This document shows, piece after piece, positions 1 to 33,919 of a stretch of 33,919 bases of DNA. The notes beneath the pieces are model-generated. The model made no database searches. It worked only from the letters and a program-made list of their open reading frames with translations, and had not been told where the DNA came from. Positions within the stretch are counted from its first letter, which is position 1, and the number at the start of each line of letters is the position of its first letter. The DNA is from an uncultured Chloroflexota bacterium (GTDB taxonomy: Bacteria; Chloroflexota; Chloroflexia; Chloroflexales; Chloroflexaceae): assembly GCA_937120965.1 (NCBI GenBank), contig CAKZKA010000275.1, positions 1 through 33,919 of the forward strand. Direction: 5' to 3'. The position numbers and the translations under genes are program-made.

Positions 1-72
1 CCCGCACGCCCTCGCCCACCCGCACGCCCTCGCCCACCCGCACGCCCTCGCCCACCCGCACGCCCTCGCCCA
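1..72 (+). repeat. 18-bp tandem repeat encoding RTPSPT
   Basis: Four identical copies of CCCGCACGCCCTCGCCCA run from 1 to 72, followed by a degenerate fifth. The unit is six codons long, so copy-number changes keep the frame of the linker in the LTD protein. The array continues off the left edge. Confidence 0.95.
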
Positions 73-917
73 CCCGCGCGCCGACCGTGACCGGCGCGAG
101 CACCGGCCCGGCACGCCCCGGTGCGCTGCTGATCACCGAGGTACTACCTGCACCCAGGGTGACCTTTACCCGCGAGTGGGTTGAACTGTTCAACCCCGGC
201 CAGGAAAGCGTGGACACCACCGGCTGGAGCCTGGACGACGCGAACGATGGTGGGGCGCAGACCCTGGGCGCGCACCGGGTCGCGCCCGGAGCGTACCTGC
301 TGGTGGAGCTTGAACGGGCCATCCTTAACAACAGCGGCGACACGGTGCGCCTGCTTGGACCCACGGGCGAGGTCATCGACAGCGTTCGCTTCGGCGCCAC
401 ACCGACAGACCGCAGCCACGGGCGCGACCCTCTCACCGGCGCGTGGCGTCTGGAGCCGCACCCTTCGCCTGGCGCCGCCAACCCTCCGGCGGGAAGCGAT
501 CCGACAGCCGGTGAGCCGATCACCGCGCCCCGAACCGACCCCTCCTCCACGGCATCGGGCCTGACCAACCCCACGCGGCCCGCGCCGACAGCCGGAGCGA
601 CGCAGCGCGGCAGCGCCTCGCCCGAGGCGGCCCCCGCGCCGGGCGCAGCAGGCGCCCCGGGACCCCGCGCGGCGCCGACCTACGAGGGCGTGGCGGGCAC
701 ACGCTATCGCCTGCCGACGGCTCCAGCGACGCCCACCCGAGCCACGCCCGCCGGGATACCGCCCGAGGCGCCGCCAGCCGAAGCGGCGCCCGCGCCGCCG
801 CGGGTTCAGATCGGCCTTGCCATTGGCGGCCTGACGCTGATTATTGTTGCCTGTGCGCTTCTCGTTGCCGAACGTAAACCATCGCAAGGACAGACCGACA
901 AAAACGGTGTGTTATAA
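3..917 (+). CDS. Lamin-tail-domain surface protein, C-terminal membrane anchor (5' partial)
   Basis: The reading frame is open from the window edge, so the gene starts upstream; the internal GTG at 87 is not the real start. The first 24 visible residues are four perfect RTPSPT hexapeptides, a Pro/Thr-rich wall-spanning linker. A lamin tail domain (LTD) follows, with ITEVLP, EWVELFNPG, GWSLDD and DTVRLLGPTGEVIDSV, about 110 residues in an immunoglobulin-like fold common in secreted bacterial proteins. A second Pro/Ala-rich linker leads to one hydrophobic segment (IGLAIGGLTLIIVACALLV) and a short basic tail, so the protein is probably membrane-anchored with the LTD outside. The TAA stop overlaps the -10 box of the next gene. 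Binding partner and exact role are unknown. Confidence 0.8.
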   Translation, partial: RTPSPTRTPSPTRTPSPTRTPSPTRAPTVTGASTGPARPGALLITEVLPAPRVTFTREWVELFNPGQESVDTTGWSLDDANDGGAQTLGAHRVAPGAYLLVELERAILNNSGDTVRLLGPTGEVIDSVRFGATPTDRSHGRDPLTGAWRLEPHPSPGAANPPAGSDPTAGEPITAPRTDPSSTASGLTNPTRPAPTAGATQRGSASPEAAPAPGAAGAPGPRAAPTYEGVAGTRYRLPTAPATPTRATPAGIPPEAPPAEAAPAPPRVQIGLAIGGLTLIIVACALLVAERKPSQGQTDKNGVL

Positions 918-918
918 T
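913..918 (+). promoter_or_regulatory. Promoter -10 box for the ROK gene
   Basis: A perfect TATAAT overlaps the TAA stop (915-917) of the LTD gene, 82 bases before the ROK start. No good -35 at 16-18 bp is visible; GGACA at 888-892 lies about 20 bp away. It suggests the ROK gene has its own promoter. Confidence 0.5.
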
Positions 919-999
919 TCCGTGATAAGGTGCCCGTGTGCGCAGCCGGGCCGCACCGATGCGGCCGCATTGCCCGGTGAGCAGGAAAGGAGTTCAACG

Positions 1000-1968
1000 A
1001 TGGCTGATCTGCACAGCCTGATCCGGGAACGCCTGGAACAGAACCGCTGGGGAATGCTCACCAATCAGGGCTACGTGCTGGGCTTTGATCTGGGCAGTTA
1101 CGGCCTGCGCGCCGCGCTGGTCGATCTCCAGCATCGGACCTTCGCCTCCGTGCACACCGATCTGCCGAACGAACCGCCTGACCAGGTGGTTGAGCACGCG
1201 ATTGGCCTGGGCCGGAAGCTGCTCCAGCAGAGTGACGTAACGCCGGAGCGGCTCGTGCGCGTCGGGGTGGGGTTCTGCGGCCCCGTGGATATGCGCTACG
1301 GCACGGTGCGCCTGTCGCCGCGTATGCCAGGCTGGGAGAACTATCCGCTCCAGGAGCGGTTCGAGCAGGCCTTCGACACGGTGACGCTGATCGACAACGA
1401 CGCCAACCTCATCGCCCTGGGCGAGGCAACGTTCGGCGTCGCCAGGGGCCACCAGCACATCTTTTACATGCACCTGAGCAGCGGAGTTGGCGGCGGCCTG
1501 GTGCTGAACGGGCGCCTCTATCACGGCGCCACGTCCACTGCGGGCGAGATCGGCCATGCCGTGGTGGGCCAGGGCTGGGACGGCACCGGGCGCCCCGAAA
1601 CGCTCGAAGAGCGGGTCTCAATTGTGGGATTGCTGCGCTGCGCCAGTCGCTACGGCCTGGAGACCAACGACCTGGAGGAGATCTTCGGCCCCCATCCCGC
1701 CGCGCAGCGGGTAGTGCGCGAAACGGTTGACTTGCTGGCCGTTCGCTGCGCGCAGATCGTCGCCCTGATCGACCCGGAGATGATCGTTCTGGGCGGCATC
1801 GTGGTGCGCATCGGCGGCGACTCCTTTGTGCAGGCGATCGGATCGCGACTCAACGATTTTATCGCCCCCCAGTTCGCCCGCCCCCTGCCGGTGGTGGCCT
1901 CGATGCTCGGGCCTGAGAGCGTGACCGTCGGTGCGGTGGCCCTGGCGCTCGATAGCCTGTCCGATTGA
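1000..1968 (+). CDS. ROK-family sugar kinase-like protein without the zinc motif
   Basis: This 322-residue protein has the ROK/hexokinase fold: phosphate loop GFDLGSYGLRAA at 28-39, IDNDANLIALGEA at 131-143 with the expected catalytic Asp, GVGGGLVLNG at 162-171, and GEIGH at 182-186. In glucokinases GEIGH is followed by a CxCGxxGCxE zinc motif; here that stretch is WDGTGRPETLEE and has no cysteines. There is no N-terminal helix-turn-helix, so it is not a NagC/XylR-type repressor. The ATG at 1000 is chosen because AAAGGAG lies at 987-993; upstream in-frame starts run into the LTD gene. It may phosphorylate a sugar or amino sugar, but the substrate is not predictable and activity without the zinc site is uncertain. 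Confidence 0.88.
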   Translation: MADLHSLIRERLEQNRWGMLTNQGYVLGFDLGSYGLRAALVDLQHRTFASVHTDLPNEPPDQVVEHAIGLGRKLLQQSDVTPERLVRVGVGFCGPVDMRYGTVRLSPRMPGWENYPLQERFEQAFDTVTLIDNDANLIALGEATFGVARGHQHIFYMHLSSGVGGGLVLNGRLYHGATSTAGEIGHAVVGQGWDGTGRPETLEERVSIVGLLRCASRYGLETNDLEEIFGPHPAAQRVVRETVDLLAVRCAQIVALIDPEMIVLGGIVVRIGGDSFVQAIGSRLNDFIAPQFARPLPVVASMLGPESVTVGAVALALDSLSD

Positions 1969-2015
1969 GGCCGGGAAGGGGGAACGCCCCAAACCCTCCC
2001 CTCAGGGAGGGGCGT

Positions 2016-2034
2016 GGGGAAACCCGGCTTCCCC
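2016..2034. repeat. Dispersed palindrome module (GGGGAAACCCGG type)
   Basis: GGGGAAACCCGGCTTCCCC is a one-mismatch copy of the window's commonest palindrome. Before it, from about 1973, is a CCCTCCCC-rich stretch, and after it comes ATATGTTCACATC. It occupies the gap downstream of the ROK gene. Confidence 0.85.
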
Positions 2035-2076
2035 ATATGTTCACATCGGCCCTGCCGAAAGCAACAACCAGCATCA

Positions 2077-2189
2077 GTACGTGTTCACATGTGGGGTAAG
2101 GCGTCACCCCGGGTGCGCGAGCGTCCCGCCCGCAATGGCCTGGATGCGGGCAAGATGCCCGCGCACCCAGGAGAAGTGTGAACACGTAC
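2077..2189 (-). mobile_element. 113-bp element with 13-bp perfect TIRs and long hairpin (empty-site copy)
   Basis: The ends GTACGTGTTCACA (2077-2089) and TGTGAACACGTAC (2177-2189) are perfect inverted repeats. Between them GGGTGCGCG pairs with CGCGCACCC, and GCCCGCA pairs with TGCGGGC, forming a long hairpin. It has no coding capacity. Related copies lie at 19036-19252 and 29104-29328 in the other orientation, each carrying a 102-bp insertion that this copy lacks. It looks like a MITE or a mobile REP-like element. Confidence 0.75.
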
Positions 2190-2203
2190 CATCATCAGGT
2201 AGT

Positions 2204-2232
2204 TTGCGCCCCCGGCAACGCAATGCTATAAT
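2204..2232 (+). promoter_or_regulatory. Promoter for the 49-aa/692-aa/HEAT gene unit
   Basis: A TTGCGC -35 (2204-2209) and a perfect TATAAT -10 (2227-2232) are separated by 17 bp. Transcription would start near 2239, leaving a leader of about 70 bases before the first ORF. Confidence 0.65.
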
Positions 2233-2257
2233 GATATGAGTTTTCTCCTGGAAGATT

Positions 2258-2284
2258 GAGCAGGGAGGGAAGACCTCTCTGCTC
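2258..2284 (+). promoter_or_regulatory. Hairpin in the 5' leader of the 49-aa gene
   Basis: GAGCAGGGAGG and CCTCTCTGCTC form an 11-bp stem (one G-U) around a GAAGA loop, between the promoter and the ORF at 2308. GTTGTTGCG follows rather than a T run, so it is a weak terminator at best; an attenuator, protein-binding site or stability element is possible. Confidence 0.5.
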
Positions 2285-2307
2285 GTTGTTGCGTGTTGCA
2301 GGAAGCC

Positions 2308-2457
2308 ATGGATGCAAAAGTGATCGTCTTTGGCGAGACCGCCATTGACCGACTGTTACAATGGCTGCGTTCCACCGGCCAACCCCAGGACATTATGGAC
2401 CTGGTCAGACAATATCTGGAGATCTTGAGCAAGGCGGTGAGGGAGGAGAACGAATGA
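2308..2457 (+). CDS. Small 49-residue protein, unknown function, first in operon
   Basis: The ORF begins MDAKVIVFGETAIDRLLQWL and ends SKAVREENE. It has AGGA just upstream and its own promoter at 2204-2232. Its TGA overlaps the ATG of the 692-aa gene as ATGA, a typical translational-coupling junction, which is the main reason to accept such a short ORF. The composition is that of a soluble, mostly helical, slightly acidic protein with amphipathic C-terminal helices (IMDLVRQYLEILSKAV). No signal peptide or cysteines are present and no family is recognised. It may be a partner or regulator of the next gene's product. Confidence 0.6.
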   Translation: MDAKVIVFGETAIDRLLQWLRSTGQPQDIMDLVRQYLEILSKAVREENE

Positions 2458-4532
2458 CCGCTGCGCCCACGTTGCCTACCGACCAGCACGCTCTGGCCGA
2501 GGAAATCTACCGGTTGATGGTCGCGCAGGGCGCCATGTTCGCCATCGACACGCCTATTCGGCAGACGCTTGCCAATCTGGCTGCGTTTCTGGCGCGGCGC
2601 GAGGGGCGTGATCGGGCGGAACTGGCGGCGGCAATTGACGCGGCCCTGAGCGCAGACAGTCGCTTCACCCGCGAAGAGGTGAACGGCGAGGTGCGCTTCG
2701 TAACTACCCGGCAGGGCGCCTACGTGCCACGCGACGACACCGATACCCACAGCTTCAAGCAGCGACTGCACGATCCAGAGAATCCGCTGCCCATTGACGA
2801 TATCAGTGTGGTGGTTTCCACCTCGCGCCCGGCGATCACCACGGTCGAGCCAGTGTACATTTCGGATTACTGGCAGATGCAACTGTCAGCACCCCCCGCA
2901 GAAGCTGAGGCTGAGAAGGTCGCAGCCGCTGAAGCGCCGGTTGCCGAACAACCGGTCCTCGAGGAAGCGCCTCCGGCGCCCGAAGTGGCCCCGGCGCTTG
3001 TCGAGGAAGCGGCCCCCGAGCCTGCTCCCATGGCCATCGAGGCGCCGGCCCCTGTCCCTGTTGTGGAAGTGGCCCCCGAGCCTGCCCCCGCAGTGCTCGA
3101 GATCCCCGCTCCCGTCGAGGAAGTGGCCCCCGAACCTGCTCCCATGGCCATCGAGGCGCCGGCCCCTGTCCCCGTCGTCGAGCAACCCGCGCCCCCTGTG
3201 GCGCCTGCTCCCCGACCGGCGCAGCCGCCGCGCAGCACCGTGTTCACCCTCAGCGATGGGACAGCGATCGATCTGCGCCGACCGGTGGACGAGATTATGG
3301 CCGAGTACGGCGATGTGCTCGCCCGGGTCCTGGCAGAGCGCCTTGAGCACGACCCGCTGCAGCGGATCGTCAGCTTTGGGCGTAAGTACTACCCCGAGGC
3401 TAACCTGGCGAGCTTCGGCAAGAACGACTTGCGGAAGATCCGCGATTATATTCTGGAGCGCAACGAGCCGCTGCTGGATACTGAGATTATCGCCGATCTC
3501 TACTACCATAACCCGCGGCAGGCCGACTACGAGGGTTTCCGCTTCTCGCTCAACTACCGGCTGCACCGCGAGAAGGACTTTGAGTTTGTCGGCGTGGAAG
3601 GGGCCTACCTGTGGGCCACCAGGGGCCTGCCGATTACCGGCGGCAAGCGCGTCAAGGCTGCCGAGATGGGGCAGATCACGTCCTACCTGGTCGAGGGCTA
3701 CGACGATAGCCCGGAACTCCAGAGCATCGAGGCCATCAAGCAGAGTGGCAGCGTCACCCGCCTGCTGACCTTCTTCGAGTGGGAGTACGGGGTGCTACCG
3801 CTCGACGCGGGCCTGGCGGCGCTGCTGCCGCCGCCGCTGCTGCCCGAGCAGCGCAGCGCAGTCCTGCGCTTCGAGTCGCCGCAGCACTACACCACGTACC
3901 TGGTAGAGGTGCGCTTCCCCGCTGGCAATCGCGGCGGCTGGCTCCAGGGGTTGGAAGAGTTCTTCCACGAGCATCTGGTGCCCGGTGGCCTGATCACCAT
4001 CAGCCGCACCGGGGAACCCAACCTCTTCCACATCACCTACGAGGAAGGCCCCGAGCAGAGTGAACGCCTGCTCACCTTCGATGAGAAGAAGAACCGGCTG
4101 GCCTTCGCCAATGTGTCGTTCTACTGCGTGGTGGATGAAGATCAATTGCCCACCCAGAGTCGCTACGGGCGGCTGAACCGCCTGAAAGCCTTCCCGATGG
4201 GCGAGCGCCGTAAGGCCGAGCTGATGCTCGAACACGTGAGCGAGACGATTGGCGAACAGGTGGGCAGCCCGGCAGCGCCGCGCTACGCCGTGACGCTCGA
4301 CGATCTCTATGTTGCCTTCAACGTGCTGCGACCCGGGTCGCGGGCGTATCTGAAGGCGCTGCTGGAACGCGGAGAAGACTTTAGCGCCGATGAGTCGACC
4401 CCCGGTCTCTACTACTACACGCCTGCCCCCCGCGCCAGCGCCGAAGAGGTCGAGGAGGAAGCAGACGAACTGCCGGAGGAACGCCCTCCGCTTCGCCAGC
4501 GCTACAGCAGTCGTTACGATGAGGACGAGTGA
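2454..4532 (+). CDS. Large Pro/Ala/Glu-rich-linker protein, unknown function
   Basis: The product has 692 residues. The ATG at 2454 is chosen because it overlaps the previous stop (ATGA) and has GGGAGGAG at 2441-2448; the longer in-frame ORF lacks support. Residues 1-140 are a compact helical region that could hold a small winged helix (LAAFLARREGRDRAELAAAI). Residues 145-262 are a Pro/Ala/Glu linker with repeats such as APMAIEAPAPVPVVE, present twice. The 263-692 region is a large globular domain with several aromatic-rich segments (KYYPEANLASFGKNDLRKIRDYI, split by conserved-looking charges), ending in an acidic, Arg-rich tail. No signal peptide or transmembrane helix is visible, so it is probably cytoplasmic. 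No catalytic motif or family is recognised. It sits between the 49-aa gene and the HEAT-repeat gene. Confidence 0.8.
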   Translation: MTAAPTLPTDQHALAEEIYRLMVAQGAMFAIDTPIRQTLANLAAFLARREGRDRAELAAAIDAALSADSRFTREEVNGEVRFVTTRQGAYVPRDDTDTHSFKQRLHDPENPLPIDDISVVVSTSRPAITTVEPVYISDYWQMQLSAPPAEAEAEKVAAAEAPVAEQPVLEEAPPAPEVAPALVEEAAPEPAPMAIEAPAPVPVVEVAPEPAPAVLEIPAPVEEVAPEPAPMAIEAPAPVPVVEQPAPPVAPAPRPAQPPRSTVFTLSDGTAIDLRRPVDEIMAEYGDVLARVLAERLEHDPLQRIVSFGRKYYPEANLASFGKNDLRKIRDYILERNEPLLDTEIIADLYYHNPRQADYEGFRFSLNYRLHREKDFEFVGVEGAYLWATRGLPITGGKRVKAAEMGQITSYLVEGYDDSPELQSIEAIKQSGSVTRLLTFFEWEYGVLPLDAGLAALLPPPLLPEQRSAVLRFESPQHYTTYLVEVRFPAGNRGGWLQGLEEFFHEHLVPGGLITISRTGEPNLFHITYEEGPEQSERLLTFDEKKNRLAFANVSFYCVVDEDQLPTQSRYGRLNRLKAFPMGERRKAELMLEHVSETIGEQVGSPAAPRYAVTLDDLYVAFNVLRPGSRAYLKALLERGEDFSADESTPGLYYYTPAPRASAEEVEEEADELPEERPPLRQRYSSRYDEDE

Positions 4533-4540
4533 GGTCCGGT

Positions 4541-5446
4541 ATGAACTTTGAGGAGCATCTGGCGCGGCTTGGCGACCTGGAGCGCCCGATTGCCCACGCC
4601 GAACTCAAGGCGCTCTCGGACCTCGGCCCCGAAATGCTCAAGGCGTTCTGGACGGTATGGCGCCACTTTCCTGCCGAACGCCGCCTGGCAATTGTCCGTG
4701 AGCTTGATGAACTGGCGGAGGATAATGTTGATCTGGATTTCCGCGCGGTCTTTCGAGCCTGTCTGAGCGATCCCGACGGCGAGGTGCGGGCGGCGGCCGT
4801 CAATGGATTGTGGGAGGACGAGAGCCTGGCGACGATGAACCGCTTCATTGCTATGCTCGACGATGAAGCCGGCGTGGCGCGCGCGGCGGCTACCATTGCC
4901 CTCGCGCGCTTCGCCTATCGGTGCCAGATCGGCGACCTGTCGGCGGCTGAGGGCACGCGCTTGCTGGCGGTGCTGCTTCGTACCGCCACCGACCCCGAAC
5001 AGCCGCTTGAGGTGCGCCGACGCGCCGTGGAGGCCCTGGGCTACTTCGCCTCTTCGAAAGAGGCCCAGATGGAGATTGGTCGCGCCTATGCCCACAGCGA
5101 CCTGGCTATGCGCGAGAGCGCCCTGCTGGCCATGGGGCGCTCGATGCGCCCTACCTGGTTTCCCTACATCGAACGCGAACTGAAGAGCCCATCGCCAGCC
5201 CTGCGCTACGAAGCCGCCCGTGCCGTCGGCGAACTCGCCGAAGAGGGGCGTCCGCTCCTGCCCGCCCTGCTGCCGCTGGTGGACGATGAGGATACCGAGA
5301 TCTCCCTGGCGGCGATCTGGGCCCTCGGACAGGTGGGCGGGGCCAGCGCCCGGCGAGTGCTCGAACGTCTGGCACGCTCGAAGGACCTGGCCCGGCGCCA
5401 GGCTGCCGACGAGGCCCTTGCCGAACTCTCCCTCGACGAATTCTGA
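4541..5446 (+). CDS. HEAT-repeat protein
   Basis: A 301-residue protein made of helical HEAT/PBS-lyase-like repeats, for example VRAAAVNGLWEDE, VARAAATIALARFA, VRRRAVEALGYFAS, LRYEAARAVGELAEEG and ISLAAIWALGQVGG. Such repeats form a curved solenoid that binds other proteins; no enzymatic residues are visible. The ATG at 4541 has GAGG six bases upstream. A GTG at 4529 overlapping the previous stop (GTGA) is an equally coupled alternative adding four residues. It directly follows the 692-aa gene, so it may be a scaffold for that protein. A role in phycobilisome or lyase chemistry is not implied, since similar repeats occur in many scaffold proteins. Confidence 0.85.
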   Translation: MNFEEHLARLGDLERPIAHAELKALSDLGPEMLKAFWTVWRHFPAERRLAIVRELDELAEDNVDLDFRAVFRACLSDPDGEVRAAAVNGLWEDESLATMNRFIAMLDDEAGVARAAATIALARFAYRCQIGDLSAAEGTRLLAVLLRTATDPEQPLEVRRRAVEALGYFASSKEAQMEIGRAYAHSDLAMRESALLAMGRSMRPTWFPYIERELKSPSPALRYEAARAVGELAEEGRPLLPALLPLVDDEDTEISLAAIWALGQVGGASARRVLERLARSKDLARRQAADEALAELSLDEF

Positions 5447-5491
5447 GCCACGCCTGTATTTCGGCGCACCGGCGTTCCTACGGAAGCGTCT

Positions 5492-6298
5492 ATGCCTTTT
5501 CATTACACCCGGCTGGATCAACTGAGCGCTCCGTACCGCTACATCTACCTCTCCCCACACCTGGACGACGCCGCGCTCTCGTGCGGCGGTACGATCGCCC
5601 AGCACACCAGCGCAGGCACACCCGTACTGGTCGTCAATGTCTGCACCGCCGCCCCGCCCCTCGGCGCGCCTCTCAGCCGTTTCGCCAGCTTGATGCACAC
5701 CCGCTGGAACCTGTCCGCCGATGAGCCTGTAGCTCGCCGCCTGCGCGAAGATGCCGAGGCCCTGGAGATCCTGCGCGCCGATAGTCTGCAACTCGACCTG
5801 CTCGACGCGATCTATCGCATGCCGGAGGCGTACACCGACGATGCCGCCCTGTTCGGCCCGGTGGCAGAGGGCGATCAGCTCGCCGCTGATGTGCTGGCGC
5901 ATCTCGAGGCCCTGATCAGGCACTTCCCCGAGGCGGTGATTTACGCTCCGCTGGGGGTAGGCCACCACGTTGACCACCTGGCAACCTTTATGGCCGCCCG
6001 GACCCTCAGCTCCCGCGGCGCCAGCGTGGCCTTCTATGAGGATTTTCCCTACGTGCGCAGTGAGAACGCGCTTATCCGGCGCCTGGATGAACTGGGAGGC
6101 GCTGAACGCTTCCTGCCCCTCGTGACCAGCATTGATAGCACGCTCACGCGCAAGATCGGGGCGATTGAGGCTTATGCCAGTCAGCTCGACGTGCTCTTCG
6201 GCGGCCCCGCCGCGATGGCTCAGGCCGTGCGCGACTATGCGGCGCAGGTGTTGCCGGATGCCGGCGCCTATGGCGAGCGTATCTGGATGCTCAGGTGA
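5492..6298 (+). CDS. PIG-L/LmbE-family zinc deacetylase
   Basis: This 268-residue protein carries the family's first metal motif SPHLDDAALSCGG (21-33; His23 and Asp26 as ligands) and the second, GVGHHVDH (His159 and His162). The family hydrolyses N-acetyl groups from N-acetylglucosamine conjugates: GlcNAc-PI, mycothiol (MshB) and bacillithiol (BshB) precursors, and lincomycin-type metabolites. It has no signal peptide and is likely cytosolic. The start ATG has GGAAG seven bases upstream. It lies 45 bp after the HEAT gene and is followed by a block of dispersed repeats. The substrate cannot be told from sequence; a sugar-thiol precursor is one option. Confidence 0.88.
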   Translation: MPFHYTRLDQLSAPYRYIYLSPHLDDAALSCGGTIAQHTSAGTPVLVVNVCTAAPPLGAPLSRFASLMHTRWNLSADEPVARRLREDAEALEILRADSLQLDLLDAIYRMPEAYTDDAALFGPVAEGDQLAADVLAHLEALIRHFPEAVIYAPLGVGHHVDHLATFMAARTLSSRGASVAFYEDFPYVRSENALIRRLDELGGAERFLPLVTSIDSTLTRKIGAIEAYASQLDVLFGGPAAMAQAVRDYAAQVLPDAGAYGERIWMLR

Positions 6299-6733
6299 AG
6301 TTGAGCCTATCAACTTATGCATATGCGCTGCAAAATGACAAGGGGAGAATAGGTTTATTTCTGGGAGGGCAGCGCCCTCCCAAACCCTCCCCGCAGGGAG
6401 GGGGTTGGGGAAACCCGGTTTCCCCATGTCCCAACCTGGGAGCGGCTGGCGCCCCACAGGCAGGGGTGCGGTTCGACAAGCTCACCGCAGGTGGGGAAAC
6501 CCGGTTTCCCCGTATTTTCACATCAGGCATCCATGCGGCTGCGCCGCACAAAGCTAGAATGAAAATATTATTGTTCTTGGGAGGGCTTCGCCCTCCCAAA
6601 CCTTCCCCGCTGGCGGGTTGTTTCCTGGGAGGGCTGCGCCCTCCCAAACCCTCCCGGTGGGGAGGGCTTGTCGCCCCCACAGGCAGGGGGATGGGGAAAC
6701 CCGGTTTCCCCGTATTTTCACCTCAGATTACTC
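6299..6733. repeat. Block of modular dispersed palindromic repeats
   Basis: A 435-bp gap without a gene. It holds hairpin module GGGAGGGCAGCGCCCTCCC (6363-6381), GGGGAAACCCGGTTTCCCC at 6407-6425, 6493-6511 and 6693-6711, two further GGGAGGGC/GCCCTCCC hairpins (near 6580 and 6630), a TTCGACAAGCTCACCGCAGG segment at about 6472, and TATTTTCAC(A/C)TCAG boundary motifs. The same modules recur at 25440-25740 and 33645-33919. Confidence 0.9.
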
Positions 6734-7822
6734 ATGACGGTCAGTATTCCGGCCCGTGGCGATCGGAGCAGGGCCCTGGCGATCGGCGAGCCTGATGCCC
6801 GCACGTGGGACGCCTTTGTTGACGCCCATCCGCAGGGGAGCCTGTTGCAGCTCAGCGCCTGGGGCGAGCTGAAAGCAGGCTCTGGATGGCGTGCGCAACG
6901 GATCGCTGTCCTCGGCGCCGATGGGGCGCCTGTAGCCGGGGCGCTGCTGTTGATCCGCCCGCGCTATGGCGTGAGCGTGGCCTACACCCCACGCGGTCCG
7001 CTCTTTTCGGGCGACCCGGTTGTTGACCGGCTGTTGCTGGCGGGCCTGGAACGAGTGGCCCGTCGCGCCCGCGCCGTGCTGTTGCGCCTGGAACCGAATC
7101 TGCTTGAAGCTGCGCCCGCCGCCGATACTCTGCACACCTGGCTGCTGCTACAGAGACTGCGCCCCGTCCAGACTATTCAGCCTCGCAGTTCGATCCATAT
7201 TGACCTGCGGCAGCCCGAGGAGCGCCTGCTCGCGGCCTGTTCCAAGGGTCACCGCGCCGACATCAGGCGCGCCGAGCGCAGCGGCGTGGTTGTGCGCCAG
7301 GGGGATGTGACCGATCTGCCCGCGTTTTTCGTCTTGATGCAAGGAACCGGTAAACGGGCGCACTTCGGGGTTCACAGTGAGGCGTACTATCGGGCGGCCT
7401 GGCGCCTCTTTCAGCCGCGCAGTTGCCTGTTGCTCGCCGACGTGGAAGGGCGCCCGGCGGCGGCGCAGCTCATCTTTGCCGATGCCCGGGCGGGCCTGTA
7501 CCTCTACAGCGGCGCCGATGAGGCAGGCCTGCGCTCGGGCGCAAACCACGCCCTGATGTGGCACGCCCTGGGCTGGGCCCAGGCGCAAGGCTGCACATAC
7601 TACGACCTGTGGGGCATCCCCGATGCGCTGGGCCGCGCAGCAGCCGCCCCCGACGCGGAGGCCCGCGCGGCGCTGGAACACGCCGCCCGACATGACCCGC
7701 TGATCGGGGTCTACCGCTTCAAAAAAGGGTTTGGCGGTCAGATTGTGCGCTACCTGCCGGCGTATGACCGGGTGCTCATCGCGCCGCTCTACCGCCTCAC
7801 GCTCAGGCGAATGGGGGGATAG
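6734..7822 (+). CDS. FemA/FemB-type peptidoglycan bridge aminoacyltransferase
   Basis: A 362-residue protein of the FemXAB/GNAT-fold family. The N-terminal signature is WDAFVDAHPQGSLLQLSAWGELK, interrupted here only for description, and the C-terminal half has RADIRRAERSGV, KRAHFGVHSEAYYRAAW, AAQLIFADARAGLYLYSGAD and the YDLWGIPD...YRFKKGFGG motif. The family moves aminoacyl residues from tRNA onto lipid-linked muropeptides at the inner membrane face. The homologous region begins about 20 residues after the ATG at 6734; a longer frame reads into repeats and is rejected. No clear ribosome-binding site precedes it. murE follows after one repeat block, consistent with peptidoglycan side-chain synthesis; addition of Gly or another residue to the third-position diamino acid is an inference. 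Confidence 0.88.
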   Translation: MTVSIPARGDRSRALAIGEPDARTWDAFVDAHPQGSLLQLSAWGELKAGSGWRAQRIAVLGADGAPVAGALLLIRPRYGVSVAYTPRGPLFSGDPVVDRLLLAGLERVARRARAVLLRLEPNLLEAAPAADTLHTWLLLQRLRPVQTIQPRSSIHIDLRQPEERLLAACSKGHRADIRRAERSGVVVRQGDVTDLPAFFVLMQGTGKRAHFGVHSEAYYRAAWRLFQPRSCLLLADVEGRPAAAQLIFADARAGLYLYSGADEAGLRSGANHALMWHALGWAQAQGCTYYDLWGIPDALGRAAAAPDAEARAALEHAARHDPLIGVYRFKKGFGGQIVRYLPAYDRVLIAPLYRLTLRRMGG

Positions 7823-7832
7823 TCATCGCATC

Positions 7833-7985
7833 TCTGGGCGGGCCGCGCCCGCCCACACCCTCCCCTCAGGGAGGGGCACGGGGAAACCCGGTTTCCCCAT
7901 TTCCCAACCGCTGTTGGGAGCGGCTGGCGCCCCCACAGGCAGGGGCACGGGGAAACCCGGTTTCCCCGATATTCACCTCAGTGTT
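7833..7985. repeat. Dispersed palindromic repeats between femAB-like gene and murE
   Basis: Contains a GGGCGGGCCGCGCCCGCCC hairpin, two GGGGAAACCCGGTTTCCCC copies (7880-7898 and 7949-7967), and a TATTCACCTCAG boundary. It directly precedes murE, leaving little room for a separate promoter. Confidence 0.88.
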
Positions 7986-8011
7986 GGGCAGCGAGGCTGC
8001 ATAGCAAGCTG

Positions 8012-9583
8012 ATGGACAAACCTATGCCAACACTCCGCAAGCTGCTGGCCGGTGTGGCCGTGCTGCGCGCCGATGGACCCCTCGACATCCCGATCACGGG
8101 GGTGATCTACGACTCGCGCAAGGTCGCACCCGGCGCGCTGTTCGTGGCGATCAAAGGCCAGCATACCGATGGGCACGCCTACGTGGAGCAAGCCGTTGCG
8201 CGGGGCGCTCGCGCAGTGCTGGTTGATGCGCGGCAGTGGGGCCACGCCCCCGCGCCGGAGGAGGCGACCCTGGTGGTGGCTATAGATAGCCGGGTCTCGC
8301 TGGCGCCCCTCGCCGCGGCCTTTTACGACTACCCGGCGCTGGGCCTGCGCACCATCGGCGTTACCGGCACGAAGGGCAAGAGCACCACAACCGACCTGAT
8401 CAGCCAGGTGCTCGATAGCTGCGGCCATCGCACGGGGTTGATCAGCACCGTGGATTTCAAGGTGGGCCCGCGGCGCTGGGCCAACGATACACGGCAAAGC
8501 ACCCCCGAGGCGCCCGAGGTGCAGGCGTTGCTGGCAGAGATGGTCGCCGATGGCTGCGATACGGCGGTGATCGAGGCCACCTCGCACGCCCTCTCGGCAC
8601 GCTGGAACCGGCTCGGCGGCTGTCTCTTCGATGTGGCGGTGTTCCTCAACCTGGGTCATGAGCATCTCGATTACCACGGCACGCTGGAGCAGTACCGGGC
8701 CGACAAGGCGCGACTGTTTGAGCTGCTGGGTGAACGCACGCCCTCCGGACGGCGCAAGAGCGAAGCCTGGGCCATCGTCAACGCCGACGACCCGCACCAC
8801 CAGGTGTTTCTCCGGGCGGCGCCCGCTGCGGCGCGCCAGTTGCGCTTCGGCACGAGCCCGAACGCCGATGTGCGCGCTCGCGAGGTGCAGGCCGCCGCCA
8901 TCGGCTCGGAGCTGACGGTTGATACGCCCTGGGGCAGCGCGCGCCTGCGCCTGGGCCTGCCCGGCGCTTTCAACGTCTCCAACGCGCTGGCAGCGCTCAG
9001 CGTGGCTCTGAGCCAGGGCGTGCCCCTCGAACAAGCCAGCACCGCCCTCGGCGCGGCCCGCGGGCCACGCGGCCGGATGGAACCGGTGTTGATGGGGCAG
9101 CCGTTTGACGTGATTGTTGACTACGCCCACAACCCCGAGTCGTTTGAGCAGGTGTTGGGTATGCTGCGGCCCCTGGCCCGCGGGCGCATCATCGCGGTCT
9201 TCGGGAGCGCCGGGGAACGCGATGTAGCCAAGCGGGCTATTCAGGGCGAAATCGCCGGACGCTACTGCGATCTGCTGGTACTTACCGATGAGGATCCGCG
9301 GGGCGAAGACCCCCTGGCGATCATCGCCCAGATCGCCGCCGGCGCCGAACAAGCTGGCCGACGCGCCGGCGAGGATTACCACGTCATCCCCGACCGGAGC
9401 GAGGCCGTCAGGGCCGCGCTGGCAGCCGCCCGGCCCGGCGATCTCGTGCTGTTGCTCGGCAAGGGCCACGAGGGCAGTATCATTTACGCCGATCATAGCC
9501 GCCCCTGGGACGAAGCGGCCGAGGCCCGACGCGCCCTGCGTGACCTGGGCTACGCCACGCCCCCCGAGAGCGGTACTGCGTGA
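8012..9583 (+). CDS. murE: Mur ligase MurE (UDP-MurNAc-tripeptide synthetase)
   Basis: A 523-residue cytosolic ligase that uses ATP to add the third, diamino acid residue to UDP-MurNAc-L-Ala-D-Glu. Features include ITGVIYDSRKVAPGALFVAI near the N-terminus, the P-loop GVTGTKGKSTTT at 116-127, the STPEAPEVQ substrate loop, EATSHAL, NLGHEHLDYHG, DYAHNPESF and the C-terminal GKGHE. The specificity motif DNPR of DAP-adding enzymes is EDPR here (427-430), consistent with a different diamino acid; ornithine is known from Chloroflexus peptidoglycan. Length is normal. ATG 8012 and ATG 8024 are both possible starts, without a strong ribosome-binding site. The neighbouring FemAB-type gene acts on the same pathway. 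Confidence 0.92.
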   Translation: MDKPMPTLRKLLAGVAVLRADGPLDIPITGVIYDSRKVAPGALFVAIKGQHTDGHAYVEQAVARGARAVLVDARQWGHAPAPEEATLVVAIDSRVSLAPLAAAFYDYPALGLRTIGVTGTKGKSTTTDLISQVLDSCGHRTGLISTVDFKVGPRRWANDTRQSTPEAPEVQALLAEMVADGCDTAVIEATSHALSARWNRLGGCLFDVAVFLNLGHEHLDYHGTLEQYRADKARLFELLGERTPSGRRKSEAWAIVNADDPHHQVFLRAAPAAARQLRFGTSPNADVRAREVQAAAIGSELTVDTPWGSARLRLGLPGAFNVSNALAALSVALSQGVPLEQASTALGAARGPRGRMEPVLMGQPFDVIVDYAHNPESFEQVLGMLRPLARGRIIAVFGSAGERDVAKRAIQGEIAGRYCDLLVLTDEDPRGEDPLAIIAQIAAGAEQAGRRAGEDYHVIPDRSEAVRAALAAARPGDLVLLLGKGHEGSIIYADHSRPWDEAAEARRALRDLGYATPPESGTA

Positions 9584-9589
9584 TCCGAA

Positions 9590-9608
9590 GCGGCTTTGAA
9601 TGAGCCGC
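9590..9608. other. Small hairpin downstream of murE
   Basis: GCGGCT and AGCCGC form a 6-bp stem around TTTGAAT just after the murE stop. There is no T run, so terminator function is doubtful. From about 9631 the gap contains CACCTGTTCACATAGGGGG, resembling one arm of the 113-bp element. Confidence 0.3.
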
Positions 9609-9680
9609 ATGCCCGGTTTCCCACGCTGCACCTGTTCACATAGGGGGTACTTCCTCGTCTCCCTGTCAGAAGAGAACGAA

Positions 9681-11078
9681 ATGCGCGCAGTCAGCGCCCC
9701 GCAGAGCGCCCACAGCCAGCGGCGCGGCTCCGTCCGCCGGCGCATGTTCACTCTGGCCCTTCCCGCCGTTGGCGAACAACTGCTCAATACCCTGGTCGGC
9801 CTGGCCGACGTGTTTCTGGTGGGCAATCTGGCCCCGGCAACCTCAGAGGCGCTTGGCTATGATAGCGCCGCCGCGCTGACAGCGGCAGGGCTGGGCAATC
9901 AGTTTACCTGGCTTGTGATGGTGTTGTTCATGGCCGTCGGCATTGGCGCCACGGCCCTGGTGGCCCGCGCTGTGGGCGCCCGCGACCAGGCGAGCCTGGC
10001 GCGCATCGTGCGCCAGACGGTGCTGACCGGCGCGCTGGTCGGCGCGCTGGCCACGGCCCTGGGCTGGCTGGCAGCCGAGCCGTTCCTGGCCGTGCTCAAC
10101 GCTCCCCTGGAGACCCGCGCGATCAGTGCCACGTACATCCGGATCACCGCGGCGACCTTCCTCCCCACGGCGTTGCTCCTGGCCATCACAGCCTCCCTGC
10201 GCGGCGCGGGCGATACCCGCACGCCCCTGCTGCTGATGCTGGTGGTGAATGCGGTGAACATCGCGATCACCTGGTCGCTGGTGAACGGGCAACTGGGCCT
10301 GCCCGCGCTGGGCGTCACCGGCGCGGCGATCGGCACTGCCCTGGCCCGCGGCCTGGGGGGCATTGCCGCAATGGGCTTGATGCTCCGGGGCCACGCTGGC
10401 CTGCGGTTGATCCTCGACTGGCGTCCCGATCCAGACATGCTGCGCCGCCTGGTGCGGATCGGGTTGCCCACGGCGGGCGAGCAGTTCGTATTCCAGGCGG
10501 CGCTGCTGATCTTCGTGCGCTTTGTGACGAATCTCGGCACCACGGCCTACGCCGCGCACAATATCACGATTACCATCGAGTCGGTGTCGTTTCTGCCGGG
10601 GATGGGCTACGCTGCTGCGACAGGGGCGCTGGTGGGGCAGGCCCTGGGCGCGCGTCGGCCCGCCGAGGCCGAGCGCAGCGCCTACGAGGGCCTGTTTCAG
10701 GGCGGGCTGATGATGAGCATCCTGGGCGGGTTCATGGTCCTGTTCCCCGAGCATCTGGTATCCTTGTTCACCGGCGACCCCATGGTCATCGCCGCGGCCA
10801 CACCCCCGCTGCGCGCCGCCGGGTTGGTGCAGCCGGCGCTGGCCGTGAGCTTCATTCTGCTCGGCGCCCTGCGGGGGGCGGGCGATACCCGCTGGCCCCT
10901 CTACAGTCGCCTGCTCACCACGTGGGTCGTGCGCCTGCCCCTCACCTTTGTGGTGGTGGGATGGCTCGGGGGCGGTTTGCCCGGTGTCTGGCTGGCGATG
11001 TGTACCGACTTCACCCTGCAGGCGATCCTGGTCCTGTGGCGGTTCAACTCCGGGAAGTGGCAGAAGATTGAGGTATGA
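9681..11078 (+). CDS. MATE-family multidrug/cation antiporter
   Basis: A 465-residue, very hydrophobic protein with two homologous six-helix halves typical of NorM/DinF-type exporters. MATE features include LALPAVGEQLLNTLVGLADVF-type helix 1, RGAGDTRTPLL in the first half and its counterpart RGAGDTRWPLY in the second, and GAAIGTALARG. It exports organic cations or drugs using Na+ or H+. ATG 9681 gives a normal family length; the longer frame from 9600 adds a non-homologous stretch from the repeat-like gap. The TGA stop (11076-11078) originally overlapped the ATG of the next gene and is now one copy of a target duplication flanking a 102-bp insertion. Confidence 0.9.
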   Translation: MRAVSAPQSAHSQRRGSVRRRMFTLALPAVGEQLLNTLVGLADVFLVGNLAPATSEALGYDSAAALTAAGLGNQFTWLVMVLFMAVGIGATALVARAVGARDQASLARIVRQTVLTGALVGALATALGWLAAEPFLAVLNAPLETRAISATYIRITAATFLPTALLLAITASLRGAGDTRTPLLLMLVVNAVNIAITWSLVNGQLGLPALGVTGAAIGTALARGLGGIAAMGLMLRGHAGLRLILDWRPDPDMLRRLVRIGLPTAGEQFVFQAALLIFVRFVTNLGTTAYAAHNITITIESVSFLPGMGYAAATGALVGQALGARRPAEAERSAYEGLFQGGLMMSILGGFMVLFPEHLVSLFTGDPMVIAAATPPLRAAGLVQPALAVSFILLGALRGAGDTRWPLYSRLLTTWVVRLPLTFVVVGWLGGGLPGVWLAMCTDFTLQAILVLWRFNSGKWQKIEV

Positions 11079-12058
11079 TACCATTTTGGATTTTAGATTT
11101 TGGATTGTGGATTGCCACGCTGGGCAGCACAACGCCTGAAATCGCTTCAGGCAATGCGGCATCATCAACGGTAATTGGTATGATTGACCTGGCTCCGCAC
11201 AACCCCTACACGCTCGAACTGGCGTCGCCGCTGATCGCTGCGGCGGGGAGCCTGGGCTACGGTATCGAGGTGGCCCGGCAACTCCGCCTCGGGCAACGCG
11301 ACGGCGGGCACGGCCTGGGCGCCCTGATTACCCGCAGCACCACCCTCCGCCCCCGGCGCGCCCATCCTCCGCCCGCGCTGATCGAAACCCCGGCAGGGCT
11401 GCTCTACACCGGCAGCGCGCAGAACCCCGGTCTGCGCGCGGTGCGCCAGCGCTTCGCGCCTATCTGGGCCACCTGGGAGACGCCGGTGATCTTGAGCGTC
11501 GCTGCCGCTGATGAGAACGAACTCGGCGCGTTGCTGGCCGAGCTGGAATCGCTCGACGGGGTGCGGGGCGTCGAGCTGCCGCTGGCGATGTTCGGGGTGA
11601 GCGCGCCTGCCGCGGCAGCGCGCCTGGTTGCGGCGGCCCGCGCAGCCACGCCGCTGCCGCTGATCGTGAAGTTGCCCGTCTATGCCGAGCACCTGGCGGA
11701 ACTGGGCGCAAGCGCCGCCGCTTCCGGGGCCGATGCGCTCAGCCTCAGCGATGGGTTGCCTGCCACCGCGGTGGTGGCAGGGCAGCGCAGCGATGGCCTC
11801 CTCTGCGGACCGGCGCTGCGCCCCCTGGGGTTGCGGGCCGTGGCGCATCTGGCCACAAAGGTGAACCTGCCACTGATCGGCGGCGGGGGCGTGATGCGCG
11901 CCGCCGACGCTCACGCCCTCTTTGAGGCCGGCGCCACCACCGTGGCCCTGGGCAGCGCGCTGCTCACCGACCTGCGCGCGGCAGGGCGCGTGCTGGCCGA
12001 CCTGGCGGTCACGAGCGACTCGTCGGCTGTTGATTCTCCTGATCGTTCAGATCCTTGA
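11075..12058 (+). CDS. Divergent dihydroorotate dehydrogenase-like flavoprotein
   Basis: The conserved body begins at ATG 11180 (292 residues). It resembles class 1 PyrD: LASPLIAAAGSLGYG, GALITRSTTLRPRR, SAQNPGLRAV (80-87), PLIVKLPVY, and the phosphate-binding GGGGVMRAADAHALFEAGA...VALGSALL. The segment that should be ISCPN with the catalytic Cys reads LPLAMFGVSAP, so normal dihydroorotate oxidation is doubtful; a related FMN enzyme is possible. The coordinates use ATG 11075, which overlaps the MATE stop (ATGA) and has GAGG upstream. From it the frame stays open through the 102-bp insertion and adds 35 residues (MIPFWILDFGLWIATLG...). The 11180 start is the ancestral-like N-terminus but lacks a ribosome-binding site. 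The 3' end overlaps mgtC by 50 bp. Confidence 0.75.
   Translation: MIPFWILDFGLWIATLGSTTPEIASGNAASSTVIGMIDLAPHNPYTLELASPLIAAAGSLGYGIEVARQLRLGQRDGGHGLGALITRSTTLRPRRAHPPPALIETPAGLLYTGSAQNPGLRAVRQRFAPIWATWETPVILSVAAADENELGALLAELESLDGVRGVELPLAMFGVSAPAAAARLVAAARAATPLPLIVKLPVYAEHLAELGASAAASGADALSLSDGLPATAVVAGQRSDGLLCGPALRPLGLRAVAHLATKVNLPLIGGGGVMRAADAHALFEAGATTVALGSALLTDLRAAGRVLADLAVTSDSSAVDSPDRSDP
11079..11180 (+). mobile_element. 102-bp MITE-like element, copy A, with TGA target duplication
   Basis: The ends are TACCATTTT and AATTGGTA inverted repeats, flanked by TGA at 11076-11078 and 11181-11183. An internal GCCTGAA...TTCAGGC stem is supported by a compensatory change in copy B. It has no gene of its own, so it would need a transposase in trans. 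Copy B (19128-19229, reversed) differs at about 7 of 102 positions. A 3-bp TNA duplication is known for some IS5-family (IS1031-type) elements. Confidence 0.85.
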
Positions 12059-12854
12059 GCAGGTCCTCATCACTCAGATTAAGCGGCACCACTTCCTCTG
12101 CGCCCTGGGCCTCCTCGGGTTCATCGGCATCCGCCGGCTCGTCCAGGGGCGCAATGGCCGTGTCAACCTGCGCGACATACTTCTTGAGCGTCAACAACTG
12201 CCTGGCCAGCAATGGCGCCTGATCGGCGGTGAGCGCCCGGGTGAGTTCCACATCGAGCAGCGCCGACGTTCCAGCAGCGGGCAGCACGGTAGCGCGTTTG
12301 ACCGGCGCGCCCAGGCGGGCAAGCGCATCGAGCGCCTTTCCAACGGCCCGGTTATCATCGTGGAGATGAATGCGCAAGCGGCTCACCGGCGCGCCGAAGT
12401 TGAGCCGCGCTTCGAGCCACTCCAGAACCGTCAGCGTGATCAAGAACAGCACGGTGCCGAAAATCGCCAGCCATCCCAGTCCGGTAGCTACGGTAACCCC
12501 TATGCCCGCGCAGCCCCACAGGGTGGCCGCTGTGGTCAACCCGCGCACTGTTGTGCCATGGCGCAGGATAGCGCCAGCGCCCATGAACCCGATCCCCGAA
12601 ACCACGTAACTGGCGACTCGCAGGGCATCGCGCTCACCGGTCAGCTCAGGGAACCCATACGCCCCGGCCATCGTCACCAGACAGGCGCCTAACCCGACCA
12701 GGATGTGCGGGCGAAAACCACTCGCGCGCTCATGCCCGGAGCGCTCGAGGCCGATCAGACCGCAGAGCACCATAGTCAGCACTAACCGTCCCAGCGTTAC
12801 CAGATCGACCGGACCGACCAGTCGCATGATCTCCAGCTCAAACATCTGGGTCAT
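12009..12854 (-). CDS. MgtC/SapB-family membrane protein
   Basis: A 281-residue protein with the conserved MgtC membrane domain: LCGLIGLERSGHERASGFRPH (first motif, split here by position 30-50), HILVGLGACLVTM, VVSGIGFMGAGAIL, and VRGLTTAATLWGCAGIGV. A soluble ACT-like C-terminal domain follows from about residue 150, then an acidic tail. Family members act in Mg2+-limited growth, acid stress or modulation of ATP synthase, and are not themselves proven Mg2+ transporters. The start is supported by GGGGAGAAGG a few bases upstream. Its 3' end overlaps the convergent PyrD-like gene by 50 bp. No Mg2+ riboswitch is recognised in the upstream gap. Confidence 0.88.
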   Translation of the reverse strand: MTQMFELEIMRLVGPVDLVTLGRLVLTMVLCGLIGLERSGHERASGFRPHILVGLGACLVTMAGAYGFPELTGERDALRVASYVVSGIGFMGAGAILRHGTTVRGLTTAATLWGCAGIGVTVATGLGWLAIFGTVLFLITLTVLEWLEARLNFGAPVSRLRIHLHDDNRAVGKALDALARLGAPVKRATVLPAAGTSALLDVELTRALTADQAPLLARQLLTLKKYVAQVDTAIAPLDEPADADEPEEAQGAEEVVPLNLSDEDLLKDLNDQENQQPTSRS

Positions 12855-13154
12855 AGGACTACCTTCTCCCCTTCCGAGTGTGCACGCTTTTGAATACGAC
12901 CATAAGACTGGTCGGCCAGGATTGCCGCGGCTGGGGACCCTGGAACAGTTCCCTCCAGGGGAAAGCGGGTTTCCCCTGACCCTGCCCGAGGGGCGGTTTG
13001 GGAGGGCTGCGCCCTCCCAGGAACAAACCTTGTGCGCGCCTGTGGTGGGTGGTGCGCGGTTGAGCTGCGTGGATGCCGAGGAGAGTGACGGAGGGGCCTC
13101 GCGCCTCCGCGTCTCCTCACCCCGCGCGCACCACAGCAGCCTTAACAGCGCCCA
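12855..13154. repeat. Repeat and structured gap between mgtC and the ABC genes
   Basis: Contains a degenerate palindrome GGGGAAAGCGGGTTTCCCC near 12957, the hairpin GGGAGGGCTGCGCCCTCCC at 13000-13018, and a longer structure at 13049-13134 in which GTGGTGCGCGG pairs with CCGCGCGCACCAC around an inner GAGGAGA/TCTCCTC stem. The last could end or protect the ABC transcript arriving from the right. No gene is seen. Confidence 0.7.
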
Positions 13155-14495
13155 TTATCCTCCATTTTCCGGTAGACGGAGCCGCCCCTCACGCGCATCG
13201 TACTCGAAAAGTTCAGCATAGCGCCCCCAGTCAATGGCGGTATCGAGAGTATGGGCAGCCTCGTCAGCGCCCATGAAGTCCTCCAGCTCGCCGAGAAAGC
13301 GCTCACGGGGCGCGCGATGATCGGGGCGGGTAGCGAGCACCCGTCGGATGTGCGCCACCAGCGGTACCCGGTTCATCAGATGCTCGGCAAAAATCACCTT
13401 GCGTTCCTGGATGTCGCTCCGCGCCAGTTTCACGCCCTCCGGCAGCAGGGTGATGTCGCCTTCGCGGGCCTGGGCGAAGCCCAGCAGCTCAGCCGCATCG
13501 GTCAGCGGAAACAGATCATCCGCATCAAGTTGCATATCCGCAGCCAGCGCCGGCAGATCATCGCGCCCACGATCCGGGCCCGCGGCTACCCGTTCAATCA
13601 GCCCGATGATCTGCGCCACCTCCGCCTCGGGCAGTCGCATCCCCAGGCCAGAGTGATCGACACCAGCCGCCGCAGTGCCAACAAACGCCGCCTCGGGGGT
13701 CGTCATTGCCCGGTAGATCGCCTCAACCCTGGCGACAAAAGCCGGGGCGTTGCGATCGCGTGGGCGCGGCAGGTCGATCGACTCCGCGCTGATGATCCGG
13801 CCAGGGTTGGAGCTGAGAATGAGCACCCGATCGGCCATCAGGATCGCCTCTTCGATGTTGTGCGTCACCATCAGGATCGCCCTGGTGGGAATGCGCCGGG
13901 CCTCCCATAGATCGAGCAGTTCCGCGCGCAGGTTCTCGGCGGTCAACACATCAAGCGCCGAGAACGGCTCGTCCATGAGCAGAATGTCGGGGTTGGTCAC
14001 CAGGGCGCGGGCAAAGCCAACCCGCTGGCGCATACCTCCCGAGAGTTCCTTCGGATAGGCGCTCTCGAACCCGTCGAGACCGATCAGGTCAATCGCCGCC
14101 AGCGCCCGGCGACGGCGCTCGACCGGGAGAACGCCCTGCGTCTCCAGTCCAAGCTCGACGTTCTCCTGCACCGTCAGCCAGGGGAAGAGCGCGAAGGATT
14201 GGAACACCATCGCCATCCCCGGCATCGGTCCGGTCACCAGGCGATTACGGTAGCGCACCTCGCCGCTCGACGGAGAGATCAGCCCGATCAGGCAACGCAG
14301 CAACGTTGACTTACCGGAGCCGGAGCGACCCAGCAGGGCGACAATCTCGCCCTCCGCCAGATCCAGATCGATGTTGTCGAGTACCAGCAGATCGTTGCCT
14401 TCCGGCGTCTTGAAGACTTTATGCAGATTGCGGGCGCTCAGAATGACCTTGCCCACACCGGGCGCCGTCGTCTTCGGCATCGCGGAGGTTGCCAT
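13155..14495 (-). CDS. ABC transporter ATPase, nitrate/sulfonate type with C-terminal AAA-associated domain
   Basis: A 446-residue protein. Residues 18-250 form an ABC ATPase of the NitT/TauT class: Walker A GRSGSGKST (56-64), Q-loop VFQS (97-100), signature LSGGM (151-155), Walker B ILLMDEP (171-177), and switch His212. Residues from about 285 to 446 form the extra domain seen in ATPases paired with duplicated-permease anion transporters; it may sense the substrate or regulate activity. AAAGGAG precedes the ATG. It lies 18 bp after the permease stop on the same strand, so the two are co-transcribed. The substrate is probably an anion such as nitrate, sulfonate, bicarbonate or similar, but cannot be fixed. 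Confidence 0.9.
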   Translation of the reverse strand: MATSAMPKTTAPGVGKVILSARNLHKVFKTPEGNDLLVLDNIDLDLAEGEIVALLGRSGSGKSTLLRCLIGLISPSSGEVRYRNRLVTGPMPGMAMVFQSFALFPWLTVQENVELGLETQGVLPVERRRRALAAIDLIGLDGFESAYPKELSGGMRQRVGFARALVTNPDILLMDEPFSALDVLTAENLRAELLDLWEARRIPTRAILMVTHNIEEAILMADRVLILSSNPGRIISAESIDLPRPRDRNAPAFVARVEAIYRAMTTPEAAFVGTAAAGVDHSGLGMRLPEAEVAQIIGLIERVAAGPDRGRDDLPALAADMQLDADDLFPLTDAAELLGFAQAREGDITLLPEGVKLARSDIQERKVIFAEHLMNRVPLVAHIRRVLATRPDHRAPRERFLGELEDFMGADEAAHTLDTAIDWGRYAELFEYDAREGRLRLPENGG

Positions 14496-14513
14496 GGGAG
14501 GTACTCCTTTCGA

Positions 14514-16526
14514 CTAATCCAGGCGGAAGCGCGTCTCAGCCAGGATGTAGAGCTGTCGCCAGAACAGGCGGTTAAAGGCTAGAACGAGCAGGCCCATCAC
14601 CAGCATGCCCAACCCGACGTGGGGGTTGAACTCGCCGGTGCTCCAGTAGGCAATATAAGCGCCCAGACCAGTCAGCGTGAGGGTCGTCGCGCCCCACAAC
14701 ACCACCTCAGAGACAATTGATGCGTTCCACGAACCTCCCGAAGCGGTAATGCCGCCGGTCACGAATGCAGGGAAGATCGCCGGGATGATGAGCTTGCGCC
14801 ACCAGGCCCAACCCCGCAGATCCAGAACCCGGGCCGCCTCTTTCAGATCGTTGGGAATGCCAACCGTGCCGGCGATCACATTGAACAGAATGTACCACTG
14901 CGCCCCGAGGATTATGAGCGGCGCCTGAAACACGTTCTGCGGCAAGGCATACGTCGTGATGAGCACCACGGCAATCGGAAAGAGCAGGTTAGCCGGAAAG
15001 GCCGCTGCAAACTGCGCCAGCGGCTGCACGAACTGTGCCACCCGCGGGCGCAAGCCGATCCAGACGCCGATAGGCGTCCACACCAGGGTGGAGATGCCGA
15101 TCCAGATCACTACGCGCATCGTGGTGAGCAATCCAAGCCAGAAGCATTCCCATACGTCCGACCAGGCCACTTTGCCCGCCGGAACCATGGGCGTTGCACA
15201 GGCCACGGCAAGATCATCCGGCACGCTCACCCGCGTATCGCGCAACAACGTTGCCAGCGCGGCGTCGATCCGCGTTCCTCCCGCCGTTGCCGCGCAGACA
15301 TCGGATAACCAGACCGTTTGATCGGGGTTGACCGTCACTCCAGCGGCGGCAAACTGACGCGCAATCGCCGGGCTGAGATCAACATTCACATTCGGATTGG
15401 AGGCGAGCACATGCCCTTTGTCGAACCCCAACCCTGGCCCGAACAAATAACTCGCCAGAAACCAGACCGCCCACAGCGTCACGGCGATAACGAACCCGTA
15501 CCAGACCCGGTCAATCACGCGATCAAGCGCGCGCGGCTCGCGTTGCGTCTCAACCCGTGGGCCGGCGTGCGCCCCGGATGGGAGCGCTGGCACAGCGCGT
15601 TGAATGGTGGCCCCGATCGCGCTCAAGCTGCCAGCAAACCCCGACCGCTGCCACAGGCGCAGCATCCACGATTGCGCTGTTTCTTGCGCTTCCGACTGCT
15701 CGAACTTGAACTTCTCGGCCCAGGCGACAATCGGGCGAAAGATCAACTGGTCGTAGAGGAGGATGATTATCAATAACGTCAGACCAGCATAGGCCATGGC
15801 AACAACATTAGCCTCTGCGATCGCCATCGCAATATACGCGCCAACCCCCGGTAGGAACTGATCCTCGTCGCGCCCGACCACCGAAATGACCTCGGAGGCG
15901 ACAACGAAGAACCAGCCGCCTGACACCGACATCATCGTGTTCCAGATCAGACCGGGCATGGCGAAGGGTACTTCGAGCTTCCAGAACTTCTTCCACGGCG
16001 AGAGGCGCAGCACTGCAGCGGCCTCCTGCAACTCCCTGGGAGTTGTAATCAGCGAGTGATAGAAGCTAAAGGCCATGTTCCAGACCTGCGACGTGAAGAT
16101 GGCAAAAATGCTGGCGGCCTCAAGCCCGAGCAGACTGCCACGGAACATGCCGAGGAAGATCGCTGTGGTCACGGTCAGAAAGCCCAGGATCGGCAACGAC
16201 TGGAGGAAGTCCAGCAGTGGAATAATCACCACCTCGGCCCGTCGCGACCTGGCAGCAAGGGTCGCAACAGTAAATGTGAAGAGCAGGCTCAACAGCACGG
16301 CAAGGAACATGCGGAAGACCGTTCGCAGCCCGTAGTAGGGCAGGTTGAGCGGATCGAGGCTGACGGTCAGATCAGGGGTAGCGGCGTCGAACGGTTGTGA
16401 CGCGCCTCGAAAGGCGATCGTGAGCAGAAGAATAACCACGATCACCAGGGGGATAACGATGAAATCCCAGGGCGTCAGTTTGAAACGCGGGCGCAGCACA
16501 CCCGCATCGGGAAAGGTCGTTCGCAT
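14514..16526 (-). CDS. ABC transporter permease, two fused permease domains
   Basis: A 670-residue inner-membrane protein with two binding-protein-dependent transport domains in one chain, replacing the usual permease dimer. Each half has an EAA loop that contacts the ATPase: ELQEAAAVLRLSPWKKFWK (from about 165) and DLKEAARVLDLRGWAWWRK (from about 560). A soluble loop of about 90 residues between the halves (DLSPAIARQFAAAGVTVNPDQ and following, with paired Cys) probably faces outside. The start has AGGAGG six bases upstream. This matches the 'duplicated permease' anion transporter type. No periplasmic binding protein gene lies in the window, so it is either elsewhere or not needed. Confidence 0.9.
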   Translation of the reverse strand: MRTTFPDAGVLRPRFKLTPWDFIVIPLVIVVILLLTIAFRGASQPFDAATPDLTVSLDPLNLPYYGLRTVFRMFLAVLLSLLFTFTVATLAARSRRAEVVIIPLLDFLQSLPILGFLTVTTAIFLGMFRGSLLGLEAASIFAIFTSQVWNMAFSFYHSLITTPRELQEAAAVLRLSPWKKFWKLEVPFAMPGLIWNTMMSVSGGWFFVVASEVISVVGRDEDQFLPGVGAYIAMAIAEANVVAMAYAGLTLLIIILLYDQLIFRPIVAWAEKFKFEQSEAQETAQSWMLRLWQRSGFAGSLSAIGATIQRAVPALPSGAHAGPRVETQREPRALDRVIDRVWYGFVIAVTLWAVWFLASYLFGPGLGFDKGHVLASNPNVNVDLSPAIARQFAAAGVTVNPDQTVWLSDVCAATAGGTRIDAALATLLRDTRVSVPDDLAVACATPMVPAGKVAWSDVWECFWLGLLTTMRVVIWIGISTLVWTPIGVWIGLRPRVAQFVQPLAQFAAAFPANLLFPIAVVLITTYALPQNVFQAPLIILGAQWYILFNVIAGTVGIPNDLKEAARVLDLRGWAWWRKLIIPAIFPAFVTGGITASGGSWNASIVSEVVLWGATTLTLTGLGAYIAYWSTGEFNPHVGLGMLVMGLLVLAFNRLFWRQLYILAETRFRLD

Positions 16527-16624
16527 CGGCAGCCTCCTGACATACGAAGGTTATGCGACGGTAAGTCAAGCCGTATCATCGGGTTGAGGGCAACCTCATC
16601 GTTGCCAGAGGCTTTTCACAGCCG

Positions 16625-16684
16625 GTCCAATTGTCGCGAACAAGGTTTCGTACCAGCGGTGCTGCTTCGAGGATCGCCAGGGTA
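16625..16684 (-). pseudogene. Remnant of a second copy of the next gene's 3' end
   Basis: The stretch 16634-16684 aligns without gaps to 16698-16748, the 3' end of the neighbouring small gene, at roughly 70% identity. The minus-strand frame reads TLAILEAAPLVRNLVR against the gene's TRAILEAMLLARSLIR, with many third-position changes. It lies just after the real stop. This looks like the tail of a decayed tandem paralogue. Confidence 0.45.
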
Positions 16685-16689
16685 CAGTT

Positions 16690-17076
16690 CTAATGACGGC
16701 GAATAAGGCTTCGCGCTAGCAGCATCGCTTCCAGGATCGCCCGGGTATCGCGCCGCTCGACCCAGGCGGCCCAACGCATCGCCAGGTCCGGCCCGCAGTG
16801 GGGCAGCAGCCATAACCAGATATGGTCGAACAGACAGGCGCCCCCGGGCAGCGGCGCGCGCAGTCGCGACAGCATCCGCTCGTAGCGCTGCTGGTGGAGG
16901 CGTTCCCTTTCAGCCAACTGGAGCAGCAGGCTTTCACGCCGCTCATCGGGCGCCCGGGCCGCCAGATGCCGGTAAAGCGGCACAAGCACCTGGTGGCGGC
17001 GCCAGGCGCGCTGAATGGCTTCGATCAGCATCTTATGAACAGTTGCCCGATGGTAGAGGTGCAGGGTTGTCAGCAT
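16690..17076 (-). CDS. Small helical protein, possibly ferritin-like, unknown function
   Basis: A 128-residue protein beginning MLTTLHLYHRATVHKML. The ATG at 17076 has GGGAG eight bases upstream; the longer frame upstream looks non-coding. It is rich in helix-forming residues and Arg. The segment LLLQLAERERLHQQRYERML resembles the ExxH helix of rubrerythrin/ferritin-like proteins, but a full set of metal ligands is not evident, so this is only a fold guess. The end is FDHIWLWLLPHCG...LARSLIRRH. It is in the same direction as the 74-aa ORF upstream and could share a transcript. A degenerate copy of its 3' end follows at 16634-16684. Confidence 0.6.
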   Translation of the reverse strand: MLTTLHLYHRATVHKMLIEAIQRAWRRHQVLVPLYRHLAARAPDERRESLLLQLAERERLHQQRYERMLSRLRAPLPGGACLFDHIWLWLLPHCGPDLAMRWAAWVERRDTRAILEAMLLARSLIRRH

Positions 17077-17227
17077 GGTCTTTTCTCCCTTATACCGGCC
17101 GTCTCTGCGGCTTCGTCGCACATCACGGGCATGAGTACAAGGTGTTCCCGGGAGAGCTACGCCCTCTCCACCCCCCTGCGCGCAGACGACGTTCATCCGG
17201 GGCCGGCCCGCGCATCATCGCAAGGTC

Positions 17228-17452
17228 CTACCAGGACGGCGCGCATTGACCGTCTTTCACGTCTAGCCTGTCATCATCCCGGGCAGAAACCGGCATCCGG
17301 GGTGGAGACGCCATCTGCGCCGGGCGGACGGTGGAGGGGGACCGCTGCGGAACGGTGTTGAGCAGGGCCAGTGGTCGCGTTTTTTCCGGCACGCGCACGA
17401 CGGTGGCTGTCAGGCGCCCATTGGCATCGAGGGTCCAGCGCAGCATCAGCAT
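17228..17452 (-). CDS. Small 74-residue protein, unknown function
   Basis: Starts MLMLRWTLDANGRLTATVV with a strong AAAGGAGG eight to ten bases upstream, which is the main evidence for the gene. The N-terminal half looks like a short beta hairpin; the C-terminal half is polar, Pro/Ser/Arg-rich and probably disordered. No transmembrane segment or known motif is present. It lies 151 bp upstream of the 128-aa gene on the same strand. Confidence 0.5.
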   Translation of the reverse strand: MLMLRWTLDANGRLTATVVRVPEKTRPLALLNTVPQRSPSTVRPAQMASPPRMPVSARDDDRLDVKDGQCAPSW

Positions 17453-17702
17453 CGGAGGTTCCTCCTTTCGGGATTCGGGTTTAAAGGGCACAGCAAAGCT
17501 GGCGCACCTCCGTCAGGAAGGCGCGTGCCCCACCGTTCACCATGTCGGCGCACACTGAAGCATCCCTGCGACATCTATCGCAGAGCAATGCCCCATCGAG
17601 GCCATACCGGCAGGCTCGGACAGGAACGGTTACAGGTTGTTCGGGTTTCCGGGAAGGAACAGCGGCGCAAGAAGGAGGAAGACAAACTGCGCCGGAGAGC
17701 AC

Positions 17703-17734
17703 AAAAAGCCCCCGGTGAGCCAGGCTCACCGGGG
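17703..17734 (-). terminator. Intrinsic terminator, minus strand
   Basis: The stem CCCCGGTGAGC/GCTCACCGGGG (11 bp, 3-nt loop) is followed on the minus strand by GCTTTTT. It would end a minus-strand transcript coming from the right, where the only candidate ORF is the 30-codon one at 17757-17849. Confidence 0.75.
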
Positions 17735-17756
17735 CGCAGGGCAGCGTCAATCAGGT

Positions 17757-17849
17757 CTAGCGACCGGGAGAGGCGCCACAGGTGAGACAGGCAAAGACGC
17801 AGATTGTCAGCGCTTCGCTGCGCCGCCGACCTGGATAAGCGTCGTCCAT
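17757..17849 (-). CDS. Possible 30-residue cysteine-containing peptide
   Basis: The ORF is MDDAYPGRRRSEALTICVFA followed by CLTCGASPGR. It has GGGAG four to five bases before its ATG and lies between two minus-strand intrinsic terminators, so it fits a tiny transcription unit. The CxxxCxxC spacing could bind a metal or be chance. No homologue is recognised; it may be a leader peptide or an artefact of structured non-coding RNA. Confidence 0.3.
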   Translation of the reverse strand: MDDAYPGRRRSEALTICVFACLTCGASPGR

Positions 17850-17863
17850 ACAACTCCCGACTC

Positions 17864-17893
17864 AAAAGCCCCTCTGGCCTTCACCAGAGGGGC
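17864..17893 (-). terminator. Intrinsic terminator, minus strand (second)
   Basis: GCCCCTCTGG/CCAGAGGGGC forms a 10-bp stem with a CCTTCA loop, followed on the minus strand by TTTT. No annotated gene lies upstream of it on that strand, since rplY is on the other strand. Confidence 0.65.
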
Positions 17894-18235
17894 ACGATCA
17901 AGCAGCGCTGCATGCGTGTCCCCCTGGTTGAGCTTAAGATCACATACGACGTGGCGGTCGTGCCGCAGTCATCTTAGTACACCCCTTAAGCCGAGGCGCA
18001 CCGTGTACCCCTTAGCGTCTTTCGACGGGTCGGAGCAATGACCTGTATTCGTACGTGATCCGCACCTAACGAGGAGCAGCATTGATTGTTTGTCGCGAGC
18101 TACAATACCACTCCCGGGGTGATGTGTCAAGTATCGTACAGCGCGTCAGAGCTAATGCGACGTCCGCCTCCGGCGGTGGGGTGTGGGGCAAGCCCCGACG
18201 ACGCCGCAACCGCCCTGTACGGCGCGTTTCCAAAC
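17894..18235. other. Structured gap without a recognised gene
   Basis: Upstream of the L25 promoter. It holds an inverted pair CTTAAGAT/ATCTTAG (about 17934-17977) enclosing ACGACGTGGCGGTCGT, and two related motifs GTACACCCCTTA (17978) and TGTACCCCTTAG (18004). With the minus-strand terminator at 17864-17893 it could specify a small RNA. No known RNA family is recognised and no convincing promoter is seen. Confidence 0.35.
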
Positions 18236-18264
18236 TTGAAAAGAACCCATCTCTATGCTACACT
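18236..18264 (+). promoter_or_regulatory. Promoter for the L25 gene
   Basis: TTGAAA (18236-18241) and TACACT (18259-18264) are separated by 17 bp, a good sigma-70-type promoter 82 bases before the ATG. Confidence 0.7.
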
Positions 18265-18346
18265 GCCGTTTCGGGCCGGCGTGTGCCGGCTCTACCGCTG
18301 TGGGAGTATTGTGCGGGCCGAGCGGCCCCACGAGATGAGGAACAGC

Positions 18347-18994
18347 ATGGCTACCCAGTTCACCCTCGATGTCCAGCCCCGTGAGGTGCTGGGCAAGAAA
18401 GTCAAGCACCTGCGCACCCAGGGGCTGATCCCGGCGACGGTCTACGGTAAGGGTATGGAACCTGTGTCGGTGCAGGTCAACGGGCGGGCGTTCATGGCAG
18501 TGTACCGCAAGGCCGGCAAAACCGGCCTGATCGAGCTGCACCTCGGCGCGGCCAGGAAGGCCGCCTTTGTGCAGGCGGTGCAGCGACACCCCCTGACACG
18601 CGATATTATTCACATTGATTTCAAAGTGGTGGACCTGCGCAAGGCCATCCACGTAGAAGTTCCGGTGCTCACTGTCGGCGAGTCGCCGCTGGTGGCGCGT
18701 GGCGATGCGTTGATCAACCACGCGCTCAATACGGTGATGGTGGAGGCCCTACCCGCCGACGTGCCCCAGCATATTGACGTGGACGTTAGCGGCCTCGATA
18801 CACTCGACAAGACCATCCACGTGCGTGACATCCCACCTGCGCGGACGTACAAGATCCTGACCAGTGGCGATGAGGTGCTGATCTCGCTCACGCCGGTGCG
18901 AGCCGCCGTGGCCGAGGGGCCGATTGAAGAAGTGCCGGTCGAACCGGAGTTGATCCGCCGCGAGCGCGCGAAGGAAGAGGAAGAAGAGTCCTGA
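18347..18994 (+). CDS. rplY: Ribosomal protein bL25, long Ctc form
   Basis: A 215-residue protein that binds 5S rRNA in the large ribosomal subunit. The N-terminal L25 domain has LDVQPREVLGKKVKHLRTQG, IPATVYGKG, and HPLTRDIIHIDFKVVDL. The C-terminal TL5/Ctc beta domain has HVEVPVLTVGESP, LPADVPQHIDVDVSGLDTLD and an acidic tail ending KEEEEES. The long form is usual outside the gamma-proteobacteria. ATG 18347 is chosen because the conserved L25 start MATQFTLDVQPRE begins there and GAGG lies upstream; the longer frame covers the promoter. It stands alone, without pth, which is often its neighbour. Confidence 0.93.
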   Translation: MATQFTLDVQPREVLGKKVKHLRTQGLIPATVYGKGMEPVSVQVNGRAFMAVYRKAGKTGLIELHLGAARKAAFVQAVQRHPLTRDIIHIDFKVVDLRKAIHVEVPVLTVGESPLVARGDALINHALNTVMVEALPADVPQHIDVDVSGLDTLDKTIHVRDIPPARTYKILTSGDEVLISLTPVRAAVAEGPIEEVPVEPELIRRERAKEEEEES

Positions 18995-19035
18995 GCGCCT
19001 GTCCGGATATGCTGGTGATCCGATGATGTTCCGGG

Positions 19036-19252
19036 GTGCGTGTTCACTCTTCTCCCGGGAGCGCAGGCAGCTTGCCCGCATCCAGGCCATTGCGGGGAGG
19101 GGACGCCCGCGCTCCCGGGGCGCTTTATACCAATTACCGTTGATGATGCCGCATTGCTTAAAGCGGTTTTAGGCGTTGTGCTGCCCAGTGTGGCAATCCA
19201 CAATCCAAAATCTAAAACCAAAAATGGTATTACCCCGGCTGTGAGCAGCTAC
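19036..19252 (+). mobile_element. 113-bp-type element interrupted by a 102-bp MITE
   Basis: The left end GTGCGTGTTCAC (19036-19047) and right end GTGAGCAGCTAC (19241-19252) are degenerate inverted repeats like those of the 2077-2189 element. The left body matches that element's hairpin (GGGAGCGCAGGC...GCCCGCGCTCCC). The insertion lies at a TTA followed by CCCC, exactly where the 2077-2189 copy reads TTACCCC without interruption. Confidence 0.75.
19128..19229 (-). mobile_element. 102-bp MITE-like element, copy B, with TTA target duplication
   Basis: Flanked by TTA at 19125-19127 and 19230-19232. Read on the minus strand it matches copy A (11079-11180) at about 95 of 102 positions. The hairpin stem changes in a paired way: G-C in A becomes A-T here. 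It is nested in the 19036-19252 element. Confidence 0.85.
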
Positions 19253-19254
19253 CT

Positions 19255-19348
19255 TTCGGGAGGGCAACCCCCTCCCGGCGCCGTTCCTCCAGCAGGGGCG
19301 CGGGGAAACCTGGCCCTCGCCCCACACCCGGATTGGCAACCGCTTCCA
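19255..19348. repeat. Degraded dispersed repeat
   Basis: GGGAGGGCAACCCCCTCCC and GGGGAAACCTGG are decayed forms of the two palindrome modules found elsewhere. No gene is seen. Confidence 0.6.
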
Positions 19349-19562
19349 GGCGCCTTTAAGGGCGGACAGAACATCCGAGCCAACGTGGCGTGTACCGCAT
19401 TGGAACGCCCCCGCGCGCGGCTCTGGCCTCCCCGCTTCGACAGGCTCAGCGCAGGCGCTCCAGCGAAGCTGGAGCGGGGGAGGAGGCGGGAGCCAACCAG
19501 CGCATCCCAACGCCATACCGCCCGTCGGCGCTCATACGTTCTGTCCGCCCCTAAACCAGGCG
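19349..19562. repeat. Inverted-repeat element of about 214 bp
   Basis: The left arm GGCGCCTTTAAGGGCGGACA and following GAACATCCGAGC (19349-19380) pairs imperfectly with the right arm at 19530-19562 (GTTCTGTCCGCCCCTAAACC). The similarity extends inward, giving arms of up to about 80 bp. The centre holds GCTCCAGCGAAGCTGGAGC, a perfect 8-bp hairpin, and a TTCGACAGGCTCAGCGCAGG unit. There is no credible ORF, so it could be a MITE or an IS remnant. Confidence 0.55.
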
Positions 19563-19651
19563 TCTGCGCCGGGCCAGCGCAGCCTCAGCAGGGGTGGGAG
19601 GGTTTGCGGCAAGGATGCGTCCACTCCTGACGAACGCGCCGTATGCGCCAC

Positions 19652-20812
19652 TCACCCGGCGTAGGTGCGCCCCTTCCAACTCACACCCCGCCCCCGGCGC
19701 ACGTGCCACATCCCGCGCAGCGCAATCAGCAGGTAGACCAGCAACCCCGGAGGCCAGGCCAGCGCGTAGAGCGGGCTGAGCCGATACTGGCGCCGGTACA
19801 TCGTGCCCCAGAACCATAACCCTACCGTCCAGGTCAGCACCCCGGCAAGCGCAACCCACGCCGCCCCGGCGCCCGCCCCGCCCGCCAGCAGCGCCGCGCC
19901 AGCCCAGATGAGTATGAGCGGCCCCCAGGCCAGAGCCAGGTGCCACGAGGCAGCCCGCCACGAGCGCGACCCGCTGTTGCGCGCCCCGGCGGCAGCATGC
20001 TTGGCGAGGCCCTCGACCACTTCAGGCCCGTTGTGGTACATGCGGGCGCGGAGATACTCCAGACCTTCGAGGCCACCCACCCGAAAGCCTGCCGCGTGAA
20101 TGGCCTGAGCCAGATGGACGTCTTCCAGCACCTCATTGCGCACCGCACTATGACCGCCAATCGCCTCATAGGCCGAGCGGCGCACAAAAATGCACTGCCC
20201 ATTCGCCAGCACCTCATCAGACCGGGTGCCGGAACGCTCGAAGCGCTCGACCGGGTAGATGCTGGTAATGAAGGCCAGAAACGGCGGAAGCAAGACCCGC
20301 TCCCAGAAGGTGCCCAGCTCGAGAAAGGGAAAGACAGTCACCAGATCGAGCTGGCGACGGCGCGCGCACGTCAGGAGCGCGGCGACCAGCCCGGGCTGCG
20401 GTTCGGTATCGGCATCGAGAAACAACAGCCACGCGCCCCGCGCCTGCGCACCCAGTTGCTGGCAGGCAAAGCTCTTGCCGACCCAACCCTGCGGCAGGGG
20501 CCGGCCACGGAGCACCCGCAGACGCGGGTCGTCCGCAAACCTCGCCAGCACGTCCGCCGTCCCATCGGTGGAAGCATCATCCAGCACCAGCACCTCGAAG
20601 CGAGGGTAGCGCTGGGCGAGCGCGCCAGCGACACAGCGCGCGATGCTGCGTTCCTCATTGCGCGCCGGGATCAGCAGCGAGACCAGGGGCGCATCGGCGG
20701 GCGGCGGGTCGGGCCGCACGAGACGGGGGCGGGCGCGCAGGCGCGCCCACTCGTGGGCGTAGCCGGCGATCAGCAGCGCGGCTGCCGCCAGGGCAGCCAG
20801 GATCAGACTCAT
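19652..20812 (-). CDS. Membrane-anchored family 2 glycosyltransferase (HpnB/CrtQ-like)
   Basis: A 386-residue protein. An N-terminal hydrophobic helix (SLILAALAAAALLIAGYA) is followed by a GT-A domain: VSLLIPARNEERSIARCV, VLDDASTDGT, GWVGKSFACQQL, LFLDADTEP with the metal-binding DxD, and NEVLEDVHLAQA with the ED of the acceptor site. Three to four C-terminal hydrophobic segments anchor it in the membrane. The layout matches glycosyltransferases from hopanoid (HpnB) and carotenoid pathways, but no other such gene is nearby, so the acceptor is unknown. ATG 20812 is chosen because it starts the hydrophobic helix and has GGAAG upstream; the longer frame lies in repeats. Confidence 0.85.
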   Translation of the reverse strand: MSLILAALAAAALLIAGYAHEWARLRARPRLVRPDPPPADAPLVSLLIPARNEERSIARCVAGALAQRYPRFEVLVLDDASTDGTADVLARFADDPRLRVLRGRPLPQGWVGKSFACQQLGAQARGAWLLFLDADTEPQPGLVAALLTCARRRQLDLVTVFPFLELGTFWERVLLPPFLAFITSIYPVERFERSGTRSDEVLANGQCIFVRRSAYEAIGGHSAVRNEVLEDVHLAQAIHAAGFRVGGLEGLEYLRARMYHNGPEVVEGLAKHAAAGARNSGSRSWRAASWHLALAWGPLILIWAGAALLAGGAGAGAAWVALAGVLTWTVGLWFWGTMYRRQYRLSPLYALAWPPGLLVYLLIALRGMWHVRRGRGVSWKGRTYAG

Positions 20813-21371
20813 TGGTTCTTCCGTTGTTCTACGCCTTCGCGCCCAGCTCCCGGGCGGCCCGTCCCCTGCCCACAGGGGGACAGAGAAATCCGGTTTCATC
20901 GTACCCCAACCGCGTTGGGGGCGCCTGGCGCCCCGATGGGCGCGGGGAACCGGCTTCCCCATTGCTCAGGAAGCCCATCCCAGAGCAGGTGAAACCCTTT
21001 GGGTCCCCAACCCCCCCGTTCAGCAGGGCTTGCCGCCCCCACCAGCAGGGGGATGGGGAAACCTGGTTTCCTCCCTGTTCACACCAGCCCCTCGGGTGAA
21101 ACGGATCGTCCGATACAGCAATGATAAACAAATTATAAACCGAAAATGAGGGCCGACCGGCTACAATAATGCAAAGAGACTCTCCTGGGAGGGCTACGCC
21201 CTCCCAACCCCTCCCCCGGCGAGGGGTAAGGGGAAACCCGGTTTCCCCGTGTTCATATCAGGAAAAACCGGCTTTGCCCACGTTGGTATAGTCAGATCAC
21301 CCGACCTTGCCCCGACCACTTCCAGACCCCCATCGCCGACCAGGAGCGGGCAGCGCCAGAGGTACGTCGCC
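20813..21371. repeat. Repeat-rich gap between glycosyltransferase and histidine kinase
   Basis: Contains decayed palindrome modules at about 20880-21085, including GGCGCCTGGCGCC and GGGGAAACCTGGTTTCCTCC, then a hairpin GGGAGGGCTACGCCCTCCC (about 21186-21205) and an intact GGGGAAACCCGGTTTCCCC at 21230-21248. Between the two blocks lies a short AT-richer stretch (21110-21180) with TACAAT at 21162-21167, a possible -10 for the kinase gene without a clear -35. Confidence 0.75.
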
Positions 21372-23720
21372 ATGTCTGAAGTACCGTTTGTCACGCTTTA
21401 CCTCGTCCTGGCAATCGCTGCCAGCCTGCTCGCCGCCTATGCCTGGAGCCGGCGGTACTACCGGAGCAGTCGCCCCTTCACGCTGCTGATGGGCGCGCTG
21501 GCATTCTGGTGTAGCGCGCGAACGCTGGCAATCGCCGATCCCAGTTTCGAGGGGACGGTGTTCTGGGCCTTACTGCAAGTCGGCGGAATCGCGCTGATCA
21601 TGCCGGCGTGGTTGCTGCTGGCCCTGTCGTACACCGGGCAGCACTGGCGACGTCATTTGCCGGTGCTTATGGCGATCTTCGTGCCCGCCGCGGTGTTCTT
21701 TGTCCTGGCAATGAGCAACAGTCTGCACCGGTTGTGGTGGATGGACGTTGCGCCGGACACGAGCCGCGGCTTTATGTGGCTGCGGCCAACCTGGGGGCCG
21801 GTGTTCTGGGCGCACTCGGTCTACGCCTACTGCTGCTTCGCGGCGAGCCTTGCGTTCCTGGCGCAGGCGGCCATACGAGGGCCGGTGCAGGAGCGCCGCC
21901 TGGCCTGGCTTGTGCTGCTCGCCTCGCTCCTCCCGACAGTGGGAAACGTGGCCTATCTGGCCGGAGCGCGCCTCATCGGTCCCGACGATCCCACACCGAT
22001 CCTGCTCTTCTTCGGCGGCTTGATCGCCTTCTACGCCACCGTGCGCTCGCGGGTCGTCGATCTCGAGCCCCTGGTGGCGCGAGAGGCGCTGGCGGCGCTG
22101 CCCGACGGGATCATCGTCCTCGACAACGAACAGCGCGTGGCGGAGATCAACAGCGCGGCGGCAGCCATGCTCGGCACGGAAGCGCGGACGGCTCTGGGAC
22201 GGCCGTTGCCGGCCCTGCTCGATGGCAGGCCCCTCGGCACAGCCTTACGGCCCATTCTGGGCAATCTGAGCCATCCCTCCACCCATCTGGCAAGCTATAC
22301 TACCGAGACGGACAAACACACCATCGAGGCCCGCATCCGTCCGCTGAAAGCGGCCAACGGCGCGGCGGCCGGGGCGCTGCTGCTGTTGCGCGACGTGAGC
22401 GAACGGGTGCAGGCCGAGCAGAGCCGTATGCGGCATCTGGCCGAGTTGAGTCTGATCAACCGGGTGGCCCGCGTCACCAATACCGCGCCCGACGCCGCAG
22501 GACTGGTGCGGGCCGCGGCCATGGCCATTGCGGCTGCCGGTGTCTGGGAGCGCGTGACGGTCGGGTTGCTTGCCCCCGATGGCACGGGGCTCGATGTGGT
22601 GGCCGACATTCTCAGCGAGGGTAAGGGACAGAGCTACGAAGGCCAGCGGATCAACGGCGCGGAGGGCGAGGCGCTGATCGCCCTGCTGCGCTCCGGCGAA
22701 AGCCACCTCCTCGACCTGAACGATCCGGAGACGGCTGCGAGCACCCTGGGTCGCGCCGTTGCCGGTGAAGGGATCGGGCGGATGGTGCTGGTGCCGCTCT
22801 TTCACCAGGGAGCGCCCCTGGGCATGCTGGCCCTTGGCGCCATTGCGCCACATCCGGGCAGCGCCGTGTTGCCCCGCGTCGCCGAGACGATTGGCGAGTT
22901 GATCACCGACGCCGTGGTGCGGGCGCGGCTCTACGACGAAGTACGCCAGGCCGACCGCCTGAAGACCTCGTTTCTCGCCAGCGTCAGCCACGAGCTTCGC
23001 AATCCGCTCACCTCGATCATCGGGTACATCGAATTGTTCCGGCGCGGAACCTACGGGCCTCTCGACGAGCGTTTGATGGAGCCACTCCGCTATATGCACT
23101 TGAGCAGCACCACCCTGCTGCGCATGATCAACGACATTCTCGACTTCACCCGCGCCGAGGCCGGCCATCTGCACGTCGAGGTGCAACCGGTGAACGTGCG
23201 TCATGTCGTTGCCAATGTCATCGGGCAACTCCAGCCCCAGATCCGCGAACGCGGGCTGGCGCTTGAACTGGAGATCGCGCCCGATCTACCCCTGGCGCAG
23301 GGCAACAAAGCGCGTCTGGAGCAGATCGTGACGAATCTGCTCAGCAACGCGATCAAGTTTACCGAACAGGGGCAGATCACCGTGCGCGCCTGGCAGATCA
23401 ACGACCGGGTGCGCCTGAGCGTCGCCGATACGGGCATCGGCATCGCCCCCGAGCATCTCGAGGTGATCTTCCAGGAGTTTCGCCAGGTCGAGACTGCGGC
23501 CCGGCGGGCCAGCGGCGCCGGGCTGGGCCTGGCGATCAGCCGCCGGCTCATCGAGTTGATGGGCGGGACGATCAGTGTGGAGAGCGCGCCGGGCGCCGGG
23601 TCAACCTTTACCGTTGATCTGCCGGTGACGCGGGCGGTGCGGCGAGATCTGCACGAGGGCTTAACCGAAACTGGCGGCGCCGAAGCGCCGCCGGAACAGG
23701 AACGGGTCGTAGCGGGATAA
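21372..23720 (+). CDS. Sensor histidine kinase: 7TM-PAS-GAF-HisKA-HATPase
   Basis: A 782-residue membrane sensor. Residues 1-230 hold about seven hydrophobic helices of the histidine-kinase N-terminal 7TM type. A PAS domain (about 235-345; LAALPDGIIVLDNEQRVAEIN) and a GAF domain (about 357-515) follow. The HisKA dimerisation helix has SHELRNPLTSIIGY with phosphoacceptor His540. The ATPase domain shows the N box NLLSNAIKF (655), G1 DTGIGIAPE (687) and G2 GAGLGLAIS (716). It should autophosphorylate and pass phosphate to a response regulator, but none is adjacent. ATG 21372 is chosen because the membrane domain starts there; the longer frame reads through repeats. It converges with the RNase P RNA gene, 8 bp away. 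Confidence 0.92.
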   Translation: MSEVPFVTLYLVLAIAASLLAAYAWSRRYYRSSRPFTLLMGALAFWCSARTLAIADPSFEGTVFWALLQVGGIALIMPAWLLLALSYTGQHWRRHLPVLMAIFVPAAVFFVLAMSNSLHRLWWMDVAPDTSRGFMWLRPTWGPVFWAHSVYAYCCFAASLAFLAQAAIRGPVQERRLAWLVLLASLLPTVGNVAYLAGARLIGPDDPTPILLFFGGLIAFYATVRSRVVDLEPLVAREALAALPDGIIVLDNEQRVAEINSAAAAMLGTEARTALGRPLPALLDGRPLGTALRPILGNLSHPSTHLASYTTETDKHTIEARIRPLKAANGAAAGALLLLRDVSERVQAEQSRMRHLAELSLINRVARVTNTAPDAAGLVRAAAMAIAAAGVWERVTVGLLAPDGTGLDVVADILSEGKGQSYEGQRINGAEGEALIALLRSGESHLLDLNDPETAASTLGRAVAGEGIGRMVLVPLFHQGAPLGMLALGAIAPHPGSAVLPRVAETIGELITDAVVRARLYDEVRQADRLKTSFLASVSHELRNPLTSIIGYIELFRRGTYGPLDERLMEPLRYMHLSSTTLLRMINDILDFTRAEAGHLHVEVQPVNVRHVVANVIGQLQPQIRERGLALELEIAPDLPLAQGNKARLEQIVTNLLSNAIKFTEQGQITVRAWQINDRVRLSVADTGIGIAPEHLEVIFQEFRQVETAARRASGAGLGLAISRRLIELMGGTISVESAPGAGSTFTVDLPVTRAVRRDLHEGLTETGGAEAPPEQERVVAG

Positions 23721-23728
23721 TTGGCGTG

Positions 23729-24175
23729 CGGGGCGCGTGACGGTACCCCCGATTCTGTCGCGTGCCGCCATCTCTCTCTCCGCGCTGCGGAGGCCGCTTG
23801 TAGCGCGCCGGGCGTTACCCGGGTTGCCCGCGCGGCTGCGATGCGAGCGAGCGGGGTGGTCCAGGCGTCGCGCTGCGACTTCCACCGATGAGCCCGCCCC
23901 ACGCACCTTGCTCCCCCTCAGCCGGCGCAGTCGCCTGGCCGCCGACATCGCTGTCGGCGCCGTTGGTCTCTTACACCAACCGTTTCAGCCCTTACCTGAG
24001 CCCATACGGGCCATCGGCGGGAATGCTTGCTGTTGCCGTCTTGCGTCACGCGCAGGTCACCCCGCGCGTGCCCCCGCTTCCTGTTTCGCGGGGCGGCTTT
24101 CCACGCAATGGTGGGCGAGGAGTCGGGAAGTTCCTCTGGGGGATCGCCCCAGCGGCGGCATGTCACGCGCCTGCC
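23729..24175 (-). ncRNA. rnpB: RNase P RNA, bacterial class A
   Basis: This gap is not protein coding; on the minus strand it gives a catalytic RNase P RNA of about 447 nt. P1 pairs GGCGCGTGAC (24162-24171) with GTCACGCGCC (23732-23741). P2 pairs GCCGCC with GGCGGC. P3 is CTGGGGCGATCCCCAG. The conserved core CCGCCGATGGCCCG, CAGGTAAGGGCTGAAA, GTAAGAGACC and GGAGCAAGG is in the expected order, and the 3' conserved ACAGAA is at about 23753-23758. CR-I reads GAGGAACTTCC instead of the usual GAGGAAAGTCC, with a matching change in CR-V. The RNA cleaves tRNA 5' leaders together with RnpA. Ends are set by P1 and are approximate by a few bases. Confidence 0.93.
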
Positions 24176-24181
24176 ATAATG

Positions 24182-24190
24182 ATTATACCA
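24182..24190 (-). promoter_or_regulatory. Extended -10 promoter of rnpB
   Basis: On the minus strand TGGTATAAT gives an extended -10 (TGn plus perfect TATAAT at 24182-24187), about 7 bases before the predicted RNA 5' end. It overlaps the TAA stop of the upstream aminotransferase gene. No consensus -35 is seen at 17 bp, which fits an extended -10 promoter. Confidence 0.65.
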
Positions 24191-25352
24191 CGCCCTTCAA
24201 GGCGCGGCGCACCACGGCGCCGAGGCGGCGCGCACCCTCTTCAAGCTCCGCTGGCGCGAGCAGGCTGAAGGCCAGACGCAGGTAGTTCTGCCCGCCGCTA
24301 TCGGCAAAGAAGCGCCTGCCCGGCACGTAGGCCACGCCCGCCGTTTCGGCCAGGGGCAGCATCGCCAGCGTGTCCAGCCCGGGCGGCAGGCGCACCCAGA
24401 CGAAGTAGCCGCCAAGCACGGGGTTCCAGGTGCAGCCGGTGGGGAGGTGGAGCGCCAGGGCCGCCAGCAGCGCGTCGCGCCGCGCACGTAGCCCCTCGCG
24501 CAGCCGGGCTACATGCGGTTCCAGGCGCCCCTGTTCCAGCAAGGTGGCGACAATGGTGGCCGTAAAGTGGTTCACGCCGCCGCCGCTGTCGAGCATTCCC
24601 GAGCCACAGCAGCGCCGCACCAGATCAGGGGCGGCCAGCATCCACCCCAGACGCAGGCCGGGGGCCAGGAGCTTGGAAAACGTGCCCAGGCGGATGATCG
24701 GGCCGCCATGCGCCAGGCGGTACAGCGACGGGGGCGGCGGCGTCTCGTGCCAGAGTTCACCGTAGGCGTCGTCTTCAATCACTGTCAAACCCTCGCGCGC
24801 AGCCATCGCCGCCAGCGCCTGCCGGCGCTCGGGCGCCAGGGTGCCCCCCGTGGGGTTGCTGAAATTGGGCACCAGGTAGAGAAAGGCCACCCGTTCGTTG
24901 TGGGCCCGCAGCATCTGCACCAGCGCTCCGGCAGTCTCCACGTGTATACCCCGGGCGTCACCTGGAACAGCCACCAGGCGCAGGCCATGGTCGTGGAAGA
25001 TCCGCAGGGCCAGATGGTACGTCGGCGCCTCCACCAGCACCACATCGCCGGGGCGGCTCAGCAGGGTGCAGAGCAGCGCCAGGGCCTGCGAAACGCCGCC
25101 GGTGATCATGACCTGGTCCGCGGGTGGCGCGACGCCTTCCAGGCGCTCCAGCCGCGCCTGGAGCTGAGTGATCAGGCGCCCCGGTCCCTGCTCCGCACCG
25201 TAGGCCAGCGCCTCCGCGCCGTGGTCCCTCAACGCCTGCTCTGCCGCCGCCGCCACGATGTCCACAGGCAGCCAGTCGCGATCCAGATGGCCCCAACCCA
25301 GTTCGATGATACCCGGACGCAGGTGTAGTTGTATCTCGGGGAGTGCGCCCAT
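24183..25352 (-). CDS. PLP-dependent class I/II aminotransferase (LysN/2-aminoadipate type)
   Basis: A 389-residue aminotransferase of fold type I. The PLP Lys is K227 in GTFSKLLAPGLRLGW. NPTGG (N167), EDDAYGEL (D195, Y197) and the late Arg in LRLAFS complete the site. The N-terminal region YGAEQGPGRLITQL and VMITGGVSQALALL is typical of the 2-aminoadipate/valine-pyruvate/MocR-related subgroup. Probable reactions are transamination of branched, aromatic or 2-aminoadipate substrates; the exact one is not predictable. No helix-turn-helix domain is attached, so it is not a MocR regulator. ATG 25352 has AGGAAGGA five bases upstream. rnpB begins right at its stop codon. Confidence 0.9.
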   Translation of the reverse strand: MGALPEIQLHLRPGIIELGWGHLDRDWLPVDIVAAAAEQALRDHGAEALAYGAEQGPGRLITQLQARLERLEGVAPPADQVMITGGVSQALALLCTLLSRPGDVVLVEAPTYHLALRIFHDHGLRLVAVPGDARGIHVETAGALVQMLRAHNERVAFLYLVPNFSNPTGGTLAPERRQALAAMAAREGLTVIEDDAYGELWHETPPPPSLYRLAHGGPIIRLGTFSKLLAPGLRLGWMLAAPDLVRRCCGSGMLDSGGGVNHFTATIVATLLEQGRLEPHVARLREGLRARRDALLAALALHLPTGCTWNPVLGGYFVWVRLPPGLDTLAMLPLAETAGVAYVPGRRFFADSGGQNYLRLAFSLLAPAELEEGARRLGAVVRRALKGVV

Positions 25353-25379
25353 AGCCGTCCTTCCTGAAGCAGATTGCAG

Positions 25380-25731
25380 ATCGAAGAGCACGGACGCCTA
25401 TGCGGCTGCGCCGCGCCCTGACGAGATGAAACCAGGTGTATTCCTGGGAGGGCGTAGAGGCGCGGCGGCGCCGCGCCTCTACGCCGAAACCCTCCCCGCA
25501 GGCAGGGGCATGGGGAAGCCCGGTTTCCCCAAACCCCAACCGCTGTTGGAAGCGGCTAGCACCCCCACAGGCGGGGGTGCGGTTCGACAGGCTCACCGCA
25601 GGTGGGGAAACCCGGTTTCCCCGTATTTTCACATCAGACGGTCATGCGCATGGCGCACAACGCCGGAATGAAAATATTATTATTCTTGGGAGGGCTGCGC
25701 CCTCCCAAACCCTCCCGCGGGCGGGCTATTT
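25380..25731. repeat. Block of modular dispersed palindromic repeats
   Basis: From left to right: a GGGAGGGC-type hairpin arm disrupted by GTAGAGGCGCGGCGGCGCCGC, GGGGAAGCCCGGTTTCCCC (about 25513), a TTCGACAGGCTCACCGCAGG unit (25584), GGGGAAACCCGGTTTCCCC (about 25604), TATTTTCACATCAG, an AT-rich linker ATGAAAATATTATTATTC, and the hairpin GGGAGGGCTGCGCCCTCCC (about 25688), ending in TTTTCACCTCAG at the MOSC stop. No gene is seen. Confidence 0.88.
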
Positions 25732-26214
25732 TCACCTCAGGTGCTCCACAAAATCGCCCGTGGCAATCTCACCTTCGCTAATCACCCTGGCGTAGAGGCG
25801 GCTCCAGCCGGGGTGCAGCCGCTGCGAAATGCGCGCAACCCGCCCTCCGGCAAATGACGCGGCGATCGTGTTGCACGGCGTCACATAGTCCGTCAGTTCC
25901 AGCTCGACCCACTCGCCAACCCGCAGCCGGTCGCCCGGGCGGAGGCGCTCCCAGTCTAACCCGGCAATGGTGAGGTTCTCGCCGGTGCTGCCCGGCGTAA
26001 TCGGGTGGCCCTCGGCCCGCAGGGCTTCGATGCGCTCCAGCGCAAAGAGCGACACGGCCCGGTCAGGGCCGCCGTGGGCCACGCGGTCGCGCTGCGCATC
26101 TCCGAGGATCCCCCGACGGGTGACTGTGGCCGCTGCCACGGGAAATTTGGGTACGCCGCCCCGTGGGTTCACATTGATCTGGACCAGGCGCCCGATACTA
26201 TCGTGTGTACTCAT
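25732..26214 (-). CDS. MOSC-domain protein
   Basis: A 160-residue protein that is a single MOSC domain, the sulfur-carrier fold found at the C-terminus of molybdenum cofactor sulfurase and in YiiM-type reductases. Key features are RGILGDAQRDRVAHGGPDRAV at 34-54 (interrupted here by position only), GSTGENLTI (75-83), GDRLRVGEWVELELTDY, and the conserved Cys114 in TPCNTI. The role is likely in moving sulfur or handling the Mo cofactor, or N-hydroxylated-compound reduction. AAGGAG lies upstream of the ATG. The last codons and stop (CTG AGG TGA) fall in the boundary motif of the adjacent dispersed repeat. Confidence 0.9.
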   Translation of the reverse strand: MSTHDSIGRLVQINVNPRGGVPKFPVAAATVTRRGILGDAQRDRVAHGGPDRAVSLFALERIEALRAEGHPITPGSTGENLTIAGLDWERLRPGDRLRVGEWVELELTDYVTPCNTIAASFAGGRVARISQRLHPGWSRLYARVISEGEIATGDFVEHLR

Positions 26215-26229
26215 GCTCCTTGCCTCGTA

Positions 26230-26335
26230 GACGCCTATACGGCTGCGCCGCGCACTGACAAGATGAAAACAGGTTTATTTTTGGGAGGGGTATGGAGAAA
26301 CCCGCTTTCCCCGTGTTCACAGCAGAATATCAGTT
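26230..26335. repeat. Dispersed repeat upstream of the Na/Pi transporter gene
   Basis: Includes GGCTGCGCCGCGC, TTTATTTTTGGGAGGGG and a decayed palindrome GGAGAAACCCGCTTTCCCC followed by GTGTTCACA. It separates the MOSC gene from the divergent promoter at 26370-26397. Confidence 0.75.
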
Positions 26336-26369
26336 CTGCTTGAGGGCATCGGAGTGAACATTTCCGGCT

Positions 26370-26397
26370 TTGCATCACCCGTTAAGGAACGTATAAT
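26370..26397 (+). promoter_or_regulatory. Promoter for the Na/Pi transporter gene
   Basis: TTGCAT (26370-26375) and a perfect TATAAT (26392-26397) are 16 bp apart, 65 bases before the ATG. It is the only AT-rich promoter-like signal in the gap. Confidence 0.6.
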
Positions 26398-26461
26398 GAG
26401 ATGACCTCGAAGGGCGCCAGCCCGGCGCGCGCTGACAAGGAAGTCACGAAAGGGGGCAGCG

Positions 26462-27577
26462 ATGCTGGAGGCCGAATCTTCCCCGGTCATGGAACCGGGT
26501 GACGCGGAGGCTCCGATGGTGCAGCGGCGACTCGTGACGACGCTGACGCGCGCGGTACTGTTCGGCGCCGGTTTGTTTTTGTTCATCCTGGCCCTTGAGT
26601 CGTTGAAACGTGGCGCCGGGGCCTACGGCTCGCTGGCCTCAGGCCTGTTCCGGGTCGACTCGCCGGCCGGGGCATTGGGAATGGGCTGGTTGCTCGCCTA
26701 CCTCTTCCTGAGTGGCTCGCCTGTGGCGGCCCTCGCCGTCTCGCTGTTCGCTGCCGGTTCGCTCGATGCCCTGCAAACCCTGATGATGATTACCGGCTCG
26801 CGCCTGGGCGCCTCTCTAGTGGTGCTGGTCACCGGATTGGTCTACGCCGCCCGCGGACGACATAACACCGAGGGTGTAGCGGTCGGGGTGCTGTCCCTGC
26901 TCACGACGGCGGTGATCTACCTGCCGGCGATGGCGCTGGCCTATGTGCTCGTAGCTGGCGAATACATCAGCGTGCCGGCGATCAGCGCCGCTACGCCCCT
27001 GACATCGGTGCTCGACCCGATCGTTGATCCGCTGGCTGGAGTTATGATCGAGCACATTTCGCCCCTGGGCCTGATCGGTACGGGCGTGGCGTTGCTGATG
27101 GGCGCCTTTGCCCTGCTCGACCGAGCCCTGCCCGCGATCCATCATCAGAGTCCGGCCCTGGGGCGCGTCGAGCGGCTGTCTGGCAAACCCTGGGCTATGT
27201 TTCTGCTGGGGGCCGGGATTACCAGCGCGACGCTGTCGGTCTCGGTCTCGGTGTCGGCGCTGGTGCCGCTGGCCGCGCGCGGGGTTGTGCGGCGCGAGCG
27301 GGTAGTGCCGTACATTATGGGCGCCAACATCACCACCTTTGTGGATACCGCGGTGGCGGCGCTGCTGGTGGCCGGTTCCGCTGCGTTTGCAATCGTGCTG
27401 ATCGAGATGGTCTGCGTGACGATCTTCTCACTGCTGGCGCTGGCCCTGTTCTACCATCCCCTCCAACGTTCCTTGTTGCGCGCGCAACAGGTGATTGTGC
27501 ACGATCACCGGGCTACGGCCGCGTTTGCCGCCGCGCTGGTGCTGCTGCCGCTGGGGTTGCTGCTACTCTTGCGCTGA
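26462..27577 (+). CDS. Na+/phosphate cotransporter-family (PF02690-like) membrane protein
   Basis: A 371-residue inner-membrane protein with many hydrophobic helices in two inverted repeats. The family's re-entrant motifs are represented by LSGSPVAALAVSL and TGSRLGASLVVLVTG in the first half and ATLSVSVSVSALVPLAARG and MGANITTFVDTAVAALL in the second, corresponding to the QSSSAT and GANIGT-type signatures. It probably moves phosphate with Na+. There is no C-terminal PhoU domain, unlike many longer bacterial members. The ATG follows AAAGGGGG. It has its own promoter at 26370-26397. Its last 73 bases overlap the 3' end of the convergent S41 gene. Confidence 0.82.
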   Translation: MLEAESSPVMEPGDAEAPMVQRRLVTTLTRAVLFGAGLFLFILALESLKRGAGAYGSLASGLFRVDSPAGALGMGWLLAYLFLSGSPVAALAVSLFAAGSLDALQTLMMITGSRLGASLVVLVTGLVYAARGRHNTEGVAVGVLSLLTTAVIYLPAMALAYVLVAGEYISVPAISAATPLTSVLDPIVDPLAGVMIEHISPLGLIGTGVALLMGAFALLDRALPAIHHQSPALGRVERLSGKPWAMFLLGAGITSATLSVSVSVSALVPLAARGVVRRERVVPYIMGANITTFVDTAVAALLVAGSAAFAIVLIEMVCVTIFSLLALALFYHPLQRSLLRAQQVIVHDHRATAAFAAALVLLPLGLLLLLR

Positions 27578-29016
27578 GGACCACCCGAGGCGCCCCCGCT
27601 CGCGCGACTCTCGGCGATGAGGTCGATCGCCAGGTTCACCTGGGGATCGCTCTCGATGGGAAAGCGCCACCACTCGACATCAAGGGCCTCGTCGGGAAGA
27701 ATGCCCCGCCCTTCGATCAGAGTGCCATCGGGCAACTGATAGGCAACTGACGCCAGCAGCAGCCGCGAGCCATCGGGGTAGTCGTAGCTGTAGAGATTCT
27801 CGGTGTTTCCGGCGCTGGGCGTGCCAACCACCCTGGCGCGACCCAGCGCTTGCAGGCCGCCGGCGAACATCTCGGCGGCGCTGGCCGTATCGGGGCCGAT
27901 GAGCACCACGAGCGGCACGCGCTCGATGCCGGGAATGGTCTTCCCCGGGGGTACCTTCTGTTCCTCGTTGCTGTTCCGACCCCGGGTGCTGCCAATGCTG
28001 CCCCCGTCGTGAAACAGGGCCACCGTCTGAAGCATCAGGTGGACGTAGCCGCCCGAGTTGCCACGCACGTCCAGGATCAGCCCATCGAGCGGGCTGGCTG
28101 CCAGGAGTCGCTCAACCTCGGCGCGTACCTTCTCGTCAACCCCTTCCACGTAGAAACTGGGGATCTCCACATAGCCGATGGCCCGGCCCGGAAGTGTGGT
28201 CACGCGCACCTGGTTGAAGGCATCGGCATTGACCACCTCGCGCTGCACCTCGACCTCACGGGGCGCTTCCTGGCCGGTCCGCACCGTCAGGCGCACACGG
28301 GTGCCCGGCGCGCCGCGCACAGCGCCGATCGGCCCATCGGGGCCGAAGGCGGCGGTGTCGGTGAAGGGAATGCCGTTGACAGCCAGAATGATGTCGCGGG
28401 GGAGAATACCGGCCCGCGCCGCGGGGCCATCGGGCGCCAGCGCGGTGATCAGACCGCCCTCTGCGACGTTGCGGATCTGCGCGCCGATGCCGCCGTAGCG
28501 GTACTCCCCTCGATACTCGGCCTCCTGGGCGGCAACCTCCTGCGGCGACTCAAAGCGGGAGTGCTCGTCGTCGAGCAGGGCGATCAATTCGCGCATCAGG
28601 GCGTAGAAGGTCTCAGGGTCGTCGGCGGCGGCGATCCGCGGCGCGAACTCGACCCGCGCCTGCTCCCAGTCCACCCCACGATAGTCTTCATACACATAGG
28701 TGTCGCGCACGGTGGTCCAGACTTTCTCAAAAATCTCGATACGCAGGCTGGCGTCAACCGGCGCCAGGGTCGGCGTGGGGTCGAGTGGAATGGGCGTGGG
28801 GCTGGGCGGCGGCGGGGTGGGGCTGGCCGTGGGGGTAGGGGTGGGCGTCGGCGTTGCAGACGGCGTGACGCTCGCCGGTGTCGCTGAGGGCGAGGCGGCA
28901 ACAACGGCCTCCGCAGAAGGTGTGGAGATCGGCGCCGGCATCTCGGAGAGCCTGGCGCAGCCGACGATCAGCACGACGGCGAGTAGAGCAACGATCTGGC
29001 GACAGCGACAACCCAT
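27505..29016 (-). CDS. S41 (C-terminal processing) peptidase-like lipoprotein
   Basis: A 503-residue exported protein. ATG 29016 gives a short lipoprotein signal, RQIVALLAVVLIVGC, with lipobox Cys20; upstream ATGs at 29067 and 29070 sit in the promoter's -10. A Thr/Pro/Ser linker (about 40-85) is followed by an N-terminal helical cap with LLDDEHSRF, a PDZ domain (about 172-262; GGIGAQIRN, GPAARAGILPRDIILAVNG) and the S41 core: GYVEIPSF, LILDVRGNSGGY, Ser379 in DTASAAEMFAGG. The general-base Lys expected 25 residues later is Asn404 (TPSAGNTEN), so Ser-Lys chemistry is lost; His152 might serve as in S41B-type enzymes, or it may be inactive. The last 30 residues are low-complexity and antisense to the neighbouring transporter gene. 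Confidence 0.88.
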   Translation of the reverse strand: MGCRCRQIVALLAVVLIVGCARLSEMPAPISTPSAEAVVAASPSATPASVTPSATPTPTPTPTASPTPPPPSPTPIPLDPTPTLAPVDASLRIEIFEKVWTTVRDTYVYEDYRGVDWEQARVEFAPRIAAADDPETFYALMRELIALLDDEHSRFESPQEVAAQEAEYRGEYRYGGIGAQIRNVAEGGLITALAPDGPAARAGILPRDIILAVNGIPFTDTAAFGPDGPIGAVRGAPGTRVRLTVRTGQEAPREVEVQREVVNADAFNQVRVTTLPGRAIGYVEIPSFYVEGVDEKVRAEVERLLAASPLDGLILDVRGNSGGYVHLMLQTVALFHDGGSIGSTRGRNSNEEQKVPPGKTIPGIERVPLVVLIGPDTASAAEMFAGGLQALGRARVVGTPSAGNTENLYSYDYPDGSRLLLASVAYQLPDGTLIEGRGILPDEALDVEWWRFPIESDPQVNLAIDLIAESRASGGASGGPQRKSSSNPSGSSTSAAANAAVAR

Positions 29017-29066
29017 TCCTGTATCCCGGCGCTCCCGCGACAGTGCGGCTATCCACACCTTGATCA

Positions 29067-29075
29067 TCATACCAC
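29067..29075 (-). promoter_or_regulatory. Extended -10 promoter for the S41 lipoprotein gene
   Basis: Minus-strand TGGTATGAT is an extended -10 (TATGAT at 29067-29072), about 50 bases before ATG 29016. It overlaps the alternative upstream ATGs, which argues against them as starts. Confidence 0.45.
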
Positions 29076-29103
29076 TGCGCTGCAACGAGCGCCGGTCAAC
29101 CGG

Positions 29104-29328
29104 GATACCTGTTCACCTTTCTCCTGAGAGCGCGGGCATCTTGCCTGCGCGAACACGAATGCGGGCGGGACGCCCGCGCTCCCGGGGTGACGCCTTATAC
29201 CATTTCAGATTGTAGATTTTGGATTGCAGATTGTCGCGCAAGGCGTCCGGGTGCGCTTTGACGCAATGCTGCTTGCGGAGAGTTCAAGTGAAATTGGTAT
29301 TATATTGCCCCAACTGTGAACACGTACC
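29104..29328 (+). mobile_element. 113-bp-type element interrupted by a 102-bp MITE (second case)
   Basis: The left end GATACCTGTTCAC and right end GTGAACACGTACC (29316-29328) match the 2077-2189 element. The hairpin body is GAGAGCGCGGGC...GCCCGCGCTCCC, and GTGACGCCTTA precedes the insertion exactly as in the 2077-2189 copy (its minus strand). A 5-bp TATTG lies between the duplicated TTA and GCCCC. It sits upstream of the tRNA genes. Confidence 0.75.
29198..29299 (+). mobile_element. 102-bp MITE-like element, copy C, with TTA target duplication
   Basis: Ends TACCATTTC and GAAATTGGTA, flanked by TTA at 29195-29197 and 29300-29302. It shares the length, ends and an AGATTTTGGATTG segment with copies A and B, but the centre is diverged. 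It is nested in the 29104-29328 element, in the opposite orientation to copy B relative to the host element. Confidence 0.8.
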
Positions 29329-29341
29329 TACGGGCGCCGGT

Positions 29342-29370
29342 TTGACGCGCCCGTAGCGACCTGCTATAAT
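29342..29370 (+). promoter_or_regulatory. Promoter for the tRNA-Leu/tRNA-Pro unit
   Basis: TTGACG (29342-29347) and perfect TATAAT (29365-29370) with a 17-bp spacer, 12 bases before the first tRNA. It is the strongest promoter match in the window, as expected for a stable RNA. Confidence 0.85.
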
Positions 29371-29382
29371 CAAGGTTGTCGC

Positions 29383-29468
29383 GCCGAAGTGGCGGAATGG
29401 CAGACGCGGCGGTCTCAAAAACCGCTGGGGGCAACCCCGTGTGGGTTCGAGTCCCACCTTCGGCACCA
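29383..29468 (+). tRNA. tRNA-Leu (CAA)
   Basis: An 86-nt class II tRNA. The acceptor stem GCCGAAG pairs with CTTCGGC, and ACCA is encoded. The anticodon loop CTCAAAA (stem GCGGT/ACCGC) gives anticodon CAA, reading UUG. A long variable arm (TGGGGGCAACCCCG) and TTCGAGTC in the T arm confirm leucine type. Confidence 0.97.
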
Positions 29469-29494
29469 TTCGCCACAGCAGGTGTGTCAGTGTG

Positions 29495-29571
29495 CGGGGC
29501 GTGGCTCAGCCTGGTAGAGCGCCGCGTTCGGGTCGCGGAGGTCGGTGGTTCAAATCCACTCGCCCCGACCA
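29495..29571 (+). tRNA. tRNA-Pro (CGG)
   Basis: A 77-nt tRNA with acceptor stem CGGGGCG/CGCCCCG and encoded ACCA. The anticodon loop TTCGGGT in stem CCGCG/CGCGG gives CGG, reading CCG. The T arm has GTTCAAATC. It lies 26 bp after tRNA-Leu and shares its promoter and terminator. Confidence 0.97.
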
Positions 29572-29577
29572 GGGTCT

Positions 29578-29614
29578 CGGGGTGTCTGTGGCAAGCAGAC
29601 ACCCCGGTTTGTTG
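29578..29614 (+). terminator. Intrinsic terminator of the tRNA unit
   Basis: CGGGGTGTCTG/CAGACACCCCG forms a perfect 11-bp stem (29578-29606) with a 7-nt loop, followed by GTTTGTTGT. It ends the tRNA-Leu/tRNA-Pro transcript. Confidence 0.85.
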
Positions 29615-29811
29615 TATTGAGAGCACAGTTGCTGGCAGAATTGACGTCTGTCCCGCGCAGCGTCGCGGCTGGTACTCGGTCTGTAAAGGAAGCTAGCTTA
29701 CTTCTTGCCGGGAGCGAGGACCTCCCGTCTTCGCTCGTCCCCGAGGGCGCAGCGCTCGCGTTCACAGAGCATGGAAGCGCCGCGCGCTTTCGTGCACGTG
29801 GTCCCGAGGGC

Positions 29812-30231
29812 TTGCGCTTCGCCGGTTCGGTGATGGCGATGTTGCTCTTCCTCCTGGGAGCCTGTGGTGACCCGGCGGCGGTGCTGCCCGCGCGGCCCAC
29901 GCCGGTGCCAACCCTGGCGCGCCTGCCGAGCGTTACGCCCGTTCCCCCTACCCCCTCGCTCCCGGCGCTTCCTCCAACCGCGCTGCCGGCCCCGGCAACG
30001 CCTGAACCGCTCCTGGCGCGCGTCGCGGTGGTCGCCAATCTGCGCGCTGGTCCCGGTACGGAGCACCCGGTTCTCGATGTGTTCGAAGCGGGCGTGCCGG
30101 TTCGCCTGCTTGGCCGCTCCGGGGCTTGGTATCAGGTGCAGGGACCGGGTGAGCAACGCGGCTGGATGGCCGCGGAGGTGCTGGAGATTGATCCGGCGAC
30201 CGTGGGAGCCGTTCCGGAGATCAGCCCGTGA
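29812..30231 (+). CDS. Lipoprotein with bacterial SH3 domain
   Basis: About 139 residues if started at TTG 29812, which gives the signal MRFAGSVMAMLLFLLGAC with lipobox LGAC; ATG 29833 is an alternative and would leave a very short signal. A Pro/Thr-rich linker (PTPVPTLARLPSVTPVPPTP) spans the wall side. The C-terminal SH3b domain has VVANLRAGPGTEHPVLDVFE, VRLLGRSGAWYQVQ and GWMAAEVL. Such domains bind cell-wall peptides or other proteins. No good ribosome-binding site is seen, so the start is uncertain. It lies between the tRNA terminator and a dispersed repeat, before the phosphatase gene. Confidence 0.75.
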   Translation: MRFAGSVMAMLLFLLGACGDPAAVLPARPTPVPTLARLPSVTPVPPTPSLPALPPTALPAPATPEPLLARVAVVANLRAGPGTEHPVLDVFEAGVPVRLLGRSGAWYQVQGPGEQRGWMAAEVLEIDPATVGAVPEISP

Positions 30232-30264
30232 GCGTGCGCCTCCCTGTAAGGAGACGTTTCGTTA

Positions 30265-30375
30265 GACGCGCACGGCGCAGAATGCCGGAATGAACATATG
30301 GAAATTATTCTTGGGAGGGCTGCGCCCTCCCAAACCCTCCCCGGGCAGTGGAGAAACCCGGTTTCCCCTTGCCCC
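30265..30375. repeat. Dispersed repeat upstream of the SpoIIE-type gene
   Basis: Hairpin GGGAGGGCTGCGCCCTCCC (about 30314-30332) and the palindrome GGAGAAACCCGGTTTCCCC (about 30350-30368), in the usual order. It ends about 30 bp before the phosphatase start. Confidence 0.85.
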
Positions 30376-30407
30376 CGCCCGCCAGGCTGGAGATGGACAG
30401 GGAACCC

Positions 30408-32360
30408 ATGTACCGCGACGGACGTGAGCGACAACCGGCAGGACCGCTTCTCTCCGACGAGACCCCTCCGGCCCGCCGGCGTCTGAGCATCACCAACCGG
30501 TTGCGCTGGTCATTCCTGATCGGTTCGACGCTACCACTCATCCTGGTAGGCGCAGTGCTGATCACCATGCTGTTGCAGGTGCAGCAACGGAACGCCTACG
30601 CCAGCCAGCAGGCCCTGGCGGATAAAGTCGCCGGCAATATCTCCACCTTTCTCTACGACCTGGAACAGCAGTTGTTACGCGCGGCGCGTGACCTCGATCC
30701 GACGGTGCCGGATGCCCGGTTGCGCTCCGCCGTGGAGCGCCTGGTCAACAGTTCGCCTGACTTGCGGGCGATTACAGTGGCAAATCGTGACGAACGCATC
30801 GTGGCCATCGGGCGCAGTAATTTGCTCACCCGGCAGAACATTGCGACCCTGCCGCTTGACCCGGCGCTGATCGAGCTGGCCGCGCGCGTGGGAAAGGGCA
30901 GTCGTACCCCGATTACGCCCGGAAGCGACGGCCAGCCCGTGTTTCAGGTCGTGCTCCCGGTGCGCGGCGCCGATGGAAGCCTCTTCGGCGTGATCGGCGC
31001 CGAGGTTAGCGCGGCGCGCATCCGCCAGATGCTGCGCCTGGGGGTGCAGGAAACGGGCAAGACGGTGTACCTGGTTGACGCCGACCGGCAGGTGCAGTTG
31101 AGCGATAGTCTGCGACCCTGGCAACCGCCCGACGATCTGACGGCGCTGTATATTGACGGACAGACGGCTGCCGAGTACACCGGCGGCGCAGGCGTGCTGG
31201 TAGTCGGCGCGCGCGCCCCGGTCGCGCCGGTCTCGGCGATGGGCTGGTCGGTGGTGGTTGAACAGCCCTCCAGCGAGTTCTTTGTGGAGGTGTACCGCGG
31301 TGTTAGCCTGCTCGCGGCGCTGGTGGGATTGGTGGCCCTGCTGGCGCTGGTCTGGTCATTCTACCAGGCGCGACGCCTGGTTGTGCCGATCCGGGCACTG
31401 ACCACGGGGGCGCAGGAACTGGCCAGCGGGCGCCTGGACCACCGGATCGAGGTTGAACCGGGCGATGAACTGGGACAACTGGCCAGCACCTTCAACCGTA
31501 TGGCCGCCCGGCTTCAGCACAGCCTTCAGGAGATCGAGAACCAGAACGAGCGCTTGCGCGAAGGTCTGGCCCTGGCCCGTGATATCCAGCAGGGCCTGCT
31601 TCCGAATGCGCCGCCGTGGGGCGCCGATCTGCTGCGGGTGTATGGGCGCTCGCTTCCGGCGAGTGAGGTCGGCGGTGATTTCTACACCTACCTGAACCTG
31701 AGCGACGGTCGCATAGCCATTGCCATCGGCGATATTTCGGGCAAGGGTGTCGCGGCCGCCCTGCTCATGGCCCTCACCAGCTCGACGCTCGAGTCTCAGG
31801 CGCGCCTGCTCTCCAGCCCGTCAGAGATGTTGCAGGCTATGCACATGGCGCTGCGCCAGCGCCTCCAGGCCAATCAGATGAACGCGGCCGTGCTGATCGC
31901 AGTGTTCGACCCCGAGGATCGCTCGGTGACGCTGGCGAACGCGGGGATGATCGCGCCGCTGCTGCTCCAGTGTCGTGGCGATGGCCAGGGCGAGTGCCAT
32001 TTTCTCGACGTGGGCGGGCTGCCGCTCGGCACGCGCATCAACGGGCTGTACCGCGATGTGAGCGTGCCGCTGGAGCCGGGCGATACGCTGCTCTTCCTCA
32101 GCGATGGGGTCGTCGAGGCCCACAACAGCGAGGGTGAGTTGTTCGGCTTTGAACGCCTGGAGCACCTGGTGAAGACCTTCACGCCGGCGATGGATGTGCA
32201 CGAGATGATCCAGCGGATCACGCGCGCGGTACTGATCTTCACCGGGGGCGCCGAACCGCACGACGATATCACCATGATCGCTGTGCGGCTGCCGCTCCAC
32301 GCCGCGCCCGCTGCTGTTGCGCCGCATACAACACCGTATGCAACAGGTACCGATGTATAA
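30408..32360 (+). CDS. SpoIIE-type PP2C phosphatase with extracellular sensor and HAMP
   Basis: A 650-residue membrane signalling protein. One transmembrane helix (about 35-57) precedes an extracytoplasmic Cache-type sensor (about 60-295), with VFQVVLPVRGADGSLFGVIGAE split over the ligand pocket region. A second helix (about 300-322) leads to a HAMP domain (about 325-378) and a short coiled coil (IENQNERLREGLALA). The PPM/SpoIIE domain begins ARDIQQGLLPNAPP and has EVGGDFY, GDISGKG, LSDGVVEA and DDITMI, the metal-binding acidic residues. It should dephosphorylate anti-anti-sigma (STAS) proteins, but no such partner is adjacent. ATG 30408 has AGGGAA just upstream; ATG 30393 is the alternative. 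Confidence 0.92.
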   Translation: MYRDGRERQPAGPLLSDETPPARRRLSITNRLRWSFLIGSTLPLILVGAVLITMLLQVQQRNAYASQQALADKVAGNISTFLYDLEQQLLRAARDLDPTVPDARLRSAVERLVNSSPDLRAITVANRDERIVAIGRSNLLTRQNIATLPLDPALIELAARVGKGSRTPITPGSDGQPVFQVVLPVRGADGSLFGVIGAEVSAARIRQMLRLGVQETGKTVYLVDADRQVQLSDSLRPWQPPDDLTALYIDGQTAAEYTGGAGVLVVGARAPVAPVSAMGWSVVVEQPSSEFFVEVYRGVSLLAALVGLVALLALVWSFYQARRLVVPIRALTTGAQELASGRLDHRIEVEPGDELGQLASTFNRMAARLQHSLQEIENQNERLREGLALARDIQQGLLPNAPPWGADLLRVYGRSLPASEVGGDFYTYLNLSDGRIAIAIGDISGKGVAAALLMALTSSTLESQARLLSSPSEMLQAMHMALRQRLQANQMNAAVLIAVFDPEDRSVTLANAGMIAPLLLQCRGDGQGECHFLDVGGLPLGTRINGLYRDVSVPLEPGDTLLFLSDGVVEAHNSEGELFGFERLEHLVKTFTPAMDVHEMIQRITRAVLIFTGGAEPHDDITMIAVRLPLHAAPAAVAPHTTPYATGTDV

Positions 32361-32361
32361 T
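32356..32361 (+). promoter_or_regulatory. Possible -10 for the CysS-like gene
   Basis: TATAAT overlaps the TAA stop of the phosphatase gene, 84 bases before the next ATG. No good -35 is seen. Just upstream, GCATAC and GTATGC (about 32324-32341) form an inverted repeat that could be an operator. Confidence 0.4.
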
Positions 32362-32444
32362 GAAGAGAGCGTACCCATCTGAATGGCGCATCCAGGCTGT
32401 GCCCCGACCAGAGCGCCAGAGTCGCACGCGCCCCAGGAGCACGT

Positions 32445-33644
32445 ATGCAGCTCTACAATACCCTCGCGCGCGAAAAGGAACCCTTCGTCATTCCCCGGGA
32501 TCGCCCGGTAACGATGTATGTCTGCGGCGTGACACCCTACGATACGACCCATATCGGCCACGCGCGCACGTTTCTCACCTTCGACGTGCTGTTGCGCTAC
32601 CTGCGCTGGAAGGGCGCCGAGGTGCGCTACTGCCAGAACGTGACCGATGTGGATGACCCGCTGTTTGCCCGCGCCGCCCGCGATGGGGTGGACTGGCAGG
32701 ACCTGGCCAGTCGCCAGGTTGCGCAGTTGCGCCAGGACTTCGAGGGCCTGAATCTGGTGCCGCCGACCTATTTTCCGTGGGCCAGCGAAGAGATCGGGGC
32801 CATGATCCCCATCATCGAGCGGCTGGTAGCGCTGGGCCACGCCTATGTGGTTGGTGGGAACGTCTACTTCAGCATCCGCACCGATCCCAACTTCGGCAAA
32901 ATGGCGCGGATGGGCTATGAAGAGATGCTGGCAACGGCCAACCAGCGCGGCAACGACCCTCGCGACCCGCGGAAACGCGACCCGCTCGATTTCGTGCTCT
33001 GGCAGACCGGCAAGCCCGGCGATCCCACCTGGAACAGTCCCTGGGGTCCAGGACGGCCCGGCTGGCACATCGAGTGCAGCGCGATGGCCACCAGGTACCT
33101 CGGCGAGCAGATCGACATCCACGGCGGCGGCGCCGATCTGATCTTCCCCCACCACCCCTGCGAGATCGCCCAGACCGAGCCGGTTACCGGCAAGCGCCCC
33201 TTCGCGCGGTTCTGGATGCACGCGGGCCTGGTCTGGCTCGATGGCGAGAAGATGAGCAAGTCGCTGGGCAACCTGGTGTTCGTTCGCGACGCGCTTCGGG
33301 AGCACCGCGCCGATACGCTGCGCTGGTACCTTTTGAGCGAGCACTATCGCGAGGAGTTCGACTACCACCGCAACGCCCTGGGGCGCTACGCGGCCCTGGT
33401 GGATGAGTTCTGGCGCGCCGCCCAGGCCCGTGGCGGAACCGACACGCCCCTCGATCTGACGCGGGGCTTCGACGAGCTGGTGGCAGCGATGGACGATGAT
33501 CTGAACACGCCCGCGGCGCTGGCCGTGCTGCACACCATGGTCGGCGATACGCTGGCCGCGGCTGCCGAAGGTCGCGATGTCGAGCGCGCCACGGCTCTGC
33601 TACGCGAAGTGGCGACCATGTTCGGGTTTCGCCAGACAGCCTGA
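32445..33644 (+). CDS. cysS: Cysteinyl-tRNA synthetase-family ligase, compact (CysS or MshC-like)
   Basis: A 399-residue class I ligase that activates cysteine with ATP. It has HIGH (36-39 in TTHIGHA), KMSKS (269-273), and the four zinc ligands of CysRS: Cys27, Cys211, His236 and Glu240. The DALR-like helical domain begins DDDLNTPAALAVL (350-362). It ends there, about 60 residues shorter than E. coli CysS, and lacks the anticodon-binding extension. NVTDVDDPL, DGVDW, DLIFPHH and KSLGNLVFV resemble the mycothiol ligase MshC (about 410 residues) more than CysS. Cys-tRNA synthesis is the default call; a Cys:sugar ligase is possible. AGGAG precedes the ATG. The TGA stop lies in the boundary motif of a dispersed repeat. 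Confidence 0.82.
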   Translation: MQLYNTLAREKEPFVIPRDRPVTMYVCGVTPYDTTHIGHARTFLTFDVLLRYLRWKGAEVRYCQNVTDVDDPLFARAARDGVDWQDLASRQVAQLRQDFEGLNLVPPTYFPWASEEIGAMIPIIERLVALGHAYVVGGNVYFSIRTDPNFGKMARMGYEEMLATANQRGNDPRDPRKRDPLDFVLWQTGKPGDPTWNSPWGPGRPGWHIECSAMATRYLGEQIDIHGGGADLIFPHHPCEIAQTEPVTGKRPFARFWMHAGLVWLDGEKMSKSLGNLVFVRDALREHRADTLRWYLLSEHYREEFDYHRNALGRYAALVDEFWRAAQARGGTDTPLDLTRGFDELVAAMDDDLNTPAALAVLHTMVGDTLAAAAEGRDVERATALLREVATMFGFRQTA

Positions 33645-33826
33645 GGTGAAAATAGCCCGCCCGCGGGAGGGTTTGGGAGGGCAAAGCCCTCCCAGGAAAT
33701 AACCCGCCAGCGGGGAGGGTTTGGGAGGGCGAAGCCCTCCCAAGAACAATAATATTTTCATTCTGGCGTTGTGCGACGCAGCCGCATGGATGACTGAGGT
33801 GAACATACGGGGAAACCGGGTTTCCC
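33645..33826. repeat. Block of modular dispersed repeats, inverted orientation
   Basis: Begins TGAGGTGAAAATAG at the cysS stop, then two hairpins of the GGGAGGGC...GCCCTCCC type (about 33676 and 33726), an AT-rich AATAATATTTTCATTC, GATGACTGAGGTGAACATA, and GGGGAAACCGGGTTTCCCC (about 33810-33828). The order mirrors the 25440-25740 block read on the other strand. No gene is seen. Confidence 0.88.
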
Positions 33827-33918
33827 CACCTGCGGTGAGCCTGTCGAACCACCTGCGGTGAGCCTGTCGAACCACCTGCGGTGAGCCTGTCGAACCACCT
33901 GCGGTGAGCCTGTCGAAC
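33827..33918. repeat. 23-bp tandem repeat, at least four copies, running off the window
   Basis: Four perfect copies of a 23-bp unit (CACCTGCGGTGAGCCTGTCG plus AAC). The same unit occurs singly, on the other strand, at about 6472-6494 and 25583-25605, always next to the GGGGAAACC palindrome. It is therefore a repeat module that has expanded here. Confidence 0.95.
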
Positions 33919-33919
33919 C

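What the first reader, a model, noticed from the sequence alone, without database searches (positions are those of the whole stretch)
11070..11190. A MITE inserted exactly into a stop/start ATGA overlap and kept both genes intact
Without the 102-bp element and one TGA, the junction reads GGTATGATTGACC: the MATE stop TGA overlapping the ATG of the PyrD-like gene. The element ends in ...GGTA, so the right-hand TGA copy again makes ATG (11180-11182), while the left copy is still the MATE stop. Element plus duplication is 105 bp, or 35 codons, and the frame from the original ATG (11075) is open throughout. The downstream protein can thus be made with a new 35-residue N-terminus or from the restored ATG. 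A mobile element has uncoupled, or fused itself to, a coupled gene pair.
Basis: partly seen in the sequence, partly recalled or inferred. Interest (0 to 1): 0.75.

Follow-up and report, generated by a model that had tools for sequence, protein, structure and literature searches.

The report
Mobile element inside a stop/start overlap
A 102-base jumping DNA element landed exactly in the four bases where one bacterial gene stops and the next begins, and because of how its ends and landing site are built, both genes survived; relatives without the insert prove the event, but the kind of event is known.

Summary
A 102-bp element (11079-11180) flanked by TGA copies sits in an ATGA overlap between a MATE transporter gene and a PyrD-like gene. 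Three same-genus genomes hold the empty site. The element is a recent, high-copy MITE: its left end occurs about 180 times in this Chloroflexaceae-like genome, copies carry 3-bp TNA duplications, and 24 of 66 full-length copies are identical to this one. "Keeping both genes" follows from geometry: TNA targets include stop codons, and the element ends in ...GGTA, so a duplicated TGA always rebuilds ATG. Stop codons are common landing sites (about a quarter of copies examined). The window's copy is the only ATGA-overlap case found in five genomes of the genus. The 105-bp insertion is open from the old ATG and would add 35 residues, predicted disordered. Two further copies lie in frame inside genes; one (a glycosyltransferase) is confirmed by orthologues without it. 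"Uncoupled" is not shown: the original start region and ATGA are intact, so coupled reinitiation giving the longer protein is most likely. The transposase was not found. Related cases exist (Rickettsia RPEs, Chunjie, Coxiella QMITEs).

The parts
9600..11078 (+). MATE-family efflux transporter gene (492 aa); its stop TGA is the left copy of the target-site duplication
   Evidence: TIGR00797 matE 1.3e-85, above cut-off; PF01554; ORF
11075..11077 (+). original ATG of the PyrD-like gene, overlapping the MATE stop (ATGA); opens a 327-aa frame
   Evidence: empty-site alleles in L032/L033/L034
11076..11078 (+). left target-site duplication TGA (= MATE stop codon)
11079..11180 (+). 102-bp MITE, tips TACCA...TGGTA
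   Evidence: about 180 left ends in own genome; 24 of 66 exact-length copies identical to it
11181..11183 (+). right target-site duplication TGA; with A11180 it rebuilds ATG (11180-11182)
11180..12058 (+). PyrD-like (dihydroorotate dehydrogenase-like) gene from the rebuilt ATG (292 aa)
   Evidence: PF01180 1.8e-24; homologues in named genomes start at the same MIDLAPHNP
11075..11179 (+). 35-codon N-terminal extension MIPFWILDFGLWIATLGSTTPEIASGNAASSTVIG read from the element
   Evidence: absent from all five homologues aligned; predicted disordered, pLDDT about 27-32

Best explanation
A recently amplified non-autonomous DNA element of the MITE type, moved in trans by an unidentified transposase that duplicates 3-bp TNA targets, inserted into the TGA of an ATGA stop/start overlap. 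SHOWN: the element, the duplication, the empty site in relatives, and the intact frames. FOLLOWS FROM SEQUENCE: because the target is TNA, insertion into a stop codon leaves the upstream stop in place; because the element ends in A on both strands, a TGA duplication always rebuilds ATG at the far end; and because 102 + 3 is a multiple of 3 and the relevant frame is open, the old ATG reads through into the downstream gene. INFERRED: ribosomes ending MATE still reinitiate at the unchanged ATG (11075) and make the PyrD-like protein mainly with a disordered 35-residue N-terminal tail, with some normal-length protein possible from the rebuilt ATG. The effect is probably near-neutral and the insertion survived for that reason.
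For: Empty ATGA site in three congeners. High copy number with TNA duplications; recency. Other copies sit exactly in stop codons: about 20 of roughly 80 copies examined, and 8 of 41 entries in an 826-kb sample, with none in predicted coding sequence. Two other copies read in frame inside genes. The long-form start keeps GAGG (-6.2 kcal/mol) while the rebuilt start has -3.0. Extension predicted disordered, fold otherwise intact. Stop/start overlaps couple translation by termination-reinitiation in tested bacteria and archaea (PMC6728339).
Against: No transposase with TACCA tips was found, so the mobilising enzyme is unknown. No expression or proteomic data, so which start is used is not shown. 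The GAGG motif sits only 1 nt from ATG 11075, a poor spacing. In one congener (G001) the PyrD-like gene has a different upstream neighbour, so the MATE pairing is not universal.
Confidence: 0.82

Rival explanations
1. The insertion uncoupled the pair: the rebuilt ATG at 11180 is now the working start, reached by new ribosomes, and the old ATG is unused.
For: The rebuilt ATG restores the ancestral protein start exactly, as found in all homologues aligned, and the context GGTATGATTGACC is regenerated.
Against: The old start and its overlap with the MATE stop are unchanged and in frame through the element, so ribosomes starting there read over 11180. The rebuilt start has a weaker Shine-Dalgarno match. 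No sense-strand promoter match was found in the element.
Confidence: 0.25
2. The insertion harms the PyrD-like gene, because the tail destabilises the protein or mistargets it through its hydrophobic start, and the gene is on its way to decay.
For: The extension begins with a hydrophobic stretch (FWILDFGLWIA). The copy is identical to the commonest form in the genome, so the insertion is probably too recent for decay to show.
Against: The ORF is intact over 292 codons; the model shows the tail as separate from the fold.
Confidence: 0.12
3. The 35-codon tail was kept because it is useful: a new protein segment donated by the element.
For: The element is open in three frames in most variants, and each of the three frames is used in one gene of this genome.
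Against: No relatives of the tail outside the element; coding insertions are rare overall (0 of 41 in the sample); selection cannot be tested on one young copy.
Confidence: 0.05

Closest known systems
Rickettsia palindromic elements (RPEs) and other bacterial MITEs with in-frame protein fusions (reviewed in PMC2229807, PMC10969869)
   Same: Short non-autonomous repeat whose open frame is read as part of host proteins
   Different: Different host phylum and length; here most copies avoid coding sequence, and this one adds an N-terminus at a stop/start overlap
Chunjie MITE of Geobacter uraniireducens (Chen et al. 2008; known here only by its title and through the review PMC10969869)
   Same: Recently active MITE reported as inserted in an operon without disturbing its structure
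   Different: 178-235 bp; the paper itself is not held, so whether an ATGA overlap was involved is unknown to me
Coxiella QMITE1/QMITE2 (PMC5896051)
   Same: Copies overlap the ends of genes and supply or abut stop codons; one reported C-terminal extension of 33 aa
   Different: Larger elements; effects are at gene 3' ends, not on a downstream start
IS5-family, IS1031-like elements (DUF4096 transposases)
   Same: 3-bp TNA duplications, seen here in relatives
   Different: Tips are GAGCCTG-like, not TACCA

Membership tests
MITE | short, no transposase gene, high copy | tested here: met
   102 bp; about 180 left ends in 5.18 Mb
MITE | terminal inverted repeats | tested here: met
   TACCA/TGGTA in 37 distinct 102-mers, imperfect beyond 5 bp; the search itself required these 5 bp, so their invariance is partly by construction; repeats are short
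MITE | target-site duplication with empty site | tested here: met
   TNA duplications; empty sites
MITE | autonomous partner with matching ends | tested here: inconclusive
   PF01609 in own genome, PF13359, PF13340 and PF07592 in relatives, and paired tips over 826 kb: none matched
IS1031-type IS5 derivative | 3-bp TNA duplication | tested here: met
IS1031-type IS5 derivative | GAGCCTG-like tips | tested here: not met
   element tips are TACCA; relatives' DUF4096 elements have GAGCCTG/GAGCGTG
RPE-like in-frame element | read in frame within host genes in more than one case | tested here: met
   L018 glycosyltransferase and L022 acyltransferase-like ORFs, plus the window gene
RPE (homology) | sequence relation to Rickettsia palindromic elements | not tested
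   RPE sequences were not compared; Rfam gave no match for the region
Translationally coupled gene pair | overlapping stop/start conserved in relatives | tested here: met
   ATGA in three congeners
Translationally coupled gene pair | downstream expression depends on upstream translation | not testable with these tools
   needs a reporter experiment

The most novel reading that the evidence does not exclude
A mobile element whose target rule (TNA), tip sequence (ends in TA) and length (102 + 3 = 35 codons, three open frames) together make it unusually safe in dense operons: stop codons tolerate it, ATGA overlaps are rebuilt, and some coding insertions become 35-residue inserts. This geometry would have helped it reach about 180 copies.
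Probability: 0.2. Interest if true: 0.6.

Novelty: new variant of a known kind. Interest (0 to 1): 0.42.

Why it matters
It is a clean natural case, with empty-site controls, of a transposon entering the tightest gene junction in bacteria without breaking either gene. It makes a testable pair (with and without the insert) for asking whether reinitiation at ATGA tolerates downstream change and whether proteins accept element-encoded tails. It also shows a simple rule: a 3-bp TNA target makes stop codons safe landing sites.

Tried and rejected
Parent transposase: PF01609 (own genome), PF13359, PF13340 and PF07592 (relatives) gave no element with TACCA tips; long tip pairs in 826 kb held ordinary genes or pairs of separate MITEs. 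Structured RNA: fold no better than shuffles (z -0.06), no Rfam match, no terminator; one weak promoter-like match is on the opposite strand. Other ATGA-overlap insertions in the genus: six further pattern matches, none between two genes. L112 looked like an in-frame coding insertion but has a stop inside the element. The element peptides match no Pfam family above its cut-off. Literature searches showed no report of this junction type or of Chloroflexota MITEs of this kind in the lists returned, within an open-access library only.

Full report
OBSERVATION. The sequence is as described. The MATE gene (9600-11078) ends in TGA at 11076-11078, overlapping ATG at 11075-11077. A 102-bp stretch, TACCATTTTGG...GGTAATTGGTA (11079-11180), follows, then a second TGA (11181-11183). 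A11180 plus TG makes ATG again. The frame from 11075 is open to 12058, 327 codons. The MATE assignment is firm (TIGR00797 above its cut-off). The downstream protein matches the dihydroorotate dehydrogenase family in Pfam but falls below the cut-offs of the specific NCBIfam models, so 'PyrD-like' is the right wording.

EMPTY SITE. Searching 40 related genomes with the junction gave split hits in same-genus genomes in which the two flanks are adjacent. Read directly, three of them (L032, L033, L034) carry GTATGATTGACC with the ATGA overlap and no insert. A fourth congener has the downstream gene next to a different neighbour. Five homologues from named records start at MIDLAPHNP, i.e. at the rebuilt ATG, and lack the 35 residues. 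The 105 bp is therefore an insertion on this lineage. The organism is placed in or near Chloroflexaceae by its nearest named hits; it was not identified further.

THE ELEMENT. The same genome (5.18 Mb, 307 contigs) holds 181 left ends and 126 right-hand halves within 3 mismatches, versus none for the reversed controls. Among 99 copies with paired tips and matching 3-bp flanks, 66 are exactly 102 bp; other common lengths are 95 and 88, i.e. 7-bp steps matching the GATTTTG repeat at the left end. Duplications are TAA 40, TTA 36, TGA 14, TCA 9. Twenty-four of the 66 copies are identical to the window's, which implies recent spread. The sequence around the target is weakly palindromic, GT-N-TNA-N-AC, which is also what the element's own tip looks like next to its duplication; this fits the tandem pairs that share a TNA and fits the window's target, GGTATGA.

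WHY BOTH GENES SURVIVE. TNA includes the stop codons TAA and TGA. An insertion there leaves the upstream stop in place as the left copy of the duplication. The element ends in A whichever way round it lies, so a duplicated TGA always reads ATGA at the far end. Stop codons are in fact frequent targets: about 20 of roughly 80 copies examined coincide exactly with the stop of a predicted gene. Per available site, stop codons were hit about four times as often as intergenic TAA/TTA sites (6 of 91 versus 25 of 1520, Fisher p 0.006, somewhat optimistic because of the double count) and about three times for TGA/TCA (2 of 318 versus 8 of 4096, not significant). My gene caller is simple, and intergenic DNA includes promoters under selection, so I read this as tolerance, not as targeting. 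A pattern search of five genomes of the genus found no other insertion between a stop and start in ATGA overlap.

IN-FRAME FUSIONS ELSEWHERE. Most 102-bp variants are open in three of six frames. Two other copies lie inside genes in frame. One is in a GT4-type glycosyltransferase (L018; Pfam), where same-genus orthologues lack the segment (HLSD-[insert]-LHAHVIPIG versus HLRQGGIEAHVIPIG). The other is in the linker of an E3-binding/2-oxoacid dehydrogenase acyltransferase-like protein (L022), where the linker is too variable to place the empty site to the base. With the window's gene, each of the three open frames is used once. This resembles RPE insertions in Rickettsia (PMC2229807, PMC10969869).

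MECHANISM. The old start, its overlap and the GAGG before it are unchanged. Termination-reinitiation at such overlaps is documented (PMC6728339). I therefore expect mainly the extended protein. The model gives the tail pLDDT of about 27-32 and leaves the fold intact (six-sequence alignment, mean pLDDT 73.6). The rebuilt start has a weaker Shine-Dalgarno match (-3.0 versus -6.2 kcal/mol), though the spacing at the old start is poor. None of this replaces N-terminal mapping.

WHAT MOVES IT. Not found. IS1031-type IS5 elements in relatives also make TNA duplications, which shows that this clade has enzymes with that target rule, but their tips are GAGCCTG-like. I do not file the element under IS5.

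VERDICT. A real, well-controlled and rather elegant event of a known kind.

Noticed in passing
window 19125-19232 and 29195-29302: Two more copies of the same kind of element in this window, both with TTA duplications (19128-19229 in reverse; 29198-29299 of a different subfamily).
   Followed up: partly
L018:1501-1604 (G000:C230:5505-5608): Element copy in frame inside a GT4-type glycosyltransferase; orthologues in the genus lack the segment.
   Followed up: yes
L022:1501-1604 (G000:C128:23420-23523): Element copy in frame inside the linker of an E3-binding/2-oxoacid dehydrogenase acyltransferase-like gene.
   Followed up: partly
L072 (G000:C134 about 9887-10095) and L002 (G000:C250 about 26678-26893): Adjacent pairs of different subfamilies sharing one TNA between them, as if one copy inserted in the duplication of another.
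   Followed up: no
G000:C61, C266, C306, C57, C267 (rows): Several copies share a near-identical flank around the target (ACATGTGGGG-TAA-GGCGTCACC and close variants), suggesting insertion into, or co-duplication with, a second dispersed repeat.
   Followed up: no
L201, L203, L209, L216, L222, L224: IS1031-like IS5 elements in relatives with GAGCCTG-type tips and TNA duplications.
   Followed up: partly
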